From Heliocybe sulcata (taxonomy: Eukaryota; Basidiomycota; Agaricomycetes; Gloeophyllales; Gloeophyllaceae), in assembly GCA_004369045.1 (NCBI GenBank), contig ML213506.1, positions 1,118,264 through 1,182,263 on the forward strand: a DNA stretch of 64,000 nt. The letters run 5' to 3'. The position numbers were made by a program, and so were the translations under genes. Under the pieces are notes generated by a model. It saw only the letters and a list, made by a program, of their open reading frames with translations, was not told the origin of the DNA and did not search any database. Positions 1 to 64,000 of the stretch are shown piece after piece (position 1 is the stretch's first letter; each line of letters opens with the position of its first letter).

Positions 1-1855
1 ATCCGTTAGCCAAGTTTACCTCAGCCATCCCAATCTGCTCATCCTGAAGGCACCTGAGCTCTTACGACTGCGTTCCGTGGCTCGTACGTTGACCCTGAAC
101 ACGACCCAGACCCAGAATCTCCACTCCTCGCATGGGTTCCTCTAGTCCTGCATCCGCATCATCACGCGCCCTCGTTCCCCCACGGTATCCCGCAAACCGT
201 AAGACTCCCTCCATCATGCAACCACTCGCAACATCAAACATCAAGCACTAGCCTAACTCTAATACCTGCACAACTACTTACTTACTCCACACCGGCTGGG
301 AGAAGCAATAGCGCTTGACATATTGGCATATTGGCAGAACCGACGCGCTCTTCTTCCAATATCCGTTACCTCCGTCCGGGCTTCCGAGGGTTGTGATGGT
401 AGTATTACAGTTAGATACCGGGCCTATATTCAGCCCTGGCCTTGACGAACTACCATATCATTTCCTTAGGGCTTGCTGTTTGACGTTCCTCGCCAACAAT
501 ACCTCCGCCCTGGCCATGCGAACGCTGCGTCCTCGTGGCTCTCCAACTGTACCTTCCGTCCCAAAATTTACTGGAGATGTCTATATTTACGACATCGTGT
601 CTGGAAAGTCGGGCCCGCAATGCCTCCGCCTTTCGAGCTTACGTCGGTTCCGTGGTCTGCTCGATCGCTGTCTCTGGTCCTCGTTGCTGGAATTCTTGTG
701 GACCTCTCCCCATGTATCATGTATGGCACTCTTTGTCTATTGTCTTCCTGGTCTTTCCCGTCTGCGATAAATAGTATGTTGCAAGCCCCATGGCGTCCAC
801 GTCGTTCATAGCAATTAGGCAATCACAACTCCCAATACGACGCCTCTCGGCCGCTGTCTTTTCACCACGTCCTCAATCGATACTTGAGCATCCCTTCTTA
901 TAGGCCCTTCCTACATCAGAACCGAACCTCGCCTTATAGCAAGCCCTGCGCCATCCGCCCGTCCTGGTAGCCATGCATCCCCACATAAATAACGCCTTCG
1001 AAGATCCCTCTCTCATGTGCTCGTATATTACGAGTTCGCGACCATCCATCTCCGCGGCACCCATGTTCCCTGGCTTTCCATGCTGGCCGTATTCCCAAGC
1101 TGCACTTCCAATACTATCTGTATGGTATTCCGCGCTCCTCCCCGACGTTGGACCCATACGTCTCTGAAGTCTGGCCACCGGCTCCGCTGTTCTGCGCCAC
1201 ATGAACTGCCTTTTCGTTCTGCTCCCGGAAAAGTACCTTCCCCCCTTCATATGATACCAGTCCATGACGCGGACATCTCGGATCCGAGCGCTCATATCGG
1301 CTTCCATCGGTCTATGAAGGCCCGGCGTATTCGACGGTGCCTAGGACCAGCTTCCAGGATCGTCGGTGGCAGCGAGCATGGCGTATACTTCCATAGTTGC
1401 CGGTGCCGGTGGCGATTCAGAGTACTGGTATGGCGACAGAAATGCTACGGAATGGTGATCTCCTTTGCGCAGTTCTCAGACACCTGTGTAGACACGCGGA
1501 CCCGCGCTTAATGGAGGAATTGGTCCCGGCCGTTGACGTTTTGACAGCGACGGGGCGGTGGTATTCACCCGTTTCACAACGACATGCTGCGTTAACTTAC
1601 GATACTCTTCTAATTATTCTCGAATGCGACGAGTACACCGATCAGTGCAGAGTGAGGTGTGCGGCTTGCCATGTTGTCCGAGATGTGTCCGTACGCGACA
1701 TCAGGGCTACACCTCTGAGATCACAAAGGACCGCCCTCGGTGAACTGCTGCTTCTGTGCATTCCAGCGTTCGACTATCAGAGACATCAACGCGTGGATCA
1801 AAACAAAGAGGAAGAGTCAACGACGTGCTCTCGCTTAGCCGCCTCGCAGCAGGCT
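1..1855. other. Stretch without a supported gene
   Basis: Open frames exist on both strands, the longest being about 144 codons on the minus strand at 873-1307 and about 164 codons on the plus strand at 1017-1511. None shows a recognisable family, and none joins to neighbours through good GT-AG signals into a longer protein. The stretch lies beyond the 3' end of the UTP6 gene. It may hold 3' UTR, the edge of a gene outside the window, or a decayed gene. I see no repeat or RNA gene in it. Confidence 0.5.
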
Positions 1856-4493
1856 CTAATCCCCTCCCTCGGCCTCCGCCTCCTGAGCCCGAGGGGCGTC
1901 CAACACCGCCCTCCACCTCGCCTCCAGCTCGACCCTCTGCGCATCCCCACACACCGCGCGCGTCCTCGCGATCGCCTCGTTCGCCTTCTGCCCTCTCCCC
2001 TTCCCCATCAACCACCCCGCATAGCCCACACACGCGCTCACCATATCCAGCCTCCTCCACTCCTCGTACACCGCTTCCACCACCCTATCATCCGCGCCCT
2101 CGCCCTCGCTTAGAAGCGCGAACACGTCTCCCCACACGCGCGCAGACACAAAGTACTCCCTCGCCAAGCGGCGCACGAGCTGCACATCGTGCGCATCTCG
2201 CAGTCTGATGTACCGCAACAGCAGGTCCTCGTGCACGCCTCGCAGACTATCAGCTCGCATGCTTTCTCTTAACAGCGTCTAGAAAGAGAAGGGAAAAAGG
2301 AAAGTGCGCATCAGAATCCTAGACCTAACCATAACGCATGTCGAACAGCGGCGCGAGCTCACCTCGACCAATCGAATCTTCTCTGCCTTGGGTGCAGCGC
2401 TGTCCTCCTCAAGCCGTTGGACGCCCCAAGTCCAGACTTGCTTCACGATGGACAAATCGTCTTTGTTCGCCCCACTGATCGCTTTCCTTGCCTCCTCCCA
2501 TACTTTCATCGCCTCGCTCTCCTCGTTAAACTCGCTCTCGATTTCCAACCGCGCGAGCCAGACAGATGACCAGCCCTCCAGGCCTTGACTCCCCGCTTGT
2601 TGTGCAGTATATTTGCTCGCGAGCTTCAGTAGTTTTTTCTGCGGATATGCAGAAGGTCGGAGCAGCAGGAGCAGCCGGAGATGCGCCGCGAGAAGGGTTG
2701 GAGACGGCGAAGGTGATTGAGACGTTAATGAATGCAGCGATGAAAGGAGATATAGTTTCTATTTGCGAGTATTCGCCAAGGGTTGTCAGTACTATGGACT
2801 TATGTAGAAGCCAATTAATACAACGCACCAGGTTCTCGTCCAAATCCTCTTTGTTGCACCAGCTCGCAACGAATGCCACGTACTCCTTCTCCATCGCCTG
2901 CCTCGTATCCTCCTCTTTCTTGTTTCTACCCGCCTGCTCAGATCCCCATACTTCCTTCACCCCTCGCACCATCTCTTCGTTCGCATTTCGCAACGCATCC
3001 ACCAAATCCACGTTCTCGCCATGGAAGAACCTCTGTGCGAGGAGATGAACTGCACCAGGTTCCGTGGATAGCGTGCTTCTGAGGAGAGTGTACAGATGGT
3101 CCAAGAGGGAAGCGCGCAAAGGCGGCGGGGAAGGGTAGGTGGCGAGAACATCGTGCAGGGATGTGAACAAGGATAGGCTGGGTAGCGCTGTAGCAGAGGC
3201 CATGAAGACGACAAAGGCAGAGTATAGCTGAGGAACGTACGCACCTTTCACGGCATTCGAAATGACGGCTTTAACAATGGCGCCATCCAAAATCTGCCTT
3301 CTAGCCTCCTCGTTCTCATCCCCTCTTTCCTTCTCCCCCTCACCATCAACGTCCATCCCATCCTCATCCAGCCCAAACCCAGCTCCCACATCCTCACTAT
3401 CTCCAGCCAGAACTCGACTTATTCCCCTTTTCTCCCTTCCCTTCCCCTTCGTATCTAGCCCAAGCACACTCCAACGTCGCCTGACGCTCTCTACCCAGCC
3501 CATCTCCATCTTCAGGTACTCCCGCCACATGTCTACGCTCTCAGGGTTCATGCGGATGCCGCGTTGGAGCAATGTGCGTGCTGCCGAGGGTGAGAGGCGG
3601 GAGAGTTCGTGTTGGGCGGCAAGGACGTAGAGCGGTGGGTGGGTTAGATGTAGCTGTAAGGCACTGGTCCATTTGCAGTATGGTCAGTCTCGACACAGGT
3701 TATGAAGAAACGAGTACGTGGTCGCTACACTCACCGAGCTGTTATCCTCCCTACTAGCGCCTTCGCACCCTCCTTTTTGGCAAGCTCGATGTATTGAATC
3801 CATAGGCCGACGTCTCCCTTGAACTTCTTCAAAGCACGCTCGAAAATTTGAAACTGCCGGCGGACAAGCGCATAGTCAGAGATGGATGGTTCCAGTCTCT
3901 GCAAGTCTGATGACCGTGGTCAGAGTGACTCTACAGCGATAATCCCCTCATTTCACGCTGGCACAGCAAGATCGAGGGGGTGATGTAAAAGGGCACGGGA
4001 GAGGTAACCTATGTGGAACATTGCGAACGCACGGAATCAGCTCCTGACACTCGGACGTGCAGAATGTCCCACATAGGGAACCAGTCCGGGGAAAAGGATA
4101 ATCTATGACTTCAGACTTACTCAATCTCTCGACCCTCTTCCTTCGTAATGCCTCCAACCCCATTTCATATGCTGCATACCTCAAGAAGTCTGCCTGCTTC
4201 GGGATACGCCTGACTAGAGCGGTTTCGAACGCGGTCCGCTTCTTCATGATTTGTTTCGTCTCATTCTGCCGTCCATTGAAGAGGTTTGCGTGAAGAGAGC
4301 AGAAGAGGTGAGGTGAATATAGGCCTCTGGTTCGGAAACGTAAAGCGAGCCTGCTCACTCACTTGTGTGAAGAGACCTTTCTGGACTAGGTCCTTGAGCT
4401 CCGAGAGCATCTGAGGGTGTCATAGGACCATCGTCGACAGGGAACCCCGAATTAGCACCGTACCTGCTCCTGCTGGAACTGCACCCTCTCCAT
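1856..4493 (-). CDS. UTP6: U3 snoRNA-associated protein 6 (UTP6), SSU processome
   Basis: This is a nucleolar HAT-repeat protein of the SSU processome, needed for 18S rRNA maturation. The first exon (4464-4493) reads MERVQFQQEQ. A second exon encodes MLSELKDLVQKGLFTQ, and after an intron comes NETKQIMKKRTAFE, followed by RRIPKQADFLRYAAYEMGLE. This is the family's N-terminal pattern (compare human LFSHAEIKAIIKKASDLEYK). Later exons carry HAT-like helices such as MLQRGIRMNPESVDMWREYL and KVWEEARKAISGANKDD, and the last exon ends in EAEAEGGD. At least eight short introns interrupt it. An acidic insert (about 3330-3400) lies between HAT repeats. The start was chosen as the only Met giving the family N-terminus. 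It is divergent from the gene at 4850. The identification is firm; the inner exon borders are approximate. Confidence 0.88.
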
Positions 4494-4849
4494 CTTGTAT
4501 AGTTAGGATCCTGGAACACGGTCTTGACCAGACTGAGTAAATTTTGGACGAGCTTGAAATAAAGCAAGTCGCGCCTAAACCCAGAGCGGAATTAGAGTAC
4601 TTTTTAAGTTTCGCGAGCGAATAGCGCAGGAATAGTTGTGATATAGGATGCAACTGTATGGTGTCGGCGGCGGGATCAGAAGAGGCTAAGAAAGGACATA
4701 AAGCAGAGTCCCGTCAAAGTACTGTCGACGCGAACCTGGAACTGCCGCCATCCAGCGGAGTGCCAAAATTGCCTGACGCTCGACTATCTTCTTACTCTCC
4801 TCCTTGACGTTGCCAGCGTGTTCTGCTTGTTTAATAGATTGACTGTACG
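4494..4849. promoter_or_regulatory. Divergent promoter between UTP6 and the Ser/Pro-rich gene
   Basis: These 356 bases separate two divergent start codons, so both promoters must lie here or overlap. I see no clear TATA box, and parts are moderately AT-rich (for example 4595-4615). No RNA gene or repeat was recognised. Confidence 0.4.
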
Positions 4850-6356
4850 ATGCCCCAGAAAACGCAGAGACCTGGCTTGACTCGCACGCATTCTCGATCC
4901 TCGTCGGGCGGCGGATCCTCCAAGCTCGGACTGAACCTGCAGTTTACCCAGAAAGACCAGGTGCCACCGAAGTTCACTGATAAGAGCAAGAAAAACGGTC
5001 TGCTGCATCATGAGGTGAGTATGTATTGATATTCACTCATCGATCGCAGTTATGTCGGCGCTGTATTGAGTCTGCGGTCGGTGAGCCTGGTCATCTAATC
5101 TAACGTGTATGCTATAGCCGCAGCAACGGCCTACATCTCCTTTTCCTCGGACAAACAGCAAGCAACGTGTTCGCTCGAAGGAGCAAATACAACCCGTGGT
5201 ACTAAAGAAACCTGCGCCGCTGACGCAAGAGATTAAACCGCGTGGAGGCAAACACAAAGTTGATTTCTCGATCGCAAGCCCGAGCAGCGACGACGATGAC
5301 GATGACGAATGGGTATCCAGTGAAGCACCCAGTCGCCAGGACTCGGACGTGGAGACGGATAAAGTCTCGCAGATAGTCCGGACACCGGTCGCGAGTGAGC
5401 CTCTCCAGCAATCTCCCTCCACTACCCCTCAGCCGCACGTCGAATCTCCCCCACCGCAGCCACCACTGCAACCGGCAAGGATCGACGCGCCAGGATTAGA
5501 CACGCCACGTGCAGAGCCCTCGTTATCTCGAGTTCCGACCGCTCAACCAAATGAGTCGCTAGCCCAGGCAGTGCCCGCTCGTGTGCCCTCAGCGCCTGCC
5601 AGATTCGACGAGAACGGAGAGGCGCAGCAGCAGCAGCATCCGGATGAGCGCTCCAAGACTCCTACCACCTCCTCGCACCAACGGTCACCATCGAAGCGAC
5701 AGTCTGCTCAACTCGCCATGTCCCGTCCTCCTTCCATGTACTCTGTCCACAGCAAAGGCGACGGCCCTCTCCGACCACACCCTCTGATTCGCGGCCACTC
5801 CTACGGCCAAGGCATCCAGCCACCGAAACCTACACCTCTCGCGCCTCTCACCACTGTTACTGCTGACGCAGCCCCTGCGAAACTCTCATCAACTTCCCCG
5901 CCTTCGTCTATCGTGGGAAAATTCGCATCCTCCCCTTCCTCCCCCGAGTCAGTCGGCTCGCCTTCCCAAGCTTCCCTCCGTCGCACGTCCATCTCCTCAG
6001 CGCGGTCCGTTGCCACGCTCCCTGGGAGCGGCGCACCCTCACACACAGCTGGTCGATCAGGGCACGACCGGAATCGCACCCTGTCTACCATCTCTTCCTC
6101 TTCCACTGGCTCCATGGCCGCGCTCTCTTCTCTTGCACATAACCATCTCCCGCCAGCTTCGCGCCCCGCGACGCCGTCGTTCGTTTCCCACTTCCCGCCA
6201 CCGCCACCCAACATCGAGTCTATCCACCCTCTCCTCCCTCCGCCATACCTGACCACGCATCTCACCGTGGTGGCGTATCGGAATCCCATCCAGGAGTCAT
6301 TCGACAGGGTGGTTAGGGCCAAACAACAAATGGCGAGAACAGGCATCTCTCGCTAG
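4850..6356 (+). CDS. Ser/Pro-rich protein with acidic motif, possibly DUF3295/Mks1-like
   Basis: Two exons (4850-5014 and 5118-6356) give 467 residues. The N-terminus is basic and Ser-rich with a short conserved-looking block SSKLGLNLQFTQKD. About residue 110 comes an acidic run SSDDDDDDEWVSSE, and then a long disordered Ser/Pro stretch. The C-terminus is ordered and probably conserved: PPYLTTHLTVVAYRNPIQES, then FDRVVRAKQQMARTGISR. The acidic Trp motif recalls fungal DUF3295/Mks1-type regulators, but this is memory of a pattern, not a search. The intron has a GTGAGT donor and a CTATAG acceptor, and the frame is kept. No enzyme motif is visible. It may be a signalling or nuclear regulatory protein; the function is not known. 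Confidence 0.7.
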
Positions 6357-7071
6357 CATCTCCGTACATACTGTAATAATCCTGTGAGTGCTATTTTATC
6401 TGCTGTTCCCTTTCCTAAGTTAATGGTGGCTGTAGGCATTTTGAATCCGCTTCCCAGCATTCATGATATGCATGCGCCTCGGACGTTAGATAGCCATGAA
6501 ATCTGGAACCCTCCTGTCTGTACTCCTAAATTGATGCACTATTTATCGCCGCCCGGTAAACCCCATCCGAAATATAGACTATCATGTATGCTCTTCTGCT
6601 AACCTCTGCAGCTTCTGATCAGTCAATGTCCGGTCATCAAGATGCGTAAATTAAGGTGCGTGTGCGCTGGCATAGCATATCATGCCGCTGGCAGTCTCCC
6701 TATCCCAGCTCCATGCCGCACTACTCCAAACAAGCCTCTGGCATTCAAGATGTCAATCATTCAACAGAAGGTAACCATTGCTGCAGCGTGTCTGGGAAAC
6801 CGAAGAATCCTCCACGCCTATGTGGCTGCAAATTCAAGAATTCAAGAGCGGTCTCTGTCACTTTGAAATCCTTTGCCCCTGCATTCACTTCCGCTTGGGC
6901 AATAGGTGAGTGAGTGTATTTGAATTCTATGCCCGTCACACGCGTCCGTCGCACCAGCGAGACGACGACTTATAGCTGGGATCCTACACGTCCACACTCA
7001 CGCAATGTCGAAACAGCGCTATGATATCGTGGTATCCTATTTTTAATGCACTGCTAGACGCCATTACCACC
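6357..7071. other. Convergent intergenic region
   Basis: This lies between the 3' ends of two convergent genes. Short open frames at 6384-6602 and 6642-6913 have no recognisable family and no good splice partners. It probably holds the two 3' UTRs. No repeat was seen. Confidence 0.45.
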
Positions 7072-8166
7072 TTATATTCGCGAGATTGGTTGGGTAGCTT
7101 CCTGTAGATTACGCTGCCGCTCTTCATAATTCCAGCTGTCTAGTCCACCAAAATCGATCTTGATCGAGCCTGAAGCAATATTCAACTGTAACTCTGGGAT
7201 GTGACTCGCTCGAACACGCCAGCTATCTCCTCTGCTGCGGTGTCAGCCATCAGGTTCACCCACTGTCAGACTGATGAACTCACGTAGCAGTCCCGTAAGG
7301 CGCGTCTGCACTCTTCTGGCTCACGAGCCTCACGCACCCATCCCGATTACTCTGCGCGTCGTATACCCATATCGTTTTGCCAAGGTAAATCTCCTGCCAG
7401 CCGTCATGGTCTATTAAACGGTTCGGGGGTTTGATACGCTTTATGCCTGAGCCAAAGGCGGGCAGAGGTGCGGCACGGAGTGACACGTCGTTGAGAAGCC
7501 GGAGGGCAGATAGATTGGAGGTAATGGGGCTGGAGGCAGAGGAGTGGTCGGAAGGGGAGCCGAGAGATAGGATGTGGAACATGAATGGGGCCTCGTTCGC
7601 GGAACTAGATGGCTGTAGCTCGTCTTCATCATCTTCATCATCTTCGTCCTCGTCCATAGCATCGTGGTCATCTTCCTCCTCACCCTCCGCATCAGGTTCG
7701 GCATCCTCGGGCGAGTCAGAGAGCAAATCATTCTTTACCTCCACCAGCTCGGCGCAGAATGTATTCCAGGCATCTGCGTCCGAGTAATCCGTTCTGACGA
7801 TGATACCTTCCCCAGGTGGCTGCGTGCTGATTGCGTCTGAAGGATCTCCATCGCTTAAGAACTCATATGGTACGTTAGGATCAAATGCCTGTGTGTAATT
7901 CCCGTCTACGTCAGTAACAACCCAGAGAAAAACAGGAGCGCGTGAAGTGCTTACAGGGAGATCCTGAGCTGCCTTCTTCTTGTCCTCCTGGGATAGATTA
8001 AAAAACTCTTCGGCGATGCGTAGCTTGAGTTTCCTTCTACCTTCTCCGGGGTGGTTCGCTTTGATGGCGGCATACCTGTTCTATGCCGGCATGAGTGGGC
8101 GGCAGTGGGCGGCTCGGATCAACCACTACTAACCACACAAAGCCGGGCGAAGAGGGTGTCAGACAT
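7072..8166 (-). CDS. Conserved fungal protein with DUF6924-like domain
   Basis: The gene starts with MSDTLFARL and continues through an intron to YAAIKANHPGEGRRKLKLRI. Later exons read AFDPNVPYEFLSDGDPSDA, then GEGIIVRTDYSDADAWNTFC, which resembles the start of the DUF6924 domain found in bacteria (I/V-VRTD-Y/F-S-D-D/A-AW). A long acidic Asp/Glu insert encoded by GAA/GAT repeats (about 7615-7700) separates it from a conserved C-terminus with RIKPPNRLIDHDGWQEIYLG. The final exons read TGDSWRVRASHIPELQLNIA and then IKIDFGGLDSWNYEERQRNL. The splice from AC|gtgagt to cgcagcag|A restores TGDSW. I recall similar proteins in other Agaricomycetes, but no function is known. The Asp/Glu insert is a low-complexity expansion in the same frame. 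Confidence 0.75.
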
Positions 8167-8810
8167 CGTGATCCGTGCCACTGTCGGAGAGTACTGCTCA
8201 AAGAGTCTTCGAAGGCAAGGTTTCCCTGAGTTGTTTGGCGCTGCTTGCGCAAGTCCCGCCACTGGGGATCAATCAATGCTGAGATTATTCATTGACATAC
8301 AGGTTCCAGGAGAGCTCGAGAGTATCCTAGAAGTGCAGTCCGTGATAATCCCCGCCTGCAATAACCTCCGTCCTTACGGACCTACTAGAATCCGTGGTGA
8401 ACCAGAACGCGTCATAAACGTATATTTGCCATTCCCGAGGGGTACGTCCGTGGCGTTACAGTTTTGGCATTTATCGGCTAGCAGCTGATAGACGTCCCAC
8501 CACAGAAATGCAGGAATGAAACACACCGGACCGCGTCGCCGTCACAAGCAAGGTCGGTCCGATCGACGCTGCGACGGGAATGGTTGTTACGTCCAAGCTC
8601 GCGGACATTGTTTTCGCTGATTCGCCCCACAAGGAAGCTAGCCGAGGTCAGTTGACCTTGCTGCAGGGCACTACCCCGCATTGATCTTCCCCATATGTGG
8701 GGTTACAGTAGTTGTTGATAATATATGCGGAGAGGCGACCCCGCCCTCTTATAGTCTGATAGACGTGAGAGGCAAATCCTTGACTGCCCCCGGTCGACTT
8801 GGTTCTAACC
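8167..8810. promoter_or_regulatory. Divergent promoter region
   Basis: This region lies between the start of the DUF6924-like gene (minus) and the start of the FHS transporter (plus), so it must hold both promoters. Open frames here (8051-8488 plus and 8478-8681 minus) have no recognisable family. No repeat was identified. Confidence 0.4.
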
Positions 8811-11049
8811 ATGGCACCTCCAGCAGGCACGACAGGTCTGCCCTTTGTCTCTCATCCTCTCATGAGTTAACACCGATCTAATACTTGCAGGGACGCAATT
8901 GTCTCGTGGACGATGGGCGTTTGCCTTTGCCCTCGTCACGTCTTTATTCTTCACATGTACGTGTTTCCATGTCTGGCACGCGGCATTCCGATTTTGACGC
9001 CATCGCACAAGGGGGTTTCGCCTACGGCCTCCTTGATGTCCTCAACTCGCATTTCCAGACGGTCTTTGGCATCAGCAAGCTGCAGAGCACAATGCTCCAG
9101 CTGGCGTACTTTGTAGGCGACAACGGTGTCCATCTCTCTGTTCTCACTACTAACTACTATGCCTGAATAGGGTGCTTATCTCGTGTATGCACCGATCGCT
9201 GGCGTCTTCGTGAGTTCTCCGGCTGTGAATGATAGGTCCTGTGTTTACGGTACTCGCAGATGAGACGGTATGGCTACAAGGTACTTGCCCTTCCTACCTC
9301 ACTCAGAGCTCTGCCTCATGGTCTTCCAGAAAGGTATCCATATGGGTCTCGGACTGTATTCTCTTGGTGCGTCTCACCAAACACTCCCCGACATATTCCC
9401 GTTATAACCGCCGATCCTCCCGTTCCAGGGGCCATATTCTTCTGGCCGTCAGCCAAGTTCGAGAAGTACGGCGGCTTCGTCGGCTGTACATTCGTCATCG
9501 GTCCGTCATTGTCATTCTAACTATATCACTCACGTCCGACTTACGGACTCGAAATAGGATGCGGTCTCGCGTCACTCGAAGTTGCTGCAAACTCCTACAT
9601 CGCTGTACTCGGCTCTCCGAAGTATGCCGCTGCCAGACTGAACTTCAGTCAAGGTTTTCAGGGTGTCGCATCCTTTGCAGGCCCGCTTATCGCTGGCAGA
9701 TGGTTCTTCACCGGAAAGAACGCCACTAGCTTGGACACTGTTCAATGGTACGCCTACTAGCTGTCGTCTGTCCGGCAGGAGTCGTTCATAATACCGCTCA
9801 GGGTGTACCTCGCCGTTGCGGGCCTTGGCGTTGTCCTCAACATACTATTCTAGTACGCAGAGGATTCCCCCTTTCGTACCGTTGACACTGACCGGTCTTC
9901 GTAGCTTCTGCGACCTCCCTGAGATTACGGAAGCTGCGCTTGAGGAAGAGATACATGTTGCGGGTATTACTAAGGAGCAAGAGCCTTTCTTGAAGCAATA
10001 CAGATGTATCTTCGGTTGGGTCGCCCAGACATGCTACGTGTAAGTCTTCCCCTCTTTCCCCGATTATCCTCTCTAACTTCGATCCCACTCGCCCTGAAGA
10101 GGAGCACAAGTCGGTGTCGCCTCCTTCACAGTAAATTTCCTTGTCGACCAGGGCATCGGCATCTCCCAGTCTCGTGCCTCCACCCTCTTCTCGCTATGCC
10201 AAATCACGTTCACCGTCGGGCGATTTGTCGGCGTGGCGATCCTCAACTTCATTGACCCAGCGCTGTTGCTGTCGTTATATGGCATGTGCTGTATAGCTTT
10301 CTCGATCGCAGTGTCACAGGCGAATGCGTGGGGCGGCGTTGCATGCCTTTTCTGCTTGTTCTTCTTCGAGAGTATTTGCTACCCAGTACGCCTCCCTTGT
10401 CCTCTCAACAAGGCTTAATCATTGACGCTTGGATGACCAGTGCATCTTCACCATCGGCACCAAGAACCTCGGCGTCCACACGAAGCGCGGATCCGGATTG
10501 ATTGTCATGGTACGCCCACTCTTCTGCCTTCTATCCAGATCCGATCTCGAATCTTTTACTTACCTCCGTCCGATCTCTCAAGGGCGTCGGAGGCGGTGCA
10601 TGGTGAGTGTCCTTCTCCAGACCCGTCGGGCAATCCGGGGAGCTGAAGTCGCCGCCTTTTCTTCCTTTCCCAGGTACCCACCGGCACAGGGTGGGCTCGC
10701 TGACAGCGTGAATACGAAGACGTCGTACCTCGTCCCCATGACAGGATATGTCATCATGACCATCTATGCTTTGTACGTTGCGCTTGCCTTAGTCGCCTCC
10801 GTGTCTTGAGGAGTCGCTCGCTGACATGCTATGATTCATAGCGGCATCGTGCTAGACCAGGCAGTCAAGGGCGGCTTCCGCGTCCGCAACATCGACGAGT
10901 TGGCTGTTGAGCGCATTGCCATCGCTGAGGCTTTCCCGCCCACCGCCCTGCCTGATTCGATTGCGAGGGGTAACTATCCGAAGAGCGCGCCGTCGTCGGA
11001 GTCTGACAAGAAGGTTGACGAAGAGTATGTGGAGGATGCTAAGGTTTAG
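8811..11049 (+). CDS. MFS transporter, FHS / L-fucose permease family
   Basis: This is a 12-helix sugar:proton symporter-type protein of the plasma membrane. The start is MAPPAGTTGTQLSRGRWAFA. The exon join at 8956/9010 restores FFTWGFAYGLLDVLNSHFQT, the signature of the FucP (FHS) family in TM1. Later exons give LQLAYFG, AIFFWPSAKFEKYGGFVGCT, GLASLEVAANSYIAVLG and ARLNFSQGFQGVASFAGPLI, typical of the N-terminal half. After the central loop come ASFTVNFLVDQGIGISQSRA and PPAQGGLADSVNTKTSYLVP. The C-tail is charged and probably cytosolic. About ten introns of 50-80 bases interrupt it. The family takes up L-fucose or related sugars in bacteria; the substrate in fungi is generally not known. The gene is convergent with GOT1, 156 bases away. 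Confidence 0.88.
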
Positions 11050-11204
11050 AACAAGTCGTATATTGTTCATTAGCTTGTACGTCATGGAGGACGGTGCTCC
11101 GTTGTAATGATATGTATTCCCGAGTTTCATGAGCTTGAAGATTGTATCCGCAAGCGTCGTCAGGCCGATGTAAACTAATTTTGCAGGGAGGATAATTAGA
11201 CACG

Positions 11205-11868
11205 TTAGACTACCGACGTTTGGGACCCTGCTAAGCGGTCCACAACCTGCGAGGTCCGATCCAGATGAGCAGTGGTATGCATAGAGGATAGCCAGTGGCC
11301 TTACCACTCTTATATAAGGTAGCGATAATAGCTGGCCGATGAACGGCAGTTGTCGCAGGAAGGTTATAATAACGGGGAAAAAATCGCTATTCGCGGCAGA
11401 GAAACAGGTTCAATTATGAGGGACACCATAGGTCAAGAGGGCAGAAGGGACTCACCCGAACAAGTTCAGGAATCCGAATGTCTCCACGATCACACCAATG
11501 AACGGCCACTTGAGGAACACGAGCAGGATACCGCCTATGAAGCATATCGTTCCCCGTAGCTTGTTCTTCCGTGCGAAGAAGTAGAACGTTCGCTGCGGAC
11601 CAATAATCAGCGTGATTCCAATGAGGAATGCAATCTGCATGAAGCTACTCAGTCAAGGTACACTATGAGGAGTTGACGATGAGGACATACGTTTCCCAGC
11701 GCCAGTAATGCTCCGTCAAAGAACATTATCACTCCCAACATCATAAACAAGGCGCCAAACGAGGTGGCTGCCACACCAATCTCTGCCGGAGACACCAGTG
11801 ATCAGGTATGCGAGAATCATTTGAAGAGGGCAGAGACTCGAACTTTGAAGGTCCGTTAACCACATCAT
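11205..11868 (-). CDS. GOT1: Golgi transport protein Got1
   Basis: This is a small four-helix membrane protein of ER-Golgi vesicles that assists COPII and Golgi fusion steps. The exons read MMWLTDLQ, then KIGVAATSFGALFMMLGVIM, FFDGALLALGN, IAFLIGITLIIGPQRTFYFF, KLRGTICFIGGILLVFLKWP, FIGVIVETFGFLNLFG, DFFPVIITFLRQLPFIGQLL, and end RVVVDRLAGSQTSVV. This matches the family end to end (human GOLT1B has TDTQKIGMGLTGFG and RTFRFF). Four introns are inferred, and all joins keep the frame. Either of two adjacent Met codons could start it. The family identification is secure. Confidence 0.9.
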
Positions 11869-12232
11869 GTCAGCGAGCGTATCACAGAGGCCTGTGGAAT
11901 AGTCGTTAAGAGGAGAAGCAGAAAAATGCTGAAGACAGCAATCGACGTGTCCTGGTGCGGCGGACGTGGAGACGTGTCGAGGTCATGCTCATGCGCACGG
12001 CACTGGATGCGGTGCTAGCCACGTGGGACCGCACCTGCATCGATGGTAATATTTATGCCCGATGGTAATATTTATGCAACACGCTGGTAACGATACACAA
12101 AACTACTTCTACAGTATGCCAGACACATGGCCTGAATGACCATTCTTTTTGATAAAACAACGAGGAGAGATAATACAAAAAATGGCGCTCTGCAGTCACT
12201 CGTTTCTTTCGTCCTGCCGAGATTTCATTCGT
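11869..12232. promoter_or_regulatory. GOT1 upstream region
   Basis: This is the 5' flank of GOT1 and the 3' flank of the kinase gene. It holds a perfect 18-of-19-base tandem duplication at 12041-12078 and an AT-rich stretch at 12150-12185. No other feature was recognised. Confidence 0.4.
12041..12078. repeat. Tandem 19-bp duplication upstream of GOT1
   Basis: The unit cgatggtaatatttatgc is present twice head to tail, with only the nineteenth base differing. It lies about 175-210 bases upstream of the GOT1 start. It may be a recent slippage event or a doubled regulatory site. Confidence 0.8.
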
Positions 12233-14219
12233 TCAATTCATCAGGGACTCAGCAACCAAGGCTATAGTGGGACGCTCCTCGGCTTCATGAGCCCAACAGC
12301 GTTGGATTAGATTCCAAGTCCCTTCTGGAATATTAGCAACACGTCCGGGACGCGGGTGGCTAGGATCCTGGAGTTTCAATATAAGTGGCACCTGCTTCAG
12401 CGGATAGAATGGCGGTTTGCCAGAGTGTATCTTGCAAAGAGTAAGGACAGGTTAGTATCAGCATAGAAACAGGAAAGGCTCCAGGACCCAGATAACCTCC
12501 GCGCAGGAGAGTGGAGTCGCCTTCCAGTGAACGGCCCTGTCACTGCTACACTTGTGCAAGAGAACTTGCAATCCTTATCTGCAAGGTGCCGAACTCACCT
12601 CCCAAATCGTCATGGCAAGGCTATACATGTCACTTCGTCGGTCCACTTGATTGATCACATCTTGTTGCCCGGACCAGTGAAGCTCTGGAGCGGCGTATTC
12701 GGGGGAGAACGCTTGTAGCGACAACGTAAAACCTCTGTGACCAAGGATCCGTGACAGGCCGAAGTCAGCCAAGAGGGGTTGGCCATTGTCGCCGACGAGT
12801 ACATTGTCCTGTGTTGAAACTATGAGGGATACATGCGAAGTCCGAATGATATCAGTGCCTTAGTGGTTTGAGGTCGCCGTGCACCACGTCCGCAACATCG
12901 TGCAGATAATGAAGACCCTGCGTGATGCCCGTAACCTGAGATGCTTTCATAACTGTAGTGGTCGAATACGACCATCCATATATACACACCATGACCGATC
13001 TCAAGCCTGCTGGATCGGCGCCCTCCTGGATTCGTATGTCCATGTAAGCCGTGACCGTCTGATTCTCGCAGTACGGGGAGACCAGGCCAGGAATAGTCTG
13101 ACAGTATTCAGGCCGGCCGACGCCGTATTTAAGACCTAAGAAGGGTAGCACGTTGGGATGATTGACGCGATGCCACACAGCGACTTCTCGCAGGAGGCGC
13201 TATCTAAGAGGTGAGGACAGCTCCAGTACGGGAATAAATGATCGCACCCTCCTCAGCTTTTCCGGCTCTTCTGGTACCCCCGGATAACCTACTTTAAGGG
13301 GGCGGAAGATCTTGACGACGACCTACCCAAGGAAAATGATGATGTAGAGTCAGCGACTGGTCTCTTCCCCATTGCACCAGCATACCTTGTTCAAGGTGCC
13401 ATTGTTCGAGAGTTTCGCTTCGTAGACGTCCGAGAAGCCTCCTCCAGCAAACGGGAACCGTCCGAGTTCTGATACGTGCGCTGTAAGATTCTGACAGAGA
13501 GTCAATGCTCAGTAGAGGCATGCCATGACCACTACGCACGGGACAATCATAGGGAATGGTCAAGGCCATGTTGTAAGGCTGACGGAAACGCAGAGTCGCC
13601 GTAAAGAACCCACCGAGCAAGAGCCCTTTTGTACTGGAAGAGGTGCACTAGTCGTATCTATGCCCCACAGAACATGAACTTTAACAGAAGGATCAAAATC
13701 ATAGTTGGTACCTGTCAGCAACAAGGAGCATTCACTGCGTTTACAGCGCTTAAGAGGCGCCCTGAACCTTGTTCGGCCCAGTCAGAGCGCTCTGAAGAAT
13801 CTCGAAAGAAGGGAGACGGATATCGCTCACATTTGGATCTTTAGTGGACCAGCTGACATCACCGTGGTTCGTTAGGCCGTACGATTCTCCGTACTAACTG
13901 AAACGGGAGCCAGGGATCTGGACTTAGGCAAAGATACAAAGCTATAATGCTCTGGAACATCAGTCAAGACGGTGGCTACGCAGGAGATATTCACTGCACC
14001 GCGCATTGCTATGATCAGAGAGCTGCCTTCGGGCAAGCACAGGCCTGTATAGCACACAACTCAGCAGAATCTGCGAAGGAAACCATAACGCTTGACCCCG
14101 GATGCGCGGACGACTATAGACACCGCTAGACGCCGATGGTGCATGTAGGCGCGTGTTGATCCACTTGGTCCATATCATCGAGCAGTCTGCTATATCACCA
14201 TCCGCGGGGTCAGGAACAG
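12233..14219 (-). CDS. Protein kinase (TKL-like, basidiomycete-expanded type), 5' end uncertain
   Basis: The catalytic domain is clear. The glycine loop is FAGGGFSDVYEAKLSNNGT, the lysine strand VVVKIFRPLKVGYPGVPEEP, then REVAVWHRVNHPNVLPFLGL. The catalytic loop is VVHGDLKP, the DFG region LLADFGLSRILGHRG, the APE region SPEYAAPELHW, and the C-lobe ends with AHEAEERPTIALVAESLMN. An HGD replaces HRD, as is common in this fungal kinase group, and the catalytic Asp is kept. Upstream exons (14219 down to about 13780) encode an extra N-terminal part with DCSMIWTKWINTRLHAPSA, SLIIAMRGAVNISCVATVL and SYGLTNHGDVSWSTKDPNVS that I do not recognise. The first exon was not found. No GT donor follows the HGDLKP exon near 12870, so this copy may use an unusual splice or be damaged. 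Confidence 0.65.
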
Positions 14220-14442
14220 CTGCCAGAAGGTGAGCGAGACCCGGTCATATCCCGCGACAGAGAAATGTTCTGTGGGTGAGGAGGATTCTAGCCAGGACCG
14301 CCGCTACGTCCTAACCAGGTTTGACCACGACTGAACACGATCATGCTCAACAAGTATGCCTAGTGCATAAGCATCATAAATTTTGAGGCTACAGAACATA
14401 GAAAACAATGACAGCATCCGCGAAGCGCCACCTCTAGACACT

Positions 14443-15737
14443 TCACGAGGATACAGCCCATACCCGCACAACGTCATCAGTGAAGCCACCAAACAGCGTC
14501 TGCCCGTCCGCCGACCACGACAGAGAGACACACTCGGGTTCCCGCGACTTAGCACCAACGTCAACGAAGTCAGGCTTGAGCTCATCGACAATCGACCTGG
14601 GCAAGTCACGTAAGCACTAGTAACGTGGGAAACGGACACCGACGCTTACTTGCTCTCGAGGTCGAAAATTTTGATACAGCTGGCAGTAGCAGCGCACAGC
14701 CAGTACCGGTTAGGAGAGAAAACGAGGGCGTTGACGATGTCGCCAGCCTCAAGGGAGTAAAGGTGCTTGCCCTCATTCAAGTCCCAGAGCATGGTGATAC
14801 CGTCCTTGCCACCAGAGGCAGCGAGCGAGCCATCTGGCGAGACAGAGATGGTGTTGATGTAGCCGGTGTGACCGTAGTGGTTGGTCTTCAGCTTGAACTT
14901 TGAGAGTTCCCAAACCTAAGAAGCGAAAGGAGCATTAGTCTGAAGTCCGCTGAAATAATAACAAACAGGCAAGTAGTCAGAGATCTTGGTGGAAAAGTTA
15001 GTCTCATTGGGCGGAACCCTCTGAAGTAGCAAATATATGTATGTAACATCATGCCAAAATGCCAAAGAAGATTTGGAAGCGGCCAGCTAATGCTTACCTT
15101 GACGACCTTGTCCCAGCCGCAAGAAACAATGACCGGGTTCATGACGTTCGGGCTGAACCGCACGCAAGAGACCCTTCATGCCACAGTGTTTAATACACTC
15201 GCTGGGCATGAAAAAACATCTAACGCACCACTCAGTGTGCCCGTCATCCTTGATATCGTATTTGCACTCTCCCAGGGTATTCCAGAGCTTGATGGTCCGG
15301 TCACGGGAGCCAGAGACGATTTGTCGGTTGTCAGCACTGAAGCTGACGGAGAGAACGTCGGAAGTGTGGCCAACGAAACGGCGAGTCGTGGCACCAGTGT
15401 TCAAATCCCACAAACGAAGTGTGTGGTCCCAGGAAGAGGACAGAGCGAACTGGCCGTCGGAAGAAATCACGACATCGGAGACGAAGTGGTTGTGGCCGTG
15501 AAGAATTCGTTTGGGGTAGCCGTAGGTGTCCTCATCACGCGTCAGCTGCCACACAATGATCGTCTTGTCTGTCAAGTACTGGAATCAGGTTTCAGGACAT
15601 GCGTACGAGTCGGTAAGGGTGGTAGTACCTCGGGAAGCAGTCAAAATCATATCAGGGTTCTCCGAGGACGTGGCAACGGCAGTAACCCAACCCTTATGGC
15701 CGGTCAGCGACCCGAGGAAACGCAGCTGCTCCGACAT
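14443..15737 (-). CDS. CPC2: RACK1 / Cpc2 / Asc1, ribosomal WD40 protein
   Basis: This seven-bladed WD40 protein binds the head of the 40S ribosomal subunit and links translation to signalling (PKC, general amino acid control). It starts [20 protein letters not shown], and the second exon gives [20 protein letters not shown]. Blades follow with the family's signature pieces: [75 protein letters not shown]. The end is [20 protein letters not shown] followed by WAVSS and a stop. Introns lie after ASR, after the VR of TEWCVR, after DKVVK (the long one with a snoRNA, about 14918-15098) and after LESK. Intron number and the snoRNA host role fit a highly expressed ribosomal gene. Confidence 0.95.
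14973..15056 (-). ncRNA. snR24: U24 box C/D snoRNA inside a RACK1 intron
   Basis: Read on the minus strand, the intron holds a box C-like ATGATGT (15046-15052), a block ATTTGCTACTTCAGA, a C'-like AATGAGA, a block CACCAAGATCTCTGA, and box D CTGA (14977-14980). The two blocks are, from memory, the conserved guide segments of U24 (yeast snR24), which directs 2'-O-methylation at three nearby sites of 25S rRNA. In Saccharomyces cerevisiae snR24 sits in the intron of ASC1, the RACK1 orthologue, so host and guest agree. Length is about 80 nt, and short terminal pairing is not obvious. The exact ends are estimates. Confidence 0.88.
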
Positions 15738-16268
15738 TTTGTGGTATGGAGATGAAAGAAGACCGGTTGCACGACGAGCTGAACGGCGACGAGACACGAT
15801 CGCGTACCACAGAAGCCACTGTGACATACAGCTTCACAGTACATGGCAAACGCCGGTCACACGTCACATATTGCTGCCACAGCCTATCGTGCCTCACTAT
15901 TTGAAACCCGCTTCGGACTTCTTTATACTTGCACTGGTTATTACAAGCACATAGCCGAGAGATCCTTGAGGGAGGGGCAGGCACAGGGGGGACGCAGCTA
16001 CTGAGCCTTCTGACGCTCTCCGCCCTCTCCGAGCAAGCAAAGCAACACGTTTCCTGTCTTGCGTCGCACTACGTCTATTCCAGCCCTATCTTCCACAATA
16101 GATGCCGTATATCCGTTCGCCGATGTCGACTTTCTCAAGCCTATCGCCTTTCAAGTAAAGCGCACATTGTCACACGAGTGACAGAGCGCGTCTCGTTATC
16201 TCTACCGGACCCTCTGCCATAGATTAGCCGGCCAATAGGCCTCAGCAAATCGCTTTCCTTTCATTGTT
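15738..16268. promoter_or_regulatory. Divergent promoter, RACK1 / nucleoside hydrolase
   Basis: This is the shared 5' region of RACK1 (minus) and the nucleoside hydrolase (plus). There is a pyrimidine-rich stretch (about 16015-16085). No TATA box or repeat is convincing. Confidence 0.4.
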
Positions 16269-17953
16269 ATGAGTGCAGTACCACTTCAGAGAACACCGGT
16301 CATCAGTACGTGCCGAAGCTAGAGTTGGATGAAACCGTGCTCAGAGTGAACGCCACTGATAGTCGACACGGATCCCGGGGTAGATGATGTCGTGGGCATG
16401 TAAGTCCGTACGTGGAGTCATGGGCCGCGCCTGCGATTCAACACGAGTCTTCTAGCCTGCTTGCTCTCGCATCTCCAGAGATCCAAATCTTGGGCTACGT
16501 CGTGACCTTCGGTGCATCTTCACTTACGTTTGAATTGATACCCTGATTGCTCATCAGAAGCCAAGGTAATACCGACCAGGAGGCCTGCTAGTAAGCGCCG
16601 TCTTCATTCCTCGTTCATCTCCCTCAATGGTCTGATTTGCAGCAACAATATCTTCAAGCTCTACCAAGCCGTGAGCCGACATCTCGATCGCTATCCCGAA
16701 GACAAGGCCAGGTTCCCGAACTTCGACCCGGCTAACAAGCCTTTCATCGTCAAAGGAGCTGCAAGGCCATGGGATACCGAGAAACACACAGCGGAGTATT
16801 TTCATGGAAGGTTTGTACTGACGTTAACTCATGGTAGCCGAGCTCAAAGGAAAATCGCTTCCAGAGACGGGCTGGGAGAAATAACTCAGAGACATCCCGA
16901 TCTGAACGTGGATGATGCCGAGTCAATAACCGAACATCCTTACTTGCGGATCTCGACAGAAGGACATACAGCAGAGATCCTCGTGGCGCTGCGGGCCTTA
17001 CCAGCAAGGAGTCTGACTTATCTCGTCTTAGGACCGCTCAGCAGCCTTCAGCACTTGAATCACCATTATTCTGCCGAGTTTCAAAATCTAGTGGGCCGTG
17101 TGATATGCATGGGCGGCGCATTAGACGTCCCAGGCAATACAAGCGCTGTCGCTGAATGTGAGTGCTGAAATGCTATTTCATATGAATATACAGGCTTACG
17201 GTCCCATCAAAGTTAATACTTTTGCAGATCCTGATGCTTTGCGAGCTTTGACCCAGGGTACAAAGGAAGCTCCTCGCCTCCCGAAAGAGAGGTTCTTGTT
17301 GCTGCCTCTGGACGTCACTACTCCTCATGAGATTTCCTTTCCATTGTATAAGAAGCTTGTCGACCCTGCCTTCGACTCGACGAAAAGTCCATCCAAAGCC
17401 GAAGAGAAAACGCCGATAACGCACTTTACGAGTTCCTTCATGGAACGAACGAGGGAGCTCATGAGATCCTTTGGTAAGGACGCTATGGAGCTGCACGATC
17501 CCGCCACTGTGTGGTGCGCCATCGAGAACCCACCGGTGGCGGATGAAGCCACGGGCGCCATTCCCCAGCTTTGCCCAGGTTGGGCTGCAGTCGAAAGGAG
17601 ATTCCAAGTAGAATGGTACGAGTGCATCGGTCACGAATAGCCAGTCGCTGATGCCAGCGACCCGCAGTAAAGGAGAGTACACTCGTGGTATGCTCGTGGT
17701 CGATCGAAGGGACGATCAAAGCGCGTACGCTCCTGGTGAGAACCGCGCTCACGTACAGGCGGAATTGGAAAGGCTGCACGTAGCCCACGGGGTCTTTGAA
17801 TCTTCAGCTGTCCCTGCGCAGGTCGAGGTCGAGGACAAGGCGCAGACGGAGAACTCGGGCGGTGAGAGTGTAGCGATACTGACGCAGACGCCAGGACCCG
17901 CTGCCTTGATCCGTTTAATGCTAACGAGGGTTTGGGGGGTCCCCGTAGCCTGA
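16269..17953 (+). CDS. Inosine-uridine preferring nucleoside hydrolase
   Basis: The enzyme splits the N-glycosidic bond of nucleosides (salvage of purines and pyrimidines, or nicotinamide riboside in fungi) and uses a Ca2+ held by an Asp cluster. The start MSAVPLQRTPVI splices to IVDTDPGVDDVVGM, the family's metal motif DTDPGxDD. Then come LLALASPEIQILGYVVTFG, NNIFKLYQAVSRHLDRYPED, ILVALRALPARSLTYLVLGP and GRVICMGGALDVPGNTSAVA, the last resembling the GGxxxxxGN motif near the active site. The catalytic His region is less clear, but ELHDPATVWCAIENP carries a His-Asp-Pro of the kind usual near the C-terminus. The C-terminal part (17651-17953) is acidic and variable. Introns are short. The family is secure; the substrate is unknown. 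Confidence 0.85.
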
Positions 17954-18408
17954 TGTCGATTGTTAGAGTAAGGAACACTATGTAGATCTTCATTTTTCCA
18001 TGCCTATCAATCATCCAGGTTCAAACAAAACTCTGAGTTATGGTACCGGTGACCAGACCGAACAACGGTATTGTGACCGAGCAGTACAACGGCAGCAGAG
18101 ATCTAAACATAGTGACCATCGTATAATAAGAGCAGCTGAAGATGGCCGCTAGCAAGAGGAAAGCCGCGGACCGTTGAGGAGACCGGCGGGACGGTAACAC
18201 GCACTGCGTCGGACCCAGTTTTGGGGCGGCTCTGCCTCTTTTCTCCTACTGCGTCCGCCGTTCTCAGCACTCTTCTAGCATGAGATTGTGCCCGAATGAT
18301 AGGCTCACACGTTCGCATATAACACCGTAGCCCGCTCCTCTCCTGCGCGACCGGACGCAGTTGATACAGCATTCTCATCCTCGCGACACCATAGTGGCAA
18401 CATCGACC
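17954..18408. promoter_or_regulatory. Upstream region of the bZIP gene
   Basis: This is 5' flank of the bZIP gene. An open minus-strand frame at 18103-18495 overlaps the bZIP start and has no family match. No repeat was seen. Confidence 0.35.
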
Positions 18409-19258
18409 ATGACCAGAGGTCGCAAGAAGGATCTTACTATTCCACCCACGAGGGCGCTGACCCAGCAGCGGGATTACAGGGCGCGGAAGGCCCAATATCT
18501 GGCAGATCTAGAGGAGCGATGCCTTAAAGCCGAAGAGGAAAACATGCAATTAAAGAAAAGGATAGAGGCGCTGGAGGCTCAAAACGGTATATCGGCGGCT
18601 GCGATGCGCTTCAGCCCAGAGATGGTACACAGAATTGTCTCGCACTCTTTATATCCCTTTATCTGATAAAGGTTTTCCTCGGCGGTGGCTTGTCGGCGCA
18701 CAGGTACATACTACGACTGAGCTCATGCAGCATGTCGCCGCGGTTCAGGCGTCTCTGGTCAACTTCCAGCAAGTTATGATAGCCAGACCGGCAGGGCCTG
18801 GCACCAACGTTTCCGCCCCATCTGCAGCATCCTCCACCTCCGCAGTCCATCCAAACAACCTTCTCTCGGTGCCATCTGCTGCTTTCCAGCTTCCTCCGAC
18901 ACCACCGGCCCTATCTCCGCAGACACTCGCAAGGGAAGTCCTTGCCTCCCTTCCTCATCTCACCATACCACCAGCAGTCATGCCTACACCCGATGCTTCA
19001 ACCCAGGATGAGAGAGAGACGAGAGACTGGCAGAACAACACCAGTTCGCACACGGATAGAAGCGAGAGCCCTATGTCGGAGTGCTGCGGAGGTATCATGG
19101 ACTGTACGGGATTAATCGAATCCGAAGACGAAAGTACTCCCCCTCGTCGAGGGTGCCATCAGAAGACCTCCGAAATACGCTCCACGTTCGGAGGGTCAGA
19201 TAGACCGAGCGAGGCTGGCCCGAGCACCTCGAGGCCCGGTTCCCGTCTTTGCTGTTAA
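18409..19258 (+). CDS. bZIP transcription factor with cysteine motifs
   Basis: Two exons (18409-18624, 18704-19258) give 256 residues. The basic region is RALTQQRDYRARKAQYLADL, followed by a leucine-zipper heptad pattern (LEERCLKAEEENMQLKKRIE). Aligned to Yap/HapX-type basic regions (QNRAAQRAFRERK), the usually invariant Asn falls on Ala, so DNA recognition may differ. The middle is Ser/Pro/Thr-rich (activation or disordered). Near residue 205 lies SECCGGIMDCTGLIESE, a Cys motif I associate with fungal bZIP proteins, and the protein ends RLCC; seven cysteines in all. It is the convergent neighbour of ACR3, 173 bases apart, which suggests a metalloid-responsive regulator; that role is inference. 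Confidence 0.85.
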
Positions 19259-19431
19259 ACATGCCACCTATATCTTGTTACCCCGCACTTCCCCATGCTG
19301 TCCTTGCGTTGCTTCGTGAGTGGGACTTCACGAATATCCTACCGTCGCTCACGAATCTAATTAGACCATTAGCTATCGATGTATCCTAGCCAGTTCGCTA
19401 CCTGTATTATAATGCCCCTATGCTTCTTGAT

Positions 19432-20860
19432 CTATACGCTCTCCTCAGCCTTTTCGCTGTCTGCGTCCTCCAGGCCCCGTTGGCTATCCCAATCTAGCCG
19501 CCGCCCGAGAAGCAATGCGATCCAGGTGAGAGAGAGCAATACTGGAACCTCGACCAGGGGTCCTATAGTAGCCGCAAGAGCCTGTTCTGATCCAACGCCG
19601 TATACTGCGATAGCGACGGCGATGGCCAGTTCCTTGGTGACGATGCGATGAAGTGATGAGCGTCGGCGCCTATGAAAACTAATTCTTATTACTTACGAAA
19701 TTATTGCTTCCTGCAGTGAAGCTCTGAACAACGGCCATCTCATATCCCCAGGTCCCTTTTTTCCGCTTGTCGCGGCGAGACAAGTAGTACACCAGCGCGA
19801 ATGCAGAAGACCACATGATGATAAAGTAGAGGATCATCGGCACGAAGACGCGGAAGACGGGACCAAGGTTGTGCAGGATGTGGTGCCCTTGGTAAGCGAA
19901 CATGACTATGATCGTATAGAGGAGACCTAATAAGGCGAGAGGCGAGAAGACAGGCAGGAACTTGTGGTGAAAGAAGGCCGGACTTGTCAAGAAGAGGACG
20001 CTGTAGCGAGTGATGACACCGGCCAGAAGCGGAATACCAAGGTACTAGGTGATGGGTGAATAAGACAAAATCTCGTCAGAGGGACCGAAGGCACTCACTA
20101 TCAACACTGATATGGCCACGTCTCCGTATGCGAGGTGGATGCCGTGGTCCTGTCCCTGGCCTCCGAGGATGTTGACGAACAGGACGGCGTACGGCGAATA
20201 CAGGACGATCTGCAGGACCGAATTGAAGACCACGAGGATGGCGCAGTAATTGGCGTCGCCCTTGGCAAGTTGGTTCCATATCATGACCATGGCGATGCAT
20301 CTCGCTAGCCCCACTAGGATTACTCCAGCGCGGTAGGACGGTAAATCGGGCAACGTAGCCCAAGCGACGCCCAACATCACTAGCGGGCCAATGATCCAGT
20401 TGAAGATGAATGAGAAGCCGATGTGTATCCAGATCCTAGCGGACGAGAACAACGTCGGCAGTGTCTCGTATTGCACCTTGGTAAGGATGGGCCACATCAT
20501 GACGATCAACCCGACGGCGATAGCTAGGCATGTGCATCAGCAAGGTAGTTGAAAGACCACGAGTACGGCACTTACGCGCAGAGACGTCATGGAACGTTGC
20601 TGTATCGAACGCGTCCTGGACATTAGGTGCGTATTCCCCAATTATGACACCGATGACCATGCAAAATAATATCGCAGGTGTTAATAAGCGGTCGAGTAGA
20701 CTGAGCTGCCCGAGCAGCGCTGACACAGGCCACAAGTTTAGTATCATGTTAGCCGTACGACTTGCGAGCTCTGACCTGCGGGGAGTCCTTCGCTCTGCGA
20801 GGCACGGGTGCTCCGAGAGTCACTCGTGCGGGAAGAGGCTGTCGTCAAGTTTGCGTCCAT
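19432..20860 (-). CDS. ACR3: Arsenite efflux transporter ACR3
   Basis: This is a plasma-membrane As(III)/Sb(III) exporter of the BART superfamily with ten helices. The start [20 protein letters not shown] leads, through an intron at about 20720-20772, to [20 protein letters not shown] and [20 protein letters not shown], the ACR3 N-terminal helix. The signature [20 protein letters not shown] and the block [20 protein letters not shown] contain the Cys that the family needs for arsenite binding. Then come [35 protein letters not shown] and [20 protein letters not shown], with the conserved NNFELAIAVA motif split by an intron near 19655. The C-tail is short and acidic. Another in-frame Met at 20747 would skip the first exon and is less likely. 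The identification is firm. Confidence 0.93.
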
Positions 20861-22994
20861 GGCACGATGGGAGAGGGTCGTCGAGAGAAATGAATACCGG
20901 AATTATTTTCTTGGGCCATCGTGGTAGTTCAAGTACTTGCTGTAAGTAGGCCATCTTCAAAATGATCACTACGAAATTGAAACGCATCATCAAATTCGAA
21001 CCGGGCGACCGTTTTACCGGACAGACAAACCCCAGGCTGGGGTTTAGGAATCGCCGATCGATCTCCTGCAAGCAGACTGCACCCGGTCCATGAGCAATCC
21101 CCTGAGCAATCCCACCTTTGCATTCGAAGGTCTGAACCGCTCTGAAGCCAGTACTTATTCTACAGAAGCTGGCATATCCATTAGATTCTGCTGAAAGCCG
21201 CCAGACTCGGGCAGGACCAGGAAGAGTAGTCAGCGGTATTGAGGTGGTAAGTCCCCCTTTTCTCACTCGCTCTCCATACGAGGATCACATTGACCCGCAT
21301 TGCATAGAATTCACGTCGTCACGGTCTCATCGACTATCACTGCAGCGTTTCCCCGGGTTATTCTGAATCATAATCCCAGATCCTTACCGAACGTTCTCGC
21401 CAAAAGCTTGCGGTCCTCGTCGGATTACCTCTGACCGAGGTCATCGAGACATGGACAAGATAGCCTTCTAAAGGCCTCCATGGACACCTACGCTCTTGCG
21501 CAAAGACTCTCTGGAAAAGGATCAGAATTTCTTCAAGCTAGTACTAGGTCATTACTATGGGGCCCCGAATCTCCGTCCCCGCCGCTCTAGTAAAATTTCG
21601 ACATGATTGATGCACACGGTGATCGAAAGTATGGTGCTGGGTGCGTCTCTGCGTCTGATATCATTGACTCTCAGATGGCGAAAGCCATAGACGACTCGGA
21701 ATTCGTTGTCATCTACTGGGGCAGATGAGTGGGGCGCGTCGCTTCGCGACGACGTCCGGTCCCTCGTCGGCAGTCAAACTGACGGTCTCTACGTATGTCT
21801 TTCGGTTGCGGCGAGAGCCATCGTCTTCTTCGCAAAGACTCGTGACGGCAATCCAAGCTCCACTTTTCATCGCAGACCTCGCGGGCTATGGATCAAGTTG
21901 CAGGGTTATAGGAGCCGCCACAGCATATAGGAATGAAGTCATCAAGGTGAGACGCTGGTGTTGCCGCTAGAGTTATCTTCTTATTCTGGTATGCTCATTC
22001 ACAGCTCCCTTATTATCGCCACTGCGGGAGGTTCTTGTCTCTTCCCCTCTACACGATTTCAGATGCTGAACTCCCTGGCAGCAATCTCGGAATCAGACTG
22101 GTGCCCTTCGGTTACTAGGAACTGGCTCGCATATTGCCCGTCCGTGTCTTCTAGCATCTAGTTATCCTCTTTGTTTTACTCGTCTCGCGCATCCGTTAAC
22201 CGCGATACCCTCTCGGTCTCCGACAGCGGCCCTTGGATAGTAGGGAGCTTTACTCCGGGAGGAGCCAGCCCGGCTCGAACGCATTAGCGTCTTCGGTTCG
22301 TCCCATCTGCCGATTGCTCTTTAAGGCGCCCGCTGCTCCCCTTCTTCCTTCTGTTGATAATCACGCTACTCTGGTGGGCATCCACTATCCCCACATTGGA
22401 TTCACGACACACTCGTCTACAAGCATCTTGGACCGCAATTACTTACGCTACGGGGCTCCTGGACGCAAGGCCAATGCAGCTTTCACACGATCATGCGAAC
22501 ACAGCTGGTCCGTGCGCAAGGAAATCGTCGATCCTTGACATCGAAGTCCTGGAGGATTGACGTTCAACGATTTTCGAAGCACCTTGACGCTTCCCTGTCA
22601 GCCACAGAAGTCGCGGGTCCCGTGATCGACGCGTCCGCCGCCTCCGCCGACGTGTTTGGAGTCGGCGGTCAGCCACCCACAGCCACTGTCCCAGAGCAAT
22701 ATAAACCCCCTGCTCTGCGCCGTTCATCCTCACCACCCTCTTCCCTCTCTTACTCTCCTCCCTCTCCTCCCTCCTCTCTTCACCGTGCCTCGATGCCTGG
22801 CCTCCAGCACCAACAGATCCTAGTGCACCGAAACCCACTTGGTACTCCCCGGACGGTTCCAAGTGAAGTCGCGGGTGATGCCTATAGTTGAAACCAAGGC
22901 AAGTGCAGTCCTCCTGAACTATGATCTTGCGAAACCATCCCTGTGTGTACCCCTTCGGTTGCGTGGGCTAGCGTCCTGTTACGTCAAGAAGGCC
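20861..22994. other. Gene-poor stretch before the assembly gap
   Basis: Over 2 kb shows no recognisable protein. Short open frames at 21706-21970, 22233-22560 and 22491-22862 have biased or low-complexity composition and no family. A pyrimidine-rich patch (22725-22790, with repeated ctcctccct) is present. The first part is the ACR3 promoter. It may contain decayed genes or repeat sequence continuing into the gap. Confidence 0.45.
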
Positions 22995-23704
22995 NNNNNN
23001 NNNNNNNNNNNNNNNNNNNNNNNNNNNNNNNNNNNNNNNNNNNNNNNNNNNNNNNNNNNNNNNNNNNNNNNNNNNNNNNNNNNNNNNNNNNNNNNNNNNN
23101 NNNNNNNNNNNNNNNNNNNNNNNNNNNNNNNNNNNNNNNNNNNNNNNNNNNNNNNNNNNNNNNNNNNNNNNNNNNNNNNNNNNNNNNNNNNNNNNNNNNN
23201 NNNNNNNNNNNNNNNNNNNNNNNNNNNNNNNNNNNNNNNNNNNNNNNNNNNNNNNNNNNNNNNNNNNNNNNNNNNNNNNNNNNNNNNNNNNNNNNNNNNN
23301 NNNNNNNNNNNNNNNNNNNNNNNNNNNNNNNNNNNNNNNNNNNNNNNNNNNNNNNNNNNNNNNNNNNNNNNNNNNNNNNNNNNNNNNNNNNNNNNNNNNN
23401 NNNNNNNNNNNNNNNNNNNNNNNNNNNNNNNNNNNNNNNNNNNNNNNNNNNNNNNNNNNNNNNNNNNNNNNNNNNNNNNNNNNNNNNNNNNNNNNNNNNN
23501 NNNNNNNNNNNNNNNNNNNNNNNNNNNNNNNNNNNNNNNNNNNNNNNNNNNNNNNNNNNNNNNNNNNNNNNNNNNNNNNNNNNNNNNNNNNNNNNNNNNN
23601 NNNNNNNNNNNNNNNNNNNNNNNNNNNNNNNNNNNNNNNNNNNNNNNNNNNNNNNNNNNNNNNNNNNNNNNNNNNNNNNNNNNNNNNNNNNNNNNNNNNN
23701 NNNN
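22995..23704. other. Assembly gap (710 N)
   Basis: There is an uninterrupted run of N. Open frames crossing it are artefacts. A repeat next to it (23955-24457) may be the reason the assembly broke here. Confidence 0.99.
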
Positions 23705-23954
23705 ACCTCGTGATTCATCGCATAAGCCGTTTCAGGAGCGAGGGTCGGGGACAGGTGGTCAGAAACTCAGTGGCTGACACTTGCATTATGTTAGGTTCTC
23801 TGACGATCATCAAAGCTTTAACCTGCTCGCTCTTTATCCTGTTCCCGCTACCCTGTCGATCTAACTCACCCTCCCCCTACTCTCTAACTCTCCGACATCC
23901 TGCTGACCATTGATTCCTCTACACCGCTCTCCCCATAACCTTTGAACCCACTCT

Positions 23955-24457
23955 TGTCATATTCCTTTTCCACTACTCTCCCTCCCGCCCTCATCATATC
24001 CCTTTACCACGCTCTCGCCTTGCCCCGCCCGCCTGCTATCCCTCTAACCCGCTTCTCGCCTACCCCTTATTCTGTTCACCTTCTCTCCCTCCCTTTCTCT
24101 AATCCGTTGTCCCTATTCCTTTGACCCGGTTCTCCCCCCATCTCCTCTTGCCCTTTGTCTTCCCCTCTTCCGCTCACCTCAGGTTCCATTTAATCCGGCT
24201 CTTCCTGGCTCTATAACCTCCTCTATCCTGCTTGCCTCCTGTCCCGTCTGCATCGATGTCCCCTCTTCCTCTGACCCGCTCTCCCTCGTCACCCTCCCAT
24301 CCCAAATCCGCTCCCAGTTTTTTGTATTTGATTTGGTGTTTTGCTACATTTTGAGGAATTGCTGTTGTATCGTTTAAGGTTAAGCCGATGCACATAGTAC
24401 GAGACAAATGCATATATTGTTGCATGACATTCAACCAATGTCTCGCCTGGAACGATC
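23955..24457 (+). repeat. Polypyrimidine dispersed repeat, copy 1
   Basis: A strongly CT-rich tract (about 23865-24310) is followed by a mixed-sequence tail (24310-24457). The reverse complement of 63566-64000 aligns along its whole length. Shared exact words include ctctaacccgcttctcgcct, cttattctgttcacc, acgagacaaatgcatat and tctcgcctggaacgatc. Similarity stops just after the last word, so 24457 is a true edge. The other edge lies at or beyond 23955, because the second copy runs off the window. No coding frame or terminal repeat is evident, and the element class is unknown. It may be a non-autonomous transposon, a satellite fragment or an old repeat. Confidence 0.85.
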
Positions 24458-24968
24458 TCACCGTGTAAACGGTGAAAGAGATCCGTATAAGGACAAGTAA
24501 GACGTGTACTCGCGAATGTCAATATTCTTGACACGCCAGTCTAAGGGAACCTTCCTAATCGCAAGGTCACGGATCCAACCTTGATGCCCGCCAACATCGG
24601 GATATGTTGAGCTTAGGGTTCGGGTTCGGACGTGTGTTTGTCAGAACCACTAACTAGGCTTGCTTCGGGCATCCCAGTCTTCTGGCCGAACAATGACTGG
24701 CAGGCGTCCCATATGCGGAAGCGGGAGAGGGACTGGACCGAATCCAGTTGTCTAGTGGCTCGGGAGTGCGACTGCAGACCGAAATGCCTGATAGATGTTG
24801 GGTGGGTTGCTTGGTGAGAGCTATGGCGCGAAAACATTGGCTTCGTCAGCCAGAGTCGATGTAGACGGGCGTGTACATTCCTGATGCCGACTTGCGTATG
24901 CCCGTGGTATATAAAGACGCAGAAGTATGCAGAGCAGAGCATAACCCAAGAATCCGATCCTTCTTACC
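24458..24968. promoter_or_regulatory. Upstream region of the reductase gene
   Basis: This lies between the repeat and the reductase start. A 6-bp-stem palindrome (tcaccg...cggtga) sits at 24457-24474. TATATAAAG-like sequence at about 24908-24915 (gtatataaag) lies about 55 bases upstream of the start codon and could be a TATA box. Confidence 0.5.
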
Positions 24969-26344
24969 ATGTCATCTGAGCAACAACTCGTCTTAGTATG
25001 TGCAGGACATCTCGGACGGGCTTGACCGCCTCAGCTGACGATGGACTCTAGCTCACGGGCATCTCGGCCTTCATTGGCTCGCAGGTCGCTGAACAACTCC
25101 TGAACGCAGGTTATAGAGTCAGAGGGTGGGTTCACAGCGTCTTCATCCCTGTTCATAGCCTCTGACACCCTTATCCTCGCAGAACGATACGTCAAGGCAA
25201 GCTGCAGGCATTCCAGCAAGCGTATGAGAAGAAGTATCCCGGATCCGACAGCATAGAACTTGTGGTGGTCGATGATATCGCCAAGGGTGACCTGAGCGCC
25301 GCTCTGAAAGGCGTCGATGCTGTGATTCACGTCGCTTCGCCTCTTGCTGGGAGAGCGTCGGCAGAGCAGACTCTTGATGTGAGTGCCCCTCAAAATGAAA
25401 GACCCGCCGTACACTCACGCAGTACGCCTAGGACGCCACGGAAGGTACCTTGAATGTGCTACGCCAGGCAACAGCTGCAGGTGTTTCAAAGGTGGTCGTC
25501 ACCGCTAGCTGGGGAACAGCCGTGACCCGTACGTTGTGTCAATGTACTCTGGATGCTTTGCTTACTGTTGTCCAGCCGGTTCCAGCGAGTCTTGGGAGGG
25601 GATAACAATAAATCAGAACAGTAGGTCACTGCTGCCTTCAGGGAAATTAGATATTGAAGGCTATGCCGTAATTGATAGGTTGGGGCAAGACGACCAGAGA
25701 GCAGGCTCTCGCCAAGGGGGACGACGTCATGTACGTCTACCTAGCGTCCAAGATCCTCGCCGAGAAGGCCGCATGGGGGTATGCGCAGAGTCATCCTGAG
25801 CTTGATCTTTCCACAAGTAAGTGCATGCCATTGGATGAGTATTCCCCAAACGTTGAGCGAAGGTTGTCCAGTTAATCCGCCCTTCGTATACGGTCCATGG
25901 CCCTCTGGACTTCCGATTCCCGCTCCCAGCGCGCTGGGTACCAACGGCTTTATATATCAGCTCATCGCCGGGAAGAGTGGGAGACCTCTTCCCTCTCAGC
26001 TGCCCCCGGGTCCCACCTACGTCGACGTCCGCGATGTCGCCAGAGCTCATGTCGCCGCGCTGAAGGTGCCGCCCAACCGAGAGCTGTACAAGAAACGGTT
26101 CTTGCTTACCCCAGGCGTGATGCTTTGGTATGATGCGGTGAAGCACCTCGCACAGGCGAGGCCGGAGCTCCAGGACAGGCTGCCTGCGCTGCCGGAGAAA
26201 CTAGAGCTGCCGGGGCCGATATCGGAGACGGATGTCACGCCTGCAAAGGAGGAGCTGGGGATTGTTGAGTACGTACCGTGGACGAAGACGTTGGAGGATA
26301 CGGTTGATTGGCTGTTGGAGGCAGAGAAGAGTTGGAAAGTGTAG
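24969..26344 (+). CDS. NAD(P)-dependent epimerase/dehydratase-type reductase (Gre2 / dihydroflavonol-reductase-like)
   Basis: This is an extended SDR that reduces aldehydes or ketones with NADPH. It starts MSSEQQLVLVTGISAFIGSQ, the nucleotide-binding GxxxxxG motif, then VAEQLLNAGYRVRGTVR, the Arg typical of NADPH preference. Next is DAVIHVASPLAGRASAEQTL, then GTLNVLRQATAAGVSKVVVT and ASWGTAV, and the catalytic region YVYLASKILAEKAAWGYAQS with a YxxxK motif. NPPFVYGPWPSGLPIPAPSA is the substrate-side loop of the Gre2/DFR group. It ends VDWLLEAEKSWKV. Introns include 25378-25430 and 25817-25870. The intron-exon structure near 25530-25680 is uncertain. Confidence 0.85.
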
Positions 26345-26960
26345 TGTCACATAGTCTTCCTTGTACTGTGTAAGGTCAAATATGTATGATTGCAGAAATC
26401 TTGCAATAGATCTAACCTGCACTGGCAGTAGCTCTTGCGCTGTCATTCCTTGGTCCTCCAAAGTCAAACAAAATGCGCTGTTAACGACTATCTTATGCAG
26501 TATACCAGCTGATTCCCTGGTATGCAAGCCAACCTTTTCATATCAGCGTAGTAGAGTCAACGTAGTAGAGGATGGAGATTGAACTTTGAGCTTTTGTGGC
26601 GGCAGAAGAAGCGCCGGCAAACACCGAATTTGAAGTCAGCCCGGAATAGCACCTCTCCTCATCACTTCATCCTTCACCTGCTCGGGTCCTCTTCACCCTT
26701 CGTCACCGCCGCTCGATAAATGACTTTCATGGCATTCCCTCCCGATCCGCACGAAATTACTTCACCTGTCCCGACATATAACCCCCGCATCGACGCTATG
26801 TCCCCAGCCGAACTGCGACCAGCTCCCATTAATGACGTTGGTCTGCCACCGCCTGGAGGTTATAAGCTCGCGCCGTTGGACATCTTACTGCTTCGCTACT
26901 CGCGCACCTCTTACCACTCGTACTTCTCTTAACTCGAGCTTCAAGAGGAATTACTCGGTC
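26345..26960. other. Intergenic region, possible 5' exon
   Basis: An ATG at 26720 opens a 70-codon frame (MTFMAFPPDPHEITSPVPTY ...) just before the SDR gene. I could not join it in frame to 26961, so it is either a 5' leader or an unrecognised first exon. The words cgtagtagag occur twice near 26546-26570. Nothing else was seen. Confidence 0.4.
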
Positions 26961-28166
26961 ATGCAGAAAGCGCTGGACACTGTTATGGGGAAGAGCGGGT
27001 TCGACACGACGGACGTGCCGGACCTTGCTGGACGGGTGCGTAAGAGGCCAGGTGTTTCGGCAGATCTATCTGACCATTGGACTCATAGACTGCGGTCGTG
27101 ACTGGGGGCACGGAAGGCATTGGTTTCGAAGTCGCCAGGGCGCTCGCGTTGTCAAAGGCACGGGTTTTGATGCTTGCACGCAAGGCAGATAGCGCCGAGG
27201 AGGCTATCAAGAAGATCAAGGAGAATGACAACCCCTCTGCGGACGTTGAGTTTATTTCTTGCGATCTCGGCAGCCTCCAGAGCGTCAAGGAGGTCGCGGA
27301 TAGGATCGCGAAGCAGGAGAAGAGACTTGATCTGGTGAGTCAAGACGCATGTTCTGCTCGAGCACTTCTTGATAACATGGCCGCAGTTGATTGCAGACGC
27401 CGGGGTTGGTGTCAACAAGTTTGATGTGTCCGCCGAAGGGATCGACCGCCACTTCTCTGTCAACGTCCTCGGGCATTTCCTCTTGATCAACCGCCTCTAC
27501 CCTCTCATGGTCCGCACGTCGAACATGCCCGGAGCGCCCAAGCCACGGATTGTACAAGTCTCCTCCGAGTTGCACCGTGCGTGTCCGTCCTCGGTCAAGT
27601 TCGCTTCTGTCGGGGAACTCGAGGAGAAGGGTTCGACGGACATGCCTATGACCTCCGTTGCGCTCTACGCTCGCACGAAGCTTGCTGTGATTCTTCTTAC
27701 TAAGTACGGCCTTACGGAGCGAGTCATCGAGCCCAACCACGACAAGATTTTGGCGCTCGCTACCCACCCCGGCGCCGTGGCTACCGGCCAGCAGGACCAG
27801 TTCAAGGAGGCCTACGGTCAGGTATTTGGTACGATGCTGAAGCAGATGGTCGTGCCCTTCTTCCGCAACCCGGAGCAGGGAAGTCTGAGCACTTTATGGG
27901 CGGCGACGAGCGACGAGATTGAGAAGAATGGGTGGCAAGGCAAGTATTTCACGGATCCTGGTCAGCTGGGAGGCGAGTCCTCGCAAGCTTGTGACCCGGA
28001 GCTCGGAAAGAACGTTTGGGAGCTGTGTGAGAAGCTGGTGAGGGACAAGCTCGGGGCTGACGGGTTGCTCCCTTGGGGCGACAAGGCTGGGGCTCCGGGT
28101 TCTATTGCAGAGCAGCAGACCGAGTTGTCGAAGGGTCTCAACCAGCCTGAAGTCGTCTTGGCGTAA
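26961..28166 (+). CDS. Short-chain dehydrogenase/reductase, unusual NNAG motif
   Basis: The Rossmann start TAVVTGGTEGIGFEVARALA follows an intron. Then comes RVLMLARKADSAEEAIKKIK, the acidic strand ISCDLGSLQSVKEVADRIAK, and after a second intron LIADAGVGVNKFDVSAEGID with HFSVNVLGHFLLINRLYPLM. The catalytic segment is PRIVQVSSELHR with YARTKLAVILLTKYG (YxxxK intact). The usual NNAG that steadies the central sheet reads ADAG here. The C-terminal part (LATHPGAVATGQQDQFKEAY) is typical of fungal WWOX/retinol-dehydrogenase-like SDRs. The chosen start MQKALDTVMGKSGFDTTDVP gives the family's N-terminal 'F..DVPDLAGR' lead. An upstream exon at 26720 is possible. Substrate unknown. Confidence 0.85.
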
Positions 28167-28453
28167 CGGACGTTATACCCTATAGCCCGGAAGTATACTA
28201 TTGTATTCTAGCCATGTACTCGTCTTCGTACTGTATCGATATTATCGTGGAACCATTTCCCTTGTCTCGCCCGGCGGTAAGTAAAGCGCTCGCGAATCGG
28301 GAGCAGACGTGGTGGCGGGGTCGATCGATCGGTGCATGACGTTCTGGCGCGTCACTTCTCTTGCGAGCTTGGATTACGTCACGCGTCTGTCTCCTCAAAT
28401 ACCAAGATGCATACTCGCCTTCAATCCTGCATACTTCCCTTCCTGCTTTCAAC

Positions 28454-29950
28454 ATGTTGTCCAACTCACAACGCCTCCTCGTCCGCCAGAATGCCCGTGG
28501 CATCGGCAAGAGCGCGTACCGCCAAGGACCGAAGAGATTCCAGTCGACAGCATCAACAAGCCAGGCGGGCGGGATGGCACCCTTCGTAGGAGCTGGGGTT
28601 GCTGGAGGAGCTGTTGTCTTCTTGGGAGGTACGCACATCTAGTCTGACTAAGACTACCTCGTTCAGACTATCTCAAGGATACGCATATTACCACTTCTCC
28701 GGTCTCAAGACAGTGGTAGATACCTCCAAGTCTGCAAAGGCCTACCTTCAGCAAGCTCATGAGAGCGTGAAAGAGAAGGCAAAGAACCCCAACGAGGCGC
28801 TCGCCTACCTCCGCCAAATTGCCAAATCTTACGTCGGGCTCATTCCTGGACTGTCGTCGTACGTCGACTCCACCTTCGACGCGTTCGACAAGCTTGCGGA
28901 GAAGCACGGCGACGAGGTGAACGCTATTGCGAAGAAGGGCTATGACGAGATCCAGGGTATCATTAAGGAGAACGGGGGAAAGGCGGATTTCCAGACGGCG
29001 ACGAAGATTATGAATGTGCTGCAGAAGCGTGCGGCGGAGTTGCAGGATTTGGCAAAGAGGGCTGGGGGAGATGCAGTGGAGCCGCTGTTTGAGAAGTATC
29101 CGCAGTTGAAGGAGAAGCTAGGGGGCGGGTACGAGCAGTTTAGGGAGTTGGTCGAGAAGCAAGGTCCGGAGGCGAAGAAGATCTTTGATGATACGAAGAA
29201 GCAGGTAAGTGCACGAATTCCAGCTACCAAGATTCGACGAGCTGATCCTGTCTTCGTGCAGGTGATGGAGATCTTCTCCAAGGGCGTGAGCCAGGACGCT
29301 CTGAATCAGGCGCAGGACCTCGTCCAGTCCAAATCTAGCGAGATACGCCAACTCGCCGAAAAGTCAGCCAAGCAGGCCTGGGACAACGGCCTGAACCAGG
29401 CGGCGCCTTACCTTGACAAGCTTCCGGAGATCCGGCAGACGCTCGAAGAGAACGCGACCAAGTTCATTGCAGCGGGCGCAGCTGCGTTACCCACTGGCGG
29501 TGGCGATATCACGGGCTCGGCGAAGGAGGTGTTTGATAGGATAAGGGAGGTTGCGGAGGCGAAGGGTGGGAAGCAGAAGGAGAAGGTGGAGGAGTTGAAG
29601 AAGTTTGTACAGGATAAGGCGAAAGAGGCAGAGGAGAGGGGCAAGGGTGGGATGCAGAATGGGTGGGAGAGCTTGGTGTCGTTCATTAGGATGGTGCCTG
29701 GAGGAGAGGAGGTGAGCCGTCTTTGACCAGTCCGATATTGTGATAAAGAAGCTGATGGTGGTTGTAGGCATTGGAGAAGACGCCGAATGTGAAAGAGTTT
29801 ATCAAGGTGTCGCAAGAGAGGAGCGATGATGCGAGGCAGTTGGCAAAGGAGACGTATGAGGAGATTTTGAGAGTGTTGGAGGAGAAGGGCAAGAAGGCGA
29901 AGAGGATGGCGGAGGAGACTGGGAAGGATGCACAGCAAAGGAGCAAGTGA
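28454..29950 (+). CDS. Mitochondrial membrane-anchored coiled-coil protein
   Basis: It starts MLSNSQRLLVRQNARGIGKS with Arg/Ser-rich, acid-free character up to about residue 30, a typical mitochondrial presequence. One hydrophobic segment follows, GAGVAGGAVVFLGG, joined through an intron to YAYYHFSGLKTVVDTSKSAK. The rest is long, Lys/Glu/Ala-rich and predicted helical: KEKAKNPNEALAYLRQIAKS, VDSTFDAFDKLAEKHGDEVN, QDLVQSKSSEIRQLAEKSAK, VEELKKFVQDKAKEAEERGK. It ends DAQQRSK. Three introns (near 28627, 29203 and 29710). I know of no named function; the shape suggests an inner-membrane protein with a coiled-coil body facing the matrix or intermembrane space. Confidence 0.8.
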
Positions 29951-30462
29951 GTGGACAGTGGGATGAGGTGTCGTCTAATGTAACGTCGACTGGGGTTATG
30001 TCTTGTAATGATGATCGATGTCGATGAAGCTTTGAAGTCCAGTTCATTGGATCGATATTGTGGATGGATGGTGGGGCAGACGCGTATGTTTCAATTTGTG
30101 GCTATTTGCCCAATTTGCGGCCCGGGATTTTCGCCAAATTTTCGCCAAAACATTCAGTATAAACATTCAGTATAAAACGCTTCTGACTGACCGCCGCTGA
30201 CGGTGGCTCGCGCGCTTCCATGAACCTGCAGTTATCAGCTTCCCCTTCCTTTGTCTTGAGCTTTGGTGATGCACAGTCAATGTGTCTGGTGTCTTGTGAA
30301 GTTAGAATTCCCTCTCCGCCAGCGCTAGCGGACCAGTGCGGGACCCACATGTGCACACAGATACTCGTGCACGAGACGGCGCCTCGTGTTCGGTTGCCGT
30401 CGCATTCTCTGGCGACGACTTTCGCACTTGTCACGTCGGCGACTGGCTCCTGCACATGCCAG
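29951..30462. promoter_or_regulatory. Upstream region of the first BTB gene with duplicated motifs
   Basis: It holds two adjacent tandem duplications: attttcgccaa twice (30128-30149) and aacattcagtata twice (30149-30174), the second running into a TATA-like tataaaacg. The open frame of the BTB gene extends upstream of the chosen Met to an ATG at 30220, so part of this region may be coding. Confidence 0.6.
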
Positions 30463-32071
30463 ATGGAAGAGATTCAAACTGGGAAGCTGCAAACTGTCGA
30501 GCACAGGTTCCGGGTTTATCTCGATGATGTCGATTCCCAGATGATATGGTCCCAAGCCTCTGAGCAGGGTTGGCGATGCGGTGTCCAAAGACACGGGTCG
30601 AGCGGCAAGAAGGGCAAGCGCGCTGTGTCAGTCGCATTAGATCTCAGGAGGGTCGACGCCTCACATGGTCCCATCACCTTCTCCATCTCTGGAGAGAAGA
30701 TGATGCAGGACCTTGACTCTGTATCCGCTCTCGGTAGCATGGTGCACATCAGCGACTTCACTGTTGTACATCACGATACTGTCGAATTACCGAACAGCAT
30801 CATGGGGCCGTTCAAACAAAAGAACCTGCAGGTCCAAGTTATCGACTTGATTTTCATGGTATCACAACCACAGAAGCCGTACTCGTAACCTGAGCAACTG
30901 CCCGCACTGGATCTGCCTACCACGATGCGACAAACCCTGGAGACGTCCATATACTCTGCGTCGTTCACGGACACAAGGTTCTTTGCATTCTCGCGCCGGC
31001 ATCAGCGGTTGGGCAGGATCGATACTCCAGTGCCTTTGTTCGCGAACAGTTCAATATTGAAGGCAGCGACATACTACGATACGCGTCAGTTCCCTCGATC
31101 TTCGACCCTCCATTCGTTTTATTCACCGAGTGCTCGCAGTGTTCTCCGTCGGATTCTCCGAGTCTTCGCTGTCAGCGCTAGACAATAAATTCCCGGAGAA
31201 TGAGAGCCCTGCCATTGATATCAATGATTATGGATATGACTCTGATAGCGACCTCTCTGATTACGATGAGACCGCACCTTCCGAGAACGAAGATGATGTT
31301 CCATCGCAGCAAGAGAGGTTAGTTACCAATCATGGTTGCCATAGCCGCTGTCGTACTGATCTCCTCAAGCAATGAGTCACCTGTGCAAGGTGATGTCGGT
31401 GAACCTCGTGAACAGCCCGGTGCGATTTCCGCGGGCAAGCTTGGGCGGACTGTCATAGTGAAGGATGCAGCTCTCAGAACGTAAGATGATATCTATCCAA
31501 GACAATGTCGTGCTTATACAACCTTTCCCAGGTATACGGCTTTAATTTTCTACCTCTATACCGGAGAGATAACTTTCCGGTCGTTGACTTCTTCCCAACG
31601 TGAACCCTCTGCGAATGCCGAATCATCTCGCTCTTGCTCTCCGAAGTCCATGTATCGATTGGCGGATAAGGTTCGTTGTTTGTCTATAATTCGAGAGGAG
31701 AGATGATTAATATCAGTTCTGCTATATGATTAGCTGGGTGTGGAAGAGTTGAAACGTCTAGCCTTTGAGGCTCTCAAGGCGAACTTGGGGGAGACCAATA
31801 TAGTCCAAGAAGCCTTCTCTAAGTTCACGGCGACGTGAGTAATCCGTATCATCGCGTATCATCTACCCAGGGCAAGTGCTCAATATGACGTCTCCCATCT
31901 AGCCCCGGCTTTGAGGAAATTAGGAGTATGGAGTTGGGTATACTACGTCAGGCTTGTCGTTCTACGAAGGTACAGTCAGACCTTCCTCAGATGATGCGGA
32001 GAGCTGTCAGAGGAGAGCTTCCACATGCTGAGGAGATGGTCGACTCTCTCATACGTCGCATCATTGCTTGA
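30463..32071 (+). CDS. BTB/POZ-domain protein, tandem paralogue A (possible stop or optional intron)
   Basis: The N-terminal domain (MATH-like in look) reads TVEHRFRVYLDDVDSQMIWS and QGWRCGVQ. The BTB domain starts TDTRFFAFSRRHQRLG and PLFANSSILKAATYYDT, then FSVGFSES. An acidic linker DYGYDSDSDLSDYDE comes next, then TALIFYLYTGEITFRSLTSS, SPKSMYRLADK, LGVEELKRLAFEALKANLGE and MMRRAVRGELPHAEEMVDSL, ending RRIIA. This order is typical of Agaricomycete BTB proteins. A TAA (30886-30888) stands in the frame that paralogue B keeps open. Either this copy is cut short, or an 84-base intron (30859-30942, ATG|gtatca ... ctggag|ACG) removes it in frame, though its acceptor is weak. The start fits paralogue B; the frame is open further upstream. 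Confidence 0.75.
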
Positions 32072-32863
32072 CATTGTCCCTTTGTTGATCAGGCTTGGAC
32101 CCTGGATTCCTCCGCTTTATCACAAGTCTTAGTAGGAGACCAGGTACTCATGCAGGATGTCCTGAGCCGGCTCCTCCGCATGGCTCTTGTATACTAGCTG
32201 TCCGCTAATCGGTCGGTCTGCTTTTACGAGGCGACGAGAATTAGTCGATTGGTCATGACGTCTGAGATAGATCTGATATTTCGTACCTAGTGGCTGTGCA
32301 TATGCTTTTCCTCTAATTTCCTCTGCGCCCTGTACGGCTCCGATTACGTCTCAATGGATCTTTCCTGTTAAATAGTCTCTAAAGGCCATCTCTGTTTATG
32401 CGAACGCCCATTATTTCGAAAATAATCTGCTTTAGGTCTGCCGGTATTCAGGCAACGTTGTCTGATTTTCGACACGACGCGGCACACTAGTCTCCTCTGA
32501 TTCTCAAGTATCCCGCACTGCGACATCGTGACGAACATCGTTTCTTCTTGGGCATTAGGAGTCAGGATGTCTTGTGGATGCTCTATATGCGCGAGTGGAA
32601 GACCATATAAAACGCCTGAGACATGTCCGTACGATCTCTCTCAGTAGGTGTCTATGCTGTAGAATTATCTATGGATATGGGAAGGGCCAGTAATGCTTGC
32701 GTGGCAAGGTCGGTCTTTGCTGGACCTATTTTCCCGTCTGGACTCACTCGGACAAGATAAGCGCCGCCTCATGCTATCCTCACGGTTCTTGAGCGCTCTT
32801 GAGTGGCAGCTACTCATTCTTACTCTGTGACTGCTGGGATCTGAACCCTTCTGTCATCTCGAG
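32072..32863. other. Region between the BTB paralogues
   Basis: Stop-rich in all frames, with no recognisable protein. It holds the 3' flank of paralogue A and the promoter of paralogue B. No repeat was seen that would mark the duplication border. Confidence 0.45.
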
Positions 32864-34428
32864 ATGGAACACCTGGGAGATACTATCACGCACAAGTCTC
32901 GCTTCAAAGTCTCCTTTCATTCCATAGATCCAGGGGCAGTACTATGGTCTGAGGTCTGCGGAGAAGGATGGCGCTGTGGCATTGGCAAGCGCTTTACACC
33001 AGGTTTCTCACCCTCGATATATTTTGAGATGGATTTTGGTGGAGTGGATGTTTCCCTCAGTCCTATCACATTCCAAGTTTCCCGCGACACAAACCTGGGG
33101 CCCTTTGGCCGACGCCAGCCTCAGATAGTGGCGGCTCCCCTAGCTGCACAACTTCCATGTGGCATTGTCTGTAATACACCGAATGAAACTGTGCCGCTTA
33201 CGGGCTCTCTCATCTTTATTTTCGAAATATCGTATACCTCGGTGCCGAGAGAGAAACCTGCAGAAGCATCTGAACTGCGTACCCCTCTATACGAGACTCT
33301 GGAGACCTCTATGATAACCGGATCCTTTGGCGATACGAGACTATTTGCTTTCTCTCGCAGACAACAATCCTCCGGGCGAATCGGTACTCCCAAAGCACTT
33401 TTCGTAAACAGTTCAATTTTGAAGGCAGCATCCTATTACGATATACGTAAGGTCTTCCTTTACTGCGTCGCACAACACAGAAGGGCTCATTCTACTTAAC
33501 AGTCCTATCTGCTGGGTTTTCCGAATCTTTGGAGACTGCGCTAGACGACTGTTTCCCCGCGAGTGAGAAGCCACAGATTGACCTGAATGATTACGGATAC
33601 GGGTCTGATAGTGATCTCTCTGATTACGATGAGGCTCAGCCTTCCAAAAGCGACGACGGGGTCGCGTCGCAGCAGGAAAGGTTGGTGTTTCCAATACTCT
33701 GAAGTCATTCTTCGTCATGCCTTTTGTGACTCTCTTCAGCGACTGGAGAGGAGCAAGCGGTCATGGAGAGACTCCTCCGGTAACCCAATGCAAACTTGGA
33801 AGGACGATCGTGGTGAAAGATGCTGCATACAGAACGTAAGGTATTGTGTAGACACTGGACGCTTAATTAGGCTCACGCAGTCGTATCAGATACAAAGCCC
33901 TGATGTTCTATCTCTACACTGGAGAGATCAAGTTCCGACCCTTGACTTCTTCCCAGAAACGCTCTGCGGGAGACGCAGTAGCGCAAGAGCATGCATCCCG
34001 TTCCTGCTCGCCGAAATCAATGTATCGCCTAGCTGATAAGGCAAGTTGCCGAACCTGTCCATTCTCATGGCGGAATTCATGACTATATTTTATTCTTGGG
34101 TTAGCTTGGCTTGGAAGAATTAAAGCTGCTTGCCCGTGACGCTATAAAATCAGGCTTGAGTGAAGCCAATATTCTCGAGGAGGCCTTTTCCAAGTTCACA
34201 GCTACGTGAGTAGAGCGTTTTCTGTCTATGGAACTGCTTCCTAGTAGTAACGGGAACAGGCCCGGGTATGGCGAAATCCGGAAGATAGAGCTGGAGATCT
34301 TGTGCAAGACCTGCCGCTCTGCGTCGGTCCGCGAGGATCTCCCCAAGATGATGCGGAGGGTGACGCTTGGAGAGCTTCCGCATGCATCGGAGATGGTGTC
34401 CTCCTTCATGTATAGTCTAACTGGCTGA
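32864..34428 (+). CDS. BTB/POZ-domain protein, tandem paralogue B
   Basis: The same exon plan as paralogue A: HKSRFKVSFHSIDPGAVLWS and GEGWRCGIGKRF in the N-terminal domain, then GDTRLFAFSRRQQSSGRIGT, ALFVNSSILKAASYYDI, LSAGFSES, DYGYGSDSDLSDYDEA, GRTIVVKDAAYRT, KALMFYLYTGEIKFRPLTSS, SPKSMYRLADK, LGLEELKLLARDAIKSGLSE and MMRRVTLGELPHASEMVSSF, ending MYSLTG. Its introns fall at the same places as in A. The frame over the site of A's TAA is open (TSVPREKPAEASELRTPLYE). BTB proteins of this kind often serve as Cullin-3 substrate adaptors, but no CUL3-binding element was checked. Confidence 0.83.
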
Positions 34429-34925
34429 CGTGTTTGGGTAAGTTTGATGGCGGTACGCCCATGCGCCATGACTGTTGAAGAGTCCTCGTAGTACTCAATA
34501 TGTCCTGAGAACTTCTGGTCTAATGAGAGGCATATTCAGAGCGGTGTACTAGTGTTGGAGACCGCATTATATAGACGGCGGACGACGTTGATTGGTCCCT
34601 GAGGTAGCCGAAGTCACGTAGCTTTGCATCTCGGCAAGCGCCGCTTCATACGCGCTTTCTGGCCTTCTCTAATGCGCCGGCCGTCCTCTTCGCTGGCAAT
34701 ACTAGGCGGACTCCCAACCTCAGTGAAAGCCCCGGATGACCTTCGAAACTTGACAAACCATGCCTGGCTTGACACGCAGATTTTCGGATAGCGCCAGTGA
34801 TGCTGACACCGTAGCTGCAGTCAATGGTTTCCCAAACAGCCGGTACTGCCCTCTCCTAGATTTGCCAAAGCCCGTGCAATATCCTAACTACTTTTCCAGG
34901 GTATCGTTGTCAGTCAATCAGCACA
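34429..34925. other. Intergenic region
   Basis: No recognisable protein, RNA gene or repeat was seen. It holds the BTB-B 3' flank and the promoter of the next gene. Confidence 0.4.
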
Positions 34926-37005
34926 ATGTCCACGGTTAGCTCATATCTTCTACACCTGAGATAATGAGAGCGATCGCACTAAGCCATTCATGCGATATCA
35001 GGACAGACGCAGCTACCTCTTCTCCATCGGCCGAAGCGTCGCAAGACCGTCGGGCTCAATGCTCGCTTCGACGACATGATCCGGAAAGTTTCATTGCTAG
35101 ACTCATCCTCCAGTACTTCAAGTTCCTCTTGGAGGAACCGCCAAAGGGCATCCTCCGGTTCATCATCCACTCTTGGCTCGACGTCAGATATACCTAGCAC
35201 TCCCCTGGACGCATATACTGACCTCAATGACGGCCGTCTCGGGCGAGGATTCTCTTTGATCAAGATGGCGACCTCTGCTGGTAGGCCTCAGGAAGCACAC
35301 GAGCTGGTCTCTCAGCAGTGCGGATTGAATGAGGTGGTAAGAATTTCGTGTTTTGGAGCATATTTCTTTACTGACATGATCAGGGTCTTGGATCCGCAAC
35401 GCACACTGAACCACCACCCTCCTGGCTGTGCGCCACCATATCGACTTTGGGACAGGACCATCCTCTGCGCCTCATCGTGCCCCAGTCCGACGCGCATATA
35501 TGCGGGAAGCCGCCAACACAAGTGCCTCAAACGACCACGGACTTCCAGATCAGACCATCTGGACAACAAGATGAAGACCCTGTATTCGCTTTCGCTCCCC
35601 CGGGTGACGTTGATTTTCGACCGGTAGAAACTCTCGTAGCAGATGAAACCCGCCAACCTGGCAATCAGCCTGCTGATGGTAGCTCCAAGTTCGCTCCCGC
35701 CGTGGTAATCGAACGGCGATCTCCACAGTTTCTATCCGATATCGCCGACGTCGAACAAACCGATGTCCTTGCCCTCTCGTATACGGCACACACACTTTCT
35801 CCGTACACGCCTGATCTCGGGACCGACTTTCACTCTCCTGGATCTGATGACTTTCGCACGGCGAGCATACATGCGAGGAACTACGCTGAACGTGCGTCCG
35901 CTGGTCCTGATACGTCAATCAGTTTCGAGGAAGCACCCTTCTCAATGCCCGGGCCCCTTGCCACGGAATCACCTCTGGCTGCAAAATTCTCTCGGGCTCG
36001 CTTCTCAGTCGGTCCCGACCTGTATACCATCGATGCCAACGCTGCTAATCTATCGCCTGCTCGCCATTCTCGGCTAACCTCTATCGCCCTTCCTCAGAAG
36101 AAAACAGAAGAATATACGTCATACCACTATCCGAAGACACTAGAAAGCTTACTGTCCGTTAACAATGATGCTCACATTGACACTGACGCGTTCTCGACGC
36201 CTGGACCGACCTACACTTCGCCTCCTGGTGTCTACTTCGACTCACCTGCTGAAGACCCTATGCATTCTGACCCTATTGACCCTGCTGACTATCAATTGGA
36301 CCTGGACGTCGACTACGAAAAGCTTGATTTCCGCTGGGAACCTTTCTTTAGAAACCGATCTGCATCCTCTGCGCCGGTTGAGCCAGAGGAGGAGAGACTC
36401 TCGGACCAGGACCTCGCTCATGACGTTCCTCCTGACTTCAGTCCCTTTCCTGATGGCGAACCTGATGTACTTCTGACTGAAGAAGGCTTGCCTGTTCACG
36501 ACGAAGACTATGAAGATATAGCTCTTGATCCGGATGTCGTGGAGAGTGAAATTGAAGGTGTCCATGATCGCCCAGAGGCTCTGCCTCGAACTCCTGAGCC
36601 CGAGAAGAAGGTATTCGCTCCCGCACCAGATATCTTCATATCTCCCCTCCGTGGGGACAATGGGTCCACTGACACCACGGAGCGTGAACGACCCAGAAAT
36701 CTGAAGGTAGGTGGCATGCAATCCATGCAGAGACTTCACGCTGACTTCTCTGTGTCCAGGATGTTCTTGATGCCCTCGACTTCGGTCAGCAATTCATGCC
36801 GAGTGCTACATCCACTCCTCCCCATGCTGTATCCGGGCAGTCCAAGGCTTCCTTCGACCGACCGACCAGATCGGAGGACGTGCCAGCTGTCGAAGATATC
36901 GAAGCTCCGGAAGTCGAGGAACACGACGCAGGCCCAGGCTTTTCCCAGGTCTCCAATGATAGTATTGAATCCTGGACCAGTGTACAGGAGCAGAAACATG
37001 TATGA
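34926..37005 (+). CDS. Acidic, disordered protein of unknown function
   Basis: The start MSTTQLPLLHRPKRRKTVGL arises by joining ATGTCCACG (34926-34934) to an exon at 35007, passing an 72-base intron. Then come a Ser-rich patch (LDSSSSTSSSSWRNRQRASS) and GGFSLIKMATSAGR-like basic sequence. The third exon, after ...CGLNE, opens GLGSATHTEPPPSWLCATIS and encodes more than 400 residues rich in Asp, Glu, Pro and Ser (for example YQLDLDVDYEKLDFRWEPFF and VHDEDYEDIALDPDVVESEI). The last exon begins DVLDALDFGQQF and ends SWTSVQEQKHV. No domain was recognised. It is probably intrinsically disordered; a regulatory or scaffold role is only a guess. Confidence 0.72.
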
Positions 37006-37234
37006 ATGCTCTATTATTAAGACTCTCGCTACTTATAGGTATGGTACGGATTTAAGACATGACACGGTAACCCACGCTCTTTCTATCTAACAATGTAAAC
37101 GCGACAAGACACGAGGAGGTATGCTAAAGATAACGATAAACAACGAAAGCGACAGAGATCCACAACAACGAACAGCACGACACAGCGAACGACGGATGAC
37201 GGATTAACAGTGATGGCGTATGAGCACCCCATGA

Positions 37235-38064
37235 TCACCAGCCGACATCTTGGCCAGAGAAGGATTCAACGGTGACGCCTGTCTGCCCCGCCACCTTGCG
37301 AAGGGTATACCTTTCCAGGTCATACACCTCGTAGGAGGCAGCGGCCAGCCGCATGGCTCGCAGATGGTGAGGGCGAGAGTTGGCAGCGATAGCATGTCTG
37401 CGCGACTGCCAGATGCAGGTCGCGAGGTTCATGCCCGTCTCGGGGTCGGGGATGCCGTACCAGTACATGATCAGCTGCGGGGGTATGTCAGTAAAAGGTG
37501 GGGAAAGGGGGAGAGGACTAACTCCGCCGTTCTGGATGGCTTCTTCGTGGGCCTTGGCGTCGGCCTCGTAGAGAGCTGTGAGAGACATGGTCAGCAAAAA
37601 GATGGGCGGCGGGCATGATTTGACTTACGACCGCTGTCGCTGCCTTCCTTCCTCTTGCTCCGGAAAACGACGCAGTACCACTCGCGTTCTTCGTGAGCGG
37701 GCAGGCGCAGCTCAGACCAGTTGAAGGCCTCTGCATACGGCATAGTAGCATAGCTGGAGGTTATGGGCTTGAAGTTGTGCAGGGTTTTGTGTAGGGACAG
37801 GGAGGCAGGGTCGATGTCTGGCAGATGGGTCTTGGGCGCGGAAGAGTGAGAGGGTATGATGTTGTGCACGGAGAGGTGAGGAGGTAGGCAGGAGAGTAGA
37901 GGTGGCAGGAAGAGGATAGGGTCTGTTGGGCTGGTCAACTTGTCGAACACTGGGACAAGATGGGGGTCTCTCGGAGACGTGGCATTGTCGGCTGGGAGGA
38001 CGTGTTCATGCGGTTCAGCCTGGAGTACAAGGATAGGAGTAACGGTCAAGGCTGCGGCAGACAT
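37235..38064 (-). CDS. UPF0643 family protein
   Basis: This is a conserved fungal protein of unknown function. It starts MSAAALTVTPILVLQAEPHE. The conserved core is YAEAFNWSELRLPAHEEREW and YCVVFRSKRKEGSDSG, then after introns ALYEADAKAHEEAIQNGG, LIMYWYGIPDPETGMNLATC and IWQSRRHAIAANSRPHHLRA, and the end ERYTLRKVAGQTGVTVESFS. These blocks (EWYCVVFRS, AHEEA...GG, YWYG.P....G.NLATC.W, ERY.L) are those I recall for UPF0643 (Schizosaccharomyces PB2B2.08 and relatives). Two introns, near 37480-37525 and 37575-37630. The gene is divergent from the complex I subunit. Confidence 0.82.
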
Positions 38065-38752
38065 TGCGGAGGTATAAGACTAGAAAGGCCTAGGGTGTTT
38101 AGAGAAGCTTCAAGCTGAGCAGACCAGTATGCTTAGGGGCCCTTTTAAGTGCCAGAGATTTGTGAGCTGGGAATAAGCACCCGAGTTCTGAGAAGGGGTT
38201 GACAGAAGTAATCCATTGCCAGCACTGGTTTTGAAGAGAATGGATGGCGCGATGAAATGTGAGCTGGACAGCCAGATGGTGCAATTTGACGTACTCCCAT
38301 GAACAGCGGACTATATTTCGTGACACTGGCGCCATCGTGTCCATGATCGACGCACATGTGCGGGGACACGCGTAATAATCGCTCGTTTACTGAAGCACAC
38401 GACCACCATCAGATTCGGACGTTAGAGAGACTCGAGGTCTGTCGCTTGTTTGAATGTTGATACACGACGCAGAGGAAGCTCTCCGAAGGCGTTGCTACCC
38501 CGCTGCGAGTGCCCGCGCATAAGATATTCGGAATTCACTGACGGCTGCGTGAATACGCTTCGATGGACGAGTGAGAGAGTATGCTTTCCTAAGATGCAAC
38601 GACGTCGAGGCAATGAACAGACTTGATGCCTTGCAGTTATTCGGAATTCCCGAAATAAAGACACCGAAATACATGCGTCGGCCTCGCTTATGTAACGAGG
38701 TTTCCCCCGTTGGCGCTCGAGGGCGAGTGCAGCTATTACATCGTTCACACTT
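38065..38752. promoter_or_regulatory. Divergent promoter, UPF0643 / complex I 21.3 kDa subunit
   Basis: This 688-base region holds both promoters. The 7-mer TTCGGAA occurs at 38527-38533 and 38640-38646, the second beside a TTCCCGAA. The same core is repeated in the promoter at 54613-55519. No TATA box is clear. Confidence 0.45.
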
Positions 38753-39444
38753 ATGGCGACGAAGAAGTTCGCAGACTCGACCAAATACCATCTCAGTCCG
38801 ACCGGCTTTTGGAAGAAATTCCGTACGTCGCGTTGCTTAGTCTGACTGGTACGATGCTTACCTCTGCTAGGCGACGCCGTGGTCGTGAACCCGGAGATTT
38901 CAAGTGGTCTACCCCTTCCAAACTTGAACCGGTATCCTCAGCCTGGGTCGCGGCCAGAGAAGTACGCCACCCCTGCCACTAAAGGTGCATCAACAATGTG
39001 CTGTTTAGCAAAAAGATGCTGATGTCTTGCAGCTTCCGATCCCGCCCAGAATCCGTACTGGAAGCGTGATGTTCGACGCACATACCCCCAGCTGTCCGTC
39101 ATCACCCAGACAGAACTGTCTTCGCTTCTTCTTCAGCACTCTGAGAACCAGAAGTATGTCGCACGCTCTGCTCCTTGTTTACCTTCTCTAATGTCTGTCT
39201 TTGCAGCTTACTCGGCGCTCCTTCGGAAGCCAAGGAGGGCGAGAAAGCCTCAGTTCCGGCAACATCCTCACAGTCGCTTGACCTTACATCTACTATTGCC
39301 ACGATCACTAGTGCGCGCAAGGCTTTCTCGGAATCAAAACTACCTCCAATTCTCCCCACTCCTTACAAGAAGTGGATACCGGAGCGAGTCGAGGACGCTC
39401 CTCATGACCCGACTGCGTATTTCCCTATGGTCCTTGTGAAATAG
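38753..39444 (+). CDS. NADH:ubiquinone oxidoreductase 21.3 kDa subunit
   Basis: This is an accessory subunit of respiratory complex I in the mitochondrial inner membrane. The exons read MATKKFADSTKYHLSPTGFW with KKFR, then DAVVVNPEISSGLPLPNLNR and YPQPGSRPEKYATPAT, then KASDPAQNPYWKRDVRRTYP and QLSVITQTELSSLLLQHSEN, then LLGAPSEAKEGEKASVPATS, ending DAPHDPTAYFPMVLVK. It matches, as I recall, the Neurospora 21.3 kDa subunit (KYSVQPKGFWDQIRR, NPYWKRDARRNYPRLSVV). Three introns: 38823-38870, 38982-39032 and 39154-39206, approximately; all keep the frame. Confidence 0.87.
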
Positions 39445-39768
39445 ATTAATGCTTTCGCGCCAATCTATTCTGAGATCCTGCATCCACGTTATTGGCTGAC
39501 GATAATTATTTGTGTGCGTGATGTCTGCGGTGGGTGTCCCGTCAGTTAACTGACGTCGTGTAATGACGCTGAGAAGCGCGTTGCCGTCGACCACCGTTCT
39601 CTGCGCATACACTGAGATAGCTTTGGCGCTTAGATAGTTATGCAATATAGACTGCGGCTCTGTGTGAGACGGTTAATTATCTACTGCTTCCCGCGCTCAT
39701 CCAAGGATTTGTTTGCACAAGTTGTCTATCTCCTTACGTTTCAAACATTCCCAAACAACGCCTTTGAT
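39445..39768. other. Short intergenic region
   Basis: This is the 3' flank of the complex I subunit and the 5' flank of the splicing factor. An open frame runs into the next gene from 39640 with an upstream ATG, but the family start fits 39769 better. No repeat was seen. Confidence 0.4.
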
Positions 39769-41271
39769 ATGTCCAGAGATGCGTCCTCATCCTCGTTAGG
39801 AGTGACCCGGGCTCCTCCTGCTGTATTATCTTTCACTACACCAGAGCAGCAAGCTGCAGCCTTTAATGCGGACCCGAATGCGTATTTCGACCAGGAGAGC
39901 GGGACCTGGCGGTACGAGAACGAGGACGGATCGGAGCTGGAATGGGATGCGAAGAAGAGGGCTTGGGTGCCTTTGGTACGTGTAGAACACCTAATATGAG
40001 TGTTTTACGCGTCTAACGAGATACAGGTCGATGAAGACGTGTTCAAGAATCATCAGGCTGCGTACTCAGTGGCCGGCGTGGACGAATTGGTATGTCCGAC
40101 TGTGCCATCTTCGGCGCGTCTCTCTGAAATCGTGTAGGCACCCGCAGCGCCCATACTCGCCCGCGAGAAGAAGCGGAAGAAGCGCGAAGAGGTGGACGAC
40201 GGACCTTACCTCGGGCCCACCGCCAAGCGCAACAAGAAGAAGGACGGCCAGCCCGCGGAGCGCAAGTCCAAGAACACCGCCGTGTACGTTACGGGCCTGC
40301 CACCCGACACCGAGTTCGAGGAGATCCATGAGCGCTTCTCGAAGTTCGGGCTAATCGAAGAGGACGACCAGGGCGAGCCGAAGATCAAGATGTACGCGCG
40401 CGAGGACGGGAGCTTCAACGGCGAGGCGCTGGTGGTGTATTTCAAGGAGGATTCCGTGACGCTGGCGCTTAATATCTTGGACGATGCGGAGCTGAGATTA
40501 GGTGATGGGTCGACGAGGATGAGGGTGCAGAAGGCCGATTTCAAGCATAAGGCGGGCGAGGACGGCGGTGCTGGCAACGGAGAGAAGCCTGTGGAAAGGA
40601 AGACGGTGGATCGCAAGAGGGCGACGAGACGGATAACGAAGATGCAGAAGTGAGTGCTGTATTTGGTATGTCCGCCTGAATAGGACTCATGTTTCGTAGA
40701 AAGTTGGAAGAATGGGATGACGAAGAGGAAGGCTTCGGCCCTTTGCTCGACAAGAACGACAAGACTGAGGCTGCGAACAAGAACAGCCGAGTGGTGGTGC
40801 TAAAGCGCATGTTCACCCTTCAAGAACTCCAGGAGGATGCATCGCTATTGCTGGATCTCAAGGAAGATGTTCGGGAGGAGTGCTCATCGCTGGGTGAAGT
40901 GACCAACGTGGTACTGTACGATGTAAGTGCCTCGTCCACTCACCTCTTTCGCGCGCTTAATTCTCCCTTTCAGAACGAGCCAGAGGGTATCATGACAGTG
41001 AAATTCAGGGATCCCTTGAGCGCTCAGGCTTGCGTGTTGGTCAGTAGGCCCGGTCTTTGTGTGCAGGGTTCATGATACTGACTTCATATCTTGTTCCCAG
41101 AAAATGAACGGACGATTCTTTGCTGGCCGTCGGATCGAAGCAGCACTGTACTCCGGAAGGCAGAGGTTCAAGAAAGGTGGTGCGGGCGATGACTACGAAG
41201 GTGGAGGAGAGGAGGCCGAGAAGAAGCGTCTTGCTGAATTTGAGCAATGGTTACTAACCGAGGGCGACTAA
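39769..41271 (+). CDS. CUS2: U2 snRNP-associated splicing factor (CUS2 / HTATSF1-like)
   Basis: This protein has two RNA recognition motifs and assists U2 snRNP in prespliceosome formation. The N-terminus has FNADPNAYFDQESGTWRYEN and DGSELEWDAKKRAWVPL, then KKRKKREEVDDGPYLGPTAK. RRM1 starts KNTAVYVTGLPPDTEFEEIH and carries EEDDQGEPKIKMYAREDGSF and NGEALVVYFKEDSVTLALNI. RRM2 follows VVVLKRMFTLQELQEDASLL with LGEVTNVVLYD, then PEGIMTVKFRDPLSAQACV and MNGRFFAGRRIEAALYSGRQ, with the C-terminal RRM being UHM-like in the family. Five introns are inferred. It ends EFEQWLLTEGD. Confidence 0.9.
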
Positions 41272-41465
41272 CTATCCGGAGGCGTTGCAATTACCGTATA
41301 CTGTTCGCAATATGGCTACATTGTCCCCGCCCAAGCAGTGTATAAGTACATCGACATTATAAGGCAAGTCCCAAGATCAAAGCGTGTATCACCAGAAGGA
41401 GAAGAAAGGCTTGGTATCTACGGTCTCTAGACGCTGTAGAATCATCGTCAGCGACGCCCCGGTCG

Positions 41466-44400
41466 TTAGGAAATCAGACCTACCTCAACTATTGCGACGC
41501 GCTTCTTTGCGCTCTCGGGTTGGTCCTGGTCTGAACGCATCCAGTCGAAGCTGCGCCTACCGGCAGCATGTGTGGTCCAGCGGGTATTAGGCTGCGGTCG
41601 ATCGTCCAGTTGTGGCGTAGACATTGACAGCGCAACCATGTCATGATCCTCCTCAATACCGTCCTCATGTTCGGGCACCGATTGTAGATTCTCAGACCGT
41701 GCTGGCGGAGAGAAGGCTGACGATGGCTGCTCCGACGCAGGTGTCCTCGATGGTCCTGCTGATTGCGGCTGCTCTTGCCGCGAGGAGGAAGCAGCCTTGG
41801 ACGCGGATGAACCTGAATCCGCGACATCCATCTCCTCTTCGTCATCAGGAATCCCTAGGTCCTCGGAGCCCAGTCTCTTGAGACCAGCTTCTACTGCATC
41901 CAATCGCTCCATATGCTCCAATACAGTGACACCAGTAGTTCCAGGATGCACGCGCTGATGCCTAGCAGAGAAAGGCACCGGTCGCGGTAGCGCATCGGTA
42001 GATGTCCTGCGCATGGGTGGTGCAGCACCGCCTTCGCTGGCGCTTTGTGCCCGGCGGTGTCCAGGCAAGGGTGGAAGGGACGCGATTGATGAGGCAGATA
42101 AGGGCCCGTTGAAGTCGAAGGGATCCTCGGTTACCTCATCCACAATCTCGACTTCGTCGTCCCAGACGAGCACCTTTTGTCGACGGGTCAGCTCCAGCGG
42201 ACCTGCAAATGGTCAACAAAGATCCCGCCAAGGGTCCGAGCATCTCACCTTCGTCCTGAGATAGGAAGAACTTCTCAGTACAGAGATGACTATCTGTACG
42301 TCAGGACCACTCACAATATGCTTCAGCGATTGCACTATATTCCATGCTTGGCCCTTAATAACCGCAAGTTGCCTCTAGACCCCAGTCAGATCTCCTGATC
42401 AGTAAATGCCCAGCAAAGACAACACCAACATTAAACATCTTTGGATGAAAATCCGGATCGACCGCAAACAGTTTCCTCAACTGAAACGTCGTCTCCTCCC
42501 ACCATTCCTTACTCGTCAACAGCGCCAAGAAATGTTGCCTGGTCTTCTCCCCGAACGGTCTGCCGATAATGCTCACAGGAAGGTACAACCACCCGTACGT
42601 ATACGCTCTCCACCCGTGCGGGTGCTCCCAAGGAAAACTCAGAGAGTTGTCGATCGCAGCAATATGTATATGAGGCTGCTTCGTGTAGGGTTTATGCAAG
42701 TCCGACTGAGAATCTGATTTGCCCAGCGAAGGGCTCGAGCTCATCATAGGGGAAGGGGAAGGAGCCGCGGATTCGATGCGCCGGAGCTCGCTCATTTGTG
42801 GCATTTCGAGGCGGGTGGAGCGGGTAGGCGCGACGTCTACGGGGGCGCGCTCAAGCGGCGCTTCGCAGTACTTGATCATGTAGTTGTCGGCGCCGCGATC
42901 CGTGTTGAGCATCAGATAATCTGGGGAACATTAGCAACCACGATAAAATGCTGTGCCACATGCTGCTAACCCACCTAATATTACAAGTCTGGCAAAAACC
43001 AGCGTCAGAGACACTACACTCAGCCGATGAAGGGAAGACGAACTTTTCAAGCTCGTCCCGGAAACTCTGCTGAAGCGCCTGGCTCCAATAGAACGGGCGG
43101 CCAGGTTCATGAGCCTCGCTAGGATCAAACAGCTCATCACCTTCCGCGTCATCATATTGGTCATCATCGTCGCCCGTCCGCCCGCACACGACCTTCACCG
43201 TGCTCAGGCAGCGCTTCGTGAAATTGCCCGTTCGATGCGTGTCGTCGTCAAACGTATCCGATATGGCGCGTCCGGGCCAGGGGTGCTTCCGGAGGAACTC
43301 GGATGCATCTACCAAGGAGAGTGAAGGTGAGTGAGGATGGAAGGAGAGGTGGTGGTGGTGGTGTGGCAGACCTGTATAACCGTGTAGGAAGTATTGCATG
43401 CTGCCGATTTTTTCGGGCAGGGGTTTGCCTTTTTTTGCGGCTGTTCTGTCTATCCAGTCGTAGAAGAAGGCCTGGAATAGGCTATGAACAATCAGGTTGT
43501 GCAGCAGGATAGTGCATACGCACTGGGCTTGACAGAGACACCAACTCCGTTCGGGGGACGATATTCAAGTCGAGTCTCCGGTCGAGAAGGGAGGCAGCAG
43601 CTTCCGAAATATAACTAAATAGCAAAATAATGAAACAACCGTGGTGGACCACGTAGTGACTCACCTGAGATTGGGGATGAGGCATGCTCTTCCGAATGGA
43701 ATGAGCCACCGGAATTGGCGGTGCAGCCATTTGGTAGTCTAACAACATAAGAACCCTCATTAAACGGCAGAGACGCAACAGTCGCACCTTTGGATTCAGT
43801 CGACCATAAGGCTCCTCGTCCTTGGGCTTGAAGACCCTGACAGCGCTGTATTAAGCGAGCGGAAGGGGGCGGTAGCACAAGAGTAGGCTCACGCGACCGT
43901 CTGTACACGACCTTCTACCTTCGCGCGAGCAAAGTACGACCCAGAGGAGCCTTTAGTAATCATCTTGGGATGGATACCCTCAGAGATAGCACGCCTGACA
44001 GACTGCACGAGGCTTGCTTCCGTATTTAGGGACAACATTGTTTTAGCGAGTATAGGACACTCACATCTCAAAGTCGGCTTGGCTCATAGGTTGCTTGTGA
44101 TCAAGGGTCTTCACCTGTAGACTGCAGCATCAGACAATGTCCTGCCTTCAGAAAGAACTTGGTAACAACTCACAGGTCCTAGAGCCATGCCCTGCGACTC
44201 AACAGGCGGCCCAAAGATGGACTGTATAATCTCCTTCTTCGAGTTGTCCTCTACCTTCTTCTTCCTCTTGACTTTCTGAGCAATAGATTCCGTCCATCTG
44301 TCCGCAGCGTTTCAACCTTCTATCAAGTAGCACTTCACAAGTGCATTTGCATACCTCTTGAACGCAGTATCGAGTTTGGTCAGATCAATCTTAGCCGGTC

Positions 44401-44512
44401 TGCTTGGGCGCCGCAAAGTCCTCGTCGATGAGGCGTGCAAGCTCTCCGCGACATCCTCCTCCTCTTCAATAGACTGCGCGAGGGGCTGATATTCCGAACG
44501 ACTAGGCGGCAT
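41466..44512 (-). CDS. LSB6: Phosphatidylinositol 4-kinase type II (LSB6/PI4K2)
   Basis: This kinase makes PtdIns4P on Golgi and endosomal membranes. The start used, MPPSRSEYQPLAQSIEEEED, leads to IDLTKLDTAFKR and RWTESIAQKV. The catalytic part reads TKGSSGSYFARAK (glycine loop), VFKPKDEEPYGRLNPK (the ATP-site Lys), SEAAASLLDRRLDLNIVPRT, and MLNTDRGADNYMIKYCEAPL (catalytic Asp in the NTDRG.DN motif). Next come HIHIAAIDNSLSFPWEHPHG and WRAYTYGWLYLP, the DN of the metal site, and RQLAVIKGQAWNIVQSLKHI. The C-terminal extension (about 41470-42170) is long, acidic and Ser-rich, beyond the usual family end. The frame is open upstream of the chosen Met (to a TTG near 44674), so an earlier exon is possible. 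About ten introns. Confidence 0.88.
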
Positions 44513-44955
44513 CGGGCCGTATAAAGCGTAGCCGGCTTGAGTCACCAAGCGAGATATTCGTAACAGAGCGCGAAGCGGCGTATAACTAAGGACGTCTAGA
44601 GATGATGTCGTTGTAGAGACGATGCCCGGAGGTAGTTTCTGACCCCGCAAAGGGCGCTTCAAGTACGTTAGCAAGGACGCGCCTCCGCACGTGGCTTGTC
44701 CATTCCTGTTACCTTCAGTTTTGCGTTGTATCCTTTCTCTGGTCGTGTCTTTCCGACACAGTTCTAATACCCTAGAAACCTTGTGCCCAATTTATTCAGC
44801 TACCGCATCGGCTACGAATTCTGTATCTGGGCAACTATTCATTCATGCAACGTCGCCCGAGGCAACTTCTGGCAGTCCCAAGTGAGTCAGGACTGTTCAT
44901 GCCTTCGCCCAAACTCTAATGTACAATGACTTTCTGTCTAATCTGACCAAGTAAC
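44513..44955. other. Intergenic region
   Basis: This is the 5' flank of the PI4K gene (minus strand) and the 3' flank of the VAO gene. The minus frame upstream of the PI4K Met stays open over about 54 codons and may be coding. No repeat or RNA gene was seen. Confidence 0.4.
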
Positions 44956-46891
44956 TTAATCGGCTGTGGAACCGTTCAGCTTCGTCTTCTCGTCGTCTGG
45001 CAGCAGTTCATATCCCTTCCCTCGGAACCTCTTGGGCCAGATACCCGCCCTTCCTGGAGCCAGAATACCGTTCGGGTCCAACGCATCCTTCAGAGTCTCG
45101 TTAAGGCGCATAAGCGCCTGGTTATTCCAGCCGTACGTTCGCGCGACTTGATCCATGAAAATCAGGTGCGTTCTGTACTCTCCGTACCCTTCCGCTGCCG
45201 CCTCCGCCACCATCTCGCGCATGAGCCCTATCGCCCTCCGCTTCTCGTCATCATCCGCTCGGTCGTAGACGATGTTCGCAATGTAGTGCATCTCTCTACC
45301 GGCGACGCACCACGTCGGGAAGGAGTCGAAGCCCCACTTCTTGTGAAGACGTGTAACAAGCTCGTGGACGACTCTCGCATCCTCGCCTTTCGTCGGTGTA
45401 ATAGGAGCGAAGAACAGGTGCGCGCCATTCGGCTTCCAATTGAGCCAGTCCAACTCGCGCAACTCGGGCGTTCCAGAACATACGTTAACTCGGGAGTGGA
45501 CGTAGTGGTCCTTCGGTAGCTCATGCGGCAACATGAACTTGGATCCTGGAACCTTGGCGAACTCCCGACGTATGATATCCAACTGCATATCCCGAGTCTC
45601 CTCTGGCCCGTACACGGTTCCGTAGAATACCCAAGCGACATCGCCGCACGGCATATTCTTTGCATGTGACCGGATCACCTCACGGGGCATAGGGTCCTTC
45701 CCCTGGTAGAAATGCGACTTCGGCTTGCCAGTCACAGCCAACTCCTGGATGACGTTCCGGAGCTGCGGAATGTTGCCCAGAATACGGTTCAATGCCAAAG
45801 GCCGAATGATCTCGATGATCTGCTCGAAGTCGTCGTCTTTCGGAAAGGTGATCACGTAACTCTGGTTGCCGGTGTCTGGCATGAGCCACATTCCCATCTT
45901 GGTCACGATGCCGAAGTTGGATTGACTGAAGATACCATCGACGGAGGGCCCGTAGGCGTGCTGAAAGGCTTGCCAAGATGGGTTATCGGCGCCGTTCTTT
46001 CCTGGTAGGGCACCCATGCCTGTTCTGACTACTTCCCCGGATGGTAGAACGACTTCCATGCCGCAATGGTTGGCGAAATGGTCTCCGTATGGCGTATAAC
46101 TCAAAGGGAATCCACGGTCAGACGAGTCTGCGAAGATGACTATGAAAGCACTCACCCGACTCCTCGATCAATGGCGTTTCCCAAAACACTCCCACCGCCC
46201 ACATCCGGAGGATCAATCCACAACGGGTACCCCGTCTTCTGAATCTCCTCGTATAGCGCAAAGTAGCTGACACCTGGTTCGACGATGCACGTCGCGTTCT
46301 GGCCGTCAACCTTCAGGACCTTCTTCATCCGTCTCCCGAGGTCGACGATGACAGACCCGCGCACGCGGGGTGCGGCGCCGCCATAGCCAAGGTTGCGGCC
46401 CATGGAGATGGGGAAGACGGGGATCAAATATTTGTTTGCCCAGCGGACGATGGTTTGGACATCTTCTGTGGACCCCGGGAAAACAGTCGCGGAAGAGACG
46501 AGCTCGGATTGTTGGACTATGTGGAATGCGTCGTGGGTGTTTCTGTGACAGTACAAACTAGTCGGCGGATGTTCTGTGAAGAAACGGCAGTGACTTACGG
46601 ATGCTCCATATACCACCCATCGACAAGCGGCTTATCGTTCAGCTCGACGTTCTCCTCGCCTAGGCTCCCCTTGATCTCGGCTACAGCTTTGTTGAAAGTC
46701 TCGCGGTCGACGTCTGGCGGAAGGACCGGTAGCTCTCCCTCTCGAGGGACCGACGGAGGGAGCGTCTTGTTCGAAAAGATCCGCGCTTTCGACGCCTTGC
46801 ATTGTTCTGCGTAACGCTCTGGGATACCAGAGTGCTTCTGGGTAATAAGAGGCGTCAAAGGCAGCTCTGTCAAGACGTCGGCGGTGGCCAT
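44956..46891 (-). CDS. Vanillyl-alcohol-oxidase-like flavoprotein
   Basis: This is a member of the VAO/4-cresol dehydrogenase family, which oxidises para-substituted phenols (vanillyl alcohol, 4-alkylphenols, eugenol) with bound FAD. It starts MATADVLTELPLTPLITQKH. The FAD domain (FAD_binding_4) has SATVFPGSTEDVQTIVRWAN, PISMGRNLGYGGAAPRVRGS and CIVEPGVSYFALYEEIQKTG, then YTPYGDHFANHCGMEVVLPS and HAYGPSVDGIFSQSNFGIVT, both nearly as I recall them in Penicillium VAO. The cap and C-terminal domain carries PTWCVAGREMHYIANIVYDR, the region where the family's covalent FAD His lies, and ARTYGWNNQALMRLNETLKD, then ALDPNGILAPGRAGIWPKRF. Two introns (about 46155-46210 and 46540-46600). Whether FAD is covalently bound cannot be told by eye. 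Confidence 0.93.
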
Positions 46892-47280
46892 CCTGAACGA
46901 CGGGCTGCTGTATCTGACGATAACGGGGAAGTTGGGTTAGCCTGCACACATGCTACCATTTATAAGTGTCGCACTGGCTTCTCCTGAAGGCCTTCTCTAC
47001 CGACAGAACGCACGGCGTAGCCCGAGTAGGTCTCTCAGGTGATCACAGTTAGGACATATCTCAGGCGCGTGAGGACCTGTTGTGGGGCTACGCCTAAATA
47101 TTTTGCCGGACTCTACTGGCCATAGGACTCCGGTTTTCAAATGGTACTCGACGTAATGACAATTCACCGCGGACTGGGATAATGTATGCAACCCTGGCTT
47201 GAACCGGCTGGATATCATCGACGATTCGAAGAGTATTGTACACCACTATACATCACTACGACGAGGGGAATGGCGTGTAA
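46892..47280. promoter_or_regulatory. VAO upstream region with 10-bp inverted repeat
   Basis: This is the VAO promoter and the 3' flank of the FAD hydroxylase. A perfect 10-bp inverted repeat is present: ggcgtagccc (47014-47023) and gggctacgcc (47085-47094). It could be a pair of regulator sites or a hairpin. The sequence taaatattt at 47095-47103 is AT-rich. Confidence 0.55.
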
Positions 47281-48875
47281 TCAACTGACGACGACTTGCT
47301 GGGGCATCGGCGGATCTGCAGCAATATTGTGCTTTGAAACTTTCGGGTTCCCCAAAGCATCATACTCGACCAGTCTCCTGGCCGGACCCGTCTTGGGATC
47401 GAATAGCGGTCGAATATTGCCCGACGCCAGTTCTTCCCGAACGATCTTGGAGACTTCGTCCCACCGCGCGTAGGTGTCTGCCTCGGCATCGAAGGGATAA
47501 AGCCATCTGTTCTTGATCTTGACGTCGTCAGGATTGATCTCCTGACCCGCGTCCACACTCTTCAGAACGTTATGCCATCTGTCTCGGACGTCCTCTCCGT
47601 TCAACTGAGACTGCCGAACGCGATCGAACCGAAGCTTCTCGTATGTTCTGGTCTGCATACGAAATTGGAGTTACTATCACGTACTGGATCGGACGCGACT
47701 TACTGCAAGTGGAATATTGTCTTTACCGGCAAGTTTCAGACAAACTGCCAGTACAGCCGCGCTCTCAGTCGCCTGGCTAGCTCCCTGCGCGCTTGTGGGC
47801 AGGTGAGCATGGCAGCTGTCGCCTAGCAAAGCAATATTGTGGCTCCGAGAGACCCAAGTCGGTATTGGGTCTCTGTAACAGATCTTCCAGTCCAAGCAGG
47901 CCTCGGTCGTCTCCACCGCTGATGCGATTGTCCGGTCCAAGTCGACAATCAGACGTCTGACCTCGTCCATATCGCCAGGCTGGAACCAGGACTCCTTGAT
48001 ATCCGCGGTATCCTTGTGCGTGATGATCCAGTTAAACTCTTCGCCGTCACGAAGTGTGTTCTGTACGAGGTGCATATCGGGGCCAATCCATATGTTCACG
48101 CAGTCCTTCTGGATGAGCGACTGGCATTCGGGGATCGCCTTAAGCGGCTCGCCTTTGAAGTAGGCCCGGAAGCAAGCGTAGCCTGAAGACTTTGGGGCGT
48201 CCTGGAAGCCGAGTACTAGCTCTCTAGCGAGAGACTTGATGCCTGATGAACGAATTAGCTAGACTCGCTAATGCAGTCGTCCTTTCCTTATTTACCATCT
48301 GCGCCGATGATCACGTCGGCTACTATTTCACGACCATCTTCAAGGATAATAGACGGCTTCTCTTCATTGAATTGCACGACCTAGGCTGCTATCAGTATTG
48401 TGGAGCTCATGGAGGGATATTCTTACCTTGTGACCCATATGAATAGGAATACCACAGTCGCGCACTCTCCCGAGGAAAGCATCGTGATAGTCACCGCGAT
48501 GCCCAATGTAACCCGCCATGTCCATCAGAGGCTGTACAGCCAGTATCTTGCCGTCGTGCCACCGCCGGATCTGCATGTTCTCGCTCTTATTCCCGATCCT
48601 GATCAATTGCTCGTGCAGGCCCCAGCGCTGCAGAAGTCGTAACGCGTTCTCCCCAAGACCGAGGGAGTCTCCCAAGCGCAAGAATTTCTTTATCTTCTCG
48701 TAGACGACGACCTCGAATCCAGCGTGGTGCATGGCAAGGGCTGCTGCACATCCGCCCAATCCAGCACCTACGACAATCACTAGTGTATGGTGAACGTTCG
48801 GTGACATGTAGCGAGAGACCAAAGTGAACCAGTAGTACCTTTCAGACGATCGTTCTGCTCTGCGGTAGAAGCCAT
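47281..48875 (-). CDS. FAD-dependent aromatic hydroxylase (salicylate-hydroxylase-like)
   Basis: This is a class A flavoprotein monooxygenase. The start MASTAEQNDRLK joins, through an intron, to VIVVGAGLGGCAAALAMHHA, the GxGxxG dinucleotide fold, then GFEVVVYEKIKKFLRLGDSL. Next are GLGENALRLLQRWGLHEQLI, HRGDYHDAFLGRVRDCGIPI and VADVIIGADG, which is the DG motif. After SLARELVLGFQDAPKSSGYA comes the GD motif NIALLGDSCHAHLPTSAQGA with SQATESAAVLAVCLKLAG. The C-terminal part has WLYPFDAEADTYARWDEVSK and ends MPQQVVVS. All three FAD/NAD(P)H motifs are kept. Six or so introns are inferred. The substrate is probably a phenol or hydroxybenzoate. It lies just upstream of the VAO gene on the same strand. 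Confidence 0.88.
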
Positions 48876-49566
48876 CTCGGTAGTAGGGTGGTCAGGGATT
48901 CCGTATCGACCTAGGACGAAGCTGGGATACGGGCAGGAAAGCAAGCGCAATTATAGGGTGCATGGTCGGCGTCCTTGTTCCTGCTCGGCACCTTGGTTTA
49001 AGCGGACTGAGAGTTGTGAAGACGTCTGACCTCCCCACGGGGTACCCCGCATATCAGCTGTGATGAGAGTCACGGGTTCAATGGCAATTGGCTGGACACC
49101 CCTAGCGAGACAGTCCGGCGCTAGGACGGAAGGGAGAACCAATCATTCGGTGAACAACACATCAATGCAAATATGGATCATGGTCGACGCAGGTAGCCGC
49201 GCCCGTTTGGGCAAGGCAATCGGTATCTGCCGTGAGCGTGCTCTCGAAAAGAGTATCCAGAAAGCGCTAAGCATTGGGATACTGCAATTTATGCATTGCC
49301 GTCATATCTATCAACGGAAGATACACAACAGATTCGTTGCGTAAGGACTTGATCCACTGCCATCTAGACTCGTCGCCAGTCCTTATGATACGCGACTATG
49401 TCTACTGATGACTACAAGAGCGAGAAGAAACAGAGGAAGCGGGGGATGCAGAGTGCGCGATGGAGTTGTATGTATTTCGGTGTCGCCGAAGTCCTCTACA
49501 AAGAGTCTGGCTTCGAGACTAACTGCCATCCTCACATGTTTTATTTCGAGACTAAAAAGACTAACA
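48876..49566. other. Intergenic region between hydroxylase and NmrA-like gene
   Basis: This holds the promoter of the hydroxylase (minus) and the 3' flank of the NmrA-like gene. A plus frame (49060-49344) has no recognisable family. No repeat was seen. Confidence 0.4.
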
Positions 49567-50596
49567 CTACATGAAATCGACGTATTTCGACGGGTTCCAA
49601 TCTGGAAACAGGTCATTGTCATTCTCTCCAGGTTGCCCGACTACACCGCGTCCTAAAGCGGTCTGCAGGAATATTATGTTCGCAATATCTGCGAATTCGC
49701 GGCTGTCCCACTTCAGGGCAGCCTGTAACTTGGAGACAGGCTTATAGGTGGCCTGCATTATTCTTCCAGTTTTAGACTGATACAACTGCAGTATTTCATT
49801 CCAAGTCTAACCATGGCCAGTCAGCAGGTAATGTGAGCGAACAAACAGCACGGCCCACCTTGCGATCAGCTTCAACACGGAATGTTTTGCCTTCTAACTG
49901 GTCCCGGGGCAAATGAGTGAGAACGTGAACGACGTATCTGCTCGCGTCAGTTCGAGACGTTGCCGACATCGGGGCGTTACCATCTCCCGGGATTGCGACG
50001 CGCCCATTCGCCGAGTCCCAACCGAAGATGCTTCAGAACCGGGACTTAGTCCAACAAAAGCTTGGACATCATTTGCCACGCACGGACGGAAGACCCAATC
50101 TAGCCAGTTCCCCGTGTAGAACAGCGCATAAGGCACGCCGATCTCGCGGAGAGCATCTTGGAATTCGGGCTTCACTGCCAAGAAGCCTTCTCTGGGGAGG
50201 TCCGGGGTAGACATACCGAACTCGGAGGGTACAAACAGCTTCACGCCTGCTTGCTTGGCAGCCTTTGCAGGGGCGGTCTGCTCGGTCTTGATGCTGTCGA
50301 TGCCCCCCATAGTGGAGATGACAACGTCCGTATCCGCTAATGCAGCGGCCAAGGATGAAGGAGAGGAGTAGTCCACAGTAGCAATCCTCGCTCCCTGCTT
50401 TGCAAGATGCTCGTATTTATCATGGCTTGCGCTCTGTAAGGGCACGCAAATTGTAGGTGAGTAGATATTGACGGAAGAGAGACACCGGCATACTCTGGTT
50501 GAATACGGTCACAGAGTCGACGAGATCACCGCCATTTATAATGGGCTCTCCCATGTTGCCAGCCCCGGCGACAACGAATCTCTTGAATCCAGACAT
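49567..50596 (-). CDS. NmrA / isoflavone-reductase-like protein
   Basis: This is an atypical SDR that binds NAD(P)H. It starts MSGFKRFVVAGAGNMGEPII, with GxGxxG. An intron leads to SASHDKYEHLAKQGARIATV, then DYSSPSSLAAALADTDVVIS with TMGGIDSIKTEQTAPAKAAK, and the conserved QAGVKLFVPSEFGMSTPDLP. Then LREIGVPYALFYTGNWLDWV joins, through a 60-70 base intron, to IFGWDSANGRVAIPGDGNAP and SRYVVHVLTHLPRDQLEGKT, which is a frame shift from the naive reading. The last exon, TWNEILQLYQSKTGRIMQAT, ends SKYVDFM. It may be a reductase of phenylpropanoids or a redox-sensing regulator. Divergent from the SDR at 51033. Confidence 0.85.
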
Positions 50597-51032
50597 GACT
50601 GGGCCAAAGAGTACTAGGATGCAATGAGACTGGTCAGAGCAAATTACAGAACGCTCTATGCTTGAGTTTGGATTTATGGTCTGCAGATGGTATGCGCCGG
50701 ACGGCATCCATAGTTTGCTTGATCTCAGGTCGGTCCATTACAATAAACCCGGAACATTTAGTGCATTTCAACCGATTAAAATGCCGTTATGAGGGAGTGA
50801 TAACTGCATTGGGATGGTAAATTCCATCATAATGTTATAACGGCATTAAATATTGTGACGCATCCTAACCCGGAACTTCGTAATGGTGATTAGCTAGGTT
50901 TTTCCGACATGTCTGCTCGGGTACTCGGGTATATGAGCTGAAGGCTCTCACGGAAGTAGTATATATTCTACGTATTCCTACGATGTATCCTATCAATATC
51001 CAGACGTTACAGGTCGAACATCGTCAACGATC
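50597..51032. promoter_or_regulatory. Divergent promoter, NmrA-like / SDR
   Basis: This 436-base, AT-rich region lies between divergent starts. It holds a near-palindromic hairpin element (50780-50847) and a possible TATA box at 50960-50966 (tatatat) upstream of the SDR. Confidence 0.5.
50780..50847. repeat. Short inverted-repeat (hairpin/MITE-like) element
   Basis: The perfect 11-bp arms aatgccgttat (50780-50790) and ataacggcatt (50837-50847) enclose a 46-base core. The core contains a second partial palindrome (gatgg...ccatc). AT-rich flanks taaa and aaat adjoin. It looks like a tiny MITE or a doubled regulatory site. No target-site duplication is certain. Confidence 0.7.
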
Positions 51033-52521
51033 ATGGGCCAGACTGCATCGTCCTTTAGCCAGTTTTTTCCGGCCAAGCCCACATTTACAGCAGCTGATGT
51101 TCCGGACTTGACGGGAAAGATCGCGATAGTTACAGGTGATGCCGCTCCTTCATTGCATGCAGCGCCGCACATTGACTAGCCCTTTGTAATAACAGGAGGT
51201 AACGCTGGCATTGGTAAAGAAACAGTGAAGGCAAGTACTTACCGATACCGTCATGAACGATGGGTAATAAAAACGAGTTCGGTGCCTTAGGTCCTCCTTA
51301 CACGAAACGCCAAGGTGTACCTAGCGGCCAGGAGCAAGTGAGTGCTATGCCCATGCCTTCCAATGTTCCTTCAAGCTGAGCAATCTGCAGAACGAAAGCA
51401 GAAGTTGCTATTCAAGACCTTCATGCAGGCACAGGCAAGACAGCTCTGTTCCTCGAGCTGGATTTGTCGGACCTGGCTAGTATCAAAAGATCCACCCAAG
51501 AGTTCCTAAGGTTGAGTGCACAACGTGACTGATTGACGATTGACTAAATACCCGAAAGTAAGGAGACGGAGTTACATCTGCTCTTCAATAATGCGTGAGT
51601 TCAATCCCGTGCTGGACCAGCGTGGCATTAAAGAGCCTTCGTAGCGGCGTGATGTGGCCTCCAATCGATCAAGTCACCGCGAATGGTTATGATCTTCAGT
51701 TTGGAACTAACGTCCTAGGTGAGCGTTGACGCGGACACTATGGTCGGAGCTCAAATTAACGACGTGCACAGGGCATTTCTACTTCACCGAACTTCTTATG
51801 CCGGCCTTACTCGCTGGTGCTACGAGCTCGTCCGATAAGAAGGCTCGCGTTGTGACTACCTCGTCCTTCGGCAACTACTTGGCCAAAGGTATTAACTGGG
51901 ATAGCCTCAAGGACGGACCTGCGAGGCGCAAGGTGGATACGCAAGCGCTCTACAATCAGAGTAAACTGGTACTTACGGTATGGCTGTATTGTCGTTTCGA
52001 CACTGACATAATGCTATACCGCAGGGGAACGTTCTCATCGCTCGCGAGGTGGCCAAGCGATATGGAGACAAGGGAATAGTCTCCACATCCGTCAATCCTG
52101 GTCGGTCAAACTCATTTGACCTCTGCACTGTCCTCATTTGAGCTCTCTTAGGCAATATCCGCACTGAATTGACCCGCTACGTCAAAACGCCTGGCGTTCT
52201 GTTCCTTTTAGTGCGTAATCCGTTATACTGCAACTTATATCAGACCTTACTTTATATTGGTACAGAATATGATATTATACCCGGTTCATTATGGGGCCAT
52301 CACGCAACTGTACGCCGGTACTTCCCCTCAGACCCTCGACTCCAACGGCAAGGTATAATAACTGTTATCTCTTTGCCGCCCATTCAGCTCCTTACATCTC
52401 CCTACAGTTCTTCGTTCCATGGGCTAGGGAGGCGCAGCCAAACGCTAAAGCCCTCGACTCGGACCTCGGACAGCGGTTATGGAGCTGGTGTGAAGAACAG
52501 GTGAAAGTCCATGTTGGGTGA
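51033..52521 (+). CDS. Short-chain dehydrogenase (retinol-dehydrogenase/WWOX-like)
   Basis: Classical SDR. Exons: [20 protein letters not shown] with [15 protein letters not shown], then [11 protein letters not shown] (TGGNAGIG motif over an intron), [66 protein letters not shown] (NNAG over an intron), [38 protein letters not shown], and [20 protein letters not shown] with YNQSK (catalytic YxxxK). Then [37 protein letters not shown] and [20 protein letters not shown], ending [11 protein letters not shown]. About nine very short introns. All catalytic motifs are present. Substrate unknown; it is divergent from the NmrA-like gene. Confidence 0.87.
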
Positions 52522-52994
52522 ACCCATATGTTAGTTGCTGTCCTCCAGGTTTCTTTCTTCTGGTAGGCTTATCATATCCTGCATGTGGAAAATGCCGATT
52601 GCATTATCTCCTACCTTCTGTTCGCGTTGACTTCCGGTGTGATCTCGTCAAAGAGCACGCTTAACTCCTTCTCGACTTCTCGACCAAATGGAGATAAGCT
52701 CGGAAGGCAAGAGCGCCTATCTGCGCTAAAAGTCCCGATACAAGGCCTCCAGAGGCATGGTACAGCAAGATACAAGCTCGCAGAGCCGAGTCCATGGGTA
52801 CAACATAGGTCTACTATGCGTCCGATGACTTCCACAATGACAGTGACAGTTGATCTAAGGAACGTATCGTGTTCGTCCATTGTCGTGCATACAAGTACAA
52901 GCGTCTATGGAATTCGATCATATGTTGGCGTGCAGATGCAAGCTAGCCGACTAAGCAAGGCATGTTGACCTGCGACCAACTAAATAAAATATAA
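52522..52994. other. Convergent intergenic region
   Basis: This lies between the 3' ends of the SDR and the sulfite exporter. A plus open frame (52585-52968) has no family and probably is non-coding. No repeat was seen. Confidence 0.4.
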
Positions 52995-54612
52995 TCACCG
53001 GTTATGGGCTATGGACACTATGGTTTCATACGACCTGTCCTGGGTTTGACCGGGGAGCTGGAGCGGGGGAAGCGGCTTCTCTTTACCGATTTCTATATCT
53101 TTCGGTGGGCGGATGGGCTGGTCGTTCGCAATGGCGTCGGACAGGTAGGGTGCTTTGAATATAGAGCGATCCATTATTGCGGGGATTGTGCGAGCCACGA
53201 CGTATATCCAGATCACGAGAACCAGGACTATGGCGTATTCGTTAGATGGAAGTCAGGGAGTAGCATGGCGGATCATCCTTACCTGACCAAAACGCGCCAA
53301 ATACACGGAAAGTGTAACTGTCCAGTACATCGGCCAGCTTGACAGTCAACATGGCGAATACGCCGTTCGGGAAAATAAGCCCCCAGTAGGTCATGGCGAA
53401 CGGAATCTTGCCCTTCCTTGCGGTGTGGATAATAGAGCAGATCGCGATGATGATCCAGCAGATGCCCATCGACCACAAGATGTAGGCGCCGCAGAATGAT
53501 ACTGCGAAGATCATCTGACCGGCAAGCGCAGACTGGGGGAACGTCCCGGTATTATGTAGCGGCAGAAATTCTGACAGATCCTGGCCAGACTGGAGGAGCG
53601 AGTAACCGCCTTGGCCCAAAGGACCCAACGTGATGAATGACGACAGAATGAGGCTGACATCCGGGGGGCCGTGGATGATGATGCGAGCGAGGTAGATGGT
53701 GATCATCATGAGGGCCATTGATAATCCGATGACAACCATGGTGTAGGAGAATCCCGAAGTCAGGATGGCGATTGTTTCATTGTGCTCGCGTAATGCTGGC
53801 GCGATGTTGCCTCCCGAGGATGACGCGACAATGAGGGTGACAACTGGGAGAAGCCACACCGCCGTCATCTTGGCAAATGAATGGTCCTGTTTGATCATCC
53901 TACCGCCGTTGATTAACACTGGGGATGGCGCATGACTTTGAAGCGACTTACATTGTGAAGACCATACCAAACGCAACGGCATAGGAGACGAGGAGATCCA
54001 TCCACCAGAAGGCCCATATTGCCCAAAGGAAGCTCTTGCCGCCCCAATGCCATTCCTGGTTGAGGATCTGTTTAGCCGTGATAATTAGGTCAGTTCACAC
54101 ACTGCACTAGTGCGAAACAATTTTACCAGAGCAGCATTAATTAGGGTCGCGGCTCCCATAGGGAACGCACCCATGAACATACTTTGGGCGGGATGACGGA
54201 GCATGATCGACCAAACCTAACGGAAGATTAGCTAAATGTTCGTCGGAATGCATATGACTTGATCACTTACCTCCGGGAACATTACGTAGCGGGCAATTGT
54301 GCATCCAGAGATGATGATGAACAGCAAAAAGTTGATCCAGAAGAATAGCATGAAGAAGAATTTGAGCACTGTGCTGCCCGTGCCGAAAGGGAAGGAGTTT
54401 GCTAGGCCTGACAGCACACCAGTACCCATGATGACGGTGTGCCAAGCCCAAGTAAAATGTCTAGAATGAAGATAAAAATCCGAGAATGAGTCCTACGTCC
54501 AAGGGGAGCATTATCGGTCACGATAGGAGACTCACCTGATGCACTCCTTCCAGCTCTTCAGGGGTGGCCGTGAGGGAGGCATGGTTGAGTAGGAGGACGG
54601 CGTCGACGCCAT
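52995..54612 (-). CDS. SSU1: Sulfite efflux transporter, TDT family (SSU1-type)
   Basis: This is a ten-helix transporter of the TDT family in the plasma membrane; SSU1 members export sulfite. Start MASTPSSYSTMPPSRPPLKS, then WKECIRHFTWAWHTVIMGTG and VLSGLANSFPFGTGSTVLKF. Further exons: FLLFIIISGCTIARYVMFPE, WSIMLRHPAQSMFMGAFPMG, AATLINAAL, ILNQEWHWGGKSFLWAIWAF, MTAVWLLPVVTLIVASSSGG, VSLILSSFITLGPLGQGGYS, WSMGICWIIIAICSIIHTAR, PFAMTYWGLIFPNGVFAMLT. The LGPLGQG and FPxG.....T motifs match SSU1 (LGPMGQGSFG, FPKGTM) better than malate carriers, but a dicarboxylate substrate is not excluded. The C-tail is polar with Pro runs. Divergent from the persulfide dioxygenase. Confidence 0.88.
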
Positions 54613-55519
54613 TCTACCCGTATTAATTAAGCTGTATAATGGGTAAAATGAGGAGAACCGAATCCTTGCTGGCGTGTCTGAGAGACAGAGAGGCGAGAGC
54701 GGGGGTGATTCATCATGTGTCGAGCTATGTATTGACCTCAGTCGCGAATTCCGAATTGAAGAGATAGAGTGACATGTCACATTCGGATTGAGAAGATGTC
54801 ACATGAGAACGCGCTCGGTGTTTTTTCCGAGCATCCCGCGACACAGCATTTGATCCCGCAATTTGTTTTTCGTCCTCGAGACTCTCTCCAACACATAAGA
54901 GCAAGTACACTCGCCCTTAAAGTGCGCAATAATCCCTAGGTATTCCCTTCTCTTTTGGAGTTACGCTGAAACATCCTTGGTGTCTCCGAAACATGCTCCG
55001 AAAAACACATGCCCGAATTCCGAATGTCCTTTGATCATTTCCACGCCTTTCCAGCGACGCATAGCTTGTCTCTTCCTGGCTCCACCGCGCCCAATGGCCA
55101 GCTTGTTGTATCAGTCCTTGTCATGCTGCTATCGGCAACGCCAGGTTGTCTTCGCTATCGAACTGCCCTTGTCTGCCTGGCGCTCCAAAGACTAATCTGC
55201 CTGTCTCTCCAAAGGCTGCTCTCGTAGGCTCCTATGCCAGCTATGTGCACATTCCGAATTCCAACATATTCGGAAATGAGGGATAAACTCTCCGACATGT
55301 TCCGGAAGTGTCTTTTCCTTTGAATTGTAACTGGAACCTGACCAAGGCACTGCTCGTGACCTGTCCGTCATTGGATCATATCGGAGTGACGCTGTCCGTT
55401 CGGAATTGTGAGTGTCTGGGCTTGGTGAGGCGTAGCGCTCTTCCACTATCCAGGATTCAATTCGGAAATCTCGAAAGGATATAACGCAACTTGAGTCGCC
55501 TTTCTTGGACCCCAAGCCC
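54613..55519. promoter_or_regulatory. Divergent promoter of sulfite exporter and persulfide dioxygenase, with TTCSGAA array
   Basis: This 907-base region separates two divergent starts. The 7-mer TTCCGAA or its complement TTCGGAA occurs six times exactly: 54749-54755, 55018-55024, 55252-55258, 55269-55275, 55399-55405 and 55461-55467. Near matches lie at 54782 (ttcggat), 54984 and 54996 (ctccgaa), and 55300 (ttccggaa). Chance would give about 0.1 exact hits in this length. The core is an inverted TTC-S-GAA, so a dimeric regulator is plausible. Part of it could be 5' leader sequence. Confidence 0.65.
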
Positions 55520-56853
55520 ATGGACTTTCTACTATCTTCCAAGCTAGCTACCTCTCTTACAAGGACCTGCCGTCAAAATCTAAACGCCGCCCGGCTCGCA
55601 CGCCCGCTTCATCTTACCCTCACTTGCCAGACCAAGTCCTTCGTCGAGCCTCCTATTGGTTTTCGATCACGTGACCGAACTCTCGCCCGCATCACCAAAT
55701 CTCACAACATGTCTACATTGGCATCATCCCCGCACTACCCGCAGCAGCCCGACTCGAAGTTTACCAGCGGACCTGCTGTACCTTCTCGGGTCCACGTCGA
55801 GTTAGGAAAGAATACACCAAGCGTCTACAGTTTCTTCGAGCAAGCGACCTCAACATGGACTTACGTTGTTGTGGACCCGGCGTCGAAGGAGGCGGCTGTG
55901 ATTGACCCAGTTTTGGATTATGATCATCCTTCTGGCAAGATATCGACCGAAACTGCTGATGGAATTCTAGCGTTTATTCAAGAAAAGCGGCTGGTTGTAC
56001 GTTATATCTTGTGAGGAGAACATGGAAGGTCCATGAGTCCTCACTAATAACGTCCTTTTTTCCGTAGAGAAACCCACGCGCACGCAGACCATCTTACGGG
56101 CGCCCAATATTACAAACGGTCATTGGGAGGCAATGTCCCCGTTTGCATTGGCTCTCGTATTAAGCAAGTCCAGCAGACATTTGCCCGCGTCTATGATGTA
56201 GATTCCACCCTGTTCAACGACACTTTCGATGTCTACTTCAAAGACGACGAGCACTTCACGCTAGGCGGTATGCCTTGCAAAGTCATGCACTTGCCGGGTC
56301 ATACGCCGGACCATCTGGGCTACGTCTTTGGCCGAGCGGTCTTCACCGGCGACTCGATATTTATGGTAAGACATACAGCGCCCACACGCATGACTTTGGG
56401 CTCACCACAACCTTTGTTCTAGCCGGACGTCGGTTCTGCTCGAGCCGATTTCCCAGGTGGAAACGTAAAGGATTTATACAATGTATGTCCTCCTTTTCTC
56501 CGTTGATAGTTGCGCTTATGTCATATTCTATGTGACAGTCCATGCAGCGTCTCTTATCCCTCCCTTCCGACCACCTCCTATTCGTCGGGCACGACTACCC
56601 TCCTGACCGAGACGTCGAAGACGTAGTCACAATTGAAGATCAGCGCCGACGTAACAAGCACGTCAAAGCAGGAACCGACGAAGCGACCTTCACGGCATTC
56701 CGGAGCGCGCGAGACGCCCAGCTTGGAGCACCCAAATTGCTACATCCTTCCCTTCAAGTCAATATTCGTGCAGGGAAGCTGCCGTTGGCGGATAAAGAAG
56801 GACGAGTATTTTTCAAAGTTCCAGTTAGAGCCACATTGGCTCTATCCGGATAA
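55520..56853 (+). CDS. Persulfide (sulfur) dioxygenase, ETHE1/Blh-type metallo-beta-lactamase fold
   Basis: The enzyme oxidises glutathione persulfide to sulfite and glutathione with one Fe(II). Four exons (55520-56010, 56068-56365, 56423-56482, 56539-56853) give 387 residues. Residues 1-63 (MDFLLSSKLATSLTRTCRQN ...) are Arg/Ser/Leu-rich with almost no acids, a likely mitochondrial presequence; a second Met at residue 64 (MSTLASSPHYPQQPDSKF) could give a cytosolic form. The core has ETHAHADHLTGAQYYKRSLG (metal HxHxDH), HLPGHTPDHLGYV (third His), FTGDSIFMPDVGSARADFPG (Asp ligand) and LLFVGHDYPPD (last His). The C-terminal part (RNKHVKAGTDEATFTAFRSA) is typical of the longer Blh group. The frame is kept over all introns. 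Confidence 0.9.
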
Positions 56854-57035
56854 TGCGCTGTCTGAAGTCCATACTTCAAGTACTGTATACACGTAAATCT
56901 TCGGCATAGTCACGTATTGGCATCCATCTGGGCTTATGGTGCGATGATTTCTATCCCATGCAATGTCAAGCGTGGGCAGTGCATTTTGTCTCGTTCAACT
57001 GCCTTCTAGTCTCAGAGGAATATAGTAATAAGCGC

Positions 57036-57640
57036 CTAGATAGTCAGGATCGTGGAAGCCAGAGTCAAGCCTACGGCTACCAGGACGAGAAGAATGCGGC
57101 AGTGACCAGAGCATGGGAGCGAGAGCGTTCGTACAAAGGCGCCAGCAGAAGATGCTGCAATCACCGTTACGACAGGGAGAAGCCACACGGATGTCATGTT
57201 CTCCGACGAATGGTCTTGACGCATTTGCCTCCGTGGACCGCAGTCCGAAATAGATGAGACACTTGCCATACATTACATGGACTAGGCCCCAGCACATCAC
57301 TATCGAGATGGCGACGTCTAGCCACCGCAAACATATAAGTAGGCTTCCGCGGAATCCGTAGTCGGCATAGATGAGAGTGACAGCTACATTGATAAGGGTT
57401 GCCCGGCCCATGGGAAAGCATCCTAGATATAGGCCTTGCACGGGATAGTGTAACGTTAGAGACCAGATATCCTCAAAGAAGGTCTAGCGGGCGGTGGAGA
57501 CCAGAGCAAAGAGGATGCACAGGGCCAAATTGAGGAAGAAGAATATGAAGGTGAAGATCCGCAGAGCCTCCGCGCTTGCATCGTATGAGATATTGCCAAA
57601 TAGCATCGAGACGGAACCAGGTGCTGCAGTAAAAGTAGAA
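57036..57640 (-). pseudogene. Decayed second copy of the SSU1-type transporter
   Basis: The minus strand keeps TDT pieces in the order of the intact gene at 52995-54612: GSVSMLFGNISYDASAEALR with IFTFIFFFLNLALCILFALV and STAR (compare SGCTIAR), then DIWSLTLHYPVQGLYLGCFP and MGRATLINVAV, then QDHSSENMTSVWLLPVVTVI with AASSAGA. A TAG (57484-57486) replaces the Tyr codon after STAR. The reading frame ends in TAG about 57036, and the C-terminal half of the transporter is missing. One intron of the intact gene is absent at the stop site (GAG-GATATC). N-terminal exon sequence beyond 57640 is unclear. It is an old, truncated paralogue rather than a fresh copy. Confidence 0.78.
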
Positions 57641-58275
57641 AAATGAGTGAGATCCGGTAGTGTTGTCGATGATGGGGAGGAGAGCAGGCTGCCCTGATTA
57701 GCATCGCCAGCTCAGGAGCGGTATCACCTTCCAATCGTCCCAGAACGTAAGTAGCCGCTCACCAGCAAGGCTCGGAATGACTCAAGCTCCATGTGCATCA
57801 GCGGAACTATGCGTACCGGATGCGCACTTAGAGAAATTTCATCCCTCTCATCTTGCTACCGCGCATGAGAGCGACCTTCAATTGGTAGATAAGAGCCTCC
57901 GCTTGTCGTGTGCTCCTTGATCCCGCGAATAGATGCTGATCCAGTTCGATTGTTCAGCCACGAAGACCAGTTTCGGCGTTTTGTGGAAAATCAAGCTGCA
58001 GCTGATCAACGCGCCAGAGATGCTGTGCTGACCGCGTATATTGGCATCAGGGCTCGCTGGTGGCGTCGAGACCGACTTCAGTGAGACTGATATAGCCGTG
58101 GACGAACAAGTTGAACAGAAGAGGAGAGCAGAGGCGAACTAGGCAGCAGCGCACTTTAATCACTGAAGCTAACGTTCCCACGGTTATTCGAGGTTCGGCC
58201 GTATAAGAAGTTCCGTCGCGCCGCGACCGTCACCTCTACACATTATACCACTTATACCCTCCTCTTTTCTTTGGC
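57641..58275. other. Region between transporter relic and unknown gene
   Basis: No recognisable protein. The part near 57641-57800 may hold eroded N-terminal transporter sequence. The rest is the 5' flank of the next gene, with AT-rich sequence at 58238-58252. No repeat was seen. Confidence 0.4.
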
Positions 58276-60328
58276 ATGGGTGTCCTGAGCTTCTGGTCCG
58301 CATCTCCAGCGCCGGCGAAGTCAACGCCGTCCGATACTGCAGGGGACAGGGAACAGGATCCACGTGCAGAACAGGTGCAGCCGAAATCGAGTGGAGAAGT
58401 CGTACCTGCTCCTGCACAGACAGAATCTGCGACGCTGGCCGTCTCTGCGAGCGCGAAGGATGTAGCGTTACCGGATTCTCCTCCGCAGGTTGCGCCAGGT
58501 ACTCCTCCTCAACCGGCATCTTCAGAACCTCCCGCTACATCTTCCCCAGCTCCGACTACCGATCTTACATCCTCGCCTTCTGCGAACGTGACACAAGCAC
58601 CTTCAGAGCCTGCTGCCGTGACTTCTCCATCATTATCGTCTGCACCTACACCCCAACCCGTTCACTACTCTCCGAAAGCGAAACCCCACCCTCCTCCTGC
58701 CGACAGTCGCCGTTTCTCTTTCCGTGGTCTTACTCTCTTCGGTGGCGCCCGCGTAGACCACAGACAACAACTCTCAGCTGTTGATGAACGTTCGAAGAAG
58801 GACAAGGCTGCTGAAGCATATACCAAGTACTCCGTGAAGCAGAGCAGCTCCGACAGACGTGCGAAGGAGTCCGCTCTCGTCGTCCGCTCGCTGATCGTGG
58901 GTCCGTCTTCTATAACGCCAAGCTCGGCTATGGTGAAGGCTGTGACCAAACCGCAGGTTAAGAAGGTGAAGGCGCAGCTATTGGAGCCCAAGTCAGCGAA
59001 CAGAGTTATCGCTCAGCTAAGGCAGCTGCCTCTCACGGAGGGCCCACTAGCGAGTGGGCCCTCCAAGTCAGACTCGCGTGCGAAGAACCATGGTCCAATC
59101 CACGCTGTTTGTCTCCCATATTCCGACACCGAAGCACAGGAGCGTCACTTCTCTCGCCTCTCGAAGGATACTAGCGTGGAACCGAATATACCCAGTGTAA
59201 TGGCGGGGAATATCGAGTCGGTCACTTCAGCATTCAAGAATGTGCAGCTGGTAAACCTGCTGGCGAAAGGAGGACTGGACATGGGCATCTCCTCTCCTGT
59301 CGGCAGCCCTACGGAGGGCATTCTCTCCGGTGCCCTCCCTAGCCCTGAGACGGTGATCGACGGCATCACTCAGATTACGCCTCAGCTCATGAATCTCGGA
59401 TTCGCGACTGGGAAGGCCATTGTCCCGGACCACACAGGTAGGTACCGCTGCCGCTGAGCGCATATATCAAGTTGTGATTGCGTTGTGCAGGTGTCTATCC
59501 ACCTACGGACCGAATGTCTGTCATCACCTGTACGTGCAACTCTGTTATTCATGATTCGAAGGTGCTTACCTCAGTATGCAGATTGGTGGGGTCTCGAGGT
59601 CGTGCTGCCAGAAGCTTCGATGCACTACCTTAGCGTTAGTGATTAATTCATTGATCTCGACCATTGGAATTGACAGCGTAACTTTGAAGCAGAACGTGCC
59701 TTCCATCTCGCACTCCGTTCTCAACTTTCTTTCCGCACTCGCGCTCGTCAACAATGGAGTCGCGGAGATCCTGCCCTTCGTCCGATATATCTCCTCGTAC
59801 ATCGACTTTGAGTGGAGCTCTATACAGAAACAGGATCGTGGCGAGGGAGTTGTATGCGCTGCTACTTGGTGTGTTCTAGCCTTGTGCATGGTTTTTTCGA
59901 ATGGTATCACTGATCATAGGCGCGTTTGATGCTGCAGGATTATGCCGGCTGCTATGGTCCCTCGCCCCTGGGACTTCGCCCCTTCGCCTCCGGAAGAGGA
60001 ACAGCCAGTCAATGAGGCGCCTCCCGCTGAGGAAGCGCCCGTCTCTACGCCTGCTCCGAAGAAGGGATCCAAGCTGAAGCTCGGAGCGCCTGGCACTCCT
60101 GCCAACGGCAACGGCATCGCAGTACCTGCGCCTGGCACTCCGCCTCCCAAGAACGAGGAGTCTACCGTGGAGATCCCGACCTTGTCCCCTACGCTGCCCT
60201 CGTTCAAGGTCACCTCTGCGACGTTGTCTAGGAAGACGGGGGAGTTGGATGGATCTGTCACTCATCCGGAGAAGGTGGCTGAAGAGCCGGCTATTCAGAT
60301 TGCGAGCCTCGCTACTGCAGTTGCATAG
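58276..60328 (+). CDS. Conserved fungal protein of unknown function with Pro/Ser-rich N-terminus
   Basis: The first exon (58276 to about 59438) is a long disordered Pro/Ala/Ser run, with a short basic patch SRRFSFRGLTLFGGARVDHR and then KAAEAYTKYSVKQSSSDRRA, ALVVRSLIVGPSS and KVKAQLLEPKSANRVIAQLR. Its ordered end is IPSVMAGNIESVTSAFKNVQ, LVNLLAKGGLDMGISSPVGS and FATGKAIVPDHT. The next exons GVYPPTDRMSVIT and YWWGLEVVLPEASMHYLS lead to SISHSVLNFLSALALVNNGV, AEILPFVRYISSYIDFEWSS, IQKQDRGEGVVCAATW and IMPAAMVPRPWDFAPSPPEE. The hydrophobic NFLSALALVNNGVAEILPFV looks like a helix-rich domain. The end SLATAVA is Pro/Ala-rich again. No family name is known to me. Confidence 0.75.
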
Positions 60329-60668
60329 TCCTGACTCCTTGGGTACCATTTATATGTTTTGGGTTTGGGACACGTATCATTATTCATCCATTCGCCATCG
60401 TCGTACCTTCAATAATCGGACTGTCTTCCCTACTATGTATGTCTTCACGAACATTGATGACCGTCATGACTCCCGTAAGTAGCATCGTACTAGCATACCC
60501 TCCGTGTTGTTCACGGTATACCAGATAGTCTTTGTACTAGCAATCATCGCATTTGTCGCAGTAGCACGTACATAATACATATACATGATGATAGTTCCTT
60601 GTCTTCTACAGCATTGCGGCTATTGTACATCCAGATGCGATTCCGTTTACATATCGATCATGGGCAGA
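60329..60668. other. Short convergent intergenic region
   Basis: This lies between two 3' ends and is AT-rich. It probably holds the two 3' UTRs. Nothing else was seen. Confidence 0.4.
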
Positions 60669-61117
60669 TCATTGCGTGGTGACGACACCGTCGGGTTCTG
60701 CGAGAAGTTGTTTAGCGTGGTTTCAAGGGTCCAGAGCTACAATACACACCGATGTAGTCGATCGGCCCATCCTGAAGGCTGTTTTGCATCTGCAGTAGGA
60801 ACTGGGCAGGAATAGTGGCCGAGAAACCCTGCGATAATGGATACGATCAGCCTCGAGGACCGTGCGTCATTCATTCAAGTCTATTAACCTTCATAATGCT
60901 ATCGTAGCGATCTTTGATTTCACCACCTGCGCAGAGGCATCAGGTGTACGCCCTCAGGAGCAGGTATATATCTAACGCACCGTTGCTGTTGATGTCTTGG
61001 GCGTACTTGTCAATCTCCTCCTGGGAGGCACTCTGCTTGAACACGACAATGTATCCTGGGCGACCCTTTGTTAGTACCTATGAAGAGGAAGCGTAAATCG
61101 CGCGTACTTCCAGTCAT
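60669..61117 (-). CDS. PBI2: Proteinase inhibitor I9 (PBI2/POIA1-like), 76 residues in five exons
   Basis: This small gene is easily missed because no single frame is long. Exons spliced at GT-AG sites give MTGRYIVVFKQSASQEEIDK, YAQDINSNGGEIKDRYDSIM, KGFSATIPAQFLLQMQNSLQ and DGPIDYIEPDGVVTTQ. This matches the subtilisin-propeptide-like inhibitor family: Pleurotus POIA1 and yeast Pbi2 end D.IE.DGIVTTQ-like and have GKxIVxFK near the start. Length 76 equals POIA1. In yeast the protein inhibits vacuolar proteinase B and helps vacuole fusion. No signal peptide, so cytosolic. Upstream 5' leader precedes the ATG at 61117. Divergent from the glycosylase. Confidence 0.9.
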
Positions 61118-61638
61118 CTTGGTACTATAAAGCCTGCGTAGACGATAGATGGTGGGAGTTCGAGATGAAGAATGGTCTGGCTGCGCTCGAGCTGCTGTGG
61201 CATATCTGGACGCCACAATATCACGTCACCGGCTCGGTCCCCTGATAGGACCGATTGAGTGACCGGCATTTACCATGTTGCGCCACAACTGCGGGGCAAG
61301 AAGGCAGTCGACGTCTGCCTTGTCTCGGGTTGTAATCCACATTTATTGGTTGTCTCTATCGAGTATACTATTGCTTGCAGCAAAGTCCTGGGTGCTTCAT
61401 CAGTACTCAGTGTTTGCCATCTGAAATTTCTCAGAGGAAGAAACGCTGGACTAGCGCCGTGACTCAGCAAATTTCGGTGCCGCCCAGTAAGCAGCGGGCG
61501 GGGACGGGCGGTCAGTCCAGATATTAGCAGCGAGGGAAGCCAAGGCATTGTATGTTTCTTGTATCCAGACGTATTCCGACTCCTCTTCAAAGCTGTCCTT
61601 CAAAGCTCGCCGCTGGTCACGCCACACGACCATTGATC
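61118..61638. promoter_or_regulatory. Divergent promoter, inhibitor / DNA glycosylase
   Basis: This 521-base region lies between divergent starts. The GC-rich stretch at 61490-61515 (agcgggcggggacgggcggt) may bind general factors. Open frames on both strands have no recognisable family. Confidence 0.4.
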
Positions 61639-63375
61639 ATGCCTGCCACAAGAGCCGCCACTCGCAGCGCTGCCGCGCCGAAGGAGGACGTGTCTCAGTT
61701 GCCCCAGGAGGTGGTGCCAAAGAAGGCTGTTACAAAGCGCAAGGCTCCAGGAGACGCTGCAACAGCAAAGGCCAAGAAGGCTCGGAATACTGCCACGGCG
61801 AAAGAGGAGAGTGCTCATAAGGCTCCGACCGTCCAGCCTGTTACAGCAACGTTGCAAGGTGGAGCGACGCAGACCTTCGTCCCGGCGGTTTTGACGTTCT
61901 CTTTTGAGGATGCAAAGAAGCGTCTGTTTGGCGTGGATCCGCGCTTTGAGGATGTATTCAATAGACTCAAATGCAAGCCGTTCGAGCATCTGGAGCGTCT
62001 TGACCCATTCCGGTGCTATATACATATCTACCTCCGTCTACGTGAACCGTATTGACTGTAGCTCATAGCACGCTTGCCACGTCAATATTGTAAGTTCTCC
62101 AACTCTTCCGTGGAGCTGACGACGAGTTAACGAGCATCCCGCTTTGCGTAGAGGTCAGCAAATTTCGTGGCTAGCTGCCAGGTCCATAACATGGCGGTTC
62201 ATCCGACTATTCGATTCCTCCTTGCCTGAGAAGCCGGCAGATTACTCAACGTGAGACACTTGTTCCTCGCTGCTTGAGCCAACTGGATGACAGTCTCAAT
62301 CTAGTGCAATGAAAGCAGACAGCTTCTTTCCATCTGCTGCCCAAGTTGCGAAGACTGACCTTGCCACTTTGCGCACGGCAGGCCTGAGCCAGCGAAAGGC
62401 TGAATATGGTATCCGATGACCTCCCTCTATGAAGACGAATTGAGAGTGCTCACGTTCCATCCCAGTACAGGACCTGGCATCAAGGTTCGCTGACGGGCGC
62501 TTGACAACGCAAAAGCTACTCGAAGCAGATGACGAAGAGCTATATGAGCTCTTGACTGCTGTCCGAGGCATTGGTCGAGTAAGCTGTTGTTTTTATCTGT
62601 CTGGTGCTTCCTTCCACTGACCGGTCTTACTTAGTGGACAGGTAGGTCAACGACGAAACCGCCTTCACAGACTATACTGAACCTCTGAAGTCGACATGTT
62701 CGCGATATTCTCTCTCCGTCGACCCGACATCTTACCCGTCGGTGACCTGGGCGTCCAACGCGGCCTAGCTCGATGGTTCCTCTCCCTCCACTCGCCCTCC
62801 CACAAGATCGACATTATCCCTGAAAAGCTACCAAAAGGTACCGGCGACGATGCTGAAGCGGACGGGCGCAGCGGTACTCTCGACCCTACCAAGGCTCCAT
62901 CCGGACCTGCGGATGATGCATCCTCCCTGCCACCTGCACCGACTCTTCCGCAGACACCTAAGAAAAAGGGTACTCGTTCCAAGAAAGTGGAGCATGAGGA
63001 GGAGGAGGACGACCTGGGCCCTCTCCCGCCTCCCTTCACGCCCTCGATCAACCGAACTCTCAACGCCCCAGTCTCTGAAGACGTCCGCCAGCTCGAGCCG
63101 CTTCCTGAAGGTTTGACTGTGGCCATCTTGAAAAGCCGGCTGGATGGCAAGAAAAAGATCAAGTGAGTCATGACGCCTCCTGCACCGGCAGATCGACGCT
63201 CAATCTCGTGCTTTGCTAGGGGAGCCTTATTGACACCGAAGGAGATGGAGGACTTGACAAATAGCTGGCGACCGTATCGGAGTCTCGGTGAGTGTGCCTG
63301 CTATGGCTCTGTTGCACGGTAGGGAGCTAAACGTTAAGCAGGGGTGTATTACATGTGGTCCCTTGCGTCGGTATG
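61639..63375 (+). CDS. MAG1: DNA-3-methyladenine glycosylase, HhH-GPD family
   Basis: This nuclear base-excision repair enzyme removes alkylated purines. The start [20 protein letters not shown] gives a basic, nuclear-localisation-like N-terminus ([20 protein letters not shown]). The fold starts [20 protein letters not shown]. Introns after PFR and in SIL join as [20 protein letters not shown], the helix before the HhH. Later come [40 protein letters not shown] (helix-hairpin-helix) and [20 protein letters not shown], where PVGD supplies the catalytic Asp. A 70-residue acidic, Pro-rich insert (about 62850-63050) lies before the end. The last exon gives [11 protein letters not shown]. The insert is unusual compared with yeast Mag1. 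Confidence 0.92.
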
Positions 63376-63565
63376 AACGAGATCTAGAGTCACTGCACGA
63401 AACCATCAATAAGATGTTGGCGCATTGGCGCCACTACGACCACAATGCTTCAAACGTGCAACGTTCAATGCTTATATTCACCATTCGATGTCAGCGATCC
63501 AGAGTTATACACATTGCTGAGGCGTTTCTCGAGTATCAATTATACCTAGAAGCCCCGTTGTAAGC
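63376..63565. other. 3' flank of the glycosylase gene
   Basis: An open frame here has no recognisable family and runs on from intronic frame; it is taken as 3' UTR. Confidence 0.35.
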
Positions 63566-64000
63566 GATCGTTCCAGGCGAGATATCGATTTGATGTCGTG
63601 CAACAAAATATGCATTTGTCTCGTGTCATGTGCATCGGGTTAGCCTGATCCAATAACACTAGCAATCCTCGTAGCAAGTATATCAAATCAAATGCCAAAC
63701 CCTGGGAGGGGATATGAGATGAGAGGGTGACGAGGGACAGCGGTGCAGACGGGACAGAAGGTGAGCAGGAGAGGGGAGGTTATGCAGAGCGAAATGGAGA
63801 GGAAGACAGACGGCAAGAGGAGAGGGAGGGAGAAGCGGGCTAAAGGAAGAGGGACAACTGGATAGAGGGAGGGCGGGATATAGGGTGAACAGAATAAGAG
63901 ATAGGCGAGAAGCGGGTTAGAGGGTTAGCAGGGGGGGCAAGGTATGAGCGTGGTAAAGGGATAGAATGAGGGCGAGATAGAGGTAATGGAGAGAGAAATG
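63566..64000 (-). repeat. Polypyrimidine dispersed repeat, copy 2 (inverted, cut by window end)
   Basis: This copy is the reverse complement of the repeat at 23955-24457 and runs off the window at 64000. As read here it is purine-rich (gagagggagggagaagcggg). The mixed tail lies at 63566-63700, with gatcgttccaggcgaga at its edge. The match along more than 430 bases has single changes and small gaps, so the copies are not recent. Confidence 0.85.

Follow-up and report, generated by a model that had tools for sequence, protein, structure and literature searches.

Do a transporter gene and a dioxygenase gene that lie back to back in the basidiomycete Heliocybe sulcata form one functional unit, and how far does its control extend? 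The two start codons are 907 bp apart within a 64,000-nucleotide stretch of DNA (the window), and the genes are divergent. An earlier note, made from the sequence alone, had read the pair as a unit that detoxifies sulfide-derived sulfite. Both genes were recovered intact, at the positions and on the strands that it had given, as predicted spliced models with introns, built from splice signals and homology. The main features are as follows.

52995-54612, minus strand: predicted SSU1-type TDT/SLAC1 transporter gene, 6 exons, 440 aa (profile match, spliced model, quartet test)
54613-55519, no strand: shared 907-bp intergenic region holding the motif cluster (motif searches, genome self-search)
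55520-56853, plus strand: predicted Blh-type persulfide dioxygenase gene, 4 exons, 387 aa (spliced model, profile and PDB alignment)
55520-55708, plus strand: N-terminal extension of 63 residues between two in-frame ATGs, presequence-like (judged by eye)
about 57040-57690, minus strand: second transporter copy, broken and truncated (28% and 40% identity in two pieces, residues 1-226)

The two genes and their protein families

The dioxygenase gene is read as four plus-strand exons (55520-56010, 56068-56365, 56423-56482 and 56539-56853) with three GT...AG introns of 56-57 bp. Its product has the metallo-beta-lactamase (MBL) fold, with a Lactamase_B match and the HxHxDH, His, Asp and His ligands in alignment with 9g8t, 4ysk and 4efz, entries that a PDB search returned at E 1.5e-66 or better. 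The HAHADH, PGH, GDS and GHDY motifs align with those of 4ysk, which bears out the earlier statement that the metal-ligand motifs are intact. The Blh model NF040641 gives 302.6 bits over model positions 139-421, that is over the dioxygenase half only and below its 625-bit whole-protein cut-off, and with a match starting at position 139 the DUF442 sulfurtransferase half of Blh is unmatched in the fungal enzyme. The E-value is 1e-72 for 4ysk as against 1.6e-18 for ETHE1 (4chl). Judged by these comparisons, the enzyme is nearest to the bacterial Blh dioxygenase half and to 4ysk, not to ETHE1, so that in the former label “ETHE1/Blh-type” the Blh part stands and the ETHE1 part falls; it probably turns persulfide into sulfite. 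Entries 4ysk and 4ysl, which we take to be Pseudomonas putida PDO2 (the PDB record says beta-lactamase domain protein), align over the whole catalytic part with all metal-ligand motifs, whereas the fungal protein is longer by about 95 residues at its N-terminus. The two in-frame ATGs stand at 55520 and 55709, and the stretch between them appears by eye arginine-rich with few acidic residues.

The transporter gene has six minus-strand exons (54612-54536, 54460-54271, 54216-54127, 54067-53952, 53899-53283 and 53227-52995) and five introns, all GT...AG. The SLAC1 profile PF03595 matches over the locus with 222 bits, which places the protein in the TDT/SLAC1 family and hence outside the TauE family of the exporters in bigR-type operons. 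A PDB search returned nothing at E 0.1, NCBIfam gave the broad tdt subfamily only, below its cut-off, and pairwise BLAST with provisional reference sequences left the two candidates unseparated (Ssu1 89.7 bits, Mae1 83.2 bits). The phylogeny that had been suggested as a check on SSU1 versus malate carriers was run as a quartet likelihood test with a separate Mae1-like copy from the same genome (on C6). The topology ((window,Ssu1),(C6 copy,Mae1)) received a p-AU of 0.999 and the two others 0.0007, in a comparison of four sequences in which those of Ssu1 and Mae1 were provisional references and the C6 copy was joined by eye. In the quartet alignment the LGPLGQG, FWW and PMG blocks match the Ssu1 reference. 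The grouping supports an Ssu1-type rather than a malate-type transporter, and a sulfite pump is its probable function.

The broken transporter copy sits beyond the enzyme gene, on the side opposite to the intact transporter. Ten frames between and beside the genes, compared with Pfam at E 0.01, contained no ArsR/BigR or other regulator domain, and among the flanking frames a supposed SDR gene at 51.7-52.5 kb had no Pfam match; Rfam had no match in the window at gathering scores.

A palindromic motif in the shared region and at other genes

The shared region contains 5 copies of ATTCGGAAW in 907 bp, against 400 in the 31.6-Mb genome (Poisson 1.6e-12), where the reversed-pattern control occurs 177 times. 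A stricter form, MATTCGGAAWT, is found 51 times in the genome and 16 times in the control, and 3 of the 51 fall in this region. The element is palindromic, with the core ATTCSGAAT and the longest form GCAATTCGGAATTGC. The sites, all located by motif search, are these.

54747-54757, minus strand: strict site MATTCGGAAWT, 137 bp from the transporter ATG
54782-54789, plus strand: TTCGGATT site, one mismatch
55016-55026, minus strand: strict site
55251-55259, minus strand: ATTCGGAAT site
55268-55276, plus strand: ATTCGGAAA site
55399-55406, plus strand: TTCGGAAT site, preceded by G and so not ATTCGGAAW
55459-55469, plus strand: strict site, 59 bp from the first ATG of the enzyme

A repeat or mobile element as the origin of these copies was rejected because 900 bp of the region matches only itself genome-wide, in a self-search that ignores simple repeats. 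The cluster of TTCGGAA-type sites, the broken transporter copy and the two ATGs of the enzyme are absent from the earlier note.

The motif recurs in the roughly 0.45 kb before the starts, by our own reading of the sequence, of genes for sulfide:quinone oxidoreductase (SQR), rhodanese, sulfite oxidase, sulfate permease and sulfite reductase alpha. Strict sites stand 34 bp upstream of the sulfate permease, 89 bp upstream of rhodanese, 243 bp upstream of sulfite reductase alpha and 422 bp upstream of sulfite oxidase. The SQR gene, which was picked from the pathway, is without a strict site and has ATTCGGAAT at 98 bp and TTCGGAAT at 172 bp, the chance of one ATTCGGAAW in 1 kb being 0.013. ATP sulfurylase has two strict sites about 1.3 kb upstream, and a second sulfate permease has strict sites from 2.35 kb upstream. 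The motif is lacking in 681 bp upstream of sulfite reductase beta, in 1001 bp before the first matched exon of PAPS reductase and in 802 bp upstream of nitrite reductase, where TTCGGAA does not occur across the whole 5.5-kb piece.

The association was counted from the genes and from the sites. Among 12 genes found by family or protein search, 2 (sulfate permease and sulfite oxidase) have a strict site within 1 kb upstream, where 0.019 were expected (P 1.8e-4); the permease is not independent here because its family was searched after a permease had been seen beside a motif site, and without the three permeases sulfite oxidase alone remains, 1 of 9 genes (expected 0.0145, P 0.014). For the count from the sites, the strict sites form 45 places; of the 30 examined outside the window, 4 fall in the 1 kb before a core sulfur gene, a class defined after the genes had been seen (sulfate permease, sulfite reductase alpha, rhodanese and sulfite oxidase). 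Leaving out the sulfite oxidase place, which was reached via its gene, gives 3 of 29, with P between 7e-6 and 1.1e-4 if the genome has 40 to 100 such genes. Most of the 30 places adjoin no recognised sulfur gene, and their neighbours, as judged by eye, include a copper ATPase, mitochondrial EF-G, a laccase, a retroelement, an F-box gene and others. Near one locus (L094) a weak DinB_2 match (E 0.0023) marks a candidate EgtB-like gene.

The motif cluster in the shared region, together with the same motif at partner genes, is new here; our limited literature searches found neither the divergent pair nor the ATTCSGAAT element described. The sequence of this element is not that of the CYS-3, Met31/32 and Cbf1 motifs given in the available portions of PMC8550094 and PMC13170222. 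The accessible part of a paper on Cys3 in Cryptococcus gives no binding element, and a Lentinula paper has the string TTCGGAA once, outside its accessible part. We propose tentatively, and with rather less than even confidence, that the palindrome GCAATTCSGAATTGC, core ATTCSGAAT, is a new sulfur-control element, which would join sulfate uptake and sulfite reduction to the entire mitochondrial sulfide-oxidation route (SQR, rhodanese, the Blh-type dioxygenase and sulfite oxidase) and to SSU1, with a regulator not of the Cys3, Met31/32 or Cbf1 site type and with the SSU1-dioxygenase promoter as its densest target.

Comparison with known systems

In the bigR operon of Xylella and Agrobacterium, Blh is encoded with a TauE-related sulfite transporter, according to the available part of PMC5823870. 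Both systems pair a Blh-type persulfide dioxygenase with a sulfite exporter, probable in the fungus; the fungal one differs in that the DUF442 sulfurtransferase half is unmatched, the carrier is TDT and not TauE, and the genes are divergent, have introns and lack a regulator domain in the neighbouring frames scanned. A divergent layout is seen on plasmid p2 of Caballeronia grimmiae, where TauE, two YeeE/YedE and ArsR are divergent from an MBL enzyme and a phosphatase-like/FAD oxidoreductase fusion. There too an exporter is divergent from a Blh-type dioxygenase, with an SQR-like partner alongside, whereas the fungal SQR and rhodanese genes are located elsewhere, and carrier family, ArsR regulator and operon structure set the two apart. 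These loci uphold the bacterial parallel drawn earlier, although the divergent exporter was found in one of the two annotated plasmid loci opened: that of Thioclava has, in its place, a same-strand sulfurtransferase and sulfate permease. What bacteria do in one operon, the making of sulfite from persulfide and its export, the fungus appears to reach with an unrelated carrier and a common promoter.

The idea that bacteria commonly place a TDT carrier beside the Blh-type enzyme found no support. When the carrier was compared by tblastn with 80 loci, a weak test, one match appeared, at E 0.17; PF03595 is present, anywhere in the genome, in 10 of 40 genomes (from 41 of the 80 loci); and it is not among the 25 listed of 73 families in 110 ORFs adjacent to the bacterial enzyme. 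These ORFs come from 60 of the 80 loci, 20 having been dropped because ORF picking gave no frame for the enzyme, and neighbours at least 700 bp away or of at least 700 aa were left out.

Among eukaryotes, the Zcf2 circuit of Candida albicans places SSU1 with the cysteine dioxygenase CDG1 (available part of PMC13170222), and it likewise controls SSU1 jointly with an enzyme that makes sulfite. In H. sulcata the genes are adjacent and a persulfide dioxygenase would replace cysteine dioxygenase, which was not found in this genome. The steps of animal mitochondrial sulfide oxidation, namely SQR, TST, ETHE1 and SUOX (available part of PMC5823870), recur as a set in the fungal motif set, with the differences that the dioxygenase is Blh-type, an exporter is added and the control element is common at the DNA level.

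Proposed module and competing readings

The reading that we favour, with moderate confidence, is that the pair is the outlet of a module for mitochondrial sulfide oxidation and sulfite export, itself part of a wider sulfur regulon. SQR and rhodanese, encoded elsewhere in the genome, would produce glutathione persulfide in a route that we infer to be mitochondrial, the Blh-type dioxygenase would convert it into sulfite, and the SSU1-type carrier would move the sulfite out of the cell, with sulfite oxidase as a second exit. One control region with several palindromic elements would serve both genes of the pair, whose joint control is likely. Since the element also precedes the genes for SQR, rhodanese, sulfite oxidase, sulfate permease and sulfite reductase alpha, a putative sulfur-responsive factor probably governs them jointly, and the handling of sulfide and sulfite would then fall under a single control circuit. 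This common regulator and its signal are inferences, as are enzyme activity and transport substrate; the sequence itself shows the gene families, the divergent arrangement, the clustering of the motif and its presence at partner genes. The joint control claimed by the earlier note is likely to hold, in view of the cluster and of the motif copies near the SQR, rhodanese and sulfite oxidase genes, but its detoxification scope seems too narrow, as the motif also marks genes of sulfate uptake and sulfite reduction and control therefore looks wider. Its “one enzyme and one pump” is also too small, because the genome has SQR, rhodanese and sulfite oxidase, so that export need not be the only exit of sulfite. 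Through the motif one can test directly how a filamentous fungus links the disposal of hydrogen sulfide to the assimilation of sulfate, and pair and element would bear on sulfite tolerance, mushroom sulfur volatiles and disulfide-splitting secretion. Motif copies at assimilation genes are odd for a detoxification circuit and count against the favoured module.

They would suit a sulfur-scavenging unit, in which a fungus short of sulfur uses the dioxygenase to regain sulfite from persulfides and assimilate it, while the carrier exports some of this sulfite for sulfitolysis; the element would then be a sulfur-starvation element. In dermatophytes, secreted sulfite splits the disulfides of outside proteins. 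The presence of the element near the sulfate permease and sulfite reductase alpha genes, and at a greater distance from ATP sulfurylase and the second sulfate permease, fits such a unit, as does a bZIP-matching gene, presumably CYS3-like, that adjoins one motif cluster. SQR and sulfite oxidase, which both remove reduced sulfur, also carry the element, however, and it is unlike the published motifs compared above; we consider this unit unlikely, though the strongest of the alternatives.

Less probable still is an accidental adjacency of two separate members of a general sulfur regulon, with no functional meaning in the pairing. Other members of the motif set are indeed on other contigs or far off, and the locus was rearranged, as the broken transporter copy beyond the enzyme gene shows, but the two products make sense as consecutive steps, and among the bacterial relatives at least that of Caballeronia shows a divergent exporter beside this type of enzyme. 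Least probable of all is that the protein carries malate or another dicarboxylate, as a TDT member with no link to sulfite. The close pairwise scores and the broad tdt match would leave room for this; against it stand the exclusion of a grouping with Mae1 by the quartet test, the blocks shared with the Ssu1 reference and the separate Mae1-like copy in the genome.

The gene pair and its products

The two divergent genes of the window are real and intact, as the earlier note had supposed. The window is C4:1118264-1182263 in a genome of 31.6 Mb in 51 contigs, which gene content and introns mark as fungal. Both genes could be modelled with GT...AG splicing: the transporter has 440 amino acids in six exons, the enzyme 387 in four, and 907 bp separate their start codons. 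The enzyme gene is flanked by two transporter copies, the intact one on one side and a broken one on the other.

52995-54612, minus strand: transporter gene
55520-56853, plus strand: enzyme gene
57040-57690, minus strand: broken, truncated second transporter copy; residues 1-226 are represented by two pieces with 28% and 40% identity

A whole-genome search with the PF03595 profile gives 222 bits on the transporter, and NCBIfam places it in the broad tdt subfamily only, under the cut-off of that model. Its pairwise scores to provisional sequences of Ssu1 (89.7 bits) and Mae1 (83.2 bits) are too close to decide between the two. A likelihood test on only four sequences favours grouping of the transporter with Ssu1 and not with the malate carrier Mae1, ((window,Ssu1),(C6,Mae1)) having a p-AU of 0.999 vs 0.0007 for each alternative; the Ssu1 and Mae1 sequences are again provisional, and C6 denotes the genome's other TDT gene, its exons joined by eye. 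This agrees with the SSU1-type label of the earlier note.

The label "ETHE1/Blh" given to the enzyme can be narrowed to Blh. The top NCBIfam match is NF040641 (bifunctional sulfurtransferase/dioxygenase Blh; 302.6 bits), at positions 139-421, the dioxygenase half; the sulfurtransferase half is unmatched and the whole-protein cut-off of 625 bits is not reached. The nearest PDB relatives are 9g8t (1.1e-78), 4ysk (1e-72), and 4efz (1.5e-66), with which the HAHADH, PGH, GDS, and GHDY ligand motifs align, whereas ETHE1 (4chl) reaches only 1.6e-18. A genome search with the enzyme as query gave four matches, all inside its own gene, and thus no second Blh-type or ETHE1-like copy is seen at that sensitivity. 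Two in-frame ATGs stand 63 residues apart, and the arginine-rich, acid-poor stretch between them, judged by eye, suggests a mitochondrial presequence. A Cbf1-type core, CACGTG, is also found between these ATGs (window 55668-55673).

The probable shared control region

The 907 bp contain six TTCGGAA sites. ATTCGGAA occurs nine times in the 64-kb window, five of these in the 907 bp, vs a mean of 2.0 and a maximum of 6 in 100 shuffles. Throughout the genome the shorter form ATTCGGAAW is found 400 times vs 177 for the pattern written backwards, and the strict motif MATTCGGAAWT 51 times vs 16. Five ATTCGGAAW sites in 907 bp have a Poisson chance of 1.6e-12, or about 6e-8 allowing for all such windows, and no second genomic copy of the region was found. 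With one mismatch to TTCGGAAT allowed, the enrichment is only mild (70 in the window vs 48.9, one of 100 shuffles reaching 70). The pair is probably co-regulated. Two more TTCGGAAT sites, 113 bp apart, lie elsewhere in the window.

38527-38534 and 38640-38647, plus strand: TTCGGAAT sites upstream of a reading frame on the minus strand (about 37.2-38.1 kb)

The element differs from the motifs of CYS-3 (ATBRCGCCATC), as given in PMC8550094, and of Met31/32 (CTGTGGC) and Cbf1 (CACGTG), as given in PMC13170222. Neither the pair nor the element is described among the literature matches listed for the motif string with sulfur and for SSU1 with dioxygenase, most subscription journals lying outside this scope.

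Motif sites at other sulfur genes

The 51 strict sites fall into 45 places, 31 of which were examined, the window included. The choice was not random: contig order or the presence of several sites decided most of them, four are perfect-palindrome sites viewed over 1.4 kb only, and it was the gene that led to the sulfite oxidase place. Genes at sites were named by eye first, with an HMM check added in the cases indicated. A core sulfur gene lies within 1 kb downstream at 4 of the 30 non-window places, vs 0.04 to 0.09 expected for 40 to 100 such genes (P(≥4) 7e-8 to 3e-6), or at 3 of 29 with the sulfite oxidase place removed (P 7e-6 to 1.1e-4). These genes encode a sulfate permease, sulfite reductase alpha (site 243 bp upstream; FAD_binding_1, a sub-threshold POR, and cysJ on top in NCBIfam under its cut-off), a rhodanese related to yeast YOR285W, TSTD1, and RDL2 (site 89 bp upstream), and sulfite oxidase. 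Sites also precede genes for phosphoglycerate dehydrogenase (76 bp), ATP sulfurylase (two sites, about 1.3 kb), and a second sulfate permease (from 2.35 kb). A CHCH/COX19-like gene has three upstream sites, at 20, 156, and 175 bp (L092, a piece outside the window, 4434-4664); they lie just beyond the 3' end of a bZIP gene which we take to be CYS3-like. The longest form in common is GCAATTCGGAATTGC, found without change at the sulfite oxidase, sulfite reductase alpha, and CHCH genes. No sulfur gene was recognised at the remaining examined places, the larger number of the 30.

Several further arrangements were observed outside the window. Two sulfate permease genes stand face to face in a stretch of about 10 kb and are surrounded by several copies of the motif (L096 and L097, C3:1610001-1630500). 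Two sites 17 bp apart lie upstream of a bZIP gene, presumably YAP1-like, with a weak bZIP_1 match (L121:2499-2525). Two strict sites 21 bp apart (L094:4138-4169) lie over 1 kb away from a gene that may be EgtB-like, with a weak DinB_2 match, and a perfect-palindrome site is about 0.3 kb upstream of a possible sulfotransferase-like frame named by eye (L130:101-571, minus strand).

From the gene side, family and protein searches gave 12 genes: the C6 transporter, two NIR_SIR, three Mo-co_dimer, three sulfate permeases, two PAPS_reduct, and SQR. A strict site is present within 1 kb upstream of two of these, one sulfate permease (34 bp) and sulfite oxidase (422 bp), vs 0.019 expected (P 1.8e-4); the permeases were searched for because one had turned up at a motif site, and leaving out all three permeases gives one of nine genes (P 0.014). 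SQR, found through a Caballeronia fusion protein and mitochondrial SQR chains of the PDB, has no strict site within 1 kb upstream; there are instead ATTCGGAAT and TTCGGAAT, 98 and 172 bp upstream, respectively. A CACGTG is seen 189 bp upstream of the same gene. TTCGGAA was not found upstream of sulfite reductase beta (681 bp), nitrite reductase (802 bp), or PAPS reductase (1001 bp), nor was the strict motif with up to two mismatches, bar one two-mismatch match at PAPS reductase. The relaxed-site check left out the third permease and the Mo-co_dimer and PAPS_reduct genes of contigs C20 and C6, respectively.

Pathway and bacterial counterparts

The mitochondrial sulfide-oxidation set consists of SQR, rhodanese, dioxygenase, and sulfite oxidase. 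All are represented here, the N-termini of SQR and rhodanese also being presequence-like by eye. An exon-wise genome search, which short exons could escape, found no cysteine dioxygenase; persulfide is therefore a likely dedicated source of the sulfite. The idea of a jointly controlled unit for the detoxification of sulfide-derived sulfite holds in outline, and its scope was drawn too narrowly.

The bacterial co-encoding of Blh and an exporter, also claimed earlier, is documented in PMC5823870, where the bigR operon carries Blh together with a TauE-related exporter. Among 110 ORFs adjoining the enzyme at 60 bacterial loci, we found ArsR HTH (21), TauE (5), PF04143 sulfur transport (4), and Blh phosphatase-like (4) domains; no regulator domain was found in the scanned frames neighbouring the fungal pair. 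On Thioclava plasmid p2 (L127) the Blh-type enzyme has no divergent exporter; downstream of it, in the same orientation, come a TIGR01244 sulfur transferase and a sulfate permease. A Caballeronia plasmid has TauE, YeeE/YedE, and ArsR genes that diverge from the enzyme gene, with a phosphatase-like/FAD oxidoreductase fusion downstream of the latter. The divergent topology of the fungal pair therefore has a bacterial precedent, and the fungal carrier belongs to another family than the bacterial TauE.
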